From Actinomycetes bacterium (GTDB lineage Bacteria; Actinomycetota; Acidimicrobiia; Acidimicrobiales; Acidimicrobiaceae): a DNA stretch of 64,000 nt. Within the stretch, counting starts at the first letter, position 1. The number at the start of each line of letters is the position of its first letter. The DNA lies in contig JAKCDL010000002.1 of assembly GCA_021841935.1 (NCBI GenBank), positions 186,001 to 250,000 on the forward strand, given 5' to 3'. Below the pieces are notes generated by a model. That model was not told where the DNA came from. It did not search any database and saw only the letters and a list, made by a program, of their open reading frames with translations. Below are positions 1 to 64,000 of the stretch, piece by piece. Both the position numbers and the translations under genes were made by a program.

Positions 1-33
1 TGCTAGCCGCCATTTTAAAGTGGGAGATCGATT

Positions 34-408
34 TTGAGTGTGAAAGCCGTAAGGGCAGCGTTGGTGGACTTTTTGCTCGTGCTTGCATTTGTCGTCATCG
101 GACGAAAAAGTCATGGTCACGGTGAAAGCCTAAGTGGTGTCTTCTCTACTTTTTGGCCGTTTTTGGTTGGACTTGTGGTGGGTTGGTTAGCGTCTAGAGG
201 CTGGAAGAACCCTATCCAAGTAAGGCCGACGGGGCTAATTATTTGGGTTTTGACCGTTGGAATCGGTCAGATACTTCGTGTGATTTCAGGTCAAGGAACC
301 GCATTCGCCTTTATCCTTGTGTCGTTGGCTTTTCTGGGTTTAGTCCTGATTGGGACTCGAATCACCTTCGGTTTGATCGATCGGAGGCTAGAAAAGTCTC
401 GAGCCTAA
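34..408 (+). CDS. DUF3054 family membrane protein
   Basis: A 124-residue protein with about four hydrophobic segments (near residues 8-23, 38-53, 67-84 and 89-110) and a basic C-terminus. The pattern of a WPF-plus-glycine segment followed by a WL-SRGW turn and a GxTxxxWxxTVGxGQxLR stretch matches my memory of the actinobacterial DUF3054 family of small integral membrane proteins, whose function is unknown. The start is TTG at 34, preceded by GGGAG at 22-26; an in-frame GTG at 40 is an alternative. It lies 31 bp before tgt on the same strand and may be cotranscribed. Family assignment is by recognition only. Confidence 0.75.
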   Translation: MSVKAVRAALVDFLLVLAFVVIGRKSHGHGESLSGVFSTFWPFLVGLVVGWLASRGWKNPIQVRPTGLIIWVLTVGIGQILRVISGQGTAFAFILVSLAFLGLVLIGTRITFGLIDRRLEKSRA

Positions 409-439
409 CGAGGCGATACGACGAACTTGGGAATCATAT

Positions 440-1540
440 ATGGCTATTTTGACTTTCGATGTGGTTGAAGAGAGCGACAGTGCTCGCAACGGAGTTGTAA
501 CTATCGGCTCTAAAAGTTATCAGACTCCGGTTTTCATGCCAGTTGGAACAAGAGGAACGATTAAAGCTGCAACGGCAAAAGACGTGGCCGATATCGGCTT
601 CGATGTCGTTCTTGGAAACACCTACCACTTAATGCTAAGGCCTGGATCTAAGGTGATTCAGAGCATTGGAGGCTTGCATAAGTTTGCTGGATGGGATCGG
701 TTGATGCTCACCGATTCAGGCGGATTCCAAGTTATGTCTTTGGGGGCCAAGTTCGATGAAGGTGGGGTCCGCTTCAAGTCGATCTACGACGGGGCAAATG
801 TATACCTAACTCCAGAGGGTGCCGTAACAACGCAAGAGGAGATCGGCGCCGATATTGCTATGGTACTTGACGTCTGTACAAATCTTCCTGCTACCAGAGA
901 CCAGCTGCAGCGCGCCATGGACTTGACCCATGCTTGGGCAAAGCGAGCTCGATCGGCTAAGTCTCGAGAAGACCAGGCGCAATTTGGAATAGTCCAAGGC
1001 GGATCTGAAGATGATCTACGACAGGTGAGCGCTCAAGCGATAGTCGATATTGGATTCGAAGGCTATGCAATCGGTGGACTAGCTGTTGGGGAAAGTCGTG
1101 AAGATATGCTTAGGTCCATTGAATCAACCACGCCATTTCTTCCCAACGATCGCCCTCGTTACCTTATGGGAGTGGGTGATCCAGTAGGGGTCGTTGAATC
1201 CATTGCGCGCGGGGTGGATATGTTCGACTGTGTTGCTCCCTCGCGCTTGGCACGCCACGGTGGTGCTCTTACCTTCCAGGGCAAGGTTCATGTCAAGAAT
1301 AAGAAGTACGAAGAGGCGGATGAACCCATTGAAATGGGTTGTCCATGTCTTGCGTGTCAGCGATTTCCGATTGCACTGATTAGACACCTATTACTAGTCG
1401 GAGAATCGACTGCAGGAACCTTGCTGACGATCCATAACCTCACCTTTATGCATCGCTTAGTAGCAGGAGCGCGCAGTGCGATCCGTGAAAAATCCCTTGA
1501 TCGGTATGTAACAACCATTCGAAGTGCTTACGCCCGCTAG
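440..1540 (+). CDS. tgt: Queuine/preQ1 tRNA-guanine transglycosylase
   Basis: Exchanges guanine at the wobble position (34) of GUN-anticodon tRNAs for the queuosine precursor preQ1. At 366 residues it has the usual bacterial length. Visible hallmarks are DSGGFQ at 92-97 (catalytic Asp92), the FDCVAPSR segment with the likely nucleophile Asp263, and the zinc site CPCLAC (Cys301, Cys303, Cys306) with His332 in the TIHNL segment. The GGLAVGE base-binding loop is at about 212-218. ATG start at 440. It precedes yajC-secD-secF, the common bacterial order in which tgt, yajC, secD and secF are neighbours. No queuosine biosynthesis gene (queC/D/E/A) lies in the window. Confidence 0.97.
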   Translation: MAILTFDVVEESDSARNGVVTIGSKSYQTPVFMPVGTRGTIKAATAKDVADIGFDVVLGNTYHLMLRPGSKVIQSIGGLHKFAGWDRLMLTDSGGFQVMSLGAKFDEGGVRFKSIYDGANVYLTPEGAVTTQEEIGADIAMVLDVCTNLPATRDQLQRAMDLTHAWAKRARSAKSREDQAQFGIVQGGSEDDLRQVSAQAIVDIGFEGYAIGGLAVGESREDMLRSIESTTPFLPNDRPRYLMGVGDPVGVVESIARGVDMFDCVAPSRLARHGGALTFQGKVHVKNKKYEEADEPIEMGCPCLACQRFPIALIRHLLLVGESTAGTLLTIHNLTFMHRLVAGARSAIREKSLDRYVTTIRSAYAR

Positions 1541-1618
1541 GCTAATTTGGGTTAATTATTCAATTTTCGGCGTCGAGTTTCCGCGCCGTTCGCTTATTTG
1601 TTTTGGGAGAGTCCGGAA

Positions 1619-2041
1619 ATGTCTCTTTTAGCAGCCGCTTCGACAAGCAGTGGGAGTTCCATCTCTCTATTTCTACCGCTAGTGCTCTTCGCTGGAATAT
1701 ATTTTTTAGTCCTTCGACCGAGGGCCAATAAGGCTAAGGCTGCGCAAGCCCAAGCTCGTTTGGCAGATGTCGGCGATCGAGTGATGATGACCTCTGGAAT
1801 GTTGGGTCGAGTTGTTGGAATCAATGATGAGACCGTTGCTGTAGAGGTATCGCCCGATCTCGTACTAACGTTCGCGAAGAGGGCAATTAGCCGTCGCCTT
1901 GACGAAAGTGATCCTCTCTACGTAGCCTTCGACCCCGACACTGAGGAAGATAGTGACGATGATAGTGTCGAGGATGAGTCGATTAGCGATGAGGCGACAG
2001 AGAAGGGCGAAGACGCCTCAAACGAAGGCGAAGTCAAGTAA
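1619..2041 (+). CDS. yajC: Preprotein translocase subunit YajC
   Basis: Small single-span membrane partner of SecD-SecF in the holotranslocon. The N-terminus has a short Ser/Ala stretch, one transmembrane helix (about residues 14-31, ending IYFLVLRPR) and the soluble YajC domain with a GDRVMMTSGMLGRV motif. The C-terminal 35-40 residues are a strongly acidic Asp/Glu/Ser tail, longer than in many YajC proteins. ATG 1619 is preferred because GGGAG at 1605-1609 sits 9 nt upstream; a TTG at 1598 would give seven more residues but lies before that site. It is followed by secD and secF, so Sec accessory function is supported by context. Confidence 0.93.
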   Translation: MSLLAAASTSSGSSISLFLPLVLFAGIYFLVLRPRANKAKAAQAQARLADVGDRVMMTSGMLGRVVGINDETVAVEVSPDLVLTFAKRAISRRLDESDPLYVAFDPDTEEDSDDDSVEDESISDEATEKGEDASNEGEVK

Positions 2042-2108
2042 GTATCTAAGGGTCAAGTGAGTCGCAGCCGATAAGGTTCGGCGTTGCGTTTTCTACTAGG
2101 AAAGATAA

Positions 2109-3536
2109 ATGAAACGATCTTCTTTGATCATGGTCCTGGCAACTGTGGTGATATCGTTAGGCGCCTTTTTTGCGGTGTTAGCCCTCAACTACAAGCCGGT
2201 ATTAGGCCTCGATCTTCAGGGAGGGCTGTCGGTGGTCTATGCGCCGGCGCATCCCGTGAGCCAGGCAACGCTAAATGAGACGATCTCAATTATTTCCAAT
2301 AGGGTTAATGGCCTTGGCGTGGCAGAGCCGAACATATCGGCTCAAGGTCACAACATAGTCGTGCAGTTGCCCGGCGTTAAAGATCCACAAGCCGCACTAA
2401 AAGTTGTTGGTCAGACGGCAACTCTTCGGTTCCGCCCTGTCCTATGTAGTACGACTGCATACGTGGCTCCTCCTAAGTCACTTCACCTGACTGCGGCCGA
2501 GCTAAAGCCAACGTGCCCGACGACGGCGACAAATTCGAATCTGCTCTCGTATGTACCTTCAACTACTGCGCAAAATGACACGGCGAATGCAAATGTGCTC
2601 TTGCCTCAGATCACTAATAACGTTGTCACTGCACGTTATGTACTTGGTCCAACCCTGATGACGGGTGCTTCGCTCAAGACCGCGATAGCAGGTCTTGATT
2701 CGACTGGCAACTGGATTGTTCAGTTCACACTCACGAGCAAGGGCTCTCCGCTCTTCGATTCAATCGCAAGGCAGTACTACCAAAAGAACATCGCAATCGT
2801 TCTCGATGGAAATGTGATAAGTGCTCCAACGATAAATTCCACTTCCTTTGGTGGCCATGGTCAAATCTCTGGTTCGTTCAATCAGTCACAAGCCGATAAT
2901 TTGGCGCTGGTTCTTCGATACGGTGCACTTCCGGTTCAGCTTGTGCAGCAGACAGTTCAAACGGTGTCACCGACGCTGGGTGCAGCATCACTTAAGGCTG
3001 GCGTCTTTGCTGGTCTTATTGGATTGATCGCAGTGATGCTTTACACGATCTTTTACTACAGAGCTTTGGGCGTAGTAGTTGTTACTGGGTTGGCTACCAC
3101 GGCGGCTCTCCTCTGGGCAATAATTTCATACATCGGACATTCGAGTGGATTGACTCTTGATCTCTCCGGAGTAACGGGTCTAATCGTCTCGATCGGTGTC
3201 ACGGTTGACTCCTATATCGTCTTCTTTGAACGGTTAAAGGACGATGTACGCGATGGCAGGTCAATTAGAGCATCGATCGACAGAAGCTTCAAAAAGGCAT
3301 TTAGGACGATCGTCGCAGCTGACCTCGTCTCATTCATTGGAGCGTTGCTTCTCTACCTATTGTCGATCGGCCCTGTTAGAGGATTCGCTTTCTTCCTTGG
3401 ACTTTCGACTTTGCTTGACGTGATTACCTCGTATACCTTCACGCGTCCACTAGTTATCTTGCTTGGTAGGAGTGAGACGTTCACGCGAGCACGTTGGTTG
3501 GGAGTCGCGCGCGGTTTGGCTGTAAGTAACGTATAA
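2109..3536 (+). CDS. secD: Protein translocase subunit SecD
   Basis: RND-type membrane protein that uses the proton-motive force to pull exported proteins out of SecYEG. At 475 residues it has one N-terminal transmembrane helix (residues 5-25), the conserved DLQGG motif at 35-39, a large extracytoplasmic P1 head region and a C-terminal bundle of five helices from about residue 295. A conserved ISIGVTVDSYIVFFERLKDD segment marks the SecD/SecF helix-4 proton-relay region. ATG 2109 has AGGAAAG immediately upstream. It is 31 bp ahead of secF and almost certainly in the same operon as yajC. Confidence 0.97.
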   Translation: MKRSSLIMVLATVVISLGAFFAVLALNYKPVLGLDLQGGLSVVYAPAHPVSQATLNETISIISNRVNGLGVAEPNISAQGHNIVVQLPGVKDPQAALKVVGQTATLRFRPVLCSTTAYVAPPKSLHLTAAELKPTCPTTATNSNLLSYVPSTTAQNDTANANVLLPQITNNVVTARYVLGPTLMTGASLKTAIAGLDSTGNWIVQFTLTSKGSPLFDSIARQYYQKNIAIVLDGNVISAPTINSTSFGGHGQISGSFNQSQADNLALVLRYGALPVQLVQQTVQTVSPTLGAASLKAGVFAGLIGLIAVMLYTIFYYRALGVVVVTGLATTAALLWAIISYIGHSSGLTLDLSGVTGLIVSIGVTVDSYIVFFERLKDDVRDGRSIRASIDRSFKKAFRTIVAADLVSFIGALLLYLLSIGPVRGFAFFLGLSTLLDVITSYTFTRPLVILLGRSETFTRARWLGVARGLAVSNV

Positions 3537-3567
3537 GTTGCGCTAACACAAAGTTTTAGGGAATCAA

Positions 3568-4929
3568 ATGGAAAGTCAAGTTGTACTGGAAAAAGAGTCT
3601 CTTTGGAGTCGTCTTTATTATGGCCACACTAACTACAGTTTTGTAAAGAACCGTCGTCGTTGGTATACGATTTCGGCAATCGTAATATTGATTGGTATCG
3701 GCGCCCTTTTCGTAAGAGGCCTCAACTTTGGAATTGAGTTCAAAGGCGGAACGTCGTGGCAGGTTACTAATTCGTCGCTAACCGTCTCTCATGCTAAAAG
3801 CGCGATTTCACCGGTCGGACTTCATCAAGCGGTGATCGTGGCGCTTGGTTCTGGCAAAAATACGACAATCGAAGTCCAGGCCGACCTCTCAAGATACCCC
3901 GTATCGCAGCGATCCACTATCGAGAATCAAGTAACCGCCGACCTCGCGAAGGCGGCCAATGTCCCTCAGTCGAAGATCTCGCTAAATGACGTTGGACCTA
4001 CGTGGGGTGGTGAGATTACATCCAAAGCCATCAGGGCTCTTATCGGTTTCTTTATCGCAATTGCACTTTATATTGCTATCCGTTTCGAAGTTAAGATGGC
4101 CCTTGCCGCTTTGATCGCTGTCGTTCACGACATTTTGGTGACAGTCGGAATCTACGCGATCGTTGGTTTTGACGTAACTCCGGCGACGGTTATTGCTCTA
4201 TTGACGATCTTGGGTTACTCCTTGTATGACACCATAGTCGTCTTCGATAGAGTCAAAGAGAATGTGAAAGATCTCGTTGACAGCGGAAAGATGCGTTATA
4301 GCGACGGTGTCGACAGATCTATGAACCAGGTCTTGATGCGCTCGATGAATACTTCGATCGTTGCGATTATCCCGATTCTGTCAATCCTTATAATTGGCGC
4401 CGAGATATTGGGCGCTACGACGCTTCAGCAATTTGGTTTGGCCTTGTTTATTGGCCTAACGACTGGTGCATACTCATCACTCTTTGTTGCGTCTCCAATC
4501 TTGGCCACACTTAAGGAGCGAGAGGCAAAGTACCAACAGATCGCTACCCGTGTTGCTTCGAAGGAGGCCAAGGCTGAAAAGGCCGCTCGTACGAAGTCCA
4601 AGGGAGAGGGGGCGGAGTCGAAGGCTAGAAGTAAGACAAAGCGCAACTCGAATAGCAGGCAACAGCCCGTGGTTGAACAGCTCGGACAAGTCATTGTGGA
4701 TCGCACTTCGAATGACTCTGCGTCAATACTTGACGAAGCCGATGTGGAAGTTGGTGACGACTTCGATGACTCGGCTCTGCAAGAAGGCGCTAGTACTGAC
4801 TTGCAAGTAACTGAGGCGAATGGTTCGGTAAATGAAGCTGAAGTAGTTGAAGATGAAAATAGGGTTCGACCTAAGTTAATTGAACCAGGTAGTCGTCAAC
4901 TTCGTTCAACTTCTCGTCGAAGAAGATAG
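3568..4929 (+). CDS. secF: Protein translocase subunit SecF with long charged tail
   Basis: Partner of SecD. The N-terminus has a transmembrane helix (about 32-50), then GIEFKGGTS (55-63), an extracytoplasmic domain and five more helices with the LGYSLYDTIVVFDRVKEN motif typical of SecF. The membrane core ends near residue 315. The remaining roughly 135 residues form a low-complexity tail, first Lys/Ala/Arg-rich then Asp/Glu/Val-rich, ending in Arg residues. Bacterial SecF is usually about 300-400 residues, so the tail accounts for the extra length; such tails are known in Actinobacteria. ATG 3568 follows AGGGA. The next gene, rel, starts 53 bp downstream. Confidence 0.96.
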   Translation: MESQVVLEKESLWSRLYYGHTNYSFVKNRRRWYTISAIVILIGIGALFVRGLNFGIEFKGGTSWQVTNSSLTVSHAKSAISPVGLHQAVIVALGSGKNTTIEVQADLSRYPVSQRSTIENQVTADLAKAANVPQSKISLNDVGPTWGGEITSKAIRALIGFFIAIALYIAIRFEVKMALAALIAVVHDILVTVGIYAIVGFDVTPATVIALLTILGYSLYDTIVVFDRVKENVKDLVDSGKMRYSDGVDRSMNQVLMRSMNTSIVAIIPILSILIIGAEILGATTLQQFGLALFIGLTTGAYSSLFVASPILATLKEREAKYQQIATRVASKEAKAEKAARTKSKGEGAESKARSKTKRNSNSRQQPVVEQLGQVIVDRTSNDSASILDEADVEVGDDFDDSALQEGASTDLQVTEANGSVNEAEVVEDENRVRPKLIEPGSRQLRSTSRRRR

Positions 4930-4982
4930 TTAACTAAAAAGCACCTAAGCAACTTATTGACGAATGGGTGTATCTTTAACTT

Positions 4983-7205
4983 ATGGTACCTGGCGTAACT
5001 GCAGATTTTGAGGCCGGTTTACTCTCTGGCATTGTTGACTCCTATTTGGCTCGACGGCCAAATGGCGACGTTTCGATGATCCAAGAGGCCTTCAAGACTG
5101 CCGTAAAGATGCACGACGGACAGTTTCGCCGTTCGGGAGAACCTTATGTGACGCACCCGATCGCTGTCGCGAGAATCGTAACTGAACTCGGTGTTGATGA
5201 AACTACGATCTGCGCGGCACTCCTTCACGACACTGTTGAAGATACTCCAATGAATTTGGAAGAGATCTCGGAGAGATTCTCCTCCGACGTGGCTGCGATA
5301 GTTGATGGGGTCACAAAGCTCGATCGCTTGTCATTCGATTCAAAAGAGGAGCAGCAAGCGGCGACGGTTCGCAAGATGATCATTGCAATGGCGAAAGATC
5401 CGCGAGTCCTTATCATCAAGCTTGCTGACCGGCTTCACAATATGCGTACTCTAGCGGTGCTCCCAGAGTGGAAACAGCGGCGAACGGCCCAAGAGACTAT
5501 GGATATCTACGCGCCGTTGGCACATCGTCTTGGTATTCAAGAGATTAGGTGGCAACTTGAGGATTTGGCATTTGCTGCACTACAGCCAAGGCGATATGCC
5601 GAAATTGAGCAAATGGTGCAGATCCGCAGTCCTGAGCGAGAGACCTCCATTCAACAACTTTTAGATGGACTCAAGAAACGATTAGCGGACGTCGGAATCG
5701 TCGCTGAGATCAAAGGCAGGCCGAAGCACCTTTGGTCTATCTATGAAAAGATGGTCGTAAAGACCAAAGAATTTGATGATATCTACGACATCATCGGCCT
5801 TCGAATCATCTGTGAGTCGGAGAAGGATTGCTGGGCCTCTTTGGGAGTGGTTCATGCACTTTGGAATCCAGTCCCTGGTCGGTTTAAAGACTACATCAAC
5901 ACTCCAAAGTTTAATCTGTATCAGAGCTTGCACACAACTGTTATTGCACCAGGTGGTAACCCTCTTGAGGTGCAACTTAGAACATTTGAAATGCACCAGA
6001 GAGCTGAATTTGGAATTGCGGCACATTGGGGATACAAAGAGGGAAGCTCTTCAGCGGAGATGGCGTGGCTGGGGAGAATACTAGATTGGCAAAAAGACAC
6101 ACCAGACCCCATTGAATTCCTGGAAAACTTGAAGCTCGATCTAGAACTAGACGAAGTCTACGTTTTTACCCCGAAGGGCAAAGTGGTTTCATTGCCTGCG
6201 AAGGCGACCCCAATCGACTTTGCATACACCATTCACACCGAGGTTGGCCATCGATGCATAGGTGCGAAGGTGAATGGACGACTTGTGCCACTCGATTCAA
6301 CACTTAAGTCGGGGGACACGGTAGAGATCTTTACCTCTAAGGTTGAAAGCGCTGGCCCATCTCGAGATTGGCAGGCGATAGTCGTCACTCCTAGGGCTAA
6401 AAGCAAGATTCGTCACTGGTTCTCACGTGAGCGTCGCGAGGATGCATTGGATCGTGGTCGCGATGAAATGATCAAAGCGATGCGCAAAGAGGGTCTTCCA
6501 GTTCAAAAGATCTCAGGTGCTGAGCAACTTCATAAGATTGCAACGAGCATGGGTTTCACTGAGGTCGATGCTCTGTACATCTCAGTTGGCGAAGGTCATA
6601 CGTCTGCCAAAGGCGTAGTGCAAAAGATGTTGAGAGAGTTCTCGACTGAAGAGACCGAAGTTCAGATACCGACGACGGTAAATACCAATCGACGCACCAA
6701 TCGCAAGCGAAAGACCCCTGGGGTTTACGTTGAAGGCCTTGATGATGTAGTAATCCGATTTTCTCGATGCTGTTCACCGGTGCCTGGCGACGAAATTATT
6801 GGATTTGTGACACGGGGAAGAGGTGTTTCGGTCCACCGTGCTACGTGCTCCAACGCCGTTGCTCTCGCCGGTTCATCGAACGAACGCATGATCGATGTCG
6901 AATGGGACACAGATTTTGCCAACTCTGTCTTTTCTGCAATTATTGAGATTCGCGCACTAGATAGGGCGCGACTACTAGCTGATGTTGCCCGTGTTCTAGC
7001 TGAACACCACCTAAATATTTTGTCTTCGAGTACTCAAGCGGGTGTAGACAGAATATCAAGAATGCGATTCGAATTCGAATTAGCAGACCCCTCGCATCTT
7101 GAGTCTGTTCTAACTGCACTACGGCGTCTTGATAGCGTATACGACGCCTATCGGGTTGTTGAGGGTGCAGGTAGCGATGCTGAAGCGATATCGGCAAAAC
7201 ACTAA
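4983..7205 (+). CDS. relA: Bifunctional (p)ppGpp synthetase/hydrolase Rel
   Basis: Stringent-response enzyme of 740 residues with the full Rel/SpoT architecture. The HD hydrolase domain carries HDTVED at 82-87. The synthetase domain is marked by DIYDIIGLR and by the RFKD motif in GRFKDYINTPKFN, the RxKD form typical of bifunctional Rel enzymes rather than the ExDD form of synthetase-only RelA. The TGS domain begins near VYVFTPKGKVVSLP. A Cys-rich RIS/ZFD region (RFSRCCSPVPGDEIIGF) and a C-terminal ACT domain follow. Both active sites look intact. ATG 4983. The position after secF is the usual actinobacterial context, although apt, often found between them, is absent. Confidence 0.97.
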   Translation: MVPGVTADFEAGLLSGIVDSYLARRPNGDVSMIQEAFKTAVKMHDGQFRRSGEPYVTHPIAVARIVTELGVDETTICAALLHDTVEDTPMNLEEISERFSSDVAAIVDGVTKLDRLSFDSKEEQQAATVRKMIIAMAKDPRVLIIKLADRLHNMRTLAVLPEWKQRRTAQETMDIYAPLAHRLGIQEIRWQLEDLAFAALQPRRYAEIEQMVQIRSPERETSIQQLLDGLKKRLADVGIVAEIKGRPKHLWSIYEKMVVKTKEFDDIYDIIGLRIICESEKDCWASLGVVHALWNPVPGRFKDYINTPKFNLYQSLHTTVIAPGGNPLEVQLRTFEMHQRAEFGIAAHWGYKEGSSSAEMAWLGRILDWQKDTPDPIEFLENLKLDLELDEVYVFTPKGKVVSLPAKATPIDFAYTIHTEVGHRCIGAKVNGRLVPLDSTLKSGDTVEIFTSKVESAGPSRDWQAIVVTPRAKSKIRHWFSRERREDALDRGRDEMIKAMRKEGLPVQKISGAEQLHKIATSMGFTEVDALYISVGEGHTSAKGVVQKMLREFSTEETEVQIPTTVNTNRRTNRKRKTPGVYVEGLDDVVIRFSRCCSPVPGDEIIGFVTRGRGVSVHRATCSNAVALAGSSNERMIDVEWDTDFANSVFSAIIEIRALDRARLLADVARVLAEHHLNILSSSTQAGVDRISRMRFEFELADPSHLESVLTALRRLDSVYDAYRVVEGAGSDAEAISAKH

Positions 7206-7268
7206 TCTGTACACTGTCGTTGTGCAGAGGAGATAACAGTTTCTGAAGTAATCTTTCCGGTAGAGGCG

Positions 7269-9335
7269 TTGAAGCGCGAGCTTGTTGTGGGATCGATACA
7301 CGTAGCTCCGCATGTCGTGATAGACGTGACCTCGCTCTTTGGTAGTGGATGGTACGCGGCAACTCTGTTTTTGGTCGCTGATGAAGCGTCGCTTGAGCCA
7401 TTTGTGGTAGTCACGAGTGGCGATGTCAAGAGCGGCAAGGCTATAAGGTTCACGGATCAGGCTGAGAACACCTATGAGGTTCAGGTTTTTCTGAACCCAG
7501 GCGATCGGGTTCTGCTCTCCTTGTCATCGCAAGGTTTGGTACTCATCTCAATCGATTTGCAAGTTACAAAGGTAAGTCGATTGAGTGCGATTACAAGGTC
7601 GGCAATTAGCAATCTCGCCGCCGAGAAGGGTATTTCAAAGGTTCTCGACCCTCTTCGAAAGGTTCGTGAGGCGCAATCGAAAGATGATTTCATTGGAGTT
7701 GTCTCAGAGCTCAAGGCTGCTGTCTCGGTGGCTACAGGGTCCCTCTCAGAGCGAAAGCTGTTTAGGGGTCAATTGGACGCGGACCTGATACATCTGTTGC
7801 AGATTGATCAAGCTAGAACAAGGTTTACCTCTCTAATAGTACAGATATCGATAGACGGGATCTTTGATGACCAATGGCGAAGATGCCTCGGGTCCCTTAT
7901 GTCGATGATCGGTCTTTCAAAGATCTGTCTTATCGTCAGCGGCCAAAGCGTCCCCAAGCTTGAAGCTGTCAAATTCATTGAACGAATGTCGATCCTTTAC
8001 GGGGTAGTGGCTTCATTTGAGTTGGACGCATTGAGCAACCTTGAATCAACGGCGATGTTGCTTTGTTCAACTGCTAGGGAGTATCGCCCCGATTCATTAT
8101 TTGTCGCTTCTAGCTATTTTGGTGACGAGGCACTAGCTGTTTACGGTACACCCCTAGTGCGGGATGTAACTGGTACGAAGGTAAAACGCTTGGGGCTCCC
8201 CACCTTTCAAAGGCACCTTGCCCTGGCATCATCAGTCTTTGTTGAAACCGCGATCTTCGACGCTCTTCGTTTTTCGCAGGAGAGATTTGGAGGTTTCGAG
8301 CCATTCTCAAAGGCCTCGACGGCGGATGTCTACTTTGAAGTAGCAAACCTTTCAACTGCAAGTTTTATCTTTATCGACGAGCCGCTTGCCCTCTTCGAAT
8401 CGAGTGGTAACAAAGGCGTCTTCAGGTACAGTTCGAGCTTCGAAAACGATAGATATGCCAAGCTTCTTGACATCGCCGAACCAAATGTATCGCACGAGAT
8501 ATTCGATGAATTGAATACCAAGATTATCAGACGAAATCCAAAGTTGTCGCCTTCGGTCGCCGTTGTGATTCCGATGCGTGACCGTGCCGATCTAACTCGT
8601 AATTGCGTGGCTTCTGTAAGGCATAATTGCACGTATCCTAACTATCGCCTCATTGTCGTAGACAACGGATCGGTAGAAGTTGACTCTAAAGAGCTCTTCG
8701 AGGAGCTTTCGCAAGATGGGATTTCGATTATCTCGTATCCATTTGACTTCAACTTTGCCGCCATTACCAATTTTGCCGTTGATAATGTAGATGACGACTT
8801 CGTCCTGCTCCTAAACAACGATATCGAGGTCAAAGAGGGGGACTTTATCTCAGAGATGGTAGCCCTCGCTCTTTTGGAGGATGTGGGAGTCGTTGGTCAA
8901 AAGTTGCTCTACCCTGATGGCGACGTTCAGCACTGTGGCGTACGTCTTGGTATCGGGGAGGCCATGACTGAGCACTTTCAAATGCGCGTCGAACAACCTG
9001 AATTTGGGCAATATTTAGCCCCAGTTCAATTTTCTGCAGTTACCGGTGCGGCGATGCTTTTATCGAGAACACTCTTCCAAGAGGTCGGTGGAATGGATGC
9101 CACACATCTGAAGGTCTCTTATAACGACATAGATCTTTGCTTGAAGGTGCGCTCTGCTGAAAAGATCGTTATCAATAATCCCTTCTCTGAGATTATTCAC
9201 TTTGAGTCAAAGAGTAGAGGAATCGACGGTATCTCCCTCGAAAAGATAAAAAGAAACACTAACGAGCGTGCATACATGGTGGCTCGATGGGACGAGTTCT
9301 TTACGAGCGATTCGCTATGGCCATCGACGATTTAA
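7269..9335 (+). CDS. Glycosyltransferase with degenerate GT2 plus active-looking GT2
   Basis: A 688-residue cytosolic-looking protein. The C-terminal third (about 430-680) is a family 2 glycosyltransferase: SVAVVIPMRDR at the start of the nucleotide fold, a VVDNGS loop, and LLLNNDIEV carrying the metal-binding NDxE/DxD-like acidic motif. The middle (about 180-400) has a similar fold rhythm (SLIVQISIDG, then SLFVASSYFGDE) but lacks a convincing DxD, so it may be a degenerate GT2. The first 130 residues are unrecognised and beta-rich. The substrate is unknown. The start is uncertain: TTG 7269 lacks a well-spaced ribosome site, while AGGAG at 7228-7232 lies upstream and the frame stays open back to the rel stop. 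It is followed by a GT4 gene. Confidence 0.82.
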   Translation: MKRELVVGSIHVAPHVVIDVTSLFGSGWYAATLFLVADEASLEPFVVVTSGDVKSGKAIRFTDQAENTYEVQVFLNPGDRVLLSLSSQGLVLISIDLQVTKVSRLSAITRSAISNLAAEKGISKVLDPLRKVREAQSKDDFIGVVSELKAAVSVATGSLSERKLFRGQLDADLIHLLQIDQARTRFTSLIVQISIDGIFDDQWRRCLGSLMSMIGLSKICLIVSGQSVPKLEAVKFIERMSILYGVVASFELDALSNLESTAMLLCSTAREYRPDSLFVASSYFGDEALAVYGTPLVRDVTGTKVKRLGLPTFQRHLALASSVFVETAIFDALRFSQERFGGFEPFSKASTADVYFEVANLSTASFIFIDEPLALFESSGNKGVFRYSSSFENDRYAKLLDIAEPNVSHEIFDELNTKIIRRNPKLSPSVAVVIPMRDRADLTRNCVASVRHNCTYPNYRLIVVDNGSVEVDSKELFEELSQDGISIISYPFDFNFAAITNFAVDNVDDDFVLLLNNDIEVKEGDFISEMVALALLEDVGVVGQKLLYPDGDVQHCGVRLGIGEAMTEHFQMRVEQPEFGQYLAPVQFSAVTGAAMLLSRTLFQEVGGMDATHLKVSYNDIDLCLKVRSAEKIVINNPFSEIIHFESKSRGIDGISLEKIKRNTNERAYMVARWDEFFTSDSLWPSTI

Positions 9336-9357
9336 ATTAATTTAGGGCGTGAATGAA

Positions 9358-10503
9358 ATGAATTTAATTAGAGCATCAAAGCGCATCGAAGTTCCGATTT
9401 TACTTCCATCGATAGCACCCTACGATGCAATTTCGACCCACGTAATTGAATTGCGGGACGGTCTACGTAGTCACGGAATCGAAGCTGTTATATATGCGGA
9501 TGAAATAAAACCTCAAATTGCATCTGAAGCTAGGGGCTATCGCCGACTGATCGCGCGTCCATACTCTGAACGTAGATACTTTTTATATCAATTGGCCACT
9601 GGTTCAAATATTTATAGATTTATCAGGTCAAGAAAAGAGCCACTTTTGGCTCAGTTCCATAACATTACACCACGTAGAGAGTTTGTGATGTGGGAGCCAG
9701 GGATTTCCACGTCTATGGCGTTAGGGCGACGCCAGCTCGAGCTCCTTAGTCAACGCGTTGATTTGGCACTTGCAATATCTCCTTATAATGCCCGCGATCT
9801 GATTGAGGCTGACTACCGAAAAATTGTGTTGTCCCCTCCGCTTATCCGACACCTTCCATCCGATGGAGTTGGCTCGGAACACCGAGAAGTTGCGGTAGCG
9901 CCAACTCTTCTTTTTGTAGGCCGATTAGCTCCAAATAAAGCTCAGGAAGATTTGATTCGAGCCCTACGAGCATATAACGATAATTTTTCTCCGAGGGCCA
10001 AGTTAATGATTGTTGGGAGTGAGACTGTGGCGGGATATGTCAAATATTTGAAGGAGCTAGCTGTAGTGCTAGAGCTTGATGGAGATGTTGACTTTATTTC
10101 AAATGTTGATGATGCCGAGCTCCTTCGACTCTACAGGACTTCGGATTTATTTGTATCCGCATCTCATCACGAAGGTTTCGGCTTTCCTTTTATTGAGGCA
10201 ATGCGAAATGATTTGCCAAGCGTAGCCGTTTCGACAAGCGCAATTCCAGAGACGATTGAAGATGGTGGCATTACTTTAACCGACAACGATCCCGTTATCA
10301 TGGCGACAGCCTGGAACGTTTTGCTTCACGACAAAAGCTTACGAAGGGCTGTAATCGAAAACGGACGTAAAGTCGCCGAAAAGGTCAGCCTTTCAGAAAA
10401 TCTAGGCGCCAATTTGAGGGCTCTAGCTAATGCCTTCCCAATTGAAGGTTTTAGTGCGGAGCCGCTATTTTTCGATAAGGACCTGGTAAAAGCCAGAACC
10501 TAG
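9358..10503 (+). CDS. Family 4 glycosyltransferase (GT-B fold)
   Basis: Retaining GT4-type sugar transferase. The N-terminal Rossmann half carries the LAQFHNITPRREF segment. The C-terminal half has LLFVGRLAPNKAQEDLI, then SDLFVSASHHEGFGFPFIEA, the EGFG/E motif that contacts the nucleotide sugar, and TSAIPETIEDGG. It closely resembles the GT4 at 29434-30561 in motif order and wording, so the two are probably paralogues. ATG 9358 is chosen because TAGGG at 9343-9347 is 10 nt away; GTG 9349 is an alternative start 9 bp earlier. It likely forms an operon with the preceding GT2 gene. The glycan made is unknown. Confidence 0.88.
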   Translation: MNLIRASKRIEVPILLPSIAPYDAISTHVIELRDGLRSHGIEAVIYADEIKPQIASEARGYRRLIARPYSERRYFLYQLATGSNIYRFIRSRKEPLLAQFHNITPRREFVMWEPGISTSMALGRRQLELLSQRVDLALAISPYNARDLIEADYRKIVLSPPLIRHLPSDGVGSEHREVAVAPTLLFVGRLAPNKAQEDLIRALRAYNDNFSPRAKLMIVGSETVAGYVKYLKELAVVLELDGDVDFISNVDDAELLRLYRTSDLFVSASHHEGFGFPFIEAMRNDLPSVAVSTSAIPETIEDGGITLTDNDPVIMATAWNVLLHDKSLRRAVIENGRKVAEKVSLSENLGANLRALANAFPIEGFSAEPLFFDKDLVKART

Positions 10504-10513
10504 TACCCATATC

Positions 10514-10741
10514 TCAATTTAGCGGTTGACTTCGATCTAGTTCTCTTTTCATCTCGCGAAATCCTTCTTCGATCGCCCTCTTGGCATCGTTTAGGAGTTT
10601 CGTCGACGATACCACTATGTCCTTTGAAACCCGTAGAGGTGTAGACCCTTGGATCTTTTTATCGACTTTGATCTTTGAGTAGATTCCGGCGGATGCGCCG
10701 GCGGCGGCTCCAATCGCAAACCATATCGTTCTTTTCGCCAT
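10514..10741 (-). CDS. Small membrane-anchored protein (DUF6167-like)
   Basis: A 75-residue protein with an N-terminal glycine/alanine-rich membrane segment (IWFAIGAAAGASAGIYSK, residues 6-23) and a charged amphipathic C-terminal half (DAKRAIEEGFREMKRELD). It lies 4 bp downstream of a DUF948 gene. In many actinobacteria a DUF948 gene and a small glycine-zipper protein of this kind (DUF6167 by my recollection) lie between rarA and alaS, so the context supports that family. Here the pair is inverted and separated from alaS by about 5 kb. Function is unknown. ATG start with a purine-rich upstream region. Confidence 0.7.
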   Translation of the reverse strand: MAKRTIWFAIGAAAGASAGIYSKIKVDKKIQGSTPLRVSKDIVVSSTKLLNDAKRAIEEGFREMKRELDRSQPLN

Positions 10742-10745
10742 CTTC

Positions 10746-11105
10746 TTATCTCTCTCGCTTTCGTCTAAACACTGAAATGGCTGCCTTTGAACCCACGCTT
10801 ATGGCTCGCAATCTGCGAATTGGGGCATTGATAGTCCGAAGTGCTCCCTTTGATGTTGTATTGAGAACTTCAGTTGCTGACATCGTCGTATCTATGAGAT
10901 CGTCAAGTTTGTCGAGTTCTAGATTTGTGATCTTGAGGGTGCCCGATGCGCTTTCAGATAGCCTTACCAATTCGTCACGTATCTCTAGAACCGCACGATC
11001 AAGGTACTTGGCGATAATTGATGCGCGTTTTATGGTTGACAAAGCAATTAGAGCTGTCACGAACGACACGCAAGCTGTAATGGCGGCGATGATCTCAATC
11101 GTCAT
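10746..11105 (-). CDS. DUF948 family membrane/coiled-coil protein
   Basis: A 119-residue protein with one N-terminal transmembrane helix (about residues 4-24) followed by amphipathic helices predicted to form coiled coils (LEIRDELVRLSESASGTL, then LDKLDDLIDTTMSATEVL). This is the typical DUF948 layout, a family related in shape to methyl-accepting and t-SNARE-like coiled-coil proteins; function is unknown. The ATG at 11105 has AGGAGGG at 11110-11116, one of the strongest ribosome sites in the window. It is followed after 4 bp by a small glycine-rich membrane protein and the two are surely cotranscribed. Confidence 0.8.
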   Translation of the reverse strand: MTIEIIAAITACVSFVTALIALSTIKRASIIAKYLDRAVLEIRDELVRLSESASGTLKITNLELDKLDDLIDTTMSATEVLNTTSKGALRTINAPIRRLRAISVGSKAAISVFRRKRER

Positions 11106-11173
11106 TCAACCCTCCTAGCGAACATGACCGTTATTAGATCTTAATTTGCTATCGACGACTTCTGTTCGTTAGC

Positions 11174-12070
11174 TTGGTTTTGGTGCCATCGGATGAAAAA
11201 TTTAAATCGGAGAAGATCGTGAGCGAGAGGGATGAGATTGTTGGGCGGTCAATCGATCTAGGGGGAATCTCGGTTGATAGGTTCCTGCCTAAGGCTAAAT
11301 TGCGAACGGTTGGTCCTTGGTGTTTTGTGGATCGCATGTCTAATCTCAACGATCCACTGCTTGCCGCGATGGAGGTAGCACCCCACCCTCATATGGGGCT
11401 CTCTACCGTCACGTACCTATTGAAGGGAACGGTGGAACACCGTGATTCTCTAGGTAATCTTATCGACATTGTGCCTGGGCACATAGATGTGATGACTGCG
11501 GGAGCAGGAATTAGCCATAGCGAAGTTTCGCGCTCTGGGCAAGCTTTGATGGGTCTTCAACTCTGGGCTGCATTGCCCTCCGCAACATATCTTGGACAAT
11601 CTGGTTTCAGACATTTTTCGAGCGGTAATAGCTTCGAGGTTCAAGACTTCGAAGTTGAACTAATTTCTGGTAATTTCATGGACGAAAGTTTTGATGTCGG
11701 ACTATCACATTCGGCCCTCTGCGTAATCATTACAGCTAAGTCCAATTCCTTTGAACTCAAACTCAACCCTATGTTGGAGCATATCTTTGTTCCGATAGTT
11801 GGTGATCTTCAATTTGATGATGTAGCGTCTGGTAAAGCTGCTTTCTTGCATGAAGTTGACTCACTGCGATTTAGTGGAACGGTTGGTTCGAAGTTCATGG
11901 TGTTAGGTGGCGAACCGTTTGGTGAGAAGATTTTGATGTGGTGGAACTTCGTTGGAAGAAGTTGGGATGAGCTGACGGAGGCTCGACGACAATGGAATCA
12001 AGACGATGGTCGGTTCGGAAGTTTCTCGTCAAGCTATTCCAGAATCGAAGCTCCGCAGATGCTTCGTTAA
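11174..12070 (+). CDS. Pirin family bicupin protein
   Basis: A 298-residue double cupin of the pirin family. The first cupin shows GPWCFVDRM (pirin GxWxFxDH-like start), PHPHMGLSTVTYLLKGTVEHRDS with metal-ligand histidines, and the MTAGAGISHSE segment that holds the fourth ligand region. Members bind iron; some act as quercetin dioxygenases, others as regulators. The substrate cannot be predicted. The start is uncertain: TTG 11174 has no clear ribosome site, whereas GTG 11219 has GGAGAA at 11209-11214 and would still leave a normal pirin N-terminus. It is divergent from the DUF948 gene, with 68 bp between. Confidence 0.88.
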   Translation: MVLVPSDEKFKSEKIVSERDEIVGRSIDLGGISVDRFLPKAKLRTVGPWCFVDRMSNLNDPLLAAMEVAPHPHMGLSTVTYLLKGTVEHRDSLGNLIDIVPGHIDVMTAGAGISHSEVSRSGQALMGLQLWAALPSATYLGQSGFRHFSSGNSFEVQDFEVELISGNFMDESFDVGLSHSALCVIITAKSNSFELKLNPMLEHIFVPIVGDLQFDDVASGKAAFLHEVDSLRFSGTVGSKFMVLGGEPFGEKILMWWNFVGRSWDELTEARRQWNQDDGRFGSFSSSYSRIEAPQMLR

Positions 12071-12196
12071 CGCAGCATTTTTACCAAAAAAATAAGTAGC
12101 CGATCGTCTACATAGACATTGATTTGATTGTCGGCAAAACCGCTCATAGTTGTCGATCCGAAATCTCCCTGTTGCTTAGATATGCGAGGATCCATA

Positions 12197-12226
12197 AAGA
12201 AGGGGACCTTTTGGGGTCCCCTTCTT
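12197..12226. terminator. Strong GC-rich hairpin, probable bidirectional terminator
   Basis: Perfect 12-bp inverted repeat (12197-12208 and 12215-12226) with a 6-nt loop. Read on the plus strand the 3' arm ends CCCCTTCTT and is followed by only a weak T-rich stretch. It lies between the convergent pirin gene and the small minus-strand gene ending at 12324, a position fitting a terminator for both. The rest of 12071-12323 shows no gene or RNA that I can recognise. Confidence 0.6.
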
Positions 12227-12323
12227 ATCTTGTTGGTGTATGCGGTTTGCGCAAGGGATCTATGTAAGAGTTTGTGAAACTACTTACCTCCAAGTAACGC
12301 AGTGGTTGTTTATACGTCTGGCC

Positions 12324-12515
12324 CTACGCGTATACTTTTCCTCCAGATGCTAGGGTTGAAAGTGCGCTTGAGGACGGAGTAGCGGTAGCCTTCGAGCCTG
12401 CGGGCTCAATCCCGTGGTCTCCGTCTCCATCCTTCTTGCCTGAGGTAGCTCCGCTAACTTGTGATGAAGTTGGCTGTGCGGCTACTGGTGGTGTTGTTGC
12501 TGAGGATACGTTCAT
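12324..12515 (-). CDS. Small DGDGD-motif protein of unknown function
   Basis: A 63-residue Ser/Thr/Pro/Ala-rich protein with a central KKDGDGDHG motif and a C-terminal LASGGKVYA. Coding is supported by a near-ideal ribosome site: AAGGAGAG (complement of 12518-12525) sits just before the ATG at 12513-12515. It resembles, from memory, short proteins in proteobacterial genomes with an N-terminal Ser/Thr/Gln tract, a DGDxDG-like acidic motif and a short conserved C-terminus; the function of those is unknown to me. The acidic motif could bind a divalent cation, but it is too short to call an EF-hand. It lies 85 bp downstream of rarA and may be the last gene of the aspS-rarA transcript. Confidence 0.6.
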   Translation of the reverse strand: MNVSSATTPPVAAQPTSSQVSGATSGKKDGDGDHGIEPAGSKATATPSSSALSTLASGGKVYA

Positions 12516-12600
12516 TTCTCTCCTTAGATTCGAAGTACCAGTTCGTTTATAGGTTCGTCGATATTTTGAAATTGCTTTAATCGGGCCATTCAGCGCACCT

Positions 12601-13635
12601 TCAGGTTTGGCGATGGTGTTGAGCTAGTTCGTTGTACAGGTCATAGCTTTCGCGTGACTTGGGTGATCTCGAGAATGCAAGTACCACGTGTCCTAATATT
12701 ATTCTGATCTCGGGCATACCAATAGATTCACATGCGGTTAGAGCTGAGACGGCGAGTGAGAGCGCTGTGTTATCTGCGATCGAGATATCCTCTGATGCAA
12801 AGATTGCTAGTCGCCGAGCTATGAATTTCGGATCTTCCCCCAGATCGATTGCCTCGGCTAAAGTCGCAAGTGCAACCCTTTCGTTTGAAGCGCGCATTGC
12901 CTTTATTAGTTTGGAAGCAAGGTCGTAATGTAGGTTCTGATCTATAAAGGTTGCGTTTGACCTGAAGCTTTCGATGAACTCTCGAAGTGTCTGTGAGTCA
13001 TTTTTATTTTTTAGCTCTTCGGTGTATGACAGAATGCGAAGTCCCTGCCTGACGTCACCGTTAATTCGTCCAACCATCATTTCCAGAAGCTCATCTTCAA
13101 TCGTTAAATTTAGATGATCGGCTGCTCGCCCAAGTATCAACTTCACCTCTTCTTGACTCGGTTGTTCGACCTCAAATATATCGAACCTCGATACGAGTGC
13201 CCTCGCAAGCGAGTGGTACGGCGATTCTGTAGTTGTACCAACTACTTCAATCCTTCCGCTTTCGAGCGGTTCTAGGATGCTATCCTGTTGGACCTTTGTA
13301 AGTCGATGAATTTCGTCTAAGACAATGATCTTTCTTGATCTAAATAATGACCTTTTGTTAGAGTCGTTCTCTTCAGCGATTCGCTTCACATCGTTTACAC
13401 CAAAGGTCGAACCAGTAAAGTACTCAACTTCACAGTTGACCATTCGCGTCAATTGTCGGGCAAGGGTGGTCTTTCCACACCCAGGTGGGCCTTTTATTAT
13501 GACACTTATCGGCAAATTAGCTGTGGCGATAGTGTACAGAGGCCCACTTGGGGGTTCAATAAGTTTTCTTCCAACCACGATTTCGTCGAGGCTTTTTGGT
13601 CTTAATCGCTCCCCGAGGGGTTCAAATTCTGGCAC
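12601..13635 (-). CDS. rarA: Replication-associated recombination protein RarA (short form)
   Basis: AAA+ ATPase of the RarA/MgsA/WRNIP1 family, acting at stalled replication forks. Visible are the N-terminal PLGERLRPKSLDEIVVG, Walker A GPPGCGKTT (about 50-58), Walker B VLDEIHRL, sensor segment VGTTTESPYHSL and the C-terminal helical part with GEDPKFIARRLAIFASEDI. It is only 344 residues; relatives are usually about 420-450. The sequence ends just after the segment equivalent to the conserved APKSNAVY helix, so the last 70-80 residues of the tetramerisation domain are missing. No continuation was found in other frames over the next 85 bp. GTG start, 1 bp after the aspS stop codon. Confidence 0.9.
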   Translation of the reverse strand: MPEFEPLGERLRPKSLDEIVVGRKLIEPPSGPLYTIATANLPISVIIKGPPGCGKTTLARQLTRMVNCEVEYFTGSTFGVNDVKRIAEENDSNKRSLFRSRKIIVLDEIHRLTKVQQDSILEPLESGRIEVVGTTTESPYHSLARALVSRFDIFEVEQPSQEEVKLILGRAADHLNLTIEDELLEMMVGRINGDVRQGLRILSYTEELKNKNDSQTLREFIESFRSNATFIDQNLHYDLASKLIKAMRASNERVALATLAEAIDLGEDPKFIARRLAIFASEDISIADNTALSLAVSALTACESIGMPEIRIILGHVVLAFSRSPKSRESYDLYNELAQHHRQT

Positions 13636-13636
13636 T

Positions 13637-15379
13637 TCACTTCTTTGGTGTTACGCTCAATCCGACGTTCTTTAGTGTCTGTGGATCAACTGGTTTTGGT
13701 GCCTCTGTCATCGGGTCCAATCCGCTTTGGGTCTTCGGAAATGCTATAACTTCGCGGATGTTATCCTCTCCGCTCATGATTGCCGCAACTCGATCAATTC
13801 CAAATGCAAATCCTCCGTGCGGAGGCGCTCCGAATTTGAAGGCATCAAGTAGGAAGCCAAAGCGACTTTGGGCCTCTTCGTCACTTACGCCGATGATTTG
13901 AAATATCTTCGATTGAATGTCAGGGCGGTGAATTCGGATGCTTCCGCTACCTAATTCCCATCCGTTTAGAACTAAGTCGTAGGATTGGCTTCGGACGCGC
14001 AAGGGGTCGGATTCGAGGAATTCAAAGTCGTCAACGTGTGGCATCGTAAATGGGTGGTGGGCGGAGATTGGTTTGCCATTTTCGTCGAGACCCTCAAAGA
14101 GAGGAAAGTCAACGATCCAGGTGAACGCTAATTGATCGTGGCTTACGAGTTCTTTTCCAAGTTCTAGTCGAATTTGACCAAGTACCGTCGTTGCAACTTT
14201 CCACTCGTCTGCCACTACGAAGATTGTGTCTCCCGAAACCGCGCCGAGGCGTTCGATTAGTGCCGAAGTAGGGGCTTCTTCCAAGAACTTGGCGAGTGGC
14301 GACTCGAATGAGAGCCGTCCAGCCTCCTCCACCACTTTGAAGTAAGCAAGACCCTTTGCGCCCAGAGCTTTAGCACGCTCGATGAGGCTATCAAGGCGAC
14401 TTCGTGTAAAGGCTTCACGGACCGGTGCAAGTAAGGCTTTGATTGTGGGTGCAGAAAATGCCCTAATCCCAAGTGGAGAAAGAATTTCAGTCACGTCTAC
14501 CAGGGTAGATCCAAAGCGAAGGTCGGGCTTATCGACGCCATATTTGTCCATGGAGTCGAACCAGGTCATTCTAGGTATTTCACCAATCTCTACACCTCTT
14601 GTGACCGAAACAATCTCGGCAATTGCGCCACCAATGAAGTTGAAAATATCCTCTTGGTTGACAAATGACGCCTCTAGATCTAGTTGCGTAAATTCAAATT
14701 GCCTATCTGCGCGTAGGTCTTCGTCGCGCATGCACCTTGCGATCTGGTAGTAGCGATCAAAGCCGCCGACCATCAGAAGCTGCTTTGCAATTTGGGGACT
14801 CTGAGGCAGTACGTAGAAGTTGCCCGGCTGAAGGCGTGATGGAACCAAAAATTCTCGTGCACCTTCGGGCGTAGGCGTCCAAAGCATTGGAGTTTCTACC
14901 TCTGTAAAACCTTGTGCCTCTAGCGAACGACGGATAGCGCTGTTTACAAGTGCTCTGGTTCGAAGGTTGCGCTGCATCTTGTCTCTTCGTATATCGAGGA
15001 AACGATAGCGAAGGCGAGTGATCTCCTCTACGTCAAGGCGATCGTTGATCGAAAAAGGAAGCGTGTTAGACGACGATAGAACTTCTATCACGCTTTCTTG
15101 AATCTCGATCTCTCCCGTGGCGATCGTCTTGTTGACTGTGCCCTCGGGGCGATTAGCGACGATACCTTCAACTCGAACGACAAACTCCGAGCGCAAATCA
15201 TTTCTACGGGGTGCGACGATTTGGACTATACCCGTATGGTCTCTCAGGTCGATAAATGACAGGTGTTCTCCGTGATCTCGGATCCTGTCGATCCAGCCAC
15301 ATAGAGCTACGGACCTACCTACGTCACCACTCATTAATTCACCGCAGTAATTGCTTCTTAACCCACGGGCCAGTGTCAT
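13637..15379 (-). CDS. aspS: Aspartyl-tRNA synthetase
   Basis: Class II aminoacyl-tRNA synthetase of bacterial type, 580 residues. It has an N-terminal OB-fold anticodon-binding domain (GWIDRIRDHGEHLSFIDLRD), motif 1 around FTEVETPMLWTPTPEGAR, motif 2 in YYQIARCMRDEDLRADRQ, an inserted GAD domain, and motif 3 GGFAFGIDRVAAIM near the C-terminus. Whether it is discriminating or also makes Asp-tRNA(Asn) cannot be told here. The gene is divergent from alaS and followed directly by rarA, the usual actinobacterial order. ATG at 15379; a candidate promoter lies at 15463-15491. Confidence 0.97.
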   Translation of the reverse strand: MTLARGLRSNYCGELMSGDVGRSVALCGWIDRIRDHGEHLSFIDLRDHTGIVQIVAPRRNDLRSEFVVRVEGIVANRPEGTVNKTIATGEIEIQESVIEVLSSSNTLPFSINDRLDVEEITRLRYRFLDIRRDKMQRNLRTRALVNSAIRRSLEAQGFTEVETPMLWTPTPEGAREFLVPSRLQPGNFYVLPQSPQIAKQLLMVGGFDRYYQIARCMRDEDLRADRQFEFTQLDLEASFVNQEDIFNFIGGAIAEIVSVTRGVEIGEIPRMTWFDSMDKYGVDKPDLRFGSTLVDVTEILSPLGIRAFSAPTIKALLAPVREAFTRSRLDSLIERAKALGAKGLAYFKVVEEAGRLSFESPLAKFLEEAPTSALIERLGAVSGDTIFVVADEWKVATTVLGQIRLELGKELVSHDQLAFTWIVDFPLFEGLDENGKPISAHHPFTMPHVDDFEFLESDPLRVRSQSYDLVLNGWELGSGSIRIHRPDIQSKIFQIIGVSDEEAQSRFGFLLDAFKFGAPPHGGFAFGIDRVAAIMSGEDNIREVIAFPKTQSGLDPMTEAPKPVDPQTLKNVGLSVTPKK

Positions 15380-15462
15380 CTTATTTCCATCACTTTTTTA
15401 GGCAACTTTGTAGCCACTCCGACAGATCTATCCGTGTAATAGTCCGCTTCGAAGTGCAAATT

Positions 15463-15491
15463 TCTATAGATAGCCTAACTTTTAATTGCAA
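15463..15491 (-). promoter_or_regulatory. Candidate sigma-70-type promoter for aspS
   Basis: On the minus strand TTGCAA (15486-15491) is followed after exactly 17 nt by TATAGA (15463-15468), giving a predicted transcript start near 15456 and a leader of about 75 nt before aspS. It lies in the 242-bp divergent region between aspS and alaS, where no gene was seen. Supported by sequence only. Confidence 0.35.
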
Positions 15492-15621
15492 GGTTAGCGA
15501 TGGTTGACTACGGCAATCGATACAAAATTGTCTCTCTTGGGTTGGGGTTCGGATTTGCAATAAATGACGGTCGAATGCTATCTGTTGGTCAATCGCCTGA
15601 CGTGCTAGGATTTGATGCATA

Positions 15622-18192
15622 ATGGAAGCAAATACCCTTCGTAAAGCATTTACCGACTTTTTTGAATCTAGGGGCCACACTCTGGTTCCATCTGCATCAC
15701 TTATTCCGCATGACCCTACCGTTCTTTTCACTGTCGCTGGAATGGTGCCATTTAAGCCCTACTTCTTGGGAGAGGAGCAGCCACCTTTTTCTCGCGCTAC
15801 GACAATTCAAAAGTGCATGAGGGCTGGTGGCAAGCATAACGACCTAGATCAGATTGGTCGAACAGCGAGACACCTCACCTTCTTTGAGATGATGGGAAAC
15901 TTTAGTTTTGGGGACTACTTCAAGAGAGATGCCATACCATTTGCGTGGGAGTTGGTCACCAAAGTCCTTGGATTAGATAAAGATCGTCTTTGGGTCACAG
16001 TGCACCTGTCCGATGATGAAGCCGAAGCTATTTGGAGGGATGAGGTCGGCGTCGATCCATCGAGAATCCAAAGGCTCGATGAAGACAACTGGTGGCAGAT
16101 GGCTGATACTGGACCTTGTGGTCCATGCTCTGAGATCTACTTTGATAAAGGCGAGCAGTACGGTGCAGATGGCGGGCCAGCCCTTGGATCGGATGAGAGA
16201 TTTCTAGAGATTTGGAATCTAGTTTTCATGCAATACGACCGTGGAGAGGACGGAACCCTGTCTCCACTTCCCAAGCCTTGCATCGATACCGGTGCAGGTT
16301 TGGAGCGAATTTTGCCAGTAATGCAGGGGAAAGGGTCGGTATACGAGACCGATCTACTTTGGCCAATCTTGACTCGTGGAGCTGAAATAACTGGAGTCAA
16401 ATACGGCGACGATGAAGAGACAGACGTATCACTTCGAATTATGGCTGATCATGCGCGATCGATGACATTCCTAGTTGGTGACGGGGTAATTCCATCAAAC
16501 GAGGGACGTGGTTATGTTTTAAGGCGCATTATTCGAAGGGCTGCCCTACGTGCTTGGCGTATTCGCGAGGTTGAATCTGTTCTCATCCAATTGGTGGACG
16601 TCGTAATCGAGAAGATGGGCGAAGCGTACCCGGAGATAGTCGCGGCGAAAGACTTCATTACAAAGGTCATAGATCGCGAGGAGCAGAACTTTGCGAGGAC
16701 GCTTCGCGCTGGTTCTGCTCAACTAGATCTTGAAATGGAGAAGGGTGCGATATCTGGTCAAGGTGCTTTTCGACTTCATGATACCTACGGCTTCCCAATT
16801 GAATTAACGATGGAGATCGCAAGCGATCGAGGTGTTTCGGTCGACATTGAAGCCTTTGACCTAGAGATGTCTTCACAACGTGAGAGGGCACGTAGCGACC
16901 GAAAGGGAAAAGTACAAGATAGCGAAGTTGCTGATCGGTACCGCGAAATTTTAGAGACCTTCGGAACCACCTCATTCACTGGGTATACAACAACTTCAAG
17001 CCACGGACGAATTATCGGAGTCGTTGAAAACGGCAAGTCCACAGATGTTTTCACTGACACGACCTGCTTCTACGCCGAGCAAGGTGGCCAGGTTGGTGAC
17101 AATGGTTCAATCTCTACAGATTCAGGCGTTGCAAAGGTGGTAGATACCGTCTTTGTCCTTCCGTCATTGATCTGCCACAGGGTCGAAAAGATAGAGGGAC
17201 AAATCCGGATTGGACAAGTGGCATCACTTGAAGTTGATGAGGTTCGCAGGGAGAAGATTAGAAAGAACCACACCGCTACCCACCTTCTCCACGCAGTTCT
17301 GAGAGAGACACTAGGTGACCATGTGAAGCAGCAGGGGTCGTTGGTGGCGCCAGATCGATTGCGATTCGACTTCTTCCATTGGGGGCCAATGTCGCCATCT
17401 GAGATCGCAGGCGTTGAAAGGTCGATAAACGCAGCTATCGCCGATGGTGCAAAGGTTTCTACTGAAGTTACTTCGAAGTCCAATGCAATGGAGATGGGGG
17501 CGATTGCCTTCTTTGGCGATAAGTACGGAGACGAAGTGCGTGTGGTTCGCGCAGGAAGCAAGTCGCTTGAGTTTTGTGGCGGGACACACGTTTCAGACCT
17601 CGCTTCGATTGGACTTTTTGTCGTCGTCTCCGAGGCGTCGATAGGTTCAAATACCCGTCGAATCGAGGCTCTGACCTCTCTTGCCGCCTATGAATATTTG
17701 AAGAGCAGGGCAGATACGCTAAACGAATTGAACGACGTTATGGCGGCAACCGACGCAGACGTTATCAAAAAGGTTGAGGCGTTGAGGGCAAAGGAGCGAG
17801 AGTTATCGACTCAAATTGCTGCTAGAAATTCGGAGCGAATCGCAGAAATTGCCCAAAAGATCGTTAAAAGTGAGACCAATTCATCCGTCGTATGGAGTGG
17901 AAGTGGACTTACGAGCGACCTCCTGCGAGAACTCTATGGCGATTTAATGGCCGTTGGTAGATATGGTTTTGTAGCTCTGTTTTCAACTACCCCTGACGGT
18001 AAGGTAGCGATAATTGCTGGCAGAAGTAGTGAATTCGATCATGACGTCTCTGTGCTCATGGGCGACGTTGCCCGAACTTTAGGCGGTGGAGTTGGCCGAA
18101 ACGCAGACTTTGTACAGAGCGGCGGAAAGTTCATCGACAAAGTCGACGAAGCTGTGGCACTGCTCAGAGATCGATTGACCGAGCTCTCGTAA
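15622..18192 (+). CDS. alaS: Alanyl-tRNA synthetase
   Basis: Class II synthetase of 856 residues with the complete four-domain layout. The catalytic core starts LRKAFTDFFESRGH and contains VAGMVPFKPYFLG and RHLTFFEMMGNFSFGDYFK. The editing domain has the zinc motif HTATH and the CGGTH pair, so mischarged Ser/Gly-tRNA hydrolysis should be intact. A C-Ala region ends in an LGGGVGRNADFVQSGG segment. ATG 15622. The gene leads the common actinobacterial run alaS-ruvX-mltG-aroE, with ruvX 16 bp downstream. No T-box or other leader structure was recognised upstream. Confidence 0.97.
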   Translation: MEANTLRKAFTDFFESRGHTLVPSASLIPHDPTVLFTVAGMVPFKPYFLGEEQPPFSRATTIQKCMRAGGKHNDLDQIGRTARHLTFFEMMGNFSFGDYFKRDAIPFAWELVTKVLGLDKDRLWVTVHLSDDEAEAIWRDEVGVDPSRIQRLDEDNWWQMADTGPCGPCSEIYFDKGEQYGADGGPALGSDERFLEIWNLVFMQYDRGEDGTLSPLPKPCIDTGAGLERILPVMQGKGSVYETDLLWPILTRGAEITGVKYGDDEETDVSLRIMADHARSMTFLVGDGVIPSNEGRGYVLRRIIRRAALRAWRIREVESVLIQLVDVVIEKMGEAYPEIVAAKDFITKVIDREEQNFARTLRAGSAQLDLEMEKGAISGQGAFRLHDTYGFPIELTMEIASDRGVSVDIEAFDLEMSSQRERARSDRKGKVQDSEVADRYREILETFGTTSFTGYTTTSSHGRIIGVVENGKSTDVFTDTTCFYAEQGGQVGDNGSISTDSGVAKVVDTVFVLPSLICHRVEKIEGQIRIGQVASLEVDEVRREKIRKNHTATHLLHAVLRETLGDHVKQQGSLVAPDRLRFDFFHWGPMSPSEIAGVERSINAAIADGAKVSTEVTSKSNAMEMGAIAFFGDKYGDEVRVVRAGSKSLEFCGGTHVSDLASIGLFVVVSEASIGSNTRRIEALTSLAAYEYLKSRADTLNELNDVMAATDADVIKKVEALRAKERELSTQIAARNSERIAEIAQKIVKSETNSSVVWSGSGLTSDLLRELYGDLMAVGRYGFVALFSTTPDGKVAIIAGRSSEFDHDVSVLMGDVARTLGGGVGRNADFVQSGGKFIDKVDEAVALLRDRLTELS

Positions 18193-18208
18193 GGTTATTG
18201 AATCGACT

Positions 18209-18625
18209 TTGGCACGGATAATAGCGCTTGACATTGGAGAGAAGAGGGTTGGTGTGGCCTACTGTTCCACTGTCGCTATGGTCGCAATACCCGTTGATGC
18301 GTTTGTGGTTAAAAATTCGCTAACAGATGAACTTGAAAGGCTTTTGGAACACGTTAGCGAGTATTCGCCTGACCTCTTTGTCGTTGGTGACCCCATCGAT
18401 CTTTCAGGCAGGGCCTCTGTCGCATCAGAAAAGGTCCATGCGATTGCCGAGTTGATCAAGGAAAAAAGTGGAGTCGAGGTCAAGTTTGTCGATGAGAGGT
18501 TGACATCACGAACGGCATCTAATCGGGCAAGGACGAGTGGGCAGAAGTTGAATAGGGCATCAGGAGCATTAGATTCGATAGCTGCTGGGCTAATTCTAGA
18601 GGGTTACCTCGACGCGATCTCGTAG
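18209..18625 (+). CDS. ruvX: Holliday-junction resolvase-like RuvX (YqgF)
   Basis: A 138-residue RNase H-fold protein of the YqgF family, involved in 16S rRNA 5'-end processing in some bacteria and proposed as a resolvase in others. Motifs seen are IIALDIGEKRVGVA at the N-terminus (first catalytic Asp), FVVGDPIDLSG (the usual glycine-leucine-proline turn is GDP here), and VKFVDERLTS with the second acidic pair. The start is TTG 18209, fixed by the conserved N-terminal strand, although the ribosome site is weak. It sits between alaS and mltG as in most actinobacteria. Confidence 0.93.
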   Translation: MARIIALDIGEKRVGVAYCSTVAMVAIPVDAFVVKNSLTDELERLLEHVSEYSPDLFVVGDPIDLSGRASVASEKVHAIAELIKEKSGVEVKFVDERLTSRTASNRARTSGQKLNRASGALDSIAAGLILEGYLDAIS

Positions 18626-18664
18626 GATGTTTGTCGTTCATAGTGAAAACTTTGGTGGAAAATC

Positions 18665-19726
18665 TTGAGTGACATTCAAAATAATTTCGATCCTTCCCCG
18701 AGAAGAGTCAAAAGACGTGCGCTTAAGGTAACACTGATCGCCTTGTTGGTGCTTGTTTTGATCTCTGCGGGAGTCCTCTACACCTACTACCAAAGGTATC
18801 AAAGCGCTATCTCTGGGTTGCCCTCGGGAGCCCCAGTAACTTTGACTATCGCAAGCGGAGATAGCTATTCTCAGTTGGGTGATCAACTGGTCTCAAAGGG
18901 GATCACCTCCTCTAAGACTTTCTACTCGTTGTACTTGAAGTTGAATCCTCCTCCAGTCTTGCTTCCGGGCCTCTACACAATGCATAGAAATGAGTCTTTG
19001 AAGGACGTCTTTTCAACGCTCAAGAAGGGTCCCAATGAGTTTAAAGTTACTGTTATACCAGGTATGACACTGAAACAGATCGCTGCTGTAGTCGGTAATA
19101 TTCCTGGTCATAGTAGTGCCAATTTTCTTGCTGCATTAAAAGCTGGCGGGTACTCGAGTCCCTTTATCACTCCTTCAACTCCCTCTCTCGAGGGTTTACT
19201 CGCCCCTGAGACCTACTTTATTTTGCCAAGTGAGAGCGATAGTAGCGTAATTCAGGAGATGATCAATCAAACGACCGCTAATGCCCAATCAGCGGGTCTT
19301 TTGCCTAGTACTAAAGTAAATGGTTTAGATGCTTATCAGATACTTACCGTCGCATCCTTGATACAGCGTGAAGCCCTACTCTACAGCGATTATCCCAAGG
19401 TAGCGCGAGTTATCTACAATCGCCTAGCGCTGCCGATGAATCTTCAATTTGATTCGACGGTGCTTTATGGTCTTGGTTTGACGTCGGGGTCACCGACGCT
19501 TAGTCAGCTTAAAATCGCCACTCCCTACAACACATACCTGAACGCTGGATTGCCACCGACTCCGATTAGCGCACCAAGTCCAGATGCTATAAGGGCCGCA
19601 TTAAATCCAGAACCCGGACCATGGATATATTTTGTAACAGTCCAGTCGAACGGCTTGGAAGCCTTCTCCACAACATACGCCGAACAATTAGCAAACGAAC
19701 AGCTAGCAGCAAGTAGAGGTCTTTGA
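18665..19726 (+). CDS. mltG: Endolytic murein transglycosylase MltG
   Basis: Membrane-anchored lytic transglycosylase that cuts nascent glycan strands and is thought to set their length. A basic cytosolic N-terminus is followed by one transmembrane helix (about 21-42), a LysM-like region (ITIASGDSYSQLGDQL) and the YceG catalytic domain. The catalytic glutamate is in SLIQREALLYSDYPKVARV; LQFDSTVLYGLG and a YNTYLNAGLPPTPI segment complete the signature. TTG start at 18665 with GGTGG at 18654-18658. Its stop overlaps the aroE ATG by one base, indicating translational coupling. Confidence 0.94.
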   Translation: MSDIQNNFDPSPRRVKRRALKVTLIALLVLVLISAGVLYTYYQRYQSAISGLPSGAPVTLTIASGDSYSQLGDQLVSKGITSSKTFYSLYLKLNPPPVLLPGLYTMHRNESLKDVFSTLKKGPNEFKVTVIPGMTLKQIAAVVGNIPGHSSANFLAALKAGGYSSPFITPSTPSLEGLLAPETYFILPSESDSSVIQEMINQTTANAQSAGLLPSTKVNGLDAYQILTVASLIQREALLYSDYPKVARVIYNRLALPMNLQFDSTVLYGLGLTSGSPTLSQLKIATPYNTYLNAGLPPTPISAPSPDAIRAALNPEPGPWIYFVTVQSNGLEAFSTTYAEQLANEQLAASRGL

Positions 19727-20607
19727 TGAGTAGTTTTGAAGCTGAACCAAGAATGGCGTCGTGGGCTTGGCCTACCGGAGCTACAAAGGTGCTTGCCATC
19801 TTGGGCGACCCGGTTGAGCACTCACTCTCCCCAGTCATCCACAACTCCGGGTTTAGACGCCTCGGACTCGACTGTGTCTATGTGGCGCTACGGGTTCCCG
19901 AGGGGGAGATTGGAAGGGCTGTTGAAGCACTTCGGTTCTTTGGCGTTATTGGCTTTTCTGTTACGATGCCTCACAAAGAAGCGATTATCCCATATCTTGA
20001 TGATGTTACCGAGCGGGCCCGAAGGCTACAAAGCGTCAACTTTGTATATCGCCAAGACGACAAATTTATTGGTGATTCGACGGATGGACAGGCTCTCATC
20101 GAGGCGCTTCGAGATGATTTTGACCTCTCGGTCCATGGCAAAAGCGTTGCCGTGCTAGGAAGCGGAGGTGCGGGAAGGGCCATCTCCCTCGCGTTGGCTG
20201 ATAACGGCGCCAAGGAGGTCTATGTAATTTCGAGAAATCTACTGACGGCGTCGGTAGCTGCCGAGTTGGCAGGTTCAGTAGGATACGTTGGGGTAAATCA
20301 GGACCTGGATCGAGTTTCGATTATTGTGAATGCAACACCCATCGGCATGGCAGGTACTAATCTTGCGGGTTTGACGCCAATTAGAGCAGATCAGTTACGT
20401 GATGGCCAGTATGTCTACGATATCGTCTACCACCCCAACGTCACCCCATTGGTCGACGTTGCTAGAAGTCGTGGGATAGCTGCATCAAGTGGTGTATCGA
20501 TGCTCGTTCGACTCTCCACAATTGCCTTTGAAAGGTGGACGGGTGTGGAGGCGCCGATCGAAGAGATTAGATCGGCAGTTCGTGCGGAGACGCTTCGACG
20601 CGGATAA
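19726..20607 (+). CDS. aroE: Shikimate dehydrogenase
   Basis: Catalyses NADPH-dependent reduction of 3-dehydroshikimate. The substrate domain shows ILGDPVEHSLSPVIHN and the catalytic-lysine segment VTMPHKEA; the STDGQAL loop holds the catalytic Asp. The nucleotide domain has VLGSGGAGRAIS, and NATPIGM is present. ATG 19726 shares its A with the mltG TGA and has GAGG at 19716-19719; a TTG one codon upstream is less likely. It is the only aromatic pathway enzyme in the window. The next gene, pilB, begins within about 55 bp, so the pilus ATPases may share this transcript. Confidence 0.95.
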   Translation: MSSFEAEPRMASWAWPTGATKVLAILGDPVEHSLSPVIHNSGFRRLGLDCVYVALRVPEGEIGRAVEALRFFGVIGFSVTMPHKEAIIPYLDDVTERARRLQSVNFVYRQDDKFIGDSTDGQALIEALRDDFDLSVHGKSVAVLGSGGAGRAISLALADNGAKEVYVISRNLLTASVAAELAGSVGYVGVNQDLDRVSIIVNATPIGMAGTNLAGLTPIRADQLRDGQYVYDIVYHPNVTPLVDVARSRGIAASSGVSMLVRLSTIAFERWTGVEAPIEEIRSAVRAETLRRG

Positions 20608-20644
20608 CCATATCCGGTAATTTTGTTGAAGTTTTTGCTCATCG

Positions 20645-22414
20645 TTGACGAAATTCAAAGTGATGAGTTTTCCAGTATCCCCGGCAACTAGTGGTGAAAG
20701 GTCCTTGCCAGGGAGACTTGTGCCCGGCGGGGGCGGAATTCTCAGCCCTCTCGCTCGGTTTTTACTCCAAGAAAAAGTTGTAAATGAGGATGCGCTGCGG
20801 CGCGCGACTGAAGAACAGAGGCGCCGTAATCTCCCGCTAACCAGGATATTGATCGAGAATAAGGTCGTCGACGAAGTCGTACTAGGCAAGATACTTGCCA
20901 CGCGTCTTGGACTTGAGTTCATTGATTTGGCCAAAATGCCGATTGATCCAGGCGCAGCATCTCTAATATCTCGCAATCTAGCTTTAAAGCATGAGATGAT
21001 TCCGATCGGGCACCGAGATAACAGAATTGTCGTTGCTGCAGCAGACCCAAATAACGTCTCCGGGATAGACGATTTTCGTGCATATATTCGAAAAGAGATT
21101 ATTGTAGTTGTTGCTGCCCGCACAGCTATCTTGTCGACAATCGACCGGCTGATTGGCCTGGGAAGCGACTCAGTTGAGGCTAATGCCATAGCGGCATCAG
21201 AGATCGCCGAGATCAACAGTGACACGACTGCAAATCTCAAGGAGATCGCGGACGAGGGGCCGATTGTAAAGCTTGTAAATGCAACCATTGCCCAGGCAGT
21301 AAATGATAGAGCTTCAGATATCCATATTGAACCGCAGTCGGATGGAGTTCGACTGCGGCATCGCATTGATGGAGTGCTACACGAAGTCTCTAATTTGCCT
21401 AAGAATCTACAGTCTGGCGTTATCTCGCGCATCAAAATTATGGCCGATCTAAATATTGCCGAAAGAAGAGTTCCTCAAGATGGCCGTATATCAGGTGTCA
21501 TAGGTGGTCGATCTATCGACCTACGAGTAGCTACGCTTCCGACCAACTATGGAGAGAAGGTGGTGCTTCGAATTCTTGAGAATTCGACCGCTATGAGAGA
21601 CCTTGCGGACTTAGGTTTTTTGCCCCGATCTCTTGAGGCCTATAGCAAAAGTTTCAAAAAGCCTTACGGAACTATTTTGGTTACAGGTCCAACAGGTTCA
21701 GGCAAATCAACGACACTCTATGCAACTTTGAATGTCCTTAACTCTAAAGAAAAAAATGTCATTACGGTTGAAGACCCAGTTGAATATCGCATCGCTGGCA
21801 TCAACCAGGTTCAAGTCAACTCCAAAGCCGGTCTCTCTTTTGCATCGGTCCTAAAGTCAATACTTAGAAGCGACCCAGACATAGTGATGGTCGGAGAAAT
21901 TAGGGATCGTGAGACAGCGATAATCGCTACAGAGCTGGCTTTGACGGGTCACCTAGTTCTCTCGACTATTCACACCAACGACGCAGCTTCGACTCCCGCT
22001 CGGTTGGTGGAGATGGGTGTTGAGCCATACCTTGTTTCTAGCGCCCTTGACTGCATAGTGGCACAAAGACTCGCTAGGCGGCTCTGCGATAATTGTAAGG
22101 TAGCTTACTCTCCTTCGGTGGAGGAGCTCAAGATGTTGAACTTTGAGCAATACAACATAGGGGTTCCCACGCAGCTGTATCGACCGGAGGGGTGTGGAAT
22201 CTGCTCGGGTACCGGCTATCGGGGAAGATTTGCGATACACGAAGTAATGACGATCTCGGATGAGTTGGAACGACTTATTGCAAGTAATGGCAATAGTCAT
22301 GAATTGAGAGATCTAGCGACCTCTCAGGGAATGATACCGATGCGTGCGGCGGGACTACAGCAAGTTGCTGCAGGTATGACCACCATCGAAGAGATCTTCC
22401 GTGTGATTGTTTAG
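20645..22414 (+). CDS. pilB: Type IV pilus assembly ATPase PilB (GspE family)
   Basis: Hexameric extension ATPase. An N-terminal MshEN/GspE-N domain (about residues 35-160, LARFLLQEKVVNEDALRRA then GKILATRLGLEFIDL) precedes the catalytic core. Walker A is GPTGSGKST; Walker B lies in DPDIVMVGEIRD; the His box is HLVLSTIHTN. A tetracysteine zinc motif, CDNC...CGIC, is at the C-terminal side. At 589 residues it has the usual length. TTG 20645 is the longest start, but ATG 20663 is an equally reasonable one, since no strong ribosome site marks either. It is followed by pilT and pilC, forming a type IV pilus motor cluster. Confidence 0.94.
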   Translation: MTKFKVMSFPVSPATSGERSLPGRLVPGGGGILSPLARFLLQEKVVNEDALRRATEEQRRRNLPLTRILIENKVVDEVVLGKILATRLGLEFIDLAKMPIDPGAASLISRNLALKHEMIPIGHRDNRIVVAAADPNNVSGIDDFRAYIRKEIIVVVAARTAILSTIDRLIGLGSDSVEANAIAASEIAEINSDTTANLKEIADEGPIVKLVNATIAQAVNDRASDIHIEPQSDGVRLRHRIDGVLHEVSNLPKNLQSGVISRIKIMADLNIAERRVPQDGRISGVIGGRSIDLRVATLPTNYGEKVVLRILENSTAMRDLADLGFLPRSLEAYSKSFKKPYGTILVTGPTGSGKSTTLYATLNVLNSKEKNVITVEDPVEYRIAGINQVQVNSKAGLSFASVLKSILRSDPDIVMVGEIRDRETAIIATELALTGHLVLSTIHTNDAASTPARLVEMGVEPYLVSSALDCIVAQRLARRLCDNCKVAYSPSVEELKMLNFEQYNIGVPTQLYRPEGCGICSGTGYRGRFAIHEVMTISDELERLIASNGNSHELRDLATSQGMIPMRAAGLQQVAAGMTTIEEIFRVIV

Positions 22415-22442
22415 ACCAGAGAGGGTTGCGGATAGAAGGTCA

Positions 22443-24044
22443 ATGAATATTGATTTAGTGTTGAATGTTTTGGGAGACAGAGGCGTAGTTGAAGTGGCGG
22501 CAGCACGAGATGCTATCGCTGAACTTTCAAATCCTACCGACATCGCGGCTGCTTTGGCAATTCACTTTTCGCTCTCTGAGGACTTCCTCCTCGCTTCGAT
22601 CGCAGAGATCCAACGCGTGCGCTTTGTGGCAGCCGAGACGGTGCTCTCGTCGAAAGTTATAGAGCGAATTGCATCGGCAGAGCTTTTCAAGCGTTTTTGG
22701 GTAGTTCCTTTTGAAGTTGCGAACTCTAAACTTCAGATCGCTTCAACTGACCCTTATCGACCAGAGTTTTCAAATGGACTCGAGTCGGCACTAGGGTACG
22801 GCGTTGATCTTGTCCAGATCTCCTATCAGGATATGTTGAAGGTCGCCTCCACCCTCTTTGGAAGCGAAGTTCAAGATGCATTCATAGAGGCGAACCCTAG
22901 AAGAAAGATTGAGAAGAAGGGGCCAAAGCTCGCCTCGACAGCAAACCTCGACTCCTCTTTCCCTTCGATAGCAGAACTTCTTAAAATTGCATCGACTAGA
23001 AAAGCTTCGGACCTCCACCTTTCGGTCGGAACACCACCAACGATTCGCATAGACGGCCGCCTCGTTCGACTAGAGGAGTTCCCGAAGCTTTCCAATCAAA
23101 CGATCCGTGAGTTGGTCTACTCCATCTTGACCGATAGTCAGCGCGATCGGTTCGAGGCGAATAAGGAGCTTGATGCAGCGTATGGAGTTAGTGGAATTGG
23201 GAGATTTCGCGTAAACGTCATGATGCAGCGTGGAAGCATTGGAGCTGTTATGCGCAGTATTCCGGACAAGATTGCTCCCCTTGAAACACTTGGAATGCCG
23301 CCGGTTGTCGGATCCTTCGCAAATATTCCCCGTGGATTGGTACTTGTTACAGGCCCAACAGGGTCTGGCAAGTCGACAACGCTGGCTTCTCTGATAGATT
23401 CCATCAACTCGACTCGAGATTGTCACATAATGACCATCGAAGACCCGATTGAGTTTTTGCACAACCATAAGAGGTCTGTGGTCAACCAGCGTGAAGTGGG
23501 GGAGGATACGCTTAGCTTCTCTGACGCTCTGCGACACGTACTGCGCCAGGATCCAGATGTGATCTTGGTTGGTGAGCTTAGAGACCATGAGACGATCTCG
23601 ATGGCTCTAACGGCTGCCGAGACTGGCCACGCGGTCTTTGCATCCCTCCATACTCAAGATGCGCCCCAGGCCATCGACCGAATAATTGATGTTTTTCCGA
23701 GCTATCAGCAATCTCAGATTCGGGTTCAGCTTGCAGCGAGCCTTCAAGGGGTGGTAACCCAACAGCTCCTTCCAAAGGCTTCGGGTGGAAGGACGGTAGC
23801 AGTAGAGGTTTTAGTTGTTACGCCAGCAGTTCGAAACCTCATTCGCGAGGCGAAGATACATCAGGTCTATTCGTCGATGCAGGCGGGAGGGGCTTTTGGA
23901 ATGCAGACCATGGAAGCTTCCCTGGCATCTCTCGTCAGGGGTAAAGTTGTCACCCCTGAGGTTGCGATCGCTGCATCTTCCAACCCAGATGAACTAAAGC
24001 GCCTCGTGACTTCAATGCCGACCGTACAGCGAAGAGGGGCCTAG
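22443..24044 (+). CDS. pilT: PilT-type retraction ATPase with PilB-like N-terminal domain
   Basis: The last 360 residues are a full PilT: ASTRKASDLHLSVGTPP, Walker A GPTGSGKST, DPDVILVGELRD, the His box GHAVFASLHTQ and the AVRNLIREAKIHQVYSSMQ signature close to the PilT AIRNLIRE motif. The first 170 residues are not usual for PilT (about 350 residues) and look like a MshEN-type domain as in PilB: LGDRGVVEVAAARDAI, then DPYRPEFSNGLESALGYGV. ATG 22443 is chosen because GAAGGT lies just upstream; the longer TTG start at 22407 would overlap pilB. It may power pilus retraction. Confidence 0.92.
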   Translation: MNIDLVLNVLGDRGVVEVAAARDAIAELSNPTDIAAALAIHFSLSEDFLLASIAEIQRVRFVAAETVLSSKVIERIASAELFKRFWVVPFEVANSKLQIASTDPYRPEFSNGLESALGYGVDLVQISYQDMLKVASTLFGSEVQDAFIEANPRRKIEKKGPKLASTANLDSSFPSIAELLKIASTRKASDLHLSVGTPPTIRIDGRLVRLEEFPKLSNQTIRELVYSILTDSQRDRFEANKELDAAYGVSGIGRFRVNVMMQRGSIGAVMRSIPDKIAPLETLGMPPVVGSFANIPRGLVLVTGPTGSGKSTTLASLIDSINSTRDCHIMTIEDPIEFLHNHKRSVVNQREVGEDTLSFSDALRHVLRQDPDVILVGELRDHETISMALTAAETGHAVFASLHTQDAPQAIDRIIDVFPSYQQSQIRVQLAASLQGVVTQQLLPKASGGRTVAVEVLVVTPAVRNLIREAKIHQVYSSMQAGGAFGMQTMEASLASLVRGKVVTPEVAIAASSNPDELKRLVTSMPTVQRRGA

Positions 24045-24122
24045 CCACCGAGGCTTCAGTAAGCAATCTTCTATGTCGATGAAGTATCGGTAGGCAGACC
24101 CTAAGAGAAGGGGCCAATAAGA

Positions 24123-25343
24123 GTGAAGACCTTTGAGTATCAAGCTAGGGATCGAAAGACCGGTTCCAAGATCAGTGGCGAAATCGAAGCGGAGAGTGAA
24201 TCCCGCGTGCAAGAGCGGCTACGCGAAATGGGTTATCTGCCGGTTCAGGTAAAGCCCAAGGGTCGAGGTGGACTTCAGGCTGATATTCGAATTCCGGGAA
24301 TTACAGACCGTGTGGGCGCAGACAATTTAGCTACCTTCTCTCGACAATTCGCAACCATGATTGCAGCTGGCCTTCCGCTAGTGCGTTCGCTGGCCATTTT
24401 GTCGGGTCAAGTAGAAAATAAGACTCTCGCTGAGGCATTAGTACAAATTCGCCAAGAGATCGAGCGCGGCCAGTCGCTCTCAAATGCCATGGCTTCACAC
24501 AAGAAGATCTTCGATCGCCTCTACGTCTCCATGATACGCTCCGGCGAGGTAGGCGGAGTTCTAGATAAGGTTCTCCTTGACCTCGCGACGGCTCTTGAAA
24601 ACGCTGCTTCGATTCGACGAAAGATAAAGTCAGCGATGACATATCCAGTTGCGGTTCTCATTCTTGTTATTTTGATTCTCACGGCAATGATGCTCTTTGT
24701 TATTCCGCAGTTCAAGTCGATCTTTGCCTCTCTAAATGGCACGCTGCCTCTACCAACTCAAATTCTCCTCGACGTCTCAAATATCTTTGTTCATTACTTT
24801 TTAGAGGTTGTCGTCGTTGTAGGACTTGCGGTCTTTGGCTTGGTTCGCTTTATGAGAACTCCTAATGGTCGAGCGATAAAGGACCGCATCGTTCTAAAAG
24901 TTCCGATCTTTGGAAAGCTAATCCATAAGAGCGCCGTTGTGCGATTCTCACGAACTTTAGCTTCGCTCGTTAAATCAGGCGTCCCTCTACTAGAGGCTTT
25001 AGATATAACGAAGGGAACCTCCAACAATACGATGTTTGAGACTGCGATCTCAGCGATGCAAAATGGAGTTAAGCAGGGTATATCGCTCTCGGCTACCATG
25101 GCAAGCCATTCAGTATTTCCTCCCATGGTAGTCCAGATGGTTGCCGTTGGCGAAGAGACCGGTGAAGTCGACGGCATGTTGGAAAAGATAGGACAGTTCT
25201 ACGCTGAGCAGGTTGAAGCCATGGTCTCTTCCCTATCTTCCCTTCTTGAACCAGTTATGATCGTCGTCCTTGGTGGTGTGGTGGGCTCGATGGTAGTTTC
25301 GCTCTATCTTCCGATGTTCAATGTCATCAAGCTAATCCACTGA
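24123..25343 (+). CDS. pilC: Type IV pilus inner-membrane platform protein PilC
   Basis: A 406-residue GspF/PilC protein with two type II secretion F domains. The N-terminal segment KTFEYQARDRKTGSKISGEI is typical. The first F domain starts FSRQFATMIAAGLPLVRSL; the second is in FSRTLASLVKSGVPLLEAL, and both end in GEVGG/GEETGEVDG-type motifs before hydrophobic helices (about 170-190, 220-240 and 375-395). GTG start at 24123. It is the platform on which PilB and PilT act. No pilin, prepilin peptidase or pilMNO genes follow; the next gene is convergent and abuts it. Confidence 0.94.
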   Translation: MKTFEYQARDRKTGSKISGEIEAESESRVQERLREMGYLPVQVKPKGRGGLQADIRIPGITDRVGADNLATFSRQFATMIAAGLPLVRSLAILSGQVENKTLAEALVQIRQEIERGQSLSNAMASHKKIFDRLYVSMIRSGEVGGVLDKVLLDLATALENAASIRRKIKSAMTYPVAVLILVILILTAMMLFVIPQFKSIFASLNGTLPLPTQILLDVSNIFVHYFLEVVVVVGLAVFGLVRFMRTPNGRAIKDRIVLKVPIFGKLIHKSAVVRFSRTLASLVKSGVPLLEALDITKGTSNNTMFETAISAMQNGVKQGISLSATMASHSVFPPMVVQMVAVGEETGEVDGMLEKIGQFYAEQVEAMVSSLSSLLEPVMIVVLGGVVGSMVVSLYLPMFNVIKLIH

Positions 25344-26084
25344 TCAGTCGTGGACAACGTGCTGGCGTAAAATCGGAGGGTGAAGGAAGTTGGCACTTCC
25401 TCTCCTATAAAGAGTCGCAGGCCTTCCACCTTTGCTACCCGGTACTGCGGCTTTGCCGATAGCTTCGACGAATCCCGTAGTGGAAAGGATCTTGCGGCGA
25501 AAGTTTGCTACGTCGGGAGCCCTCCCCCATACGGCCTCGTAGACGCTACGGATATCGGCAAGTGAAAATGGTTCGTGCAAGAGTGCTGCAGCGAGGGTTG
25601 TATATTCGAGCTTCGACCGCACCCTTTCCACTGCGTCACTTATAATCTGTGCGTGGTCGAAGGCTAAGTGAATCGAACCTGAAGATTTAGCAGATGGAAG
25701 GCTGAGGTCGCTAACTTTTATTAGAGTTGCGGCGCTAGCTCCCCCTCCGGCAACGATCTTGCCAACCGAGGGAACTAAGGCAACGTGGGCTACAGAGATC
25801 ACGCGCATCCTTGGATCCCGGTCTTTTCTCCCGTATGTTCCGAGTTGTTCCAAGTGACTCTTTTGAAGGTCTACGCCTGTTTCGATTTGAAGTTCTCGTC
25901 GAGCGGCATCTTCAACGTCGTCGTTGATATCCACGAATCCACCCGGTAGAGCCCAACTTCCTGCGAAAGGGTCCTCGGCTCGCTTTATGAGAAGTATGCT
26001 CAAGCTTCCATCTTTGATAGTAAAGATGGCCAGGTCAACGGTGAGTGCGAATTCAGGTTGGTGTTCGTTAGACTTTAGAGGCAT
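25344..26084 (-). CDS. NrtR-like Nudix/winged-helix regulator
   Basis: A 246-residue protein. The N-terminal Nudix domain (about 10-140) has GSWALPGGFVDINDDVEDAA and RRELQIETGV, a Nudix box in which two expected glutamates are replaced (Asp and Ile), so hydrolysis may be lost. The C-terminal part is a winged-helix domain (FSLADIRSVYEAVWGRAPD, FRRKILSTTGFVEA, GGRPATLYR). This architecture is that of NrtR, an ADP-ribose-sensing repressor of NAD biosynthesis genes, and of related sugar-sensing regulators. nadCAB lies about 20 kb away. The gene is convergent with pilC and their stop codons abut as TGATCA. Confidence 0.83.
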   Translation of the reverse strand: MPLKSNEHQPEFALTVDLAIFTIKDGSLSILLIKRAEDPFAGSWALPGGFVDINDDVEDAARRELQIETGVDLQKSHLEQLGTYGRKDRDPRMRVISVAHVALVPSVGKIVAGGGASAATLIKVSDLSLPSAKSSGSIHLAFDHAQIISDAVERVRSKLEYTTLAAALLHEPFSLADIRSVYEAVWGRAPDVANFRRKILSTTGFVEAIGKAAVPGSKGGRPATLYRRGSANFLHPPILRQHVVHD

Positions 26085-26269
26085 TGCGATCTTTGTACGT
26101 AACTTTTTCTACTGATCGTAGACGCAATGAGTAACCGAGATAGTTGTAACAGCAACTTTTATCGCATAAATGTAACTTTGAGTGACTGATTTCACAGGGA
26201 ACTGCAGAGTTCTTCACCATTCGAAATTTTCGGTCGCTTAAAGGGTTTAATATGTTTTAGCAGAGGTTC

Positions 26270-26947
26270 TTGTGGAAAGCGGCGGTTAGAACGTTGATTA
26301 ACGTAGAGGTATTTCTAGACATCCTATGTCCTTGGTGTTTTGTCGGTCGTCGAAGACTAAAAAGTGCTATCGAGCGTTTCGACGGTGACGTCAACGTGAT
26401 CTATCGTGCATTTGAACTAGATGCTCACGCATCAATTTATAGTGGTCACAAAATAGATGAACTTCTAGCTCGAAAGTACCGGGTGTCGATCGATCAGGCG
26501 AGAGAGATGAATTTGCGCCTTTCAAATATCGGAGTTGCCGAGGGGATCGACTTTGATTTTGATGCAATGAAGTCGACAAACTCATTCGATGCGCTGTCGG
26601 TTATGAAGTTTCTTCAATCGAAGGGCTATGCCGATCAATACCTCGACGAGATTATGAATGGATACTTTGAATCTGGAGCGCTGATCTCCGACCGCGAGTA
26701 CCTTCTAAAGGTCGTAGATTCATTCGTAGACGAAGAGTTAGATGGCGGTAGAGGTATATTCGGTGAAGATAACTATGGCGCGCAGGTGCGAACTGATGAG
26801 GCTTACGCTCAGGAACTTGGCGTTACTGGGGTGCCGTTCTACCTATTTGAATCCAAGTATGTCATCACTGGAGCCCAAGAGGCAGAGACATTTCTATCGG
26901 CTCTCAAAAGGGTTGCTGAACTAAAGGCAGAGACTTCTTCAAATTAG
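26270..26947 (+). CDS. DsbA/FrnE-family thioredoxin-fold oxidoreductase
   Basis: A 225-residue thioredoxin-fold protein of the FrnE/2-hydroxychromene-2-carboxylate isomerase-like group. The N-terminal strand VEVFLDILCPWCFVGRRRL carries the CPWC redox motif. The helical insert includes SNIGVAEGIDFDFDAMKSTNSFDAL, and cis-Pro is in GVTGVPFYLFESKYVITGAQ, ending in the usual PE-like helix. There is no signal peptide, so it should be cytosolic. The start is uncertain: TTG 26270 has GAGG at 26263-26266 (short spacing), and TTG 26294 would match the usual family N-terminus better. Substrate unknown. Confidence 0.88.
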   Translation: MWKAAVRTLINVEVFLDILCPWCFVGRRRLKSAIERFDGDVNVIYRAFELDAHASIYSGHKIDELLARKYRVSIDQAREMNLRLSNIGVAEGIDFDFDAMKSTNSFDALSVMKFLQSKGYADQYLDEIMNGYFESGALISDREYLLKVVDSFVDEELDGGRGIFGEDNYGAQVRTDEAYAQELGVTGVPFYLFESKYVITGAQEAETFLSALKRVAELKAETSSN

Positions 26948-27009
26948 CCCCACTCTGTCCTCAATCTTTCGATAGTTTATGAACGATAGAACGTCGTTAG
27001 GAGGACGGA

Positions 27010-28218
27010 TTGGACTTTGAATTTAGCGAAAAGTCGAAAGGGCTTCAAGCAAGGCTTAAAGACTTTATGGAAACCGAGGTTATTCCCGGCGAGGAGATCT
27101 ACGAGGAGCAGATGGCCGAGGCGGGAGATCCTCACTTTCACCCTCAGATAATTGAGGATCTGAAGGCTAAAGCGAGGAATCTGGGGCTTTGGAACCTCTT
27201 CCTTCCCCATAAGACCGAGTGGACCGATGGGCTTTCGAACTTAGATTATGCGCCTCTAGCAGAGATCGCTGGGATGAGCCACCTTGGTCCAGAGGTAATC
27301 AACTGTTCGGCGCCTGATACCGGCAATATGGAGATATTGACGATGTTTGGGACCGAGACTCAAAAAGAGCAGTGGCTGCGACCGCTGCTAAATGGTGAGA
27401 TTCGATCGTGTTTTTCGATGACTGAACCCGCAGTCGCCTCTTCTGATGCCACGAATATTGAATGCTCGATAGTTCGCGATGGAGACGAATACGTAATCAA
27501 CGGTCGTAAGTGGTGGTCTTCAGGCGCAATATCTTCCCGCTGCAAAATTGCGATCGTGATGGGAAAGACAGATCCGACCGCACAAACTTACAGCCAGCAG
27601 TCGATGGTTTTGGTTCCTTTGGACACACCTGGGGTCAAAATTATTCGTGACCTAACGGTCTTCGGCTACACCGACAGGGAAGGCCACGGCGAAATTCATT
27701 ACGATAATGTTCGCGTCCCCGTTGAGAATTTGCTTGGAGAAGAGGGCGGAGGATTTGCAATTGCCCAGGCTCGACTTGGACCCGGGAGAATACATCACAC
27801 GATGAGGTCGATTGGCGCCGCAGAGAGGGCTCTAGCTCTCATGTGCCAACGTGCTCGTCAGCGAGTTGCATTTGGTAAGACATTGGCAGAGCAAGGGGTC
27901 GTTCAAACTTGGATTGCGGACTCCCGGATTGAAATTGATCAGGCTCGCCTCTTGACCTTCTACGCCGCCTACCTAATGGATACCGTCGGCAATAAGGGTG
28001 CTAGAACCGAGATCTCTGAGATTAAGGTAGTGGCCCCAAATGTTGCGTTGCGGGTCATCGATAGGGCCATCCAAGTCTATGGCGCGGCAGGAGTTAGTCC
28101 AGATACGCCACTTGCAAGGATGTATGCGGGACAGAGAACACTTCGGTTGGCCGATGGACCGGACGAAGTCCATCGCATGACTATCGCACGTCGCGAATTG
28201 AGAAAGTACGAAAGTTAG
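27010..28218 (+). CDS. Acyl-CoA dehydrogenase (ACAD10/11-like)
   Basis: FAD-dependent acyl-CoA dehydrogenase, 402 residues. The N-terminal helical domain is followed by [19 protein letters not shown] (FAD-binding segment), [11 protein letters not shown] in the beta domain, a helical domain with [24 protein letters not shown], and the C-terminal [21 protein letters not shown] plus DGPDEVHRM, the form seen in the ACAD10/11-like subgroup rather than the GGTSEI form. TTG 27010 is well supported by TTAGGAGG upstream at optimal spacing. The physiological substrate cannot be predicted. Confidence 0.93.
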
Positions 28219-28312
28219 TCGCCCTTGGGCGACAGTGATTATCTCGCCGCCATTTAATTACTTCTATGATGTTGGCTAGAGCTTTTATTTAGTCGATTGG
28301 GATGGTCTGAGA

Positions 28313-29428
28313 ATGGCGGGAGATCTTCAGGGAAAGGACCGGGTTGAGGAGTTAAGCCTTGATCCGGTCAATTCAAGTGAGAGAGTCAATGAGTACCTCG
28401 CCGAAAAGACAGATAAGCCGAAGGATAAAAGCGAAGCAGAGCGATTCATCGATGAAGCGAGATCACGCATAGAGCAACGAGTAGCTGAGCTCAAATTGAG
28501 CGGAAAGTTTCCCGCATCAAAGATCGATCGTATGAACCGCATCTATCATGAGCTTTTACCAAAAGGTACTGGCAAGTATGAGGGCGACTTTGAGGCCGCG
28601 TACAAGCTTACGGACCGCGTGGCCTATATGGACGTTGATGTTCCTACCGAAAGCCGAAAGCCAATAGTCGGATTGGTTAAAAAAGTCCTTCGCCTTTCAA
28701 TGGCTTGGTATTTGACCTACGTCTCTCAACAATTCAATAACTTCACCTCACATCTGATGAGGCTCATAACAGTATTTAATGTACGACTCAGTCGACTCGA
28801 GGCTGAACTTGATCGACGATCATTTCCCCCATTGAAGTTTTTGGGTGATACCGCATCGTTGAAGGTGGTAGACGAAGCAACGAAGACGGTCTCTTCTCTT
28901 CTTCAGGATACTTCTGGGAGGATCTGTCATCTAGAGGCAGGAACCGGAAGTCTTGCCAAGGCACTAAGGGAAGTCGGTCTAAATGTTTACTGCGTTGAAA
29001 CTCGCGACAACTACGTCGATGCTATCGAGGCTCAAGGTATCGAAGTCGTAATTGAAAGCCCCAATCTTCACCTAAATAGTGTTGCGGCGGAGTCACTTTC
29101 AGGACTAATTGTAAGCGGAGTCGTTGATAGGGCGTCTAATAGCGATCGCGTCGAGCTACTACAAAATTGCCATTTTGTACTAGCACCTGGTTCGCTCTTG
29201 GTCCTACTTTTGGCGTCTAGCGAAGTATTTGACGATCCATCTAATCACCTTGAACACGACCTTTCAGATGGAAGGCCGCTGGCCGTTGAGACGTGGACAT
29301 TCCTCTTGGATATCCTTGGCTTTGAAGAGATTCAGGTACAGAGTTTGCCTAATTTAGCAGGGTCAGTGGTCTCGGGAAGACGTTCTATCAAGGCTAAAGG
29401 AACGAAGCTCGACAGAGAAGCTCGTTAG
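28313..29428 (+). CDS. Putative glycan-cluster SAM methyltransferase
   Basis: A 371-residue protein. The N-terminal 170 residues are charged and helical, with a KPIVGLVKKVLRLSMAWYLT segment and a QQFNNFTSHLMRLI stretch like those preceding methyltransferase domains in actinobacterial polysaccharide clusters. The C-terminal half (about 185-350) reads as a class I SAM-binding fold: RICHLEAGTGSLAKALRE (GxGxG-like loop), VYCVETRDNY, then a late strand. No canonical acceptor motif is visible. ATG 28313. The next gene, a GT4, starts 6 bp after it ends, so it likely modifies the same glycan. Confidence 0.7.
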   Translation: MAGDLQGKDRVEELSLDPVNSSERVNEYLAEKTDKPKDKSEAERFIDEARSRIEQRVAELKLSGKFPASKIDRMNRIYHELLPKGTGKYEGDFEAAYKLTDRVAYMDVDVPTESRKPIVGLVKKVLRLSMAWYLTYVSQQFNNFTSHLMRLITVFNVRLSRLEAELDRRSFPPLKFLGDTASLKVVDEATKTVSSLLQDTSGRICHLEAGTGSLAKALREVGLNVYCVETRDNYVDAIEAQGIEVVIESPNLHLNSVAAESLSGLIVSGVVDRASNSDRVELLQNCHFVLAPGSLLVLLLASSEVFDDPSNHLEHDLSDGRPLAVETWTFLLDILGFEEIQVQSLPNLAGSVVSGRRSIKAKGTKLDREAR

Positions 29429-29433
29429 CCAAT

Positions 29434-30561
29434 ATGCCATCCATCCACCAATTTATTCCTACCTTCTCTGACGGTGACGGGACCTCAAATTGTGCTCTAT
29501 CGATGCAGATCCGGATGCGCGAACTCGGGATAGATTCTGAACTCTTTGTTATGGAGGACAGATCGAAGCGTGAACTTCCTTATTACCTTGACTACAAGGG
29601 TAGTAATGACGATATCTTGATCTACCATTTGGCCACTGCGTCGCCAATGCCGCGCTTTTTGGGGGGTCTTGGTAATCCTTTGGCGGTTATGTACCATAAC
29701 TTGACCCCGCCAAAGTACTTTGCTGAGTTTGATCCCCTAGCTGCACAGGTTCAAGAACACGCCAAAGCAGACCTAGATTATCTTGCCTCACGGGCGATAG
29801 CGGGAATCGCACCTTCTAGATACAACGCAAAGGATCTTGTCGATGCGGCGTTTCCGGAGGTTCTCTATGCTCCGATTGTCTTCAACCCCGAAGACTTTAT
29901 GGTCGATGGTGACCCGAAAGTCGACAAAATGTTGTGGAACCTTAGTGAAAGTGGCTTCTCTAACTGGGTATTTATTGGGAGATTGGTTCCTAATAAGGCA
30001 CAGGAAAAGCTGATTATGACGTTGGCGGTGCATCGAGAACTCTATGGCGACAGCGTCTATCTTCACCTGGTCGGCAGGCCATCGTATAAGGGTTATGTAA
30101 AGGCACTCGTCAATCTTGCGAAAGAGCTCGGTGTGCAAGATCGGCTAAACATAACCTTTGGAGTCTCCACTAATGCACTTGCATCCTTCTATTCGATGAG
30201 CGATCTCTTTATCTCCACCTCTGAACACGAGGGTTTTTGCATGCCCCTAGTTGAGGCAATGTACAACCGCCTTCCTATTTTGGCTGTTGATACGAGTGCT
30301 ATCGGAGAGACTCTAGGCCAAGGCGGTATTTGTGTTGATTCGGTCGACCCCAGGGTCTTGGCAATGTATGCGCATGAAATTTGCACCTTACCGTCTTTGG
30401 CGGAAAATCTGAGAGATATGGCTAAGTTGCGTCTTGAAGAGATAGGCGCGCGCGCAACACTTCCTCTGTTGGATCAAGCGATCGTCAGGTTATTGGAGTT
30501 AGCTGGAGTATCCTATGACGTTCCAAAGTGGACCCAATCCAAACTGGTCTTATCCAGCTAA
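29434..30561 (+). CDS. Family 4 glycosyltransferase
   Basis: GT-B fold enzyme of 375 residues. The N-terminus IHQFIPTFSDGDGTSNCAL carries the glycine-rich acceptor loop, followed by AVMYHNLTPPKYF. The donor half shows WVFIGRLVPNKAQEKLI, SDLFISTSEHEGFCMPLVEA (EHEGF-x7-E motif) and DTSAIGETLGQGG. These blocks parallel those in the GT4 at 9358-10503, so the two probably arose by duplication. It is in an operon with the upstream methyltransferase (6 bp) and the next GT4, whose start follows within about 30 bp. Sugar and acceptor unknown. Confidence 0.9.
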   Translation: MPSIHQFIPTFSDGDGTSNCALSMQIRMRELGIDSELFVMEDRSKRELPYYLDYKGSNDDILIYHLATASPMPRFLGGLGNPLAVMYHNLTPPKYFAEFDPLAAQVQEHAKADLDYLASRAIAGIAPSRYNAKDLVDAAFPEVLYAPIVFNPEDFMVDGDPKVDKMLWNLSESGFSNWVFIGRLVPNKAQEKLIMTLAVHRELYGDSVYLHLVGRPSYKGYVKALVNLAKELGVQDRLNITFGVSTNALASFYSMSDLFISTSEHEGFCMPLVEAMYNRLPILAVDTSAIGETLGQGGICVDSVDPRVLAMYAHEICTLPSLAENLRDMAKLRLEEIGARATLPLLDQAIVRLLELAGVSYDVPKWTQSKLVLSS

Positions 30562-30590
30562 CTTGCATAGAGCATGAGGTAATTAGCCAA

Positions 30591-31778
30591 TTGACTTCAA
30601 TCACGTATGTTGTACCACGCTATGGCGAGGACGTTGTAGGGGGCGCGGAGAGCGCTGCCCGTACCTTAGCTGAGGCTCTCGTGACCTTTGGCGTCAGGGT
30701 TAAAGTGATAACGACAACAGCTAGGGACTACTCAACCTGGGCGCCTCACTATGCGAGGGGAGAAAGTACATTAAATGGCGTTGCCGTAACACGTTTCGAC
30801 GTAGATCGTGAAAGGCCCGCCAACTTTAGTCGCCACTATCGCAGAGTATTGGCTCATCCCCATTCGGCCGACTTTGAAGAGGAGAAGGCACTTATTTGGG
30901 ATCAGGGTCCTGACTCTTTGGAGATGCTGGACGCAATTGCAAAACTCGATGAAGGAATTATTGTCTTTTATCCCTATCTATATCTCCCGACAGTCGAAGG
31001 AGTGGCGAGATCGTCCTTACCTAAGATTCTCCACCCAGCTGCACACGATGAGCCGATAATTGATCTATCGATATTCAAAAGGGTATTCACCAGCGTTGAT
31101 GGCCTCGTCTATCAGACGAAAGCCGAACGCAGTTTTGTTGAGAGACGATTTAAGGTGGGGCAAATCCCATCCATCGACCTAGGAATGGGGATAAGGTCGC
31201 AAAGTGCATCAAATGACCAGGTATCTGATCGCGTTGCTGATATCGCCAGAGGGAAATATGTACTGGTTTTAGGGCGCGTAGGAAAAGAGAAGGGCTCGCA
31301 GATGGCAGCTACCTTCTTCGAAAGTGCACTTGATATCTTTCCAACCGAATTGAAGCTCGTCTTCGCTGGGCCGATAGAGGATGATTTCGTCGCGAGCGAA
31401 AGGGTAGTTCTGCTAGGCCGAGTGAGCGATTCCGAGAGAGAGACGTTGCTTCGCAACTGCCTATTTTTGCTCTCGCCGTCTTTTCAGGAGTCATTTGGTT
31501 TGGTGATTCTTGAAGCTTGGCAATTTGGAAAGGCGACTTTGGTAAACGGCGGTTGCGAGGCTACGTCTGAGTTGGTAGAAAGTAGTGGAGGGGGACTTCT
31601 CTTTGACGACTTTCAATCTTTCGTAGCAGCTATTTCGCTTCTTGTTGAAGATGCTGAGCTTGCGAATCAACTCGGATTAGCCGGTAGGAATTACGGCGAA
31701 GTTCGCTACGGTCTTGATGGGGTTATCGACCGCTACCTAACCTTCATCGAGGGCGTTGCCAAGATTCACGAAGCCTAA
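30591..31778 (+). CDS. Family 4 glycosyltransferase
   Basis: GT-B enzyme with the N-terminal YVVPRYGEDVVGGAESAAR acceptor loop typical of GT4, an IRS-like linker, and the donor-binding half YVLVLGRVGKEKGSQMAATF, PSFQESFGLVILEAWQFGK (ESFG-x3-E motif) and a VNGGCEATSELVE segment. TTG 30591 is preferred, giving 396 residues, because the preceding 21 codons overlap the upstream gene and look non-coding; GAGG at 30576-30579 is 11 nt away. It is the last gene of the methyltransferase-GT4-GT4 cluster. Confidence 0.88.
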   Translation: MTSITYVVPRYGEDVVGGAESAARTLAEALVTFGVRVKVITTTARDYSTWAPHYARGESTLNGVAVTRFDVDRERPANFSRHYRRVLAHPHSADFEEEKALIWDQGPDSLEMLDAIAKLDEGIIVFYPYLYLPTVEGVARSSLPKILHPAAHDEPIIDLSIFKRVFTSVDGLVYQTKAERSFVERRFKVGQIPSIDLGMGIRSQSASNDQVSDRVADIARGKYVLVLGRVGKEKGSQMAATFFESALDIFPTELKLVFAGPIEDDFVASERVVLLGRVSDSERETLLRNCLFLLSPSFQESFGLVILEAWQFGKATLVNGGCEATSELVESSGGGLLFDDFQSFVAAISLLVEDAELANQLGLAGRNYGEVRYGLDGVIDRYLTFIEGVAKIHEA

Positions 31779-31786
31779 ATAATCAT

Positions 31787-31815
31787 TTGACGTGTATTTG
31801 GGTGATGATTAAGTA
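31787..31815 (+). promoter_or_regulatory. Candidate promoter for the 31862 acyl-CoA dehydrogenase
   Basis: TTGACG (31787-31792), a 17-nt spacer, then TAAGTA (31810-31815). It lies in the 83-bp gap before the acyl-CoA dehydrogenase gene and just upstream of a palindrome at 31819-31837. The -35 element is good and the -10 weak. Confidence 0.35.
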
Positions 31816-31818
31816 AGG

Positions 31819-31837
31819 ATATTGCATTGAGCAATAT
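31819..31837. promoter_or_regulatory. Operator-like palindrome upstream of acyl-CoA dehydrogenase
   Basis: Perfect 7-bp inverted repeat ATATTGC / GCAATAT separated by five bases. It covers the expected transcription start of the candidate promoter at 31787-31815, a typical place for a repressor operator such as that of a TetR-type fatty-acid regulator. No candidate regulator gene is adjacent. Confidence 0.35.
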
Positions 31838-31861
31838 GATCCGGTGAAAGAGACCCCTTAA

Positions 31862-33004
31862 ATGAACGCCATCTTTGAAGAAGAGCACTTAGCATTTGGT
31901 GAATCTGTAAGACAATTTATCGACCGCCATATAGCACCTAACTTTGAGGAGTGGGAGAAGAACAAGAGAGTTGACAGGTCGCTCTTCATCGAGGCCGGAA
32001 AGGCGGGGTTTATTGGGGTAGAGATAGACGAATCTTTTGGCGGTGGTGGAGTTAAAGACTTCCGCTATAACGCGGTCCTTGATCGAGAGATAGCGCGAAG
32101 TGGTTTCACTGGCGCAGCTCTAGCTTTAGCCCTTCAGAATGATGTAGTCTTACCCTACTTTTCAGATTTGACTAATGAAGAGCAAAAGAAGCGGTGGCTA
32201 CCAAAGATTGTCAGCGGGCAGTACATAATCGCCATTGCAATGACAGAGCCAAATACAGGATCCGATCTAGCCGGGATTCGTACAAGTGCACTTGTAGATG
32301 GAGATGAATATGTCATAAACGGTTCAAAGACCTTCATCTCGAATGGCCAAAATGCTGACCTTGTCGTTGTTGCCGTTCGCACGTCTCAAGATCCCCACAA
32401 GGGCCTTTCATTAATTGTGGTGGAGCGCGATACACCTGGATTTACAAGGGGGAGGAATCTCGACAAGATAGGACTCGCCTCCCAGGACACCTCTGAGCTC
32501 TTCTTTGAAAATTGCAGAGTTCCGCGAGAGAATCTTCTTGGTGACGAAGGACAGGGATTTTATTATCTTGTCAGGAATCTACCTCAAGAGAGGTTGTCGT
32601 TAGCTCTTGGAGCCTTAGGCGCCGCAGAGGGAGCCTTTGAGTGGACCGTTGAGTACATCAAAGAGCGAAAAGCATTTGGCGTACCTATTGGTTCATTTCA
32701 GAACAGTAGGTTTACGATCGCGGACCTATCGACGGAGCTCGATGTATCTGCAAGTTTTGTTGAAAGTTGTCTAGTGGCACACCTAAATGGGCAACTCGAT
32801 GCGATCCGTGCAGCAAAGGTGAAACTACACACCACAGAGATGCAGCTGAGAGTGGTTGATAGATGTCTTCAACTACATGGCGGTTACGGTTATATGAGGG
32901 AGTATCCAATCGCTAGAGCATATGTGGATGCCCGAATTCAAACTATCTATGGAGGGACCTCGGAGATCATGAAAGAGATCATTGGCCGAAGTTATGGCCT
33001 CTAG
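31862..33004 (+). CDS. Acyl-CoA dehydrogenase
   Basis: A 380-residue classical acyl-CoA dehydrogenase. Signature 1 is IAIAMTEPNTGSDLAGIRT; INGSKTFISNGQ is in the beta domain; ERKAFGVPIGSFQNSRFTI and LQLHGGYGYMREYPIARAY are in the helical domain; and the catalytic-base segment is YGGTSEIMKEIIGR with its glutamate. It belongs to the medium/long-chain type. It differs in subgroup from the enzyme at 27010-28218. ATG 31862. The preceding gap holds a promoter-like sequence and a palindrome, suggesting its own control. Confidence 0.95.
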   Translation: MNAIFEEEHLAFGESVRQFIDRHIAPNFEEWEKNKRVDRSLFIEAGKAGFIGVEIDESFGGGGVKDFRYNAVLDREIARSGFTGAALALALQNDVVLPYFSDLTNEEQKKRWLPKIVSGQYIIAIAMTEPNTGSDLAGIRTSALVDGDEYVINGSKTFISNGQNADLVVVAVRTSQDPHKGLSLIVVERDTPGFTRGRNLDKIGLASQDTSELFFENCRVPRENLLGDEGQGFYYLVRNLPQERLSLALGALGAAEGAFEWTVEYIKERKAFGVPIGSFQNSRFTIADLSTELDVSASFVESCLVAHLNGQLDAIRAAKVKLHTTEMQLRVVDRCLQLHGGYGYMREYPIARAYVDARIQTIYGGTSEIMKEIIGRSYGL

Positions 33005-33030
33005 ACGGTAGCTAGTTGGAGAGAGATCAT

Positions 33031-34320
33031 TTGAAGAAACTTATATCGCGCTTATCTGCCCTGTTGGTTACCTCTTTGGCGATTGCCTCCTGCGGTTCTG
33101 CCAGCTCTACGCCCACTACGACTTCAAAGCCAGCACAAAGCGCATCTACTTCAACTTCGTTGACTCCTACTTCAACTACGCCGCCGTCAACTACTACCAC
33201 TTTACCCCCGCTGCCTTCGACCATAGGTGCTCCATCTGACTTTGCTCCTCACAACTTTTCGTTCGTCTCCTCGACGATGGGCTTCATGTTTGGAAGCTAC
33301 AAGGAGGGTTGCCCCACCTCTACGCCACCTTGTGCAGGGATCCTTCGCACGAGCGACGCGGGGCATTCGTGGGGGCTTATCTCTACCCACGGGATTTATG
33401 ACTCCGCCCCAGCTTTTCCTAACACCACAGCGAGTGGATCCGGTGTTGCAGTTAGCAATGTTTCTTTTTTGACACCTCTAGTGGGCTACGCATTCGATCC
33501 CGCACTCGCATTTACCATCGATGGTGGAGTTAATTTTTCTCCTCTTTTGGGATCATTTACCACTTCAGCAACAAGATTTTTAGACGTTGAAGTTGGAGGC
33601 TCGACGACTTACTTTGTAGCAGTGGGGCTCAACTTCAGTGGTGTTTCGCCTAACTCAATAGTCTTTGGATCTTTCCCGAACATCTCCATCGCCGATGTAA
33701 ATCCCTCGATAAAGATTATCTCTTCTACGCCAGTTAGTTCGGCATCGCTTCAGAGCGCAGTCGCTTCTATAAGGGCTTATCCATTTGCGGTACTTACTGA
33801 GTTCGGAGTCAACAACTTCACCACGGCCTTAATTGGAGCTCCAGGCTCATCTAACTTCACTGCGATTACTCAAAACCCATGTTCTCAAATTCAGTTTTCT
33901 CTGCCATTTCTACCTCCGATGGCGATTGCCGATACCTCACCGCTGACTATCTATGCCTTGTGCACGTCAAATCCCGGTGCAGGTTCAAGCCAGAAGACCA
34001 TATTTACCTCTTCGAATATGGGCTCCTCTTGGGCTTCGAAGGGAAGCGCACCAAATGGGGGAATTTCGAATGGAATTGACGCAGCAGCTCCATCGACGGT
34101 GATCGTTTCGGCTACATCGGGAGCGACCTTCTTCTATACCTCCACAGATGGCGGTGCGACATTCAAGACAGCGTTCTCAGGTTTTCCTGGGGGAAGTGGA
34201 TTTCTTTACGGTCCCTACTTTCTTTCACCCTCTTTTGCGGCCGTCTTGTCTTACTCTCAAGGGTCGCCATTTTCATTTTTGGTATCTACAGACGGAGGAA
34301 AGTCCTTCTCTCCCGCCTAA
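33031..34320 (+). CDS. Secreted lipoprotein with BNR-like repeats
   Basis: N-terminal signal MKKLISRLSALLVTSLAIAS followed by Cys in a lipobox-like SCGS context suggests a lipoprotein of about 430 residues. A Ser/Thr/Pro-rich linker (about 25-65) follows, likely a surface stalk. The folded part contains repeated strand-turn units with a TSDAGHSW, SSNMGSSW, STDGGATF or STDGGKSF core, typical of BNR/Asp-box or HCF136-like beta-propeller proteins. Ligand unknown. TTG 33031 is preferred because GGAGAGA at 33018-33024 is 6 nt away; TTG 33016 would add five residues before the signal. It follows the acyl-CoA dehydrogenase closely. Confidence 0.78.
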   Translation: MKKLISRLSALLVTSLAIASCGSASSTPTTTSKPAQSASTSTSLTPTSTTPPSTTTTLPPLPSTIGAPSDFAPHNFSFVSSTMGFMFGSYKEGCPTSTPPCAGILRTSDAGHSWGLISTHGIYDSAPAFPNTTASGSGVAVSNVSFLTPLVGYAFDPALAFTIDGGVNFSPLLGSFTTSATRFLDVEVGGSTTYFVAVGLNFSGVSPNSIVFGSFPNISIADVNPSIKIISSTPVSSASLQSAVASIRAYPFAVLTEFGVNNFTTALIGAPGSSNFTAITQNPCSQIQFSLPFLPPMAIADTSPLTIYALCTSNPGAGSSQKTIFTSSNMGSSWASKGSAPNGGISNGIDAAAPSTVIVSATSGATFFYTSTDGGATFKTAFSGFPGGSGFLYGPYFLSPSFAAVLSYSQGSPFSFLVSTDGGKSFSPA

Positions 34321-34353
34321 GAGTTAAAGTTGCAACTACGTGAAGCGCTTCCT

Positions 34354-36279
34354 TCAAAGACCAAATGATGAAGCACTTCGAACAAAGTGTCGATTTTTTG
34401 CTTCCGATCTGTAACTCGCGATAAGTGGGAGGGTCAGGAGGGCTTCAATGAGGATGAGGCGCTTGATAATTGCGTAGATAAAGTAGGAGGGCAAACTAGT
34501 CAAGGTTTTAGCTCCCGTGTACCTTATCGCTAAAGCAGCTATCGTTCCGAAGTTCAAGATCTCAGCCAAACCAGTTGCTATTAGGGCATGGATGGCTAGG
34601 TGCCATTGGGTAATAATGGAGGCGGCGATCCATATTGGCACCATTCCCCGAGCCAATGACAGTGCACGGATTGAGTGCATCTTTGGGTAGAAGAACCAAC
34701 TTCTTGGACCGGTACTACCCGCATAGAGGGGATTGTGGCGAGCCCAAGAGTGGATTATTGCACGGTTCCAGCGAACCCGTTGTTCCCGAAAATCGGTGAG
34801 GTTCGCCGGAACATCTTCCTGGATCTTGATATTTGGATCTACGATAGCGCTATATCCAAGACGTGTTATCCCCATTGTAAAGTCCGCATCTTCGCCGTTC
34901 ATACCGTGAACGAAGCCTCCAGCCTCAATCGCTGCACTGCGCCTGAATGCGACAAAAGTTCCTGGAATGCAGTTAATTGCGCGCAGCCTTGACTGGGCAA
35001 TCAAGTTGAATCCGAAGGTCTTTAACTCTTCAAATCTACGCATTTTGTCGAACCAGGTGATTCCATTGTCAGTACGTGGAGTCGGTAGGGCGCCGACGAC
35101 TCCAATCTGAGGGTTTGCGAACCACTTTGGAAGGTGCGAGAGGCTCTCCCTTTCTATGATTATGTCGGCGTCGATTCGAATGACTATCTCTTCAGTACCA
35201 GCAAAGAAGGCCCCGTTGAGGGCGAAGCCCTTTCCTTGGTGCTCGAGGTCGATCACCTCGCCATGCAGGTACTTGCACCGCGAGAGCGCTCGGTTAGCAA
35301 CTGCTGATGTGTCGTCGCTTGATCCATCGTTGCCGATAATAAGCTTTACGGACCCCCGATATCCACTAGCAGCATTATCTAGTGCCATGATTGCCAGCTC
35401 GATCGAACTCTCCTCATTAAATGCCGGCATAATAACTTCGAGCCGAGGGGGATCTATCGGGGGCTCCCCTGGCTTTATCTTTGAAAACGCCACGAGGAGA
35501 ATAATCGAAGAGAGGGTATAGAAACTTGGGTACGACAAGATTGAGAGGAGAGAGACTTCTTGAAGTGGTAGCGCAAAGAGGATTGACGCAGAGAAGAGGC
35601 CGGCTCCAAGAAGTAGGACGAGAAGTACCGCAACCAAAATTAGCGAGGCCGACTGCGAGATATATGTCCATCGCCTTGGACGACGAACGGCTGTCGCCTT
35701 TGGAAGAACGAAGGTCGTCTGTAAGAAACGTAAGTACACCAAAGTTGAGATAATTATCACGACCAATGAGCCCTGAATCGCAAATGGTCCAATCGGCAAG
35801 TTCGTAGTTGAGGCAACCATGCTTTCTATTGCGTCAACGATCATCAAAACGATAAATAGTACCAAACCATGTACAGCGATGCTAAGGCGGGTTAGTAGTG
35901 GCGCCTTAAGTACGAGTGCTAATAGCGGAAAGTCGAGAAGCGATAGAAGACGTATTGCAATTGCCAATTGGCCGGCAGTAGAGACCTTCACGCCCCCAGG
36001 GCCGCTAATCAGATAGTTTACCAACGACTGGAGGAGACCTTTATAAAGAGTGGTTGACGGACCTGAAAAGACGATGGTAGCGATCGAAAATGTCGCTATG
36101 GCTACCATGAATATTAGCGGACGCCCCAGACCTGCCTTAGCGGGCTTTGGAATACTGACTAGATTGAGCCCATTGCCACCATCTAACTTTGACTCCCTCG
36201 AGATGCCTTCATATAAGTATGCAAATGTGAGGGCGAGAATAAAAAGCAAGCTTAAGAGGTGGTATAGGTTCACTTGCAT
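34354..36279 (-). CDS. Membrane family 2 glycosyltransferase (polysaccharide synthase type)
   Basis: A 641-residue integral membrane enzyme. The first 275 residues hold about six to eight hydrophobic helices. The cytosolic GT2 domain follows: VIMPAFNEESS, IGNDGSSDDTS, RIDADIII (DxD metal site), GEDADFTMG (ED/catalytic-base motif) and REQRVRWNRA (the QxxRW motif of processive synthases). C-terminal helices close the pore. These motifs are those of cellulose, hyaluronan and poly-GlcNAc synthases, so an exopolysaccharide polymerase is likely; the sugar is unknown. The gene begins 21 bp after the HlyD-like gene and is probably cotranscribed with it. Confidence 0.86.
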   Translation of the reverse strand: MQVNLYHLLSLLFILALTFAYLYEGISRESKLDGGNGLNLVSIPKPAKAGLGRPLIFMVAIATFSIATIVFSGPSTTLYKGLLQSLVNYLISGPGGVKVSTAGQLAIAIRLLSLLDFPLLALVLKAPLLTRLSIAVHGLVLFIVLMIVDAIESMVASTTNLPIGPFAIQGSLVVIIISTLVYLRFLQTTFVLPKATAVRRPRRWTYISQSASLILVAVLLVLLLGAGLFSASILFALPLQEVSLLSILSYPSFYTLSSIILLVAFSKIKPGEPPIDPPRLEVIMPAFNEESSIELAIMALDNAASGYRGSVKLIIGNDGSSDDTSAVANRALSRCKYLHGEVIDLEHQGKGFALNGAFFAGTEEIVIRIDADIIIERESLSHLPKWFANPQIGVVGALPTPRTDNGITWFDKMRRFEELKTFGFNLIAQSRLRAINCIPGTFVAFRRSAAIEAGGFVHGMNGEDADFTMGITRLGYSAIVDPNIKIQEDVPANLTDFREQRVRWNRAIIHSWARHNPLYAGSTGPRSWFFYPKMHSIRALSLARGMVPIWIAASIITQWHLAIHALIATGLAEILNFGTIAALAIRYTGAKTLTSLPSYFIYAIIKRLILIEALLTLPLIASYRSEAKNRHFVRSASSFGL

Positions 36280-36300
36280 AAGTTCAGCGCCACGGCCTCG

Positions 36301-37821
36301 TTAGCTCAGTGACCCAATTTGGCCCTGATAAAGTCCTTGTGGCATGGCTCCGTCTTCGTCTACGGTTATTAGAAAGTAGGAGGTACCATTTTCACTTACT
36401 TGGATCGGACTCGCGGAAGAGACAATGCCGGAGAAAGTTCGTTTGGTTGGAACTCGAAAAGCTGTCTTTATAATTTTGCCCGGTGAATATTGTCCAAGTT
36501 GACTTTGAGGTACAAGTAGCTTGACATTCCATGAAGCTCTATCGTCGATGACGATCAACGGTACGGACGAGGCGTTAGATGTCGATTGACCTCTACTAAG
36601 GCTTTGAAATAGTGATAGTTGCGCGTTAGCTGAAGGGGTCGAAATCCCACTTTGTGTTGAATTGGCAGTTCCGCTTGGCCCAGCAAGTTCGCCGATGTTC
36701 CCGTTTATCTCTTCTACTACACCAGACAGCGGTGACTTGAGTTCGGTCTGGCCAACGAGTTGTAGGTCCTGGTTCAAAGTATTTTGATCAGCAGCTAACT
36801 TTTGATTCAGCTGCTGAAGCGATGCCGTCGCAGATTCGGAGGTTGTGATTTGAGCTTCGTCTTGGGCCAGCTGGTTATTGGCTTGATTTAGGTTATTTTG
36901 TACCTGATCACGTGCTATAACAGCGTTTGCCTCTGCAGAGTTTACCGCCCCTGCGGCCGCACTAAGTGCTCTCTTGTCCGAGTCAATTTGGTCGTAAAGG
37001 TTGCTGCAGGTATTTGCACTCATCTGGTTGCTCAGTGAGGTGAGACCATTTGGGCATATTGTCGAGTAGCTTGAAAGATCATTCTGTTCGACTTGAAGTA
37101 GCGAGTTATAGTCATTTTGAGCCGTAGTGATGATCTGATTTTCAGATGCGATAGTGTCATTTAGTTGACTTTGTAGTGCTGATATTGTGGCCTTATCGCT
37201 ATTGACTTTTGCTGACTGAGCGGCTGTAGGTTGACCTAGTTGCTGTTTCAATGTTTCGATTGAGCTTTGATCTGAAGCTATATTTGCTTGGTCCGCACTG
37301 ATTTTGGTGCTAGCAGAGGATGAGTCCTGAGTTGCTAAAAGCTGTCCCGTCGAGACGTATTCGCCAGGGCGAACCGATATTGAACTAATCGTCGCCGTAT
37401 TCGGAAAGTTGAGAACTACCTGCTCCCCGCTAGAAGCCATAACGCTGACCTGTTGTCGCGATGCTTGAGTAGCTCTAAAGATGATGTAGCCGACGACGAC
37501 TATCAGGAGGATCGCAAATAAGAGCGATATGTATTCGCGTCGCCGAACCCTATTGGACCTATCAGGGCCGTTTGTTGCCCTCAAGAAGTATTCTTCGTTT
37601 ACAGGCGATTTGGTTCTGTTGAACGGCGATGGTGCCTCGCCCGTTATTGATACGACCCTTTCCTGGGGTTTGTAGAGTTCGACTGCTATTTTTTGGGATT
37701 TGGATGTAGCGAACTGTTCGCTGCTGCCCACATCGCCGCGTTTCGAGTCATCGTCGAAGTGAGTCAGATCGATGACATCTTCCGCATCACCTTCACCGCC
37801 TAATCCAGCCATCTCATCCAT
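36301..37821 (-). CDS. HlyD-like membrane fusion/adaptor protein
   Basis: A 506-residue protein. An acidic cytosolic N-terminus (about 1-95) precedes one transmembrane helix (about 97-116). Outside, a biotinyl-lipoyl-like half (SISVRPGEYVSTGQLLATQD, about 147-167) is followed by a long Gln/Ala/Asn-rich coiled coil (about 175-350) and the second lipoyl half (ELKSPLSGVVEEINGN), then beta-barrel sequence. This is the HlyD/EmrA adaptor pattern. With the membrane GT2 downstream, a role in exopolysaccharide polymerisation or export (comparable in layout to Alg44 beside Alg8) is an inference. Two Cys in the hairpin region may form a disulfide. Confidence 0.8.
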   Translation of the reverse strand: MDEMAGLGGEGDAEDVIDLTHFDDDSKRGDVGSSEQFATSKSQKIAVELYKPQERVVSITGEAPSPFNRTKSPVNEEYFLRATNGPDRSNRVRRREYISLLFAILLIVVVGYIIFRATQASRQQVSVMASSGEQVVLNFPNTATISSISVRPGEYVSTGQLLATQDSSSASTKISADQANIASDQSSIETLKQQLGQPTAAQSAKVNSDKATISALQSQLNDTIASENQIITTAQNDYNSLLQVEQNDLSSYSTICPNGLTSLSNQMSANTCSNLYDQIDSDKRALSAAAGAVNSAEANAVIARDQVQNNLNQANNQLAQDEAQITTSESATASLQQLNQKLAADQNTLNQDLQLVGQTELKSPLSGVVEEINGNIGELAGPSGTANSTQSGISTPSANAQLSLFQSLSRGQSTSNASSVPLIVIDDRASWNVKLLVPQSQLGQYSPGKIIKTAFRVPTKRTFSGIVSSASPIQVSENGTSYFLITVDEDGAMPQGLYQGQIGSLS

Positions 37822-37972
37822 GAATAGCGTCCCTTGTTAAATTGCTATGATGCCAAGCGAATAAAGCCTCGAGTAGCGACCCTTAAATTCAACCGCCACG
37901 ACTAAGGATATCAAAACAAAACATTAAGAAAGCTAAATTCGATTGGTTTTTTGTCTATAAAATCATGGCCAT

Positions 37973-38004
37973 AAAAATAAGGAGCACCATTCAAATAGTG
38001 CTCC
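37973..38004 (-). terminator. Rho-independent terminator after pspA
   Basis: On the minus strand a 7-bp stem (complement of 37981-37987 and 37998-38004), with further partial pairing towards the loop, is followed by TTATTTTTAT (complement of 37971-37980). It lies about 35 bp after the pspA stop. The remaining 37822-38040 gap shows nothing else recognisable. Confidence 0.65.
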
Positions 38005-38040
38005 GTTTCGTACGTTGCCAGGTTCGAATTGGTGTCATCA

Positions 38041-39090
38041 TTACTCAATCTCGAGAAGCTGTTTCGCCTCGCTAATCGACATATCCTTGCTCGGCACAAC
38101 TAGGTCAGAGCTGACTATTTGACCAGGTGGAACGACCTTGCCAATCGTAGTGATGAGGTGAGTCAAATTTGTGGCGCAAGCAGAGAAAGCTGCTTCGTCC
38201 ATTTGGTTGATCGCCTTCTCCATTTCGTCATCGAGTGCGTCAAGAGAGGGTTTGATTGACATCGGAACGCTATAGATCTCTTCTCCTGCAATTCGAATGT
38301 AGATGTTGTTTGTGGGGGTTGCCGGAGCTGACTCAATGGCTTGGTTCGCTGGAGCCGCTAACGCCTCTTGAGGTGCGCTTGCGCCCATGCCTAATTCGGC
38401 CTTCATCTTCTCAAGTTCGAGGTCAATTCCTTGCCCTGACCTACCGGCGGAGAGAGCGCGCTCTATATCGTCGCTTCCACCGCTTCCAAGTGTGAGAGAG
38501 TCGAGTACCCCCGAATCAGAGAGTTCTCCAAGTGCTGCCGATCGAGCTTGATACTTGTTGATCTTATCTTGGGCTCGATCGAGCATTAGATTTACATCGG
38601 TCATGTGCTCAGATAGTCCAGAGAGGTTTTCTACCGCCTCAGTTGAGGCCTTAGCTGCGGTGTACTGGGCCTTCATCGTCTCTCGTTGAGTTCTAAACGT
38701 CTCGATCTTGGTCTGTAACTTACGTCCAGTATCCTCAAGCGCAGCACTTTGCGTCTTTAGTTGATCAATCTGGGGCTGTAGCGCTTCGATCTGGCCTTGT
38801 ATCCCCTTTGCCCTCTCAAGCGCTAAGCGTGCTACGTCCTCTTGATTTTGCTGCAGCGCTTGCCTTGCTTGACCCTGTAGCTTTTCAAATTGACTCGATA
38901 GCTGGGCCTTCTGAGCTTCAAGGCGCTTTTGTGAAGTCACAACATCTGCTATTGACCTACGAACCTGTTGTAGGTTTTCTAACATCTTCTGATAGGAGAG
39001 GTCAAGTGCCTGGGTTGGATCCTCAACCTTGTCTAACGCAGCATTGGCCTTCTGTTGAAATACCTGGGAAATCCTTTTAAAGACGCTCAT
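38041..39090 (-). CDS. pspA: PspA/IM30 membrane-stress protein fused to a PspAA domain
   Basis: ESCRT-III-like membrane remodelling protein. MSVFKRISQVFQQKANAALD is the canonical PspA start with its membrane-binding amphipathic helix, followed by long coiled-coil helices to about residue 215 and a Gly/Ser-rich linker. The last 90 residues (YIRIAGEEIYSVPMSIKPSL, LDDEMEKAINQMDEAAF, SSDLVVPSKDMSISEAKQLL) match my memory of PspAA, the PspA-associated domain, normally a separate small gene. ATG 39090 is chosen over the longer start at 39123 because it gives the family N-terminus. Divergent from rodA. Confidence 0.92.
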   Translation of the reverse strand: MSVFKRISQVFQQKANAALDKVEDPTQALDLSYQKMLENLQQVRRSIADVVTSQKRLEAQKAQLSSQFEKLQGQARQALQQNQEDVARLALERAKGIQGQIEALQPQIDQLKTQSAALEDTGRKLQTKIETFRTQRETMKAQYTAAKASTEAVENLSGLSEHMTDVNLMLDRAQDKINKYQARSAALGELSDSGVLDSLTLGSGGSDDIERALSAGRSGQGIDLELEKMKAELGMGASAPQEALAAPANQAIESAPATPTNNIYIRIAGEEIYSVPMSIKPSLDALDDEMEKAINQMDEAAFSACATNLTHLITTIGKVVPPGQIVSSDLVVPSKDMSISEAKQLLEIE

Positions 39091-39248
39091 TTGGGCTTGG
39101 TCCCTTCCACTTTGCTCAACCACTTAGCACTTTGAATATCTCTTTAAAGTAGCCGAGTCACATCTTTAGAACAACTACCAACTTAGCGCTCAACGTCTGA
39201 GAATTACCCGAGAGTTGGACATTATTGGAGCCACTGTCACTGCCTTAT

Positions 39249-39265
39249 CTCCTAGTGGCTAGGAG
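39249..39265. promoter_or_regulatory. Palindrome in the pspA-rodA divergent region
   Basis: Perfect 7-bp inverted repeat CTCCTAG / CTAGGAG with a 3-nt loop. It lies in the middle of the 326-bp gap between divergent pspA (start 39090) and rodA (start about 39417). It could be an operator or a small hairpin; no T-run follows. Nothing else recognisable, neither gene nor RNA, was seen in this gap. Confidence 0.3.
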
Positions 39266-39416
39266 CTCGCTTAGGTACCGGGTATTTTTCTACTAAAGTG
39301 GTTCATAGGCGAATTGCAAAAGTTGGTTCTCGAGGCATAACCGGATTCGGCATTTGCCCTCCTCGAAGGCTCGTAACTTTTGACTTTTGGACGTGTTTTA
39401 CGAAAGCTGGAGATGT

Positions 39417-40604
39417 GTGACTAATTTTTCGATAGTCCAGAGTAGAAGGCGTATTGTCAAAGAAAGTTTAATGCACTTTGACTACACGTTGATGTTAGTT
39501 ACAGTCGGCCTCGCAATGGTCGGCGTTTTGATGGTCTATAGCGCCACTAAGGGGCTACTTGTATCCAAAGGCCTAAATCCAAAGTACTACCTAGAACGAC
39601 AGGCCCTTTGGGTGGTCCTTGGTACTGTGGCAATGTTTGTTACTATCTTCGTCGACTATCGACATATACGACGCCTAGCGTATGTGATCTACGGTGGGGT
39701 GGTTTTAGGTCTTGTTGGAGTTTTGTCTCCATTTGGCCACAGCGCTCTCGGGGCTCAACGTTGGTTTCAGCTAGGTCCACTGCAGCTCCAACCCTCTGAA
39801 TTTGCAACTTTGGCGATTTTGATAATGGTTGCCTTCTACCTTGGGGACGAGGAGGGTTATATCTCGCTCAAGAAATTAGGCGGGGTACTTGTCTTGGCTG
39901 GCCTTCCGATGGCCCTGGTCGTCAAACAGCCTGACGTTGGAACTGCCATAATCATCGGTATAGTTCTCCTGTCGCAGCTCGTAGTCTCTCGTATAAGGCT
40001 CTCTCATCTGATTGTTTTGGTCTTTTTGGGCGTGATTGGCATTTATTTGGTAATCAAGTTGCATATTCTTCAGAAGTACCAACTTGATCGATTGACGTCG
40101 TTTCTTCATACCAATACAAACTCATCTACGACTGGATACAATCTTGCGCAGTCAAAGATTGCGATTGGAGCTGGCGGAATATATGGCAAAGGGCTATTTC
40201 ACGGAACGCAAACCAACTTATCCTACGTTCCTGAGCAGCAGACCGACTTTATCTTTACAGCTTTAGGAGAACAGTTTGGATTTGTCGGGGGGTCAATTGT
40301 TATTGGTGCCTTCGGATATGTTTGCTGGAGAGTTTGGCACGTAGTCTCGATAGCTCGTGACAAGACCGGAAGGGTCTTGGCAGCTGGCGTCCTATCGTTG
40401 TTAGCATTTTCGATCTTTCAAAATGTTGCAATGACAATGGGTATTATGCCTATCACTGGAATTCCATTACCATTTATGAGCTACGGTGGCTCTGCAGCAC
40501 TCTCCTTTTTCACTGCGATAGGAATCGCCCTCGGAATTGGCTTTCGCAATGCTAGGTATCTACCTGAGGATAAGCGTGCTCTTCAGATGATGCGACGCGA
40601 GTAA
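39417..40604 (+). CDS. rodA: SEDS peptidoglycan polymerase RodA
   Basis: Integral membrane peptidoglycan glycosyltransferase for side-wall growth, about 10 helices. Signature segments: HFDYTLMLVTVGLAMVGVLM, GAQRWFQLGPLQLQPSEFA, VVKQPDVGTAIIIG (catalytic-region Asp), GYNLAQSKIAIGAGGIYGKG and PEQQTDFIFTALGEQFGFVG, ending GIPLPFMSYGGSAALSF. The start is uncertain: GTG 39417 has GGAGA just upstream; ATG 39471 gives a protein starting at HFDYT; TTG 39387 is the longest. A second SEDS protein lies at 43492-44979. No cognate class B PBP is adjacent. Confidence 0.93.
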   Translation: MTNFSIVQSRRRIVKESLMHFDYTLMLVTVGLAMVGVLMVYSATKGLLVSKGLNPKYYLERQALWVVLGTVAMFVTIFVDYRHIRRLAYVIYGGVVLGLVGVLSPFGHSALGAQRWFQLGPLQLQPSEFATLAILIMVAFYLGDEEGYISLKKLGGVLVLAGLPMALVVKQPDVGTAIIIGIVLLSQLVVSRIRLSHLIVLVFLGVIGIYLVIKLHILQKYQLDRLTSFLHTNTNSSTTGYNLAQSKIAIGAGGIYGKGLFHGTQTNLSYVPEQQTDFIFTALGEQFGFVGGSIVIGAFGYVCWRVWHVVSIARDKTGRVLAAGVLSLLAFSIFQNVAMTMGIMPITGIPLPFMSYGGSAALSFFTAIGIALGIGFRNARYLPEDKRALQMMRRE

Positions 40605-40617
40605 GTGCAATACTAAA

Positions 40618-41199
40618 GTGCCACCTGAGGCGAAGATAATCTTGATGAGCGAATGGAATTACGCAGTGGAGACTGGTTTTGGGGAAGAAGATCCCTATAT
40701 AAACGTCAGCGATGTGGAGGTTGAAGCGCCGAAAGAGGAGACTACGGATACGTTTGCAGAGGTATCTGACCTTCATGGCGGCGAGGCGATCTCTAGGCTT
40801 TCGATGATGCGAAGGTGCCTAGTCGAAGACGTTAGGGTGCTGCTTCCGGAGACCAATGGAACATTGATTATTCGTGAGGTTGATAGTCCAAATCGAATCC
40901 TTAAAGTTCCCGTTGGCCTCGACCAGGCGTCGATGCTTTCAATTTACTTAAAAGGTGTTTCGAGGGTTCGCCCGCTCTTGCCCGAAGTAATGATCGATAT
41001 CTTGAATCAGTATGCGGTAAGTATTGCTATGGTTTCGATAACTTCTAAAGACGGAGGGGTTTATCGCAGTGAAGTCACAACAGTTGACTCAAGTGGTAAG
41101 TCCAAGAGCGTGCCGGCGCGTTTGAGTGACGCAGTTCTGCTGACTTTGGCTTCTCCACTTGCTCCTCCTTTGATGGTTGAAGAGAGTTTGCTCAGTTGA
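40618..41199 (+). CDS. Bifunctional nuclease (DUF151) domain protein
   Basis: A 193-residue protein. The first 60 residues are acidic and variable. From about residue 70 it matches the BFN/DUF151 domain: LPIIREV-like strand LIIREVDSPNRILKVPVG, AS-MLSIYLKGVSRVRPLLPEV, VMIDILNQYAVSIAMVSIT, and VPARLSDAVLLTLA near the end, the equivalent of the conserved ARPSDAIALA. Some plant and archaeal members have DNase and RNase activity; the bacterial role is unclear. GTG 40618 or ATG 40645 are possible starts. It follows rodA by 13 bp. Confidence 0.82.
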   Translation: MPPEAKIILMSEWNYAVETGFGEEDPYINVSDVEVEAPKEETTDTFAEVSDLHGGEAISRLSMMRRCLVEDVRVLLPETNGTLIIREVDSPNRILKVPVGLDQASMLSIYLKGVSRVRPLLPEVMIDILNQYAVSIAMVSITSKDGGVYRSEVTTVDSSGKSKSVPARLSDAVLLTLASPLAPPLMVEESLLS

Positions 41200-41212
41200 T
41201 GAAGCGGCGCCT

Positions 41213-42118
41213 TTAATATTCACCCCGGATTACGTTGAGAGGCTCTAGACCATTTGCCATTCGTGGGAGGTTTTCTTCAAGGAGGGCAATTCCTTTGTGA
41301 AAGAAGCTTCTAGTGGCTCCTCCAACGTGCGGTGTGACTATTACATTTTTCAGCGTCCAAAGCTCATTGTCCTTGGGAAGCGGCTCTGGCGTAAACACGT
41401 CGAGCGCCGCGTTGAATCTTTGACTTCGGAGTGCGGTTATCATTGCATCTTGATCGACAACTTCACCGCGCGCAACATTTACAAAAAGTGCGCCATCCTT
41501 TAGCTTTCCAAAGAAAGAGGCGTCGAAGAGGGAGTTAGTTTCGTTTGTTAGCGGTATTACAGCGACTACTACGTCTGAAGTGCGAAAGAGGTCGCTTGCT
41601 TGACTGAAGGCGATGCTACCGTCTCTTCCACTTCGAGATACAAGCGAGGTCTTGGCTCCGAAGGCCTCGAGAAGTCGCGCAATCTCCCTACCAATCGAAC
41701 CAGCACCGACGATTGTAACGGCACTATTGAAGAGGGTTGGTCGGATGCGTCTCGTCTCCCAACCATCGTTACCTAGCCGTGCAGTCTCGACGATTCCTCG
41801 CATCGATGCAAGTATCAACCCTACGGTATGCTCGGCGGTCCCAAGGTCATGTACGCCACGTGCATTGCAGAGCGTCAATCCCTCTTTCAGATATGGCGTT
41901 ACCTTATCAACCCCTGCCGTTAGTAGCTGAATAAAGCGTAACTTCGGCATTTTCGCTATGACCTCGTAGACGGATCCACTCCCCATATAGGTAGGGACAT
42001 AGATCTCAACTTCGTCTATGGAATCTGGTACCGGGTCGACATCTCCGTCGAAGATCTCTACTGTAATGTTCGAGGGCAGATTGGCGGAGGCGAAATTCTT
42101 GGGTAGGTATGCAAGCAT
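41213..42118 (-). CDS. D-isomer-specific 2-hydroxyacid dehydrogenase
   Basis: NAD(P)-dependent dehydrogenase of the D-2-hydroxyacid family, 301 residues. The Rossmann motif is VGAGSIGREIARLL. The catalytic triad segments are visible: FVNVARGEVVD (Arg), DVFTPEPLPKDNELW (Glu) and VIVTPHVGG (His). The N-terminal substrate domain contains VYVPTYMGSG-like and LRFIQLLTAGVDKV segments. The substrate could be phosphoglycerate, glyoxylate or another 2-oxoacid; it is too short for full-length SerA. It is convergent with the BFN-domain gene (13 bp between stops). Confidence 0.92.
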   Translation of the reverse strand: MLAYLPKNFASANLPSNITVEIFDGDVDPVPDSIDEVEIYVPTYMGSGSVYEVIAKMPKLRFIQLLTAGVDKVTPYLKEGLTLCNARGVHDLGTAEHTVGLILASMRGIVETARLGNDGWETRRIRPTLFNSAVTIVGAGSIGREIARLLEAFGAKTSLVSRSGRDGSIAFSQASDLFRTSDVVVAVIPLTNETNSLFDASFFGKLKDGALFVNVARGEVVDQDAMITALRSQRFNAALDVFTPEPLPKDNELWTLKNVIVTPHVGGATRSFFHKGIALLEENLPRMANGLEPLNVIRGEY

Positions 42119-42233
42119 GATCTCTATTAACTTACTGCCTTAAAGCTTTTACCTCACAGATTATGGCGGTTGGCCCTCGCGAATAATCGGTTATTGACGA
42201 TCGCCCTTCTTCATTTGAAATAGTATCGAAACT

Positions 42234-42803
42234 ATGACAGCTTCATACTTTGTACTTAGTGACGGATACGTCTCTCCAGGAGTTGCCTCCACGGTTTCAC
42301 TTGTAGTTGACGGCGATAGAAAGATAATTGTAGACCCTGGGATGGTGGCCAGTAGAGACAATATCTTGGCTCCCTTAGGGAAGCTAGGTGTATCCCCCGC
42401 GGACATTACTGACGTAGTTGTATCCCACTTGCACATCGACCACACAATCAATATTGCAATCTTCCCAAATGCAACGGTCCATGACTTTATGGCCAGCTAC
42501 CGGAATGACTCCTGGGTTGATCACGATGAGAGTCCATTTCGCTTGTCTGCTAACGTCACTCTTTATGCTACTCCAGGTCACACGAGGGAGGATATAACTA
42601 CGGTTGTAAAAACCGGCGATGGTTTAGTTGCCTTCACGCACCTATGGTGGACAATCAAGGGGCCGATTGAAGATCCATACTCGTATGATTTAGCAGAACT
42701 TAGAGCTTCTCGAGAGTTGATCCTTGGAATGAACCCACATGTCATTGTTCCGGGCCATGGTAGTCCATTCGCATTCGATGGCGATGCTACAAAGTTGCTC
42801 TAG
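42234..42803 (+). CDS. MBL-fold metallo-hydrolase
   Basis: A 189-residue metallo-beta-lactamase fold hydrolase. The metal motif HLHIDH (HxHxDH) lies in DVVVSHLHIDHTINIAIF; the later ligands are in YATPGHTREDI (His) and a C-terminal VIVPGHGSPF (His). The acidic ligand between is in AFTHLWWT, where a His replaces the usual Asp context. The layout resembles small MBLAC1-like proteins. Substrate unknown. ATG 42234. Monocistronic-looking; the peroxiredoxin gene starts 78 bp downstream. Confidence 0.88.
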   Translation: MTASYFVLSDGYVSPGVASTVSLVVDGDRKIIVDPGMVASRDNILAPLGKLGVSPADITDVVVSHLHIDHTINIAIFPNATVHDFMASYRNDSWVDHDESPFRLSANVTLYATPGHTREDITTVVKTGDGLVAFTHLWWTIKGPIEDPYSYDLAELRASRELILGMNPHVIVPGHGSPFAFDGDATKLL

Positions 42804-42881
42804 GAATATTTTTTCCTAATTTGATCTTGGAAACTGAGGCGCTAGATGTGGCGCGGATACTCTTGTTGAAACGGGGAGAAG

Positions 42882-43364
42882 ATGGCAATTTCAGTAGGGG
42901 ATTCTATTCCTGAAGTTACGTTGACAGTGGTTAAGGGCAATGACTTCAGCCCCGCGTCGTCTAAGGACGTCTTGGGCGAAGGGAAGGTAGTTCTTTTTGC
43001 GGTTCCGGGTGCCTTTACCCCCACGTGTAGCGACTACCACTTGCCTGGATTCATGGTTCGTTCTGACGAGATCTTTGCCAAGGGCGTAAATAAGATCGCA
43101 TGCATATCGGTGAATGACGCTTTCGTGATGTCAGCTTGGGGCAAGTCACAAGATCTAGGCGAAGAGATAACTCTCCTTGCCGATGGAAATGGCGACTTTG
43201 CAAAGGCGATTGGCCTTGAGCTCGACGGTTCGTCATTTGGAATGGGGCTACGTTCGCAACGTTATGCGATGATCATCGAAGATGGAGTTGTGAAGTCGGT
43301 CGACGTTGAGCCAGGCGGAGGCCTCACCGTTAGCTCCGCAGAGGCGATTCTAGAGAAGATTTAA
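42882..43364 (+). CDS. Peroxiredoxin (Prx5-like)
   Basis: Thiol peroxidase of 160 residues. The peroxidatic Cys49 lies in FAVPGAFTPTCSDYHLPGF, the diagnostic Prx5/AhpE-like PxxxTxxC context; Arg in the conserved GLRSQRYAMII segment completes the active site. Length and motif order fit stand-alone Prx5 enzymes that reduce hydrogen peroxide and alkyl hydroperoxides. ATG 42882 has GGGGAGAAG immediately upstream. A strong terminator at 43407-43446 closes the transcript. Confidence 0.94.
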   Translation: MAISVGDSIPEVTLTVVKGNDFSPASSKDVLGEGKVVLFAVPGAFTPTCSDYHLPGFMVRSDEIFAKGVNKIACISVNDAFVMSAWGKSQDLGEEITLLADGNGDFAKAIGLELDGSSFGMGLRSQRYAMIIEDGVVKSVDVEPGGGLTVSSAEAILEKI

Positions 43365-43406
43365 AACTCTTAGGTTCAAATTAGGAAACTGATATCTATA
43401 TTTAGG

Positions 43407-43446
43407 CACTGGGAATGGACGGTAGTTCATTCCCAGTGATTTTTTT
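43407..43446 (+). terminator. Rho-independent terminator after the peroxiredoxin gene
   Basis: Perfect 11-bp stem (43407-43417 and 43428-43438) with a 10-nt loop, followed by a run of seven T (43440-43446). It lies about 43 bp after the peroxiredoxin stop and between convergent genes. Confidence 0.85.
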
Positions 43447-43480
43447 AAATTAAAATTCCCAGTGCTCTTTTAAATTAAAA
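43430..43480. repeat. Tandem duplication of terminator right arm and T-tract
   Basis: Two adjacent units, 43430-43455 (26 bp) and 43456-43480 (25 bp), both read TTCCCAGTG, then a T-rich run, then AAATTAAAA. They differ by a few bases in the T-tract. The first unit forms the terminator's 3' arm; the second could pair with the same 5' arm as an alternative stem. Confidence 0.8.
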
Positions 43481-43491
43481 ATGTCGATTTG

Positions 43492-44979
43492 TCATGGCCG
43501 ACTCTGTGCTTCGATTAGCGAGTGACGCCGAAATCTCAAACGATTTGCCTTTACGAAGAACTCATCGACGCTTCCCTCGTCTGAAATTCTCATTATCACC
43601 GCCACCAAGATGTAGCTCGAGACAAGCGAAGATCCACCATAAGCAACAAATGGTAAGGTAACGCCGGTAAGTGGTATGAGTCGGACTACTCCACCCATAA
43701 TGAAGAATGCTTGGAGCCCCAGCATTGTGGTAAATATGGTTGCAACCAGAGCTGTAAAGTCATTTCTGGCACGTAGCGCTGTGCGCAGCCCGACTCCGAC
43801 TAGCAGGACGAATGCTATTACCATCGCCGAGGTGCCGGCTAGGCCAAGCTCTTCACCTACGGCAGCAAAGATGAAGTCGCTCGAGACAACTGGAATAAGG
43901 TTGGGGTGGCCGAGGCCTAAACCAGTTCCACTAACTCCACCGGCTGCAAGTGCATATTGAGCTTGAACGATCTGATATCCAATGGTTTGGGCGTACTTCC
44001 AGGGATCTATCCATGTGATAAGGCGTTCATTTACTTGACCGAAGAGGTGCGTAGCCAAGAGCGCTCCTCCGACGAAAAGTAGAATTCCCCCAACCAAGTA
44101 ACGAACCCTAGCTGTGGTCAGCCAAATTGTGATAATGAAGACCAGGAAGAGCATTAAAGAGAAGCCAACGTCTCGCTCCATAAGCATGATGAGGATGGAG
44201 CCTAGCCATGCTGTTAGAAGTGGTCCGAGAATGCGCGGATTGAGAGTATCTCTTAGAGTTTGACGCCCCTTTGCGCCTCCTATGATGTCGTTTTTTTCTA
44301 CAAAATATGAGGCAAAAAATATTGCTAGGAGCAGCTTTGAGATCTCTACTGGTTGAAAGGTGTATGGCCCTAGGTGAATCCAGAGGCGTGCACCATTGAT
44401 AGTCTCGCCTATTCCTGGAACGAGTGGCAGCACCAGCATTGCAAGGCCGGCCAAGGCAAATAGGAATCGAAAGCGTTCCAAGATCGCCGATCTGTCGACG
44501 AAGAAGAGTGTGAGCGCATAGAGTACGACTCCAACGTAGGTCCAAAGTACTTGAAGGGAAGCTTCGTGCGGATTTAGTCTCCAAATCATGACGTAGCCAA
44601 GGTCATTGAGGAGTGCTACGATCGGCATAAATGCGGAGTCGCTATTTGGAGCGAAGGCGACATTCGTCAGGTGAATTGCGAAGGGCGTCAGGGCCATAAG
44701 TATCGGAACAAGTATCGGAACCGACTTCGCATTTGGGAATCTCCCGAAGAAGGCGAGAAGGTAAGCCAATATGAAGATTATCGTGACGATCAGGATCATG
44801 CCTAATTCGCTTCTTCGGTTTTTGGTGTAAAACTCGGAAATCTTCAGCCTTGCTCCCCGTCGCTCTTTCTTTTGATTGTAGTTGTAAATCTGGAACAATC
44901 GAATTTGAGTGCGTCTTAGTGGAACAAACCGTTTGTCGCACGAAAGCTTTGACTTCAAATTTGTTCGAAACCGTTGCAA
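43492..44979 (-). CDS. SEDS family protein (FtsW/RodA/SpoVE)
   Basis: A large SEDS polymerase, 495 residues in the open frame. About 12 helices start near residue 60. Motifs include NGARLWIHLGPYTFQPVEIS, LLLAIFFASYF, MERDVGFSLMLFLVF, a WKYAQTIGYQIVQAQYALAAG segment, GLGHPNLIPVVSSDFIFAAVGEE split over one loop, and LTGVTLPFVAYGGSSLVSSY. The long N-terminal hydrophobic part is like the actinobacterial Rv0017c-type protein beside pknA/pknB, but those kinases are not here. The first 40-45 residues look non-coding: TTG 44898 is one alternative and a CTG at 44847 has GGGGAG upstream. Convergent with the peroxiredoxin gene. Confidence 0.88.
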   Translation of the reverse strand: MQRFRTNLKSKLSCDKRFVPLRRTQIRLFQIYNYNQKKERRGARLKISEFYTKNRRSELGMILIVTIIFILAYLLAFFGRFPNAKSVPILVPILMALTPFAIHLTNVAFAPNSDSAFMPIVALLNDLGYVMIWRLNPHEASLQVLWTYVGVVLYALTLFFVDRSAILERFRFLFALAGLAMLVLPLVPGIGETINGARLWIHLGPYTFQPVEISKLLLAIFFASYFVEKNDIIGGAKGRQTLRDTLNPRILGPLLTAWLGSILIMLMERDVGFSLMLFLVFIITIWLTTARVRYLVGGILLFVGGALLATHLFGQVNERLITWIDPWKYAQTIGYQIVQAQYALAAGGVSGTGLGLGHPNLIPVVSSDFIFAAVGEELGLAGTSAMVIAFVLLVGVGLRTALRARNDFTALVATIFTTMLGLQAFFIMGGVVRLIPLTGVTLPFVAYGGSSLVSSYILVAVIMRISDEGSVDEFFVKANRLRFRRHSLIEAQSRP

Positions 44980-45077
44980 GGTAATCCCTTGGTGCGGCTC
45001 AAAACTGAGTTAGCGACCAAGCGGTGCTAAATTCATAGATCACTGTAGTTTTGAAAGTTAAATGGCGGTAACGGGCT

Positions 45078-45920
45078 TTGTTAGAGATTAATTTGGATCA
45101 GCTTCGAGGCGACATCCGAAGATGGTTGCGAGAAGATTTAGGTAGTGGTGACATAACCACTCAATTGACGATCGACTCAGCTTCGACGTCAACTGGAACA
45201 TTGCTCGCCAAGAGCGAGACACTTCTCTCGGGGTTAGATGTTGTGCGGTTGGTATTTGAAGAGGTGGATCCATCGATTGAATTCGAACCTCTGATGCTAG
45301 AGGGTTCGAGAGTAAGTGATCGAGATAAGATCGCTGTTCTCCGTGGTTCTTCGCGCTCTATATTGACTGGTGAACGACTTGGTCTAAATCTTTTGCAGCA
45401 TATGTGTGCTATCGCACATACCACGTCTAAGTACGTTGCAAGGGTTGAAGCATACGGTTGCAAGGTTATCGATACTCGCAAAACTACTCCCGGACTGCGC
45501 CAACTCGAAAAGTACTCGGTCCGTGTTGGCGGAGGCTACAACCATAGGTTCGGCCTTTCCGATGGAATCTTAATCAAGGACAATCATATTGAGGCGGTAG
45601 GTTCCATCGCTGAGGCGGTTCGAAGAGCCAAAGTTGGAGCACCCCACCTGATGAAGGTTGAAGTAGAGGTCGGGACGTTGGATGAAGTTTTACAGGCCTT
45701 AGATGCGGGAGCTGAGGCGATTTTGCTTGACAACATGACAAATCAAGAGATGACCAGCGCGGTTGAAGTCATCGATCGACGCGCTATCGTCGAGGCAAGC
45801 GGAGGAATGAACCTCGAACGCGTTGAAGAGGTAGCAAAGTGCGGCGTTGACCTAATAAGCGTTGGGGCTTTAACCCACAGCGTCTCTGCCGCAGATATCT
45901 CTATGGACTTTGAACTATAA
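45078..45920 (+). CDS. nadC: Nicotinate-nucleotide pyrophosphorylase (carboxylating)
   Basis: Quinolinate phosphoribosyltransferase, converting quinolinate and PRPP to nicotinate mononucleotide. At 280 residues it carries the expected GDITTQLTID segment, the DTRKTTPGLRQLEKYSVRVG motif followed by GGYNHRFGLSDGILIKDNH, the EVEVGTLDEV strand and the LLDNMT and EASGGMN phosphate-binding elements. The start could be TTG 45078 or TTG 45093; neither has a strong ribosome site. It precedes nadA and nadB, which together supply quinolinate. Confidence 0.95.
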   Translation: MLEINLDQLRGDIRRWLREDLGSGDITTQLTIDSASTSTGTLLAKSETLLSGLDVVRLVFEEVDPSIEFEPLMLEGSRVSDRDKIAVLRGSSRSILTGERLGLNLLQHMCAIAHTTSKYVARVEAYGCKVIDTRKTTPGLRQLEKYSVRVGGGYNHRFGLSDGILIKDNHIEAVGSIAEAVRRAKVGAPHLMKVEVEVGTLDEVLQALDAGAEAILLDNMTNQEMTSAVEVIDRRAIVEASGGMNLERVEEVAKCGVDLISVGALTHSVSAADISMDFEL

Positions 45921-46034
45921 GAGCCTCATTGACCGTCCACTAGCATTGTCTGAAAGTAGATGGAAGTTACTCGCTGTAATTTCTGTTGACTTATTTATAG
46001 AGGCCATAGCGCAGCTCGTAATAGGAGTGAACAA

Positions 46035-46964
46035 ATGTCGCTTGTTGATACCTCTCTTGCTGAAGAGATAAACCAACTAAAAAAGGATCGAAACGCAATC
46101 GTTATTGCTCACTCGTACGAACGAAGTGAAGTGCAAGAGGTTGCGGACTTCGTCGGAGACTCTCTCGGGTTATCGCGAATTGCCGCCTCAACCGATGCTG
46201 ACGTCATCGTCTTTGCCGGTGTTCACTTTATGGCTGAGACCGCTTCGATCTTGAATCCAACCAAGAAAGTCCTGCTCCCAGATCTTGGCGCTGGCTGTTC
46301 GTTGGCTGATACAATTGCTGCTTCCGATGTGAGGAAGTGGCGCGATGAAAACCCAGATGGTCAAGTCGTATCTTACGTTAACACGACCGCTGAAGTAAAA
46401 GCTCTCTCTGACGTCTGTGTTACCTCTGCAAATGCAGTTGAAGTCGTAAAGAGCCTTGACCCTACGAGGCCCATATTCTTTCTCCCCGATATGTTCCTCG
46501 GGGCATATGTCGAAAAGATGACTGGAATTAAGATGCACGTTTGGATGGGCGAGTGCCACGTCCACGCCGGCATCGGTGACGCTGAAATCAAGCAAAAGCT
46601 GACGGAATTTCCTGACGCAGAGTTCTTGATCCACCCGGAGTGTTCGTGCGGCTCTTCGTGCCTATTTCTAAAGCCAGATGCCAAGATGATGAGTACTGAG
46701 GGAATGGTAAAGTACGCAGCTGCAAGTGAGAAGAGCGAATTTGTTGTAGCCACCGAAGTTGGGATAATTCATCGACTGAACAAGATGGCTCCGGGCAAGC
46801 GCTTTCTTCCAGTCAAAGAGTCTGCAGTCTGCCAGTACATGAAGATGATCACTTTGGAGAAGGTTAGAGATAGCCTTCTGTTGGATCAATTTGAAATTAA
46901 AGTTGACGAAGAGATTGCAATTCCAGCTCGCCGTGCTATCGAGAAGATGATTGCAATTGGATAG
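46035..46964 (+). CDS. nadA: Quinolinate synthase A
   Basis: A [4Fe-4S] enzyme that condenses iminoaspartate with dihydroxyacetone phosphate to quinolinate. At 309 residues it is the compact form. The three cluster cysteines are visible in LGAGCSLADT, in HPECSCGSSC, and in ESAVCQYMK. IVIAHSYERSEVQEVADFVG marks the first domain and FAGVHFMAETASIL the active-site region. ATG 46035 has AGGAG at 46022-46026, a strong ribosome site. The end overlaps the nadB start by 14 bp. Confidence 0.96.
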   Translation: MSLVDTSLAEEINQLKKDRNAIVIAHSYERSEVQEVADFVGDSLGLSRIAASTDADVIVFAGVHFMAETASILNPTKKVLLPDLGAGCSLADTIAASDVRKWRDENPDGQVVSYVNTTAEVKALSDVCVTSANAVEVVKSLDPTRPIFFLPDMFLGAYVEKMTGIKMHVWMGECHVHAGIGDAEIKQKLTEFPDAEFLIHPECSCGSSCLFLKPDAKMMSTEGMVKYAAASEKSEFVVATEVGIIHRLNKMAPGKRFLPVKESAVCQYMKMITLEKVRDSLLLDQFEIKVDEEIAIPARRAIEKMIAIG

Positions 46965-48477
46965 CTTTGCCACCGAGGTTAAAGAGGTCGACCTACTGAT
47001 CATCGGATCTGGGGTTGCTGGGGCCTATGCCGCCCTTCGTTCCATAGAAAAAGGGGCTAAGTCGCTTTTGGTTTCGAAGACCGGGTTGATTTCTGGCTCG
47101 ACCTCGTGGGCCCAAGGCGGAATTGCCTTTCCTATTAGCGTCGATGATGTAGCTAGCCACCTAGAGGATACTCTTCGGGCGGGACGCGGATTAAGTGACC
47201 CACACGTCACAAATATGATTCTCGAGGAGTCTTTGGGCCACCTTGAGAGGTTGTCCAAGCTTGGTATGGAGTTTGACGATGAGCTCGCCCTCGAAGGAGG
47301 GCACTCTCGACCCCGTGTTCGCCACATCGGTGGGGACAGAAGTGGCTTCTTTCTCTTGAAGTTCATTCATGAGACGATATCTGGAAAGATCGACGTCTTA
47401 GATTCCCACATGGTTGTATCACTGAGGGTAGTTGATAAGCGAGTTGTAGGTGCGTGGTTAATCGCACGTGATGGTAGCTTCATCAGGGTCGATGCATCTG
47501 TGGTCCTCTTGGCTACGGGTGGATCAGGACAGCTCTATCGAGTTACCACAAATCCCCCCGAAGCCACAGGTGACGGAATTGCACTCGCCTTCGAGGCGGG
47601 GGCGACGATTCGCGATATTGAATTAGCTCAATTCCACCCTACGGCTTTGATGGACGGATCGTTGATAAGCGAGGCCTGTCGAGGAGAGGGGGCTATCCTT
47701 CTCAACGGAGCTGGAGAACGCTTTATGTCTCGATACGACGAAGCAATGGAGCTAGCACCTCGCGACGTAGTGGCTAGAGCTGTTCTAGAGGAGCGCCGAT
47801 TGACTGGAAAAGTGCTTCTTGATCTTCGCCCAATAAAAAATATCGAAGAGGCCTTCCCCACAGTCTTTGAATCTTGTGTATCTCTCGGGCTAGATCCAAG
47901 GCAGGCCCCAGTTGAAATTGCGCCAGCCGCGCACTATCAAATGGGTGGTGTGCGAACTGATGCAAGCGGTAGAAGTAATCTAAAGGGGCTTTATGCGGCC
48001 GGAGAGGTAGCTAGCACTGGTCTTCACGGCGCTAATCGCCTTGCCTCTAATTCACTTCTAGAGGGATTGGTTATGGGCGATAAGGCCGTTCTTGCAGCGC
48101 TCGATGAAGTTGGTGGGAGTCGTATAAGTTACGACGACGCACCCCCAGTTCCAAGGGGTATAGATTCTTCGAGTCGTGATCGGATAAAGTCCTTGATGGA
48201 CGAAGTTGCCTCGGTCATGCGAAACGGAGAAGAGTTATCGGTTGGGCTAAAGGAGCTGATGACGATTGCAGATGGTGAAAGTTATGATCGTTTTGAGATC
48301 GAGAACTTCAATTTACGTCGAGTCGGAGAGCTTGTTATGCGTGGAGCTATTTTGAGGCGTGAGTCTCGAGGAGCTCACTTTAGGTCTGATTTTACTAACC
48401 TTTCTGAAGTGGCTTTCCACGTTGACCAATCTGTCAATGCAACGGAATTGGTCGTAGTAGTTGACTCACCGAAGTAA
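46951..48477 (+). CDS. nadB: L-aspartate oxidase
   Basis: Flavoenzyme oxidising L-aspartate to iminoaspartate. A Rossmann FAD motif lies in LLIIGSGVAGAYAALRS; GSTSWAQGGIAF, ELAQFHPTAL and APAAHYQMGGV are hallmarks of the succinate dehydrogenase/aspartate oxidase flavoprotein family, and the LHGANRLASNSLLEGLV segment is near the FAD site. At 508 residues the length is normal. TTG 46951 overlaps nadA by 14 bp, and TTG 46957 is also possible, so translation is likely coupled. The order nadC-nadA-nadB forms a complete de novo quinolinate route. Confidence 0.95.
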   Translation: MQLDSFATEVKEVDLLIIGSGVAGAYAALRSIEKGAKSLLVSKTGLISGSTSWAQGGIAFPISVDDVASHLEDTLRAGRGLSDPHVTNMILEESLGHLERLSKLGMEFDDELALEGGHSRPRVRHIGGDRSGFFLLKFIHETISGKIDVLDSHMVVSLRVVDKRVVGAWLIARDGSFIRVDASVVLLATGGSGQLYRVTTNPPEATGDGIALAFEAGATIRDIELAQFHPTALMDGSLISEACRGEGAILLNGAGERFMSRYDEAMELAPRDVVARAVLEERRLTGKVLLDLRPIKNIEEAFPTVFESCVSLGLDPRQAPVEIAPAAHYQMGGVRTDASGRSNLKGLYAAGEVASTGLHGANRLASNSLLEGLVMGDKAVLAALDEVGGSRISYDDAPPVPRGIDSSSRDRIKSLMDEVASVMRNGEELSVGLKELMTIADGESYDRFEIENFNLRRVGELVMRGAILRRESRGAHFRSDFTNLSEVAFHVDQSVNATELVVVVDSPK

Positions 48478-48630
48478 AAAGTCATGTGCAACACCCTTAA
48501 TTGATACACTTGTCTGAGCTCGGTAGCTTCGTCGATGACCTGTGGTCGTCGCTAAGTTCGAAGAGCTCGAGTCATCATTTGCCACTGAGCGTTAACTTTT
48601 TGTTGGAGAGTTGATCTGATAGCTTGTTTG

Positions 48631-48642
48631 GTAAATGTTTAC
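48631..48642. promoter_or_regulatory. Short palindrome upstream of ppk1
   Basis: GTAAATGTTTAC: 5-bp arms with a 2-nt centre, 49 bp before the ppk1 ATG. It may be a regulator site. No convincing -35/-10 pair was found in the 213-bp gap 48478-48690, which otherwise shows nothing recognisable. Confidence 0.2.
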
Positions 48643-48690
48643 TAAAAATCGTGCGAATCAATCAAAAAGTATGCCTAGCCTTAATGCCGT

Positions 48691-50784
48691 ATGGAAGAAA
48701 AAAGCGTAATTACAGCACTTGGTCCGAGTAGATTTCTGAACCGCGAGGTCTCCTGGATTCGCTTTGCCGAAAGGGTGATAGAACTCGCGGCCGATAACAC
48801 TATTCCGCTGTTAGAGCGCGTAAAGTTCCTTGCGATTTTTTCAACTGGACTTGATGAATTCTTCCAGGTTCGAGTTGCAGGTTTAAAGGATCGACTCGCA
48901 GCAAGCGTGCGATCTAAGAGCTCCGATGGAATGAGCACCAAAGAGCAGTTGAAGGCGATCCGAAACGAACTTGAGCCGATCCTCGACAGGGTTGGAAAGA
49001 TCTACAATCAAGATATCGTTGCGGGTCTAAAAGAACATGGTATCGAGATCGCCTCATTCGACGAATTAGGCGATGACGATCGCCGTACGCTCTCAGAAAT
49101 TTTTGAGAAGCGCATATTTCCAGTCTTGACACCGATTGCCCTCGATCCAGCCCATCCGTTTCCCTATATCAGTAATCTTTCTTTGAGTCTCTTGGTTACA
49201 GTATCCGATCCGATTTCAAATGAGTCCAGGGTAGCGCGAATCAAAGTTCCAGCCATACTGCCCCGTTTCGTGCCGATCGGAGATTCCTATAAGTTTGTCA
49301 CCTTGGAGTCGGTTATAGCGGCGCACTTGAATCGCCTCTTCCCAGAGATGACTATAGGAAATCACTATTCGTTTAGGGTGACTCGAAATGCTGACCTCTC
49401 ACTTGAAGAGGAGGAGGCAGATGACCTACTTGAGTTAGTCGAAATTGAGCTTCGTCGTAGGCGATTTGGACGAGCGGTGAGAGTTGAAGTATCGCGAGGT
49501 ACTCCTTCAACTGCAATAGATCTCATTGCAGAAGAGTTACGCCTGCATCGTGACGATATCTACGAGGTGGATTTTCCGATCGACCTATCGGGACTATGGC
49601 AGGTTCACGCTATTGGAATGCCAGAGATATCGGCTCCTAGCTTCTCGCCGATCACGCCACAGGAATTTAGCGAGAGCAATACTGGCAGAAGGGCTGATAT
49701 CTTCGAAGTTCTTCGGAGTAGAGACATACTCCTTCATCACCCGTATACGTCATTTTCCAATACGGTCGAGGCTTTTATCGAACAAGCTGCCATTGACCCT
49801 AACGTACTTGCGATAAAGCAAACTCTCTACCGCACCTCGGGTGACTCGAGAATGATGGCGGCTCTTATCCGCGCTGCTGAGGCTGGTAAGCAAGTGGCAG
49901 TGTTGGTCGAGTTGAAGGCAAGGTTCGATGAACTTGCCAATATCTCCTGGGCCAAGCGGTTAGAAGAGGCTGGAGTTCACGTTGTTTATGGACTCATGGG
50001 GTTGAAGACTCATATCAAAGCTGCTCTAGTCATCCGTAACGAGGATGAGGGAGTGAGGCTCTACTGTCACTTAGGTACCGGAAACTACAATGCCAAGACA
50101 GCCCGAAGTTATGAAGATCTAGGCCTTTTGAGTGCCGATAGTGAATTGAATCGTGATCTAGCTGAGGCGTTCAATCTATTGACAGGATTTTCAAGGCCGG
50201 GAGACTTTAGTAAGATCGTCCTTGCCCCCTCATTTTTGAGGAATCGAATCATGGAACTGATCGACGAACAGGCTCAAAAGGGTAGCGACGGTCGAATTGT
50301 GATAAAAGTCAATAACCTTACCGACTCGTCGATTATCGATGCCCTCTATAACGCTTCAAACCATGGCGTAACGATCGATATCATCGCTCGAGGTATCTGT
50401 TGTCTTCGACCAGGAGTGCCTGGCTTATCTGAGAATATTCGAGTTAAGTCAATAGTTGGGAAGTTATTGGAGCACTCAAGGATCTTTGCATTTGGTGGCT
50501 CTGGCAACGCAAATCCATTCAAGGTTTACGTCGGTTCGGCTGACTTGATGGAGAGAAATCTCGATCGAAGAATTGAAGCCATCTTTCCTATCAGCCAAGC
50601 AAGTGACATCGCGCAAGTAGAAGAGATCCTAAAACTTTGTGCGGCCGACGATCAATACTCTTGGACGATGAATGGTTCGGGCTTCTATGAGCGGGAGACG
50701 TCCCTACTTGGCATTTCGGTTCAGGATATCTTGATGGAGCAGGCCAATATTGAGGCGAGGAAACCCGCACCTTCTCTAATGTGA
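48691..50784 (+). CDS. ppk1: Polyphosphate kinase 1
   Basis: Reversible ATP-dependent synthesis of polyphosphate, 697 residues. The N domain starts RFLNREVSWIRFAERVIELA; LLERVKFLAIFSTGLDEFFQV follows. The catalytic half has FIEQAAIDPNVLAIKQTLYR, LVELKARFDELANISWAKRL, VVYGLMGLKTHIKAALVIR with the likely phosphorylated His region, and CHLGTGNYNAKTARSYEDLG. C-terminal VKVNNLTDSSII and the IARGICCLRPGVPGLSENI segment match PPK1. ATG 48691. The CYTH gene follows after 6 bp, and ppx is convergent beyond it. Confidence 0.97.
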   Translation: MEEKSVITALGPSRFLNREVSWIRFAERVIELAADNTIPLLERVKFLAIFSTGLDEFFQVRVAGLKDRLAASVRSKSSDGMSTKEQLKAIRNELEPILDRVGKIYNQDIVAGLKEHGIEIASFDELGDDDRRTLSEIFEKRIFPVLTPIALDPAHPFPYISNLSLSLLVTVSDPISNESRVARIKVPAILPRFVPIGDSYKFVTLESVIAAHLNRLFPEMTIGNHYSFRVTRNADLSLEEEEADDLLELVEIELRRRRFGRAVRVEVSRGTPSTAIDLIAEELRLHRDDIYEVDFPIDLSGLWQVHAIGMPEISAPSFSPITPQEFSESNTGRRADIFEVLRSRDILLHHPYTSFSNTVEAFIEQAAIDPNVLAIKQTLYRTSGDSRMMAALIRAAEAGKQVAVLVELKARFDELANISWAKRLEEAGVHVVYGLMGLKTHIKAALVIRNEDEGVRLYCHLGTGNYNAKTARSYEDLGLLSADSELNRDLAEAFNLLTGFSRPGDFSKIVLAPSFLRNRIMELIDEQAQKGSDGRIVIKVNNLTDSSIIDALYNASNHGVTIDIIARGICCLRPGVPGLSENIRVKSIVGKLLEHSRIFAFGGSGNANPFKVYVGSADLMERNLDRRIEAIFPISQASDIAQVEEILKLCAADDQYSWTMNGSGFYERETSLLGISVQDILMEQANIEARKPAPSLM

Positions 50785-50790
50785 GGAACA

Positions 50791-51456
50791 ATGATTGAAG
50801 AAGAAGTAAAACTGACTACTGGTCCTGACTTCTCGGTGGCTAGCTACGAAGGATTAGTGCCTGGATCTGCGGTCGATGCCGATAGAGTTACGAAGACACT
50901 TACGACGTACTTTGACACATCGGACTTTTCCATGACGATGAGGTTCTCGTCGCTGCGTTTTAGATGTGCCTTGGCCGATTTAGATGAGTCTTTGACGCTC
51001 CATGATGGCGTAAAGGGTACTTGGACCATCAAGGACGGCGGTGAAAGTTCAACGTCGGACGGGGTGATATCGGTGAAGCGTCACGAGATTAACGTCAAGG
51101 GAGCCTTTGGAGATCCCTTGGAAGAGCTGTTTAGTCGCGCTGAAGTTAGCACCATAGAGCGTGAGTTGCTCAGGCCAATTGCGAGGATTCTCTCAAATAG
51201 GCATTCAACCGAAATCTCTTTGGCAAAGGAGAGAGTCGCTATCGATGATGACGTTGCCAACGTCTTATCCCTGGAAGACAATAGCATAGCTCACACATTT
51301 CGCGAGATCGAAGTTGAACTCCTAAGTGAAGATGGAGGACTTACTCTGCGTAATGCGGTTGTCGCAAAGTTGATCGAAGCGGGTGCCCGATACTCAGAAT
51401 CGCCATCGAAACTTCACCTAGCTCTTTCAATCCTTCACCCAAAGTTGGGTCTGTAA
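50791..51456 (+). CDS. CYTH-domain protein
   Basis: A 221-residue CYTH/triphosphate tunnel metalloenzyme-type protein. The N-terminal EEEVK (3-7) is the ExExK signature. Later acidic/basic strands fit the tunnel: TYFDTSDFSM, SLRFRCALAD, TWTIKDGG and FREIEVELLS with C-terminal ESPSKLHLAL. Such proteins hydrolyse or bind triphosphates, and many are linked to polyphosphate metabolism. Its position 6 bp after ppk1 and before convergent ppx strongly suggests polyphosphate or triphosphate handling. ATG 50791 has GAGG upstream. Confidence 0.87.
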   Translation: MIEEEVKLTTGPDFSVASYEGLVPGSAVDADRVTKTLTTYFDTSDFSMTMRFSSLRFRCALADLDESLTLHDGVKGTWTIKDGGESSTSDGVISVKRHEINVKGAFGDPLEELFSRAEVSTIERELLRPIARILSNRHSTEISLAKERVAIDDDVANVLSLEDNSIAHTFREIEVELLSEDGGLTLRNAVVAKLIEAGARYSESPSKLHLALSILHPKLGL

Positions 51457-51473
51457 GGCCATTTGCCAAAGGG

Positions 51474-53066
51474 CTATTTGGTGATCAGGTGTACGTCTAG
51501 TTTGAAGACGTCTTCAAAGAGCTGTCTTTTGCGTCGTAACCCGTACTCTTCTAACTCCACCGCACTGCTACTTTCGACAAAGAGTAGGATCTGGCTCTTC
51601 TCTATCTCGACTCTAACTGACTCGACGATGGTTCGATGGGAACGATCGAGGGCGTCGGCGAGCCTCAAAAGAGCAGTCAATTTCACAACGGCGTTAGCTT
51701 GAACTTTGTTTAGTTCAGCAAAGGGGGGATAGTCGGCCTTAGGAGTGCCTTTCCGATGAAATCTAACGACAGATAGAAGGCAGTTTCGTTCGTGGATATC
51801 AAATCCCGGTAAACGTGAATTTTCTAGAAGATAGGCGCTATGTCTGTCATGGCCCTCCACCGAGATGAATTCGCCGATATCGTGACAAAGGCCAGCTAGA
51901 TAGAGGGTTTCGCGCTCCTTTTCGCCGAGGCCATGGAGTTTTTTTGTTTGATCAAAGATCGAAACCGCGAGGTCGGCTACCTTCCGGGAGTGTCGCTCAT
52001 TCCAACGGTACCGTTCGGCGATGGCAGTAATTGATTCAACCTTTAGCGAGGGATTGTCGCCCTCGAATTCACTCTCACTTACAAGCGATAGCTCTTTGAG
52101 GATGATCCCCTCGCGTAGGGCCCATTCGCTTGCTAGAACCCTTTTGGGGTTCACTATTGAAAGTAGCTCCGTTAGAACTAGTGCAGCTGATGGTAGTAGA
52201 TCGATTCTCTTTTCGTCTACGCCTCCTAACTTTGCCCTTCCTTTGAAGTCAGTTGACATGATTGCCTTGCAAGTCATTCGAAGCTCATCGATAGGAATCT
52301 CACTCTGATTGATTGATGAGTCGCTCCAGCGTCGCTCGTCGATCCGAAGGAGGGTCATACGAGCTATGTTCAAGAGCGATCCACTCGATAGAATCAGCGT
52401 CGTTGGCCTGCTCTTTGAAATAGCATTCACCATTTCGTCGTCGATATCTCGATGAATTGCCCTAACCACCTCTTCTTTGTCGACTCCCGGAAGGGTTCCA
52501 GGGGCTCTATATCGGCTAGTTAATTTGCCAACACCAAGGGAGTAGCTTGCGCAATGGATCAGCCGACTCTGCTCGCCCACCATTATCTCTAGCGATCCGC
52601 CACCCAAGTCTGCTCCGACTATGGTTTCTCCGCCGAAGTCGACCCCTTGGCTAAGGGCTGTCCAGATGAGTTCAGCTTCTGTTCTGCCCGCGATGACGCT
52701 AACTTTAATGCCGAGGGTCTCTTCCAAGTCGTCTACTACGATCCCTGCATTGCGAGCATCACGAAAGGCCGCAGTTGCAACTGCCTTCATAGTCGTTGCT
52801 CCAACAGACTTGGAAAGGGTTGTCATTCGCGAAACTACCTCGATGATTCGCGATCTAGTTTCATCAGAGAAGCGCTTGGTAGCGGCGACCTCGTCGCCTA
52901 ATCTCATCATCTCTTTTTCCTTGAGAATAACTTCAAAGTTATTTCTCCCGTGGCCTCGCGCTACAACTAGATGGAACGAGTTTGAGCCCATATCAAGGGC
53001 TGCTACCGTTACACCCTTCGATGCCAATTCAGCAAGTTCGCTATCTTTGAGATAGTCAATCTCCAC
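51474..53066 (-). CDS. ppx: Ppx/GppA-family exopolyphosphatase
   Basis: Actin-fold phosphatase of 530 residues, hydrolysing polyphosphate and/or pppGpp. The N-terminal phosphate-1 loop is AALDMGSNSFHLVVA; GADLGGGSLEIMVG is the second glycine-rich loop. The C-terminal half is an HD-like domain with LCHDIGEFISVEGHDRHSAY. Both regions are typical of long Ppx proteins. The GTG at 53066 has GGGG five bases away. It is convergent with the CYTH gene, 17 bp between stops. With Rel and two polyphosphate kinases in the window, (p)ppGpp and polyphosphate metabolism are likely linked. Confidence 0.93.
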   Translation of the reverse strand: MEIDYLKDSELAELASKGVTVAALDMGSNSFHLVVARGHGRNNFEVILKEKEMMRLGDEVAATKRFSDETRSRIIEVVSRMTTLSKSVGATTMKAVATAAFRDARNAGIVVDDLEETLGIKVSVIAGRTEAELIWTALSQGVDFGGETIVGADLGGGSLEIMVGEQSRLIHCASYSLGVGKLTSRYRAPGTLPGVDKEEVVRAIHRDIDDEMVNAISKSRPTTLILSSGSLLNIARMTLLRIDERRWSDSSINQSEIPIDELRMTCKAIMSTDFKGRAKLGGVDEKRIDLLPSAALVLTELLSIVNPKRVLASEWALREGIILKELSLVSESEFEGDNPSLKVESITAIAERYRWNERHSRKVADLAVSIFDQTKKLHGLGEKERETLYLAGLCHDIGEFISVEGHDRHSAYLLENSRLPGFDIHERNCLLSVVRFHRKGTPKADYPPFAELNKVQANAVVKLTALLRLADALDRSHRTIVESVRVEIEKSQILLFVESSSAVELEEYGLRRKRQLFEDVFKLDVHLITK

Positions 53067-53319
53067 GCTTTCCCCTTTAATCCAACTTCCAATCTAAGCG
53101 CAATCTCGAGGTAAGGACTTTTGCCACTGTCGATAGGGTATTGCATCACTATATGTCGCGGAGGATTGATGAATACAATTACAGATAATGTTGGATCTGT
53201 AAGGTATTTCGTGAATGCGAATCTATATAGTTTTTCAATGAAGTATCTACGAGAACCGTACAAAAAGTTGCTAGGTGCCTTCGGGGCGAAAAAATAAGAT
53301 AAGGCATAGGTGAGCTAAA

Positions 53320-53619
53320 GTGGCTGGAACTAAACGCGGGTGGACATTTTTGACCAATCATGGCCACGTCTTCATAGCGGTAAATGCTGCGCCGGATGCC
53401 CTGATGAAAGATATTGCTAAAGAGGTGGGAATTACCGAAAGAGCAGCTCAAATGATCCTGTCTGATCTCGTTACCGATGGTTATATTGAGGTAACTCGAG
53501 TCGGAAGACGAAACCACTACAAGGTAAATCCAGAGATGTACTTTAGGCACCCGAATGAAGCGACCCAACAGGTGGGCATGCTTTTGGATATCTTTAGTGG
53601 CGCTGAGGTGGAGGCGTAA
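53320..53619 (+). CDS. Small winged-helix transcriptional regulator
   Basis: A 99-residue MarR/ArsR-like winged-helix protein. The recognition-helix region is MKDIAKEVGITERAAQMILS followed by the wing DGYIEVTRVGRRNHYKVNPE. No metal or cofactor motif is visible. Homologues in actinobacteria are stand-alone regulators of unknown ligand. GTG 53320 has AGGTGAG upstream. It lies between ppx (divergent) and the flippase-like gene (convergent); its target is unknown. The 253-bp gap 53067-53319 shows no other gene. Confidence 0.8.
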   Translation: MAGTKRGWTFLTNHGHVFIAVNAAPDALMKDIAKEVGITERAAQMILSDLVTDGYIEVTRVGRRNHYKVNPEMYFRHPNEATQQVGMLLDIFSGAEVEA

Positions 53620-53671
53620 TCTCGACTCCTCGAGATGTGGGAGTTGAAAGAGACTAAGCGTCTGTGACTAC

Positions 53672-54745
53672 TTAGTCTTCCGAGGGTGTTCCTTGATCGC
53701 CTTGCGGAACGACGCCCTTACCGAGGCCCAGCGATAGTAGACCCCCTACTGGTATTGGTAGCCAGAAATTTATTAGCCGATAGCCAATTACACCTAAAAT
53801 TGCTATCGCTCTTGGAGATCCAAAGCCAACAAGGGTCGACGTCAAGACGCCTTCGATGACTCCAAGTCCCCCGGGAGTTATTGGAATTGCGGCCAGTACG
53901 TTGGCCAAGCCATAGCTTACTAAAAGCGCATCCGGGTTGACATAGTACCCAAATGCTGCCATAAATACCCAGAGTGATGCTGCATCTAAAATCCAATTAA
54001 AGAATGCAAATATGACTGCGCGTCTAAGTAATTCAGGATTCGATTCAAGGTCCTTTATGCGCAGTGCGACACGTGAGAGTATCGGCATCAGCTTTTCAGC
54101 TTGAATGAACTTAACACGTTCGCTAAGGCGAAGAATGATTCGAGCGATTCTATCTTCACCCCTTGTCAGCGCAACAACGGTCAAGATAAAGAAGGTAAAT
54201 ACAAAGAGGCCAAGTCCAACTGCGATTGCATATGATGCACTTAGTCCGTGGAGGGGTATGGAAACGATCAGCGCTACCCACAAGATGGCGTTAAGGACAA
54301 CGGCTGATCCAATCCCCTGGGTCGCGATCGCAAATGCTGCATCGGTTGTTCTTGCGCCGGCGTTAGTCATTAGCCTCAGCGATAGGCCGGTTCCGCCGGC
54401 TGTTCCGGCTGGAATGATGTGAGAGGTAGCAAGTGAGGCTAGGTCGATTCGCAGCACCTTGCTGAAGCTGATGGCTCCCTTTGGCAACATCGCCTCGGTC
54501 AACTTAGCATACGCAAGAAGTGCGGCGACCTCTAGGGCTACTCCAAGTCCGATCCAGGCTATGTTTACCGTGGATAGGACGTGGATGTCTTTTCGAGCAC
54601 CGGCTATCTGAGGAAATACCAGGTACTCGATGACGAGTACGATTAGGATGCCCTTTGCACCTCCAAATGCAAAGCGACGCAGTGGCCCTTTTTTTCGCCA
54701 AAGTTTTCGACGCTCTTTATTTTGCTCTTCGTACTCTTCGATTAT
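53672..54745 (-). CDS. Flippase-like membrane protein (LPG synthase TM / AglD family)
   Basis: Multi-span protein of the lysylphosphatidylglycerol-synthase transmembrane (YbhN/AglD) family. Conserved ends include SHIIPAGTAGGTGLSLRLM, LANVLAAIPITPGGLGVIEG and GYRLINFWLPIPVGG. The first standard start in frame is TTG 54502, but the frame upstream continues as clear coding: a charged N-terminus (EEYEEQNKERRKLWRKK) and two hydrophobic helices that the family requires. No ATG, GTG or TTG occurs there. ATA 54745 has GGAG five bases upstream and is used here as the tentative start; GTT 54787 with GAGGAG upstream is another. A frameshift or sequence error is possible. Confidence 0.75.
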   Translation of the reverse strand: MIEEYEEQNKERRKLWRKKGPLRRFAFGGAKGILIVLVIEYLVFPQIAGARKDIHVLSTVNIAWIGLGVALEVAALLAYAKLTEAMLPKGAISFSKVLRIDLASLATSHIIPAGTAGGTGLSLRLMTNAGARTTDAAFAIATQGIGSAVVLNAILWVALIVSIPLHGLSASYAIAVGLGLFVFTFFILTVVALTRGEDRIARIILRLSERVKFIQAEKLMPILSRVALRIKDLESNPELLRRAVIFAFFNWILDAASLWVFMAAFGYYVNPDALLVSYGLANVLAAIPITPGGLGVIEGVLTSTLVGFGSPRAIAILGVIGYRLINFWLPIPVGGLLSLGLGKGVVPQGDQGTPSED

Positions 54746-54804
54746 GGTAGCTCCGCCTTCGAACGGCCCGGTAGCCGTCTTGCCAACGCCTCTCCTCGGC
54801 TAGC

Positions 54805-54832
54805 TTGACTACGTATATCTTAATCGTAAATT
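54805..54832 (+). promoter_or_regulatory. Candidate promoter for the AI-2E-family transporter gene
   Basis: TTGACT (54805-54810) with a 16-nt spacer and TAAATT (54827-54832), about 40 bp before the GTG start at 54873. Confidence 0.35.
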
Positions 54833-54872
54833 GTAGGTACTTGAACTAAGGTTGCAGGAGGTGAGGTGGTAA

Positions 54873-55967
54873 GTGGATCGCAAAGAGTTTTTACGTAGGG
54901 TATTAATCATTGATTTGCTCGCAATTGCAACTCTGCTATCGATCTACTTGGTTGTAGTCCTTCGTGGATTTCTCTTGGATCTATTGATTTCTACTATCTT
55001 CGCAATCGTTCTGCACCCAATCGTCTCATTCATGGTTCGCCACAAGATACGCCGGTCGATTGCTGTAGTGGTCGTCGTAATCGTAGGTTTGGCGACCCTG
55101 ACTGAATTAGTTTACGTATTCACAAAGCCGCTTTATTCTGCTGCTTTTACCTTCGCACATCAACTTCCAAGTCTCGTAGCCCAAGCCCAAAGCGGTAAGG
55201 GTCAATTGGGTTCGTTGATCACGCGATTTCACATAGAGTCATTTGTCTCTACAAATGTCTCCAAAATTACAAGTGCTGCCGGCAACGTAACAGGAACTTT
55301 GTTATCGGCTACAAGGACATTTTTGACGGGGTTGACCGGCGTTATAACCATTGCGCTACTTTCAGTCTTCATTCTCTTGGAAGGGCCAAGGGTTGTCCAC
55401 AGCACTCTTGGACTTCTGCCGAAACAAAATAAAGAGCTACTCTATCGAATACTTGAACGCAGTGAAAAGGCAGTAGCAGGCTACGTCTTTGGGAACCTTG
55501 CAACTTCAGTTATCGCAGGTATAGTCGTGGGAGCCACTCTTGCGATTCTTGGTGTCCCCTTTGCGCTACTTCTATCACTTTGGGTAGCTATCGTTGATTT
55601 GCTGCCGCTGGTAGGAGGGTTGCTAGCAGGGATACCTACAGTATTTATCGCTTTTTTGCACTCTCCAATCGCGGGAGTTGTGACTTTGATTGTATTTTTG
55701 ACCTACCAACAGATCGAAAATCACATACTGAATCCCGTTGTAATGGCTCGAACGGTCAAATTGAACCCGCTATGGATTTTGATCTCGGTTCTAGTTGGAA
55801 CTGATCTTGCAGGCTTTACGGGCGCACTTATTGGGATACCTGTTGCCGCTATGATTCAGGTAACTTCGCAGGAGCTTTGGCACCGATATAGTCCATCCCG
55901 GGACGTGCGAGCGCCAGACGAAATAGACGGAGATGATCAAATTCCAAACGTTACCGAGCCACAATAG
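54873..55967 (+). CDS. AI-2E family transporter (PerM/TqsA-like)
   Basis: A 364-residue integral membrane protein with about eight helices. N-terminal IDLLAIATLLSIYLVVVLRG, an extended hydrophilic stretch (about 95-150), then FGNLATSVIAGIVVGATLAI and the signature LLPLVGGLLAGIPTVFIAF, plus QQIENHILNPVVMARTVKLN and LAGFTGALIGIPVAAMI. Members export autoinducer-2 or act as cation/proton antiporters; substrate is not predictable. GTG 54873 has GGAGGTGAGG upstream. Its end overlaps the convergent deacetylase gene by 17 bp. Confidence 0.92.
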   Translation: MDRKEFLRRVLIIDLLAIATLLSIYLVVVLRGFLLDLLISTIFAIVLHPIVSFMVRHKIRRSIAVVVVVIVGLATLTELVYVFTKPLYSAAFTFAHQLPSLVAQAQSGKGQLGSLITRFHIESFVSTNVSKITSAAGNVTGTLLSATRTFLTGLTGVITIALLSVFILLEGPRVVHSTLGLLPKQNKELLYRILERSEKAVAGYVFGNLATSVIAGIVVGATLAILGVPFALLLSLWVAIVDLLPLVGGLLAGIPTVFIAFLHSPIAGVVTLIVFLTYQQIENHILNPVVMARTVKLNPLWILISVLVGTDLAGFTGALIGIPVAAMIQVTSQELWHRYSPSRDVRAPDEIDGDDQIPNVTEPQ

Positions 55968-56661
55968 GACCTATCGAGATAGATTCACTTTTGAATCGAT
56001 CTATAAGAAGAGGCAATGCTCCAATAGTTGAGTTGATTGATCCAGGGGCAGAGGTGCAGTCGCTATCGTGCAAAAGCACGGTTCCTCCTCGTGGATTGTG
56101 GCGAAATACATCATGTATCACTGATTCCGGGGTGGCTATAGCCCTCCAGTCTCTTCCCCAATTAGTCCAAGTAACGACCCGCAAGTCACTCTTCTTGCAT
56201 CCATAGATCGTTCCTCCTGATATGACACCATAGGGAGGGCGATAAAGTTCGATCTTTCGATCGACGGCATCTTCGACTACCTCTTTACCTCTTTTTAAGT
56301 CAAAGGCGATGGTCTTGGCGCTTCTAAAGAGGTGATTTCGATGCTCGTAGCCGTGGAGGGCGATGTCATGTCCCTCGGATGCGACCTCACGTGCCAGAGT
56401 TGGGTATTTGGCAACCATTTGACCAAGCATAAAGAAGGTTGCCTTTGTCTTTTTCTCCGCGAGGATCTCGAGTAACTGAGGAGTGAAGGCCGGATCGGGT
56501 CCGTCGTCAAAGGAGAGTGCCGTATAACTTGAACTGTGGTTATTTCCTGTAATCGTTGGAATTATCCTCTTTGTTACAGGGAAAAACCACGAAAGCGCGC
56601 TAGCACTGTGGCCGATTGTAGCTATCGATGCCACACCAAGAGCGATCTTCTTCAATGCCAA
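55951..56661 (-). CDS. NodB-type polysaccharide deacetylase
   Basis: A 236-residue carbohydrate esterase 4 family protein. The N-terminal hydrophobic segment (about 4-27) is a signal peptide or membrane anchor. The NodB domain has ALSFDDGPD (catalytic base and metal Asp), HGYEHRNHLF (metal His pair), RPPYG and GTVLLHDSD (His of motif 5). All catalytic motifs look intact. It would deacetylate an N-acetylated glycan or glycolipid outside the membrane. It lies 22 bp downstream of the GT28-fusion gene, in the same direction, and is probably cotranscribed with it. Confidence 0.93.
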   Translation of the reverse strand: MALKKIALGVASIATIGHSASALSWFFPVTKRIIPTITGNNHSSSYTALSFDDGPDPAFTPQLLEILAEKKTKATFFMLGQMVAKYPTLAREVASEGHDIALHGYEHRNHLFRSAKTIAFDLKRGKEVVEDAVDRKIELYRPPYGVISGGTIYGCKKSDLRVVTWTNWGRDWRAIATPESVIHDVFRHNPRGGTVLLHDSDCTSAPGSINSTIGALPLLIDRFKSESISIGPIVAR

Positions 56662-56683
56662 GGGCTCCTTATGTTTATTCTAA

Positions 56684-58456
56684 CTAGGCGGGATTAGCGG
56701 TGTCTGTTGGGGTGAGCTGCGAAAAGGGTAGTACGGTAAAGCTCTGCCGATTTAGGGTAGCAAGTACTTGTTTGATCTCTACGAGGGCCGCTGCTGAGGT
56801 TAGATTTTCGGTTGGAATGAGATATGTCCTACCGGATACTGCTTTGAAGTGGAGAGGGTTCTCGAGGCCGTAGGCCTTTACCACGGGACTATGAGAGAGC
56901 GATGCCCAGGCGAGATCAACACTTGAAATGATACTCTCAGGGGAGTAGATGAGGTTAGATTTGCCAGTTATCCCGCTGAGGATCTTTTCTGCTTTGGTTG
57001 CTCCTTCGATAGGCGCGAAGAGGCGTATGCCCGAGTTCATTGGCCAGCCTCCGTTGACGACTGTTACGCCTTTTGCGACAAGGTTGCGAACTTGATACGG
57101 GTATTCAAGTGCAAGCGGACCGCTGACAACCGCTCCAATACCAGTGCTTGCTAGCGTGCGAATTATCTTTGGGTCAGAGATGGTGGCGCTAGTCATTGGA
57201 ACTTCGAGGTAGGAGTATGGAGCCGCTACCGCTGCGCTCGCGATATTGACCTCGTTAGTAGCTGCATTTGTTGCAACGTTTGCCAAAGTCAGAAGTGAGA
57301 TTGATCCAAAGGCTACCTTCGCCGAGGTGACAAGTGGTCGGGGCTGACTTGATCGCTGACGGCGCGGAATCGAACCACCCGAGTAAATCGATGATATTAC
57401 TTTCGCTGGATCGTCAATGAAAACTTGAGATGCGCGTCTCGTTGTCAGTTCAGGATTTCGCGCTAGTTCATGGATCGTCTCGATCAGCTCATTACGATTC
57501 TTCGCCCATAGCGATACGCCTGCTGCCTCCATCTCGATTACGTTTCTTAGGCCGTGACCTTTAATGGGGTTGTAGCTAATTACTGGGACTCCTGCGGCAA
57601 AGGCTTCATTCGCCGTCAGGCCGCCGGCGTTTTGAATGACTACGTCGCAGGCAGCCATTAGTTCGGGCATGCGGTCTGTCCATCCAACGACTTTGCCTAC
57701 ATTTAACTTATTCAAATCGTCGAATAGTGCTTTGTTCTTTCCGCATATTACTACGGGAAAGATATCTGGCGCATCTGCCAGGGACATAACGGTATCTTTG
57801 AGGTCTCCGACCCCCCAGCTTCCAGCAACTATTAGCGCTGCTGCCTGATCGACTGGAATCCCAAACTCTGCGCGTATCTCTATAGCCTTAGATTTATCCA
57901 TGGTTTTGAAGCGAGACGAAACCGCTGGGCCGCTTACAGCAGGGGTCTTCTCAACGAGTCTTTCAACTTGTCGAACGCTTATGTGGTGCACCGCTAGATA
58001 CTCGTCGATGCCCTCGTCGACCCACATGGTATGGACAGAAAAATCTGTCAAAAATGTATACGCCGGAACTTTCATCGGCCTGACTAGAGAGCGACGCGCC
58101 CTACCGAGAACGAGGGAGGCAAAGGGATAAGTTGTGATGACTAAGTCGGCGTCGAGTTCCTTGATCCACCTTCGAATTCGTGGGAAGAAGATCTTGTAGA
58201 AGATGGTGACAATTGGTGGTTTGATTGCCTTGAAGGATGCGAAGATGCGAAATAGAGCCTCGTAACTCCACTGAGCATGATCTAGTTGAAGCTCATAGGT
58301 TCTTTCAAGAAACCGCCCTATTCTTGGAGCGGCATCGAGAAAGTCTCGTATTTCGACGTCAAAACCGTAGTTTGAAAGGCTTTGTGCGATTTCTTTAGCT
58401 GCGCCATCGTGTCCGGCGCCCATGCGAGCGGAGATGATCAGCACTCGTTTCGGCAT
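56684..58456 (-). CDS. GT28-type glycosyltransferase fused to a degenerate deacetylase-like domain
   Basis: A 590-residue two-part protein. Residues 1-355 are a MurG/diacylglycerol-glucosyltransferase-like GT28: RVLIISARMGAGHDGAAKEI (MGDG-synthase start), LVITTYPFASLVLG, LIVAGSWGVGD, and QNAGGLTANEAFAAGVPVI, the donor-binding segment. A hydrophobic stretch at 379-400 follows. Residues 410-590 have no catalytic motif I recognise, but their order (a VRNLVAKGVTVVNGGW strand like the NodB VASEGHDIALHGY strand, then EKILSGITGKSNLIYSPESI) resembles a NodB fold without its Asp and His residues. It may add a sugar to a membrane lipid. Downstream is the intact deacetylase. Confidence 0.84.
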   Translation of the reverse strand: MPKRVLIISARMGAGHDGAAKEIAQSLSNYGFDVEIRDFLDAAPRIGRFLERTYELQLDHAQWSYEALFRIFASFKAIKPPIVTIFYKIFFPRIRRWIKELDADLVITTYPFASLVLGRARRSLVRPMKVPAYTFLTDFSVHTMWVDEGIDEYLAVHHISVRQVERLVEKTPAVSGPAVSSRFKTMDKSKAIEIRAEFGIPVDQAAALIVAGSWGVGDLKDTVMSLADAPDIFPVVICGKNKALFDDLNKLNVGKVVGWTDRMPELMAACDVVIQNAGGLTANEAFAAGVPVISYNPIKGHGLRNVIEMEAAGVSLWAKNRNELIETIHELARNPELTTRRASQVFIDDPAKVISSIYSGGSIPRRQRSSQPRPLVTSAKVAFGSISLLTLANVATNAATNEVNIASAAVAAPYSYLEVPMTSATISDPKIIRTLASTGIGAVVSGPLALEYPYQVRNLVAKGVTVVNGGWPMNSGIRLFAPIEGATKAEKILSGITGKSNLIYSPESIISSVDLAWASLSHSPVVKAYGLENPLHFKAVSGRTYLIPTENLTSAAALVEIKQVLATLNRQSFTVLPFSQLTPTDTANPA

Positions 58457-58485
58457 CTAGCTAATAACCTTTTCTTCAGAGATCC

Positions 58486-59340
58486 ATGGTCTACATACTT
58501 GCAATCGCATCAGCTATATCGTTTTCACTTGCTGCTATATTCCAGAAGCGGCAAGTTCGTGGTGTCTCAACCGACGCGAATTTGAAGGTTGCTCTACTTT
58601 GGCAACTCATCAAAAACCCATATTGGATTCTAGGCGTCATTTTCGATATCTTTGCGTTTGTCGGTCAGTTCCTGGCGCTCAAGGCAGGTTCAATTTTGGT
58701 TGTATCTCCAATTTTGGCATTTGGATTGAGCATAACCATCTTCGTCGACGCCATCTTTGAAAGAAAGCGGCCATCGAGGTCGATCGTTTTGTTAACCCTA
58801 ATGGCGGGTGCGTTACTCACTGTTTTTCTCTCTACCACGACAACAAATTCGAGTAAATTCGTCCCTGGAATCGGACTAGGTATAATTATCTCACTTACAG
58901 TGACTGTGATTTTCGTCACTGCAAAGTTTGCTCCCTTTCGTAGTTCGAAGTGGTGGATCGACTTTGTCCTCCCTGTCTTTACTGGGGTCACTCATGGCAT
59001 TGCCATCTTTGTAACAAAGGCCACCACTTCGCTGGTAACTTCATTGGGTTTCGGCGCCCTTCTCACACATTGGCCGGGCTATGTTCTGATTTTGATCGGA
59101 GCAATCGACTTGATAATGACTCAGAGCGTCCTGCAGCTAGTAGAGCTAAGTGGGGTACTTCCCGTCGTCAACCTTTTGGAGCCAACGGTTGCAATGGCCC
59201 TTGGTGTCCTCTTTCTCAGGGATCACATCACATCCACGATTGGTACAGCTGCGATCGTAATTACCCTTTGCGCCTTAGGTGGCGTAACATTTGCGATATC
59301 GGTTATGTCATCTCGTTTAGTTGCAGAGGGAGAAACCTAA
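58486..59340 (+). CDS. DMT-superfamily (EamA-like) transporter
   Basis: A 284-residue membrane protein with about nine or ten helices, two repeated halves and the DMT pattern: YILAIASAISFSLAAIFQKR, FLALKAGSILVVSPILAFGL at the end of helix 3-4, and the second-half LVELSGVLPVVNLLEPTVAM with a following GVLFLRD. Members export or import metabolites or lipids; the substrate is unknown. ATG 58486. It is divergent from the GT28-fusion gene with 29 bp between. The PPK2 start lies just past its stop codon. Confidence 0.85.
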   Translation: MVYILAIASAISFSLAAIFQKRQVRGVSTDANLKVALLWQLIKNPYWILGVIFDIFAFVGQFLALKAGSILVVSPILAFGLSITIFVDAIFERKRPSRSIVLLTLMAGALLTVFLSTTTTNSSKFVPGIGLGIIISLTVTVIFVTAKFAPFRSSKWWIDFVLPVFTGVTHGIAIFVTKATTSLVTSLGFGALLTHWPGYVLILIGAIDLIMTQSVLQLVELSGVLPVVNLLEPTVAMALGVLFLRDHITSTIGTAAIVITLCALGGVTFAISVMSSRLVAEGET

Positions 59341-59341
59341 G

Positions 59342-60163
59342 TTGAAAGAGATCAAGCACTCTATGTTCCGAGCCTCGCAGGCGCTTTCGCACCTTTCGAA
59401 GGCGACTCATCGCTCGTACTTTGGCTGTGACGAGATCGATAAGGAGGCTGCAAAGGACGAGATGGTCAGCCTCAGGGAGACCCTTGAGGCCCTTCAGGCG
59501 CGTCTTTGGGCAGAGCGCAAAAGCGGTCTTCTCTTGATCCTCCAGGGCCTAGACACCGCTGGTAAGGATGGTACAGTACGAAGGGTCTTCAGTGGATTCA
59601 ATCCACAGGGTGTAAAGGTCTATGACTTTAAAGTTCCTAGTGAAGTTGAATTGTCTCATGATTTTCTGTGGAGAGTGCACCTAGCAGTTCCAAGTCGGGG
59701 TGAGATAGCCCTATTCAATCGATCTCACTACGAGGATCTATTAGTTCCTGTAGTTAACAGAACCATCAGTGATGCTGTCTTTGCTGAACGAGTCCAGAGT
59801 ATCAACGAGTTTGAAGCTCATTTAGCTCGTAATGGCTTCCACGTCGTGAAGGTATTCATCAATATCTCAAAGCCAGAGCAAAAAGCGCGTCTTCAAGAAC
59901 GAATAGACGATCCCGCAAAAAATTGGAAGTTTGACGGATCTGACCTAGTAACTCGCTCTCACTTTGAAGAATACGTTCGACAGTACGCTCGCGTGATCGA
60001 GCTGACGGACCATGAACATGCGCCATGGTACGTAGTTCCGGGCGATCAGAAGTGGTTCAGAGATCGAGCTGTATTGCAGATCGTGGCGCATCATTTGAGA
60101 AGTCTTGACCCAAAGTTTCCACCACCACCAAGACCCCTTGATGGAATAGTGATCCCAGATTAG
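59342..60163 (+). CDS. ppk2: Polyphosphate kinase 2 (polyphosphate:nucleotide phosphotransferase)
   Basis: P-loop kinase of the PPK2 family. Walker A is LQGLDTAGKDGTVRRVFSGF; the following NPQGVKVYDFKVPSEVELSH and HDFLWRVHLAVPSRGEIALF match the family, and FNRSHYEDLLV is the RSHYED version of the usual RSYYEE motif. A WKFDGSDLVTRSHFEEYVR stretch and a TDHEHAPWYVVPGDQKWFRD segment finish the core. It uses polyphosphate to phosphorylate nucleotides (direction not predictable). TTG 59342 is preferred: GGGAG lies 9 nt upstream and the longer start would overlap the transporter gene. A second polyphosphate kinase, PPK1, lies about 10 kb away. Confidence 0.94.
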   Translation: MKEIKHSMFRASQALSHLSKATHRSYFGCDEIDKEAAKDEMVSLRETLEALQARLWAERKSGLLLILQGLDTAGKDGTVRRVFSGFNPQGVKVYDFKVPSEVELSHDFLWRVHLAVPSRGEIALFNRSHYEDLLVPVVNRTISDAVFAERVQSINEFEAHLARNGFHVVKVFINISKPEQKARLQERIDDPAKNWKFDGSDLVTRSHFEEYVRQYARVIELTDHEHAPWYVVPGDQKWFRDRAVLQIVAHHLRSLDPKFPPPPRPLDGIVIPD

Positions 60164-60180
60164 GCAGAAGAGGGTTATTT

Positions 60181-60363
60181 GTGAATATCGTAAGGGATCT
60201 AATAGAACTCCTATTCGTGGTCGCTATTGGAGGTATGGTCGTATCTTCAATTAGAAGGATCAAGTCGGCATCCATTCGCCCTTATCTCTGTACGGTTTGC
60301 CAGCGCCCTACTGCGCGTGGATATGCCAAATGTCGCCACTGTGGGGCGCCGGTGACGGAATAG
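60181..60363 (+). CDS. Membrane zinc-ribbon microprotein
   Basis: A 60-residue protein with one N-terminal transmembrane helix (about 7-23), a short basic linker and a C-terminal zinc ribbon with Cys37, Cys40, Cys51 and Cys54 (CTVC ... CRHCG). The start is GTG 60181, preceded by GAGGG. It follows ppk2 by 17 bp. Function unknown; a four-cysteine ribbon at the membrane could recruit a partner or sense metal/redox. Small size limits confidence, but the spaced cysteines and ribosome site argue that it is real. Confidence 0.65.
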   Translation: MNIVRDLIELLFVVAIGGMVVSSIRRIKSASIRPYLCTVCQRPTARGYAKCRHCGAPVTE

Positions 60364-60381
60364 CTCAACTTGTTGGTGCGT

Positions 60382-60410
60382 TTTACAATATTGGTAAAAA
60401 TTACTACAAT
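60382..60410 (+). promoter_or_regulatory. Candidate sigma-70-type promoter of the merR-menG-menF operon
   Basis: TTTACA (60382-60387), a 17-nt spacer and TACAAT (60405-60410), each one base from consensus. The predicted transcript start is near 60417, about 40 nt before the merR ATG. The AT-rich gap 60364-60456 supports a promoter here. Confidence 0.5.
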
Positions 60411-60456
60411 TATTGCGTAACACCACGACGTTGAAGTCGAGAGAATTAGAGGCGAT

Positions 60457-61203
60457 ATGGCTGTTCGTCAGAGAAGTTCCTCTGATTATCAAGTTCAGAT
60501 GGGTCTTTCTATCGATGAGCTCTCGAGCCGTTCTGGCATATCGGTCGAGACGATTCGTTACTACCAAAGGCGAGGATTGATTGAAGCCCCAGAGCGCAAT
60601 GGACGTCGTGGATACTATGGCCCCGAGACACTAGAGCGATTGAACGAAGTTTCGATGCTTCGACAGCAAGGGTTCAGTCTGCGAGAGATAGAGCGCAAGT
60701 TTTCGGCCGGCGATAGCGAGCCAGACATGCTGATGAGCTTCGACGAACTTGCGATGCGATCGAAGATACCTGCTCCAATTTTGCAAAGTTTGATGGCGGA
60801 GCAGGTTCTTATTCCATTGAACGTCGATGGCGTACAAAAGTTCAGTAGCGACGACATCGATATGGCCTGTGCCGCTTTGCAGCTGCTGGGTAAGGGCCTT
60901 CCATTTGGGGATCTACTAGAGCTCGCAAAGGTGCACATTGCAAGGATGGAAGAGACGATCGATGATGCTATTGCGATCTTCGATAGGGTCGTGAGACGCC
61001 ATCCGACCTCTACAAGAGAGCAGTTCGGTGAAGAGTTCAAAGATTTCATCGAGATTAGCGAGGTTCTATCAAGGTTGGTTTCACTTAATTTTCAACGGCT
61101 ATTGACCAACAAGGCACAGAGGCACCTCGATCAAACTGGGTCAGAACTTGAAAAAGAGACCGTAGAACGCCTATTTAAAGAGTATTTGGAGTCCAATGTC
61201 TGA
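60457..61203 (+). CDS. MerR-family transcriptional regulator
   Basis: A 248-residue regulator. The N-terminal MerR winged-helix domain has LSIDELSSRSGISVETIRYY and RGLIEAPERNGRRGYYGPET, with a following VSMLRQQGFSLREIERKF. The long helical C-terminal part carries no recognised ligand motif. MerR proteins usually bind spaced -35/-10 elements; the promoter at 60382-60410 has a 17-bp spacer. ATG 60457 has GAGGCG upstream. Its end overlaps menG by 8 bp, so the regulator and menaquinone genes are translationally coupled. Confidence 0.9.
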   Translation: MAVRQRSSSDYQVQMGLSIDELSSRSGISVETIRYYQRRGLIEAPERNGRRGYYGPETLERLNEVSMLRQQGFSLREIERKFSAGDSEPDMLMSFDELAMRSKIPAPILQSLMAEQVLIPLNVDGVQKFSSDDIDMACAALQLLGKGLPFGDLLELAKVHIARMEETIDDAIAIFDRVVRRHPTSTREQFGEEFKDFIEISEVLSRLVSLNFQRLLTNKAQRHLDQTGSELEKETVERLFKEYLESNV

Positions 61204-61909
61204 AAAAAATCAAAATCGAACTTCGCCACTACCTTCAGCCGAAGACAAGGCGAGATTCGTTCAAGAGATGTTCGACTCGATATCACCGCGATACGACTTG
61301 GTTAACAGGGTTATGACCTTCAAGATGGACCAAAGTTGGAGGCGATTTGGGGTTGATTCACTAAATCTCCAACGCGGGAGCAAAATATTGGACGTCGCCT
61401 GTGGAACTGGTGACTTTGTAAAAATTCTCAAGAAGATGAACTACGAAGTAGTTGGCATTGACTTTTCGATTGGCATGCTCAGCCACGCCAACATCGATGG
61501 TTTAGCCCAGGGCGATGCGATGTCAATGCCCTTTGCTGAAGGTAGCTTTGACGGATTGACCTGTGGATTTGCTCTGCGTAACTTTGCAGACCTTGGAATT
61601 GTCTTCGACGAGTTTTCCAGGGTACTTAGACCCGGCGGACGTCTTTGCCTAGTTGAAGTTTCACGCCCAACGAATGGCTTTATAAAGTTTGGACATGGAC
61701 TTTACTTCGACAGGATCGTTCCAAGGGTTGGTGCACTGCTTTCATCTAGCGAGCCCTACAAGTATCTTCCTGCTTCGACCGCATATTTGCCAGATGAGGC
61801 AAAGTTGCGTGCAATGCTCTTATCGAGCGGATTTGAGGGAGTAAATTTCAAGTACTTTTTGGGTAAGTCCTCGCAGGTTATAACTGCGACCAGGAGCGCA
61901 GCCCTATGA
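61196..61909 (+). CDS. menG: Demethylmenaquinone methyltransferase
   Basis: UbiE/MenG class I SAM methyltransferase of 237 residues, catalysing the last step of menaquinone synthesis. MFDSISPRYDLVNRVMTFKM is the family N-terminus; ILDVACGTGDFVKILKKMN is the SAM loop; LTCGFALRNFADL and a following RVLRPGGRLCLVEVSRP complete motifs II and III. The start ATG 61196 overlaps the MerR gene by 8 bp, and its end overlaps menF as ATGA. The organism therefore uses menaquinone. Confidence 0.94.
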   Translation: MSEKNQNRTSPLPSAEDKARFVQEMFDSISPRYDLVNRVMTFKMDQSWRRFGVDSLNLQRGSKILDVACGTGDFVKILKKMNYEVVGIDFSIGMLSHANIDGLAQGDAMSMPFAEGSFDGLTCGFALRNFADLGIVFDEFSRVLRPGGRLCLVEVSRPTNGFIKFGHGLYFDRIVPRVGALLSSSEPYKYLPASTAYLPDEAKLRAMLLSSGFEGVNFKYFLGKSSQVITATRSAAL

Positions 61910-63195
61910 CTTCCTTTCAAAAGTCGCTTTCTCAAGCGAATTTCAATAGTCCGAATGAAATTTCACTCTTTGGATCGTCGACCTTAGTCTCTCAAGCTGT
62001 GACCTCTTTCGACGGAGAAGTGGAAGAAGTGCTAGATCACTTCGCTGAACGTATTCGAAGTGGTGCTGCTAGTGTGCTTCTTTCGTCCGGATCGCTCCTG
62101 CTTGCATACGGAGAGGCAGTGGGTAAGTGCGGTTCTGATCCAAGGGAGGCTTTTAGGGATCTGAGAGACGATCTTCGCTGTGTCGACGATGAAATAGCAT
62201 CTTCGATTGGAGCTTTTGCCACCATTCCTTTCGACCCAAGTAACTCCTCGGTGGATATCTCGATTCCAAATCTCATAATCAGAGTCACAAGTACGGTTGT
62301 GAATATAACTGTCGTAGCTGAATCTATTGAATCGGTATCTGCGATAATTGAAGATCTTCGAAACCTACAGAATGGCGAATTTGTTGAAGGTCGGGCGTCA
62401 GGTGAGCTTATATTTCCCGTTACCCGTGATGAATGGATTGGAAGTGCCGCCGGCGCCATCGAGGCGATAAGATCAGGAAGGTTTCGAAAGATAGTTCTAT
62501 CTAGACGTGCGAGGATGGTGATCGAGGGCGGTTCGATAGATCGTCTTAGATCGATTGAACGCCTCGCAAAGCTATACACCGGAGCGACGATATTTTCTGT
62601 GGGAAGGTTGTTAGGAGCAACCCCAGAGTTGCTTTTGCGTAGGGAGGGTCGCTTCTACTCAAGCCACCCCTTAGCGGGAACTACGAGGACCGGCGCTGAA
62701 TCAGAGTTGCTCAAGTCCCATAAAGATAATTATGAACATCGAATCGTTGTTGATCACATAATTGAATCGCTTCGTGATGTATCGGCCACTGTGGAGTTTG
62801 CCCAAAACCCGTCGATATTGAACTTTGGTGATATCGTCCACCTTGGTACCTCGATCAAGGGTGAGACGATCAGCGATGATATTTCTTCTATCGATCTTCT
62901 GTATCGAATACATCCGACTCCAGCTGTAGCCGGCGTGCCGACGGTTGAGGCGGTTGATTTGATACAGCGTTTAGAGGACGAGCCCCGAAACCTTTACGCT
63001 GGTGCGGTTGGCTTTCAAAATGGTCGTGGCGATGGGGAGTGGCACCTAATCATCCGCACCATATACGTTGATGAGGTGAAGGGTGAGGTTGAGTTTCAGG
63101 CCGGAGTGGGACTTGTGGATGAATCAGATCCCGAGGCTGAAGCAGCGGAGATAGATTCAAAACTTAATTCAATGCTTCCAATCGTGAATAGCTAG
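61906..63195 (+). CDS. menF: Isochorismate synthase MenF-type
   Basis: Chorismate-utilising enzyme of 429 residues that makes isochorismate for menaquinone. The C-terminal core has IRSGRFRKIVLSRRAR, the SHPLAGTTRTGAE motif, EHRIVVDHIIESLRD, and IHPTPAVAGVPT, a segment typical of isochorismate synthases, followed by LYAGAVGFQNGRGDGEW. The first 150 residues are more variable. It overlaps menG by 4 bp (ATGA). No menD, menH, menC, menE or menB lies in the window. A strong hairpin follows. Confidence 0.92.
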   Translation: MTSFQKSLSQANFNSPNEISLFGSSTLVSQAVTSFDGEVEEVLDHFAERIRSGAASVLLSSGSLLLAYGEAVGKCGSDPREAFRDLRDDLRCVDDEIASSIGAFATIPFDPSNSSVDISIPNLIIRVTSTVVNITVVAESIESVSAIIEDLRNLQNGEFVEGRASGELIFPVTRDEWIGSAAGAIEAIRSGRFRKIVLSRRARMVIEGGSIDRLRSIERLAKLYTGATIFSVGRLLGATPELLLRREGRFYSSHPLAGTTRTGAESELLKSHKDNYEHRIVVDHIIESLRDVSATVEFAQNPSILNFGDIVHLGTSIKGETISDDISSIDLLYRIHPTPAVAGVPTVEAVDLIQRLEDEPRNLYAGAVGFQNGRGDGEWHLIIRTIYVDEVKGEVEFQAGVGLVDESDPEAEAAEIDSKLNSMLPIVNS

Positions 63196-63196
63196 A

Positions 63197-63240
63197 GAGA
63201 AAGGGGGCGGATCTTCCTTGAAAGATCCGCCCCCTTTCTC
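63197..63240. terminator. Long perfect hairpin, bidirectional terminator
   Basis: Perfect 19-bp inverted repeat (63197-63215 and 63222-63240) with a 6-nt loop, directly after the menF stop and about 50 bp before the convergent Rieske stop. The stem contains a GGGGG/CCCCC core and ends in TTTCTC then TTGTTT. Confidence 0.85.
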
Positions 63241-63292
63241 TTGTTTAAAAGAACTTTCTTTCAAAACAGACAAAAGATTTCAATCAAGGACC

Positions 63293-63970
63293 TTATCCAT
63301 CGGCGTATAACTTGCCATCTGGCCCTTCTACGACTGGAATCGGAGTGAGCCCCGTGGGTGCAGGTCCTTGCAACACTGCACCCGTCGTGGCATTGAATTG
63401 AGACCCATGACATGGGCAGATAAAGAGGTCGTTTCCTGCATATTGAACCGTACAACCTGCGTGTGGGCAAATAGCGGAGTAAGCCACAAAGTCATTTGCC
63501 TTTGGTTGGAGAACGTAAGCGGGAGAATTAGATGCAGGGTCTACGAACGATGCAATCTTGCCTACCCCTACGGCACTAGCTGGCCCAATTACTGTTCCCT
63601 TGGGCTTAGCTGCTCCAGACGTTGTGCCAGTTGATTTTGATGACGCTACAGCTGTTGTGGTAGTAGTGGTTGGCAGAGTATTCGTGACATGGCTTGCAGC
63701 GAGTGAAGAGGTAGATGGGGTTCTTGGCGCGCCATTATTGAGCGCTCGTCCTAGCAATGCAGCGGCACCTCCGCTTACCGCTGCCGCCGACGATGCCGCT
63801 GCCGCTGCAACTATAAAGCTACGTCGATTGGGGTCATAGCTGGCACCTGAGGCGACTTTCCTTGTGGGGTCGTTTCTAGGAAGAGTTCCATCGATTATGG
63901 GGCATATTGCTACCGAGCACGCCTTATTTTCCATTGCAGAGCAAAGGCCATCAGAATAGTTACCACACAC
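63293..63970 (-). CDS. Rieske [2Fe-2S] domain protein
   Basis: A 225-residue Rieske protein. A cysteine-rich N-terminus (Cys2, 10, 18 and 23) is followed by RRSFIVAAAAASSAAAVSGG, a Tat-like twin-arginine signal or anchor, a Ser/Thr/Ala-rich linker and a C-terminal Rieske domain with CPHAGC and CPCHGS ligand boxes (Cys and His of each). It is likely outside the membrane as a small electron-transfer protein. GTG 63970 is the longest start; an ATG at 63934 (residue 13) would remove two cysteines. No cytochrome b gene lies downstream, so it need not belong to a bc complex. Confidence 0.86.
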   Translation of the reverse strand: MCGNYSDGLCSAMENKACSVAICPIIDGTLPRNDPTRKVASGASYDPNRRSFIVAAAAASSAAAVSGGAAALLGRALNNGAPRTPSTSSLAASHVTNTLPTTTTTTAVASSKSTGTTSGAAKPKGTVIGPASAVGVGKIASFVDPASNSPAYVLQPKANDFVAYSAICPHAGCTVQYAGNDLFICPCHGSQFNATTGAVLQGPAPTGLTPIPVVEGPDGKLYADG

Positions 63971-63971
63971 C

Positions 63972-63988
63972 CTAGTTAGGTAAACTAG
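63972..63988. promoter_or_regulatory. Operator-like palindrome before the Rieske gene
   Basis: Inverted repeat CTAGTT / AACTAG with five bases between, immediately upstream of the GTG at 63970. If GTG is used, the palindrome covers the ribosome-binding region. It lies at the end of the window, so the promoter is not fully visible. Confidence 0.3.
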
Positions 63989-64000
63989 CGGTATTCCAGC

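Follow-up and report, generated by a model that had tools for sequence, protein, structure and literature searches.

PspA proteins are ESCRT-III-like coat proteins that protect bacterial membranes. The joining of PspA to PspAA in one polypeptide has already been published: Ravi et al. 2024 (PMC11237479), in the part of the paper available to us, gave ACU53894.1 as an example, placed such fusions in Actinobacteria and Chloroflexi, and reported that architecture varies little in over 98% of PspA homologs. An earlier survey (PMC9239133), as far as its accessible text goes, described PspA of about 300 residues in Actinobacteriota, in which an HMM scan found no added domain. In Vipp1, the C-terminal module of flexible linker and helix alpha6 likely lies over the outer surface of the ring and was reported to regulate self-association negatively (PMC8281802, accessible sections). 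In our literature search we found no experiment on PspAA and no published function for it; a Pfam family exists. Here we analysed a stretch of 64,000 nucleotides from a genome of the Acidimicrobiaceae (hereafter, the window), in which a PspA-PspAA fusion had been noticed in a first-pass annotation.

The fused gene and its product

The fused gene occupies positions 38041..39090 of the window on the minus strand and encodes 349 residues plus a stop, as indicated by its reading frame, Pfam matches, structure models and sequence constraint. It starts with ATG at 39090 (an in-frame GTG lies upstream at 39123) and its stop codon ends at 38041; the plus strand of 38041-39090 contains many stops, and the open frame is that of the minus strand. 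The PspA_IM30 family (PF04012) matched residues 2-232 (38395..39087, minus strand) with an E-value of 2.3e-30 and 106.3 bits against a cut-off of 33.9. The PspAA family (PF22743) matched residues 265-347 (38050..38298, minus strand) with an E-value of 1e-18 and 67.8 bits against a cut-off of 27, and the match spans positions 3-85 of the 92 in the profile. Both domains are on the same polypeptide, and the first-pass annotation was right to place a PspAA domain at the C-terminus.

The full-length protein was modelled by AlphaFold2 with an alignment of 36 fused proteins. In this model the PspA part forms a long helical hairpin (residues 25-80 and 84-192) followed by short helices at 209-215 and 222-232; its ESCRT-III-like fold was indicated by the hairpin of residues 25-192 and by Foldseek, whose 14 matches with E ≤ 0.001 were without exception to Vipp1 or PspA chains. 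The solved chains matched by sequence (phmmer) were likewise PspA and Vipp1, and none of these matches went past query residue 222. Residues 234-260 (38311..38391, minus strand) had pLDDT below 50 and are predicted to be disordered, in agreement with the flexible linker suggested earlier, and strand and helix elements restart at residue 262. The PspAA part was modelled as an alpha/beta domain of residues 262-348 with helices at 277-295, 299-316 and 339-348 and strands or bridges near 262, 272, 317 and 330, one strand being merely two residues long. A model of the domain alone agreed with this (C-terminal piece of 92 residues, mean pLDDT 82.7, pTM 0.64). The full-length model had a pTM of 0.35, so its domain placement is uninformative and it gives no reliable PspA-PspAA contact. 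When the PspAA model was compared with a copy of the PDB, Foldseek returned 49 matches at E ≤ 10, not one of which reached E ≤ 0.001, and the best VIA-align Z among 106 chains was 4.9, which is in the range that the tool calls common and is not proof of a new fold.

In the three pairwise comparisons among the window and the loci L051 and L081, the PspAA part had pN of 0.056-0.068 against pS of 0.72-0.91, and the linker had pN of 0.17-0.36; the ratios are rough, as synonymous sites are near saturation. Judged by these substitutions, the PspAA part is strongly constrained. The linker between the domain matches ranges from 7 to 72 residues among relatives and varies in sequence too. Chance or artefact as the source of the fusion is ruled out by the domain scores, by the 35 of 36 loci that are full-length and fused, and by this constraint. 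The analysis confirmed that PspA with PspAA on its C-terminus, joined by a disordered linker, is a true and well-formed fusion.

A terminator-like hairpin (37981..38004, minus strand) lies 36 bases past the stop codon, with 10 pairs, a loop of 4 and a T-rich tail. Two terminator-like sites were found where 1.5 were expected in shuffled sequences, so the count is weak by itself; hairpins of different sequence occur at a similar position 3ʹ of the fused gene in L051, L081 and L052. The hairpin past the stop codon suggests that the fused gene is a single-gene unit. The genes downstream (34354-37821, minus strand) encode an HlyD-like protein and a family 2 glycosyltransferase; they were considered as part of the unit and dropped, being present only in L051 and L081 among the 36 relatives.

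In the genome of the window, whose assembly is estimated to be 86.6% complete, the search found one PspA match and one PspAA match, both of them the fused gene, and no second copy of either. In the same assembly PspC (PF04024) had no match at E ≤ 0.001, and a classical Psp system of the PspA/PspC type is therefore not supported by the sequence at hand.

The first-pass annotation had also argued that the fusion fixes a 1:1 ratio of the two domains. In the window this holds for the genes found in that assembly. ATC stands where the ancestral PspAA gene began, and an internal start at this codon, which would give free PspAA, was rejected for the window. The claim is weaker among relatives: methionine occupies the ancestral start column in 13 of 36 rows, and in five of the 35 relatives (L052, L053, L058, L064 and L072) ATG or TTG at this position is preceded by GGAG 5 bases upstream, so that an internal start of PspAA in these five is conceivable.

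Origin of the fusion

Among 296 genomes of the class Acidimicrobiia, PspAA was matched in 19, with 18 over the cut-off, and PspA in 145. Six of the 18 carry fused genes (G000, G214, G014, G134, G269 and G233), which answers the earlier call for a survey of other Acidimicrobiia, and the remaining 12 carry dyads, in each of which pspAA comes immediately after pspA with the same orientation (12/12). A draw of 396 genomes from the phylum gave 46 PspAA matches in 44 genomes, 2 of them fused and 44 dyads; one of these dyads was already in the class survey, and in all 43 newly examined PspA is upstream of PspAA on the same strand. These counts (dyads for 44 of the 46 phylum matches and in 12 of the 18 class genomes over the cut-off) support the earlier statement that PspAA is as a rule encoded by a small gene of its own next to pspA. 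In the class, the PspAA scores of fused proteins (70-82 bits) were lower than those of dyads (77-116 bits). Since PspA without PspAA is common (145 against 19 of the 296 class genomes), PspAA is, by gene content, dispensable for PspA function in general.

The pspA and pspAA genes overlap by 4 bases in 10 of the 12 class dyads and in 28 of the 43 other phylum dyads, counted from the codon at which the PspAA domain match begins; in the junctions of these dyads that were inspected, this codon is ATG or GTG. As most class dyads overlap in this way, the two genes were probably translationally coupled before the fusion. For the same reason, the step from dyad to fusion may have changed the PspA:PspAA ratio less than the first-pass annotation implied.

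When named genomes were scanned with an alignment of fused proteins, 36 loci were returned, of which 35 were fused and one, L085, was cut by a contig end; as fused sequences were used for the scan, it is uninformative on frequency. The fused loci include those of Acidithrix ferrooxidans (L052), Ferrithrix thermotolerans (L067) and Ferrimicrobium sp. (L077). We take ACU53894.1 to be a record of Acidimicrobium ferrooxidans, which would place it in the same family as the window. Many class genomes carry a PspA-family protein far from the PspAA-linked type (loci L034, L036, L040, L044, L045, L048 and L050). With the PspA part of the window protein as phmmer query it scored 10-23 bits, against at least 143 bits for the other type, so there are at least two types of PspA in the class.

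In a tree of concatenated PspA and PspAA (94 rows, 41 fused and 53 dyads) the fused proteins formed one clade (SH-aLRT 100) on a stem of 1.03 changes per column, nested inside a clade of same-order dyads; with such a stem, its exact placement is uncertain. Separate trees agreed on one fused clade, with stems of 1.23 for PspA and 0.88 for PspAA, and a careful PspA-only tree that included 12 fused rows supported the clade at 100/100. The dyad nearest to it is that of genome G244, with moderate support (92/84). The fused set was enriched by the scan with fused sequences, and identical rows were kept (L015/L082, L019/L052 and L018/L067), so the independent samples number fewer than the 41 fused rows. 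Five rows were left out of the concatenated tree: L002 duplicates L001; L006, L085 and L126 are truncated at contig ends; and L020 fell below the Pfam cut-off and was missed by the profile made here. Identity between fused proteins and same-order dyads was 48.6% for PspA and 31.5% for PspAA, compared with 71.0% and 47.6% within 23 fused representatives and 65.8% and 41.9% within the same-order dyads; the long stem thus involves both halves and not PspAA alone.

Sequence and survey show that the fusion arose once in this part of the class and that its precursor was a two-gene pspA-pspAA dyad; it looks like one ancient event in an acidophilic actinobacterial family. Several independent fusions are ruled out within the sample, where one change on the tree is sufficient; the Chloroflexi fusions named by Ravi et al. 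lie outside it and may have an independent origin.

Gene neighbourhood and the probable partner of PspAA

In eight of the nine class dyad regions examined, htpX and pspAB follow directly after pspA-pspAA, the exception being G244. In all six fused genomes htpX-pspAB lies away from the fused gene, with htpX always near pspAB, and pspAB is either on another contig or, in the single-contig G014, 432 kb distant. Neither htpX nor pspAB was found in the 36 fused loci with flanks up to 4 kb; it is G014 together with these flanks that establishes the distance, since contig differences alone are insufficient. When htpX-pspAB moved to a locus of its own, PspAA remained with PspA. This favours PspA over HtpX and PspAB as the likely functional partner of PspAA, and action in trans is compatible with the same arrangement. 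That PspAA acts directly on the PspA oligomer, as first suggested from the fusion, is a fair inference.

By analogy with Vipp1, the closest relative to bear a C-terminal module, PspAA could be a regulatory module on every protomer of an ESCRT-III-like PspA coat, which is the likeliest of the readings considered and one in which we place a little less than even confidence. PspA would polymerise through its helical core into rings, rods or patches on the stressed inner membrane; each protomer would bear one tethered PspAA on the side of the coat that faces the cytoplasm and not the membrane, and PspAA would tune the assembly or disassembly of PspA. Counting against this reading are the many class genomes with PspA and no PspAA, the lower PspAA scores of the fused proteins, the conceivable internal start in five relatives and the long stem of the fused clade.

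The exceptional dyad genome bears on how the loci separated. In G244, one contig carries the pspA-pspAA dyad without htpX-pspAB, and another carries a pspA-htpX-pspAB operon (L161, contig 26, 3749-6205) without a PspAA match. This looks like an intermediate before the fusion; it is one genome, and a secondary loss of pspAA would look alike. We tentatively suggest, with less confidence than for the regulatory module, that PspAA may be an obligate co-subunit of the PspA coat here, that PspA with PspAA (coat) and HtpX with PspAB (membrane proteolysis) may form two modules, and that the Acidimicrobiaceae may record their split. The pspA-pspAA pair would first have left the four-gene operon, as in G244, where the remainder is pspA-htpX-pspAB; it would then have fused beside ftsW, with loss of the operon copy of pspA.

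The same neighbourhoods could be read differently, with PspAA as a docking module through which the PspA coat recruits, for example, the HtpX (M48) protease or PspAB, and which does no tuning of assembly. The single pspA-pspAA-htpX-pspAB cluster in eight of the nine class dyad regions examined is consistent with such docking, as is the presence of PspAB in all 17 PspAA genomes searched; in the genome of the window, PspAB is encoded on a different contig from the fused gene, next to an M48 (HtpX-type) peptidase. However, the two pairs are apart in every fused genome and G244 has an operon of pspA, htpX and pspAB that lacks pspAA, both of which are still compatible with interaction in trans, and neither htpX nor pspAB was detected by tblastn within the 14 kb examined around the dyad L143, which belongs to a different family. 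We consider a purely docking role less likely than a regulatory one, though not remote.

The fused gene instead adjoins a divergent ftsW, matched in 35 of 36 loci and within about 0.9 kb in 34 of them; in L082 it is about 3.4 kb off, and in L086 the upstream sequence is too short. In the window, two FtsW/RodA-family genes lie at 39387-40604 (plus strand) and 43492-44979 (minus strand), within 6 kb, one of them divergent from the fused gene, and such a pair around the fused gene recurs in many relatives. Beside ftsW, at 40618-41199 (plus strand), is a gene for a bifunctional nuclease domain protein, with a homologue likewise placed in many fused loci. Regulation shared with ftsW was considered and dropped: of the upstream regions of 13 loci, good alignment was confined to those of the window, L051 and L081, and no match to a sigma-70-type promoter was found.

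Retention of the fusion and comparison with known systems

A frameshift could also have joined the two co-translated genes with little functional change, the product then being kept by descent. In favour of this, most dyads overlap by 4 bases, one event accounts for all fused rows, and the linker is variable and weakly constrained. Against this, the fusion was retained in all 41 rows sampled and the long stems of both PspA (1.23) and PspAA (0.88) suggest change, which relocation alone could also have caused; we regard a near-neutral fusion as improbable. That the linker is cut under stress, for instance by a membrane M48 protease, so as to release PspAA or free PspA, is very hard to credit: the linker is predicted to be disordered and a protease gene is kept in all six fused genomes examined, but no conserved cleavage motif was seen in a linker of such variable length and sequence.

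A natural fusion of single origin, with same-order dyad relatives for comparison, makes it possible to test cleanly whether PspA itself is what PspAA works on, and the separation from htpX-pspAB indicates which of the four genes belong together.

Among known systems, the pspA-pspAA dyad, whether or not htpX and pspAB accompany it, has the two domains of the fused gene in the same order, with both of its genes on one strand. The dyad differs in making two proteins from genes that usually overlap, and in the class htpX-pspAB comes next to it, whereas this pair has been lost from beside the fused gene. Vipp1/IM30 resembles the window protein in having a PspA-like ESCRT-III core and a C-terminal module on a flexible linker (PMC8281802, accessible sections), and Vipp1 chains are among the matches to the N-terminal portion of the latter; the extension of Vipp1, however, is a short linker and one helix, whereas that of the window protein is an 85-residue alpha/beta domain with its own Pfam family. 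The fusions of Ravi et al. (PMC11237479) have PspA at the N-terminus and PspAA at the C-terminus, as here; the single origin, the 4-base overlap of the dyads and the separation from htpX-pspAB are absent from the accessible part of that paper. The window gene is an unlisted member of this published architecture, with a clear single-event history.

Follow-up and report, generated by a model that had tools for sequence, protein, structure and literature searches.

The open reading frame at 56684-58456 on the minus strand of the window (the whole 64,000-nucleotide stretch of DNA analysed here) is a real one and encodes a protein of 590 residues from an ATG start; the organism is an actinobacterium of acid-mine type. 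We read this protein as a probably membrane-linked fusion of a GT28 glycosyltransferase with a dead NodB/CE4 domain, lying directly upstream of a CE4 deacetylase that has a complete active site (Table 1). The reading as a whole, with the mechanism proposed for it below, seems to us evenly balanced between right and wrong. That the C-terminal domain is a CE4-derived pseudo-domain, and not a CE4 enzyme, is strongly supported.

Table 1 Features of the fusion gene and its neighbours in the window.
Feature	Position	Strand	Evidence
GT28 (MGDG-synthase/UgtP-type) glycosyltransferase domain, residues 1-352	57401..58456	-	PF06925, PF04101, PDB matches
Linker; residues ~374-392 are hydrophobic and probably cross the membrane once, with an Arg/Lys cluster before them	57281..57337	-	Hydropathy and charge, 55 homologues
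Degenerate NodB/CE4 (pseudo-deacetylase) domain, residues 413-590 (about 413-584)	56687..57220	-	hhalign, shuffle control, Foldseek/VIA, replaced catalytic residues
Active-type NodB/CE4 polysaccharide deacetylase, probable N-terminal signal/anchor	55951..56661	-	PF01522 (E 1.2e-30), complete motifs
DMT-family membrane transporter, candidate partner (flippase?)	58486..59340	+, divergent	NCBIfam NF038012 DMT_1 (55.8 bits; cut-off 50)

Residues 1-352 of the fusion exceed the cut-offs of two Pfam models, MGDG_synth (PF06925, 52.2 bits; cut-off 25) and Glyco_tran_28_C (PF04101, 28.9 bits; cut-off 22). The PDB chain of Arabidopsis MGD1 (4wyi) aligns to residues 2-367 with E 4.7e-19, and a processive diacylglycerol glucosyltransferase (9wde) matches the GT28 part with E 1.4e-27. 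The two Pfam scores and the full-length match to a solved GT-B member place the N-terminal domain in the GT28/MGDG synthase family, and the initial annotation, which had called this part MGDG-synthase-like, is borne out by PF06925, PF04101 and 4wyi. The domain falls outside the specific UgtP equivalog of NCBIfam (diglucosyl-DAG synthase), scoring 149.8 bits against a cut-off of 500. It is of the same type as UgtP and the MGDG synthases, but the solved members listed here (4wyi and 9wde) lack a C-terminal CE4 domain.

No Pfam or NCBIfam model matched the last 221 residues of the fusion, even at E 10, which leaves half of this GT28, transmembrane and dead CE4 architecture unannotated by the two libraries. 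PF01522, the deacetylase model, gave no match at all in the window's fusion protein, and just three of the 41 C-terminal domains of the class had a sub-threshold match to it (best E 0.077). The initial annotation had likened this part of the protein to the adjacent deacetylase. A direct BLASTP comparison of the two window sequences was not significant (E 0.44), whereas at the profile level the relationship stands far above chance. A profile of 41 C-terminal domains aligned by hhalign to one of 31 neighbouring deacetylases with E 2.4e-6 and a probability of 89%, collinear over 164 columns. With the linker trimmed the score was 47.8, against a maximum of 20.2 among 100 column-shuffled profiles and 14.2 for the reversed profile. 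Searched against PDB sequences, the C-terminal profile ranked the CE4 enzyme 2c71 first, weakly (E 0.1), and the CE4 PgdA was also among the matches. An orthologous domain from another class of the phylum (L089) was found by the profile of the window's class (E 9.8e-11). This domain matches the deacetylase profile (E 4e-11 in a set of 121 ORFs) and itself clears the gathering threshold of PF01522 with 25.6 bits (threshold 23.1).

An AlphaFold2 model built from six C-terminal domain sequences alone was poor (pLDDT 54, pTM 0.55), too weak for detail, and served for hit ranking alone. Its ten best Foldseek matches were all CE4 (best E 3.6e-3), and in VIA-align NodB-type proteins filled ranks 1-30 (Z 8.2-4.9), the first unrelated fold appearing at 4.6. 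A second model, with five neighbour deacetylases added to the alignment and to that extent not independent of the homology claim, reached pLDDT 82.9 and pTM 0.81. It matched PdaC in Foldseek with E 7e-7, and its best VIA match was the CE4 pseudoenzyme BA3943 (wild type, 7bkf; Z 16.4 over 167 residues at 3.0 A). Both models point to the distorted TIM-barrel fold of NodB; a different C-terminal fold would have told against the initial proposal, and structure prediction followed by structure search put CE4/NodB matches on top. The opposing view, that the C-terminal part has an unrelated (beta/alpha) fold whose likeness to NodB is generic barrel similarity, is already largely refuted and strikes us as very improbable. 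It can appeal to the missing Pfam match in the window protein, to the non-significant BLASTP and to the pLDDT of 54 obtained when deacetylase rows are left out, but it is contradicted by a profile score far above the shuffles, by the passage of L089 over the PF01522 threshold and by the run of NodB-type structures that precedes the first unrelated fold in VIA.

The active site has gone from this domain. Aligned with the neighbouring deacetylase, all metal and catalytic positions are replaced in the window (D52 by P420, D53 by M421, H103 by G469, H107 by M473, R141 by S505 and H198 by P548) and P142 is kept as P506. The Asp-His-His metal triad survives in none of the 45 C-terminal domains, and neither the triad nor motifs MT1-MT5, as defined for CE4 enzymes (PMC10967932, PMC6115787), are present in the C-terminal domain of the fusion. 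Some 14 residues around motif 4 are also missing. Set against NodB- and PdaB-type deacetylases, among which the adjacent gene falls and from which the dead domain descends, the domain is without the DD pair, the HxxxH, the R and the catalytic H. Profiles, L089, the models and the residue replacements thus uphold the initial view of a GT28 joined to a NodB-type deacetylase fold that has lost its active site, a structural guess from raw sequence that proved correct where no Pfam model reaches. BA3943 and other Bacillus CE4 pseudoenzymes share with it a CE4/NodB fold that has no working active site. BA3943 is, to our knowledge, not a glycosyltransferase fusion. It is 13% identical, and differs in that its MT1 departs from TFDDG (PMC6115787), whereas here every metal and catalytic position is lost. 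The dead domains are highly conserved at N468-G469-G470 and P506. Because the first three sit at CE4 motif 2 and P506 at motif 3, these residues suggest that the old binding cleft may be retained.

The neighbouring gene scores 106.5 bits against PF01522 (cut-off 23.1) and carries every CE4 motif (SFDDGP, HGYEH, RPPYG and LLHD), which together assign it to CE4. D52, D53, H103, H107, R141, P142, P143 and H198 are invariant across 31 deacetylase orthologues. Its start is a TTG with an AAGGAG ribosome site, 22 bp past the end of the fusion ORF, and its N-terminus holds a moderately hydrophobic segment. It is the only PF01522 protein (E <= 1e-8) in the genome of the window (G000), which is 86.6% complete. 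Fusion and neighbour form a natural pair of inactive and active deacetylases, the inactive one being joined to the enzyme expected to produce the substrate.

A duplication of this neighbour had been suggested as the source of the dead domain, and the suggestion is not supported. A tree of 57 CE4-type domains resolves three clades: the dead domains (support 100/98), the neighbouring deacetylases (94/80) and other CE4s. The dead clade joins between the neighbours and the other CE4s, outside the former. An HMM of the dead domain scores no higher on the neighbours than on other CE4s (medians 17.5 and 16.5, the other-CE4 list including some chosen as good scorers). The position of the clade and these scores point to one old event and not to a recent copy, and with branches this long the ancestor may or may not have been the cassette's own deacetylase. 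Preferential co-evolution of dead domain and deacetylase was also considered and rejected, as the mirror-tree partial r was 0.34 for this pair and 0.32 for transferase and deacetylase, with no preference.

The dead domain (E <= 1e-10) is carried by 35/42 genomes of the family, in nearly all cases within an ORF that has room for the transferase. Across 395 genomes of the class it occurs in 32 (34 copies, all in long ORFs), and a deacetylase orthologue (E <= 1e-80) in 40. Every one of the 32 domain-bearing genomes also has the deacetylase, eight further genomes carry only the deacetylase, and the domain without the deacetylase was never found in the 395. The hypergeometric P for this co-occurrence is 6e-40, a value that ignores kinship, with 11 family-level groups involved. 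The fusion lies directly upstream of the deacetylase, on the same strand, in 31/34 copies; the second copies in G096 and G060 and the copy in Acidithrix have no immediately adjacent deacetylase. GT28 copies lacking the dead domain have no nearby deacetylase at 14/18 loci, while in G059 and G285 such a GT28 stands beside one. The initial annotation had proposed looking for the same fusion in other Acidimicrobiia; it is there, and in two further classes as well, with fusion and deacetylase together in G600 and G512 of one and in G518, G508, G537, G528 and G616 of the other. Judged from the sequences, a two-gene cassette of the fusion and a complete-site CE4 is conserved across at least three actinobacterial classes.

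The asymmetry of this dependence, in which the domain always accompanies the deacetylase and not the reverse, would suit a mainly allosteric or structural role, the dead domain stabilising or activating the live deacetylase as a pseudo-dimer and binding no sugar. Active/inactive pairs are a common pattern among pseudoenzymes. The conservation of N468, G469, G470 and P506 at the old active-site motifs speaks for a kept cleft, however, and we consider such a purely structural role unlikely.

Two close relatives of the window differ in spacing: in L005 (Acidithrix ferrooxidans) and L006 the deacetylase follows the fusion at a distance of 1.6 kb and 4.7 kb. At L106 (G701) the dead CE4 domain is a separate ORF of 202 residues, placed between GT28 and deacetylase and overlapping the GT28 ORF by 28 bp. 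In G547 (L113/L118) it is split from the transferase, possibly by a frameshift. At two other Acidimicrobiia loci, L139 (G048) and L135 (G378), a different NodB deacetylase stands directly upstream of a different MGDG-type transferase; a pairing of NodB enzymes with MGDG-type transferases seems to have arisen more than once.

The linker bears on where the dead domain would be placed. The initial annotation had noted a hydrophobic segment before the fold in both proteins. In the fusion, most relatives have a good candidate transmembrane segment (mean best 19-mer Kyte-Doolittle value of 1.82 in 55 homologues, flanked by a net charge of +3.6 N-terminally and +0.5 C-terminally), whereas the window's own segment is only moderately hydrophobic and borderline (1.40), weaker evidence for the same feature. 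Since the hydrophobic segment follows an Arg/Lys cluster, an N-in/C-out topology is suggested; given the weak segment in the window, the fusion protein could there be entirely cytoplasmic. The arrangement recalls MatB of Streptomyces, predicted to consist of an intracellular GT2, a TM helix and an extracellular CE4 (PMC5972031). The likeness would lie in this predicted one-chain layout, with a glycosyltransferase inside, one TM helix and a CE4-fold domain outside; most homologues agree with it in hydropathy and charge bias, and the window (1.40) is borderline. The difference is that MatB joins its GT2 to an apparently active CE4 and makes poly-GlcNAc, whereas here the transferase is of the GT28/MGDG type, the attached CE4 is dead and the live one is next door. 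With a GT28 domain and a dead CE4 site, the fusion does not belong to the MatB-like class of active CE4 fused to GT2.

We propose, on the basis of linkage, fold and knowledge of the families, that (i) the GT28 domain would transfer an N-acetylated sugar to diacylglycerol or a similar lipid on the cytoplasmic face, with GlcNAc the likeliest sugar in view of the CE4 de-N-acetylase partner; (ii) the glycolipid would be flipped, possibly by the neighbouring DMT-family protein; (iii) the dead CE4 domain would be positioned outside by the transmembrane segment of the linker; (iv) there it would bind the sugar head group, the anchored deacetylase or both; and (v) glycolipid synthesis would thereby be coupled to de-N-acetylation, giving an aminosugar (cationic) glycolipid. 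Conservation of the cassette in at least three classes suggests that the dead domain helps the live deacetylase act on the new glycolipid. That it would do so by holding or presenting the lipid-linked sugar, as first put forward in the initial annotation, is plausible, and the conserved linkage and co-occurrence fit. More tentatively, and with rather less than even confidence, we suggest an undescribed glycolipid pathway in several actinobacterial classes, in which a single membrane-spanning polypeptide would make an N-acetylhexosaminyl lipid inside and, through its dead deacetylase, present it or activate the live enzyme outside, so that an aminosugar lipid results.

A competing account makes the dead domain a glycan- or peptidoglycan-binding (lectin-like) tether for the transferase, with the deacetylase acting on peptidoglycan and the two linked by common regulation only. 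In its favour, the deacetylase scores best on PdaB- and NodB-type NCBIfam models and nearly as well on those for peptidoglycan deacetylases, all far below cut-off. Inactive CE4 folds are also known from cell-wall proteins, as BA0330 and BA0331 are without deacetylase activity yet stabilise the wall (PMC4505593). A tether of this kind sits poorly with a domain that is joined to a lipid glycosyltransferase and that no genome among the 395 carries in the absence of the deacetylase, and in G048 and G378 the NodB genes that directly precede different MGDG-type transferases point to a shared glycolipid substrate. We rate the tether as fairly unlikely.

Glycosyltransferase-CE4 fusions and CE4 pseudoenzymes are both known already, and no report of the GT28 and dead CE4 combination was found in the literature searched. 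The same search covered GT28-CE4 fusions and aminosugar lipids of these organisms and returned nothing; such reports may exist elsewhere. Should the proposed pathway be correct, an aminosugar glycolipid would be predicted in Acidimicrobiia and the fusion would offer a clean case in which to ask what role a CE4 pseudoenzyme plays.

The DMT gene has homologues in 17 of the neighbourhoods compared and lies divergently beside the fusion in most of those from Acidimicrobiia. It falls outside the genes conserved around the cassette in the two other classes examined, and was on that ground rejected as a core part of the cassette. The fusion and the DMT gene begin 29 bp apart (58457-58485), and in nine of the loci measured, the window included, the distance between the two start codons is 23-33 bp. 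Such a gap implies that the promoters overlap each other's genes or that the transcripts are leaderless. Further along the window, a lysylphosphatidylglycerol-synthase-TM gene (PF03706) at 53672-54766 on the minus strand has no ATG, GTG or TTG start before 54502, the GTG of the relative at L003 being absent at the matching place, and the sequence is 93% identical to that relative back to about 54766.
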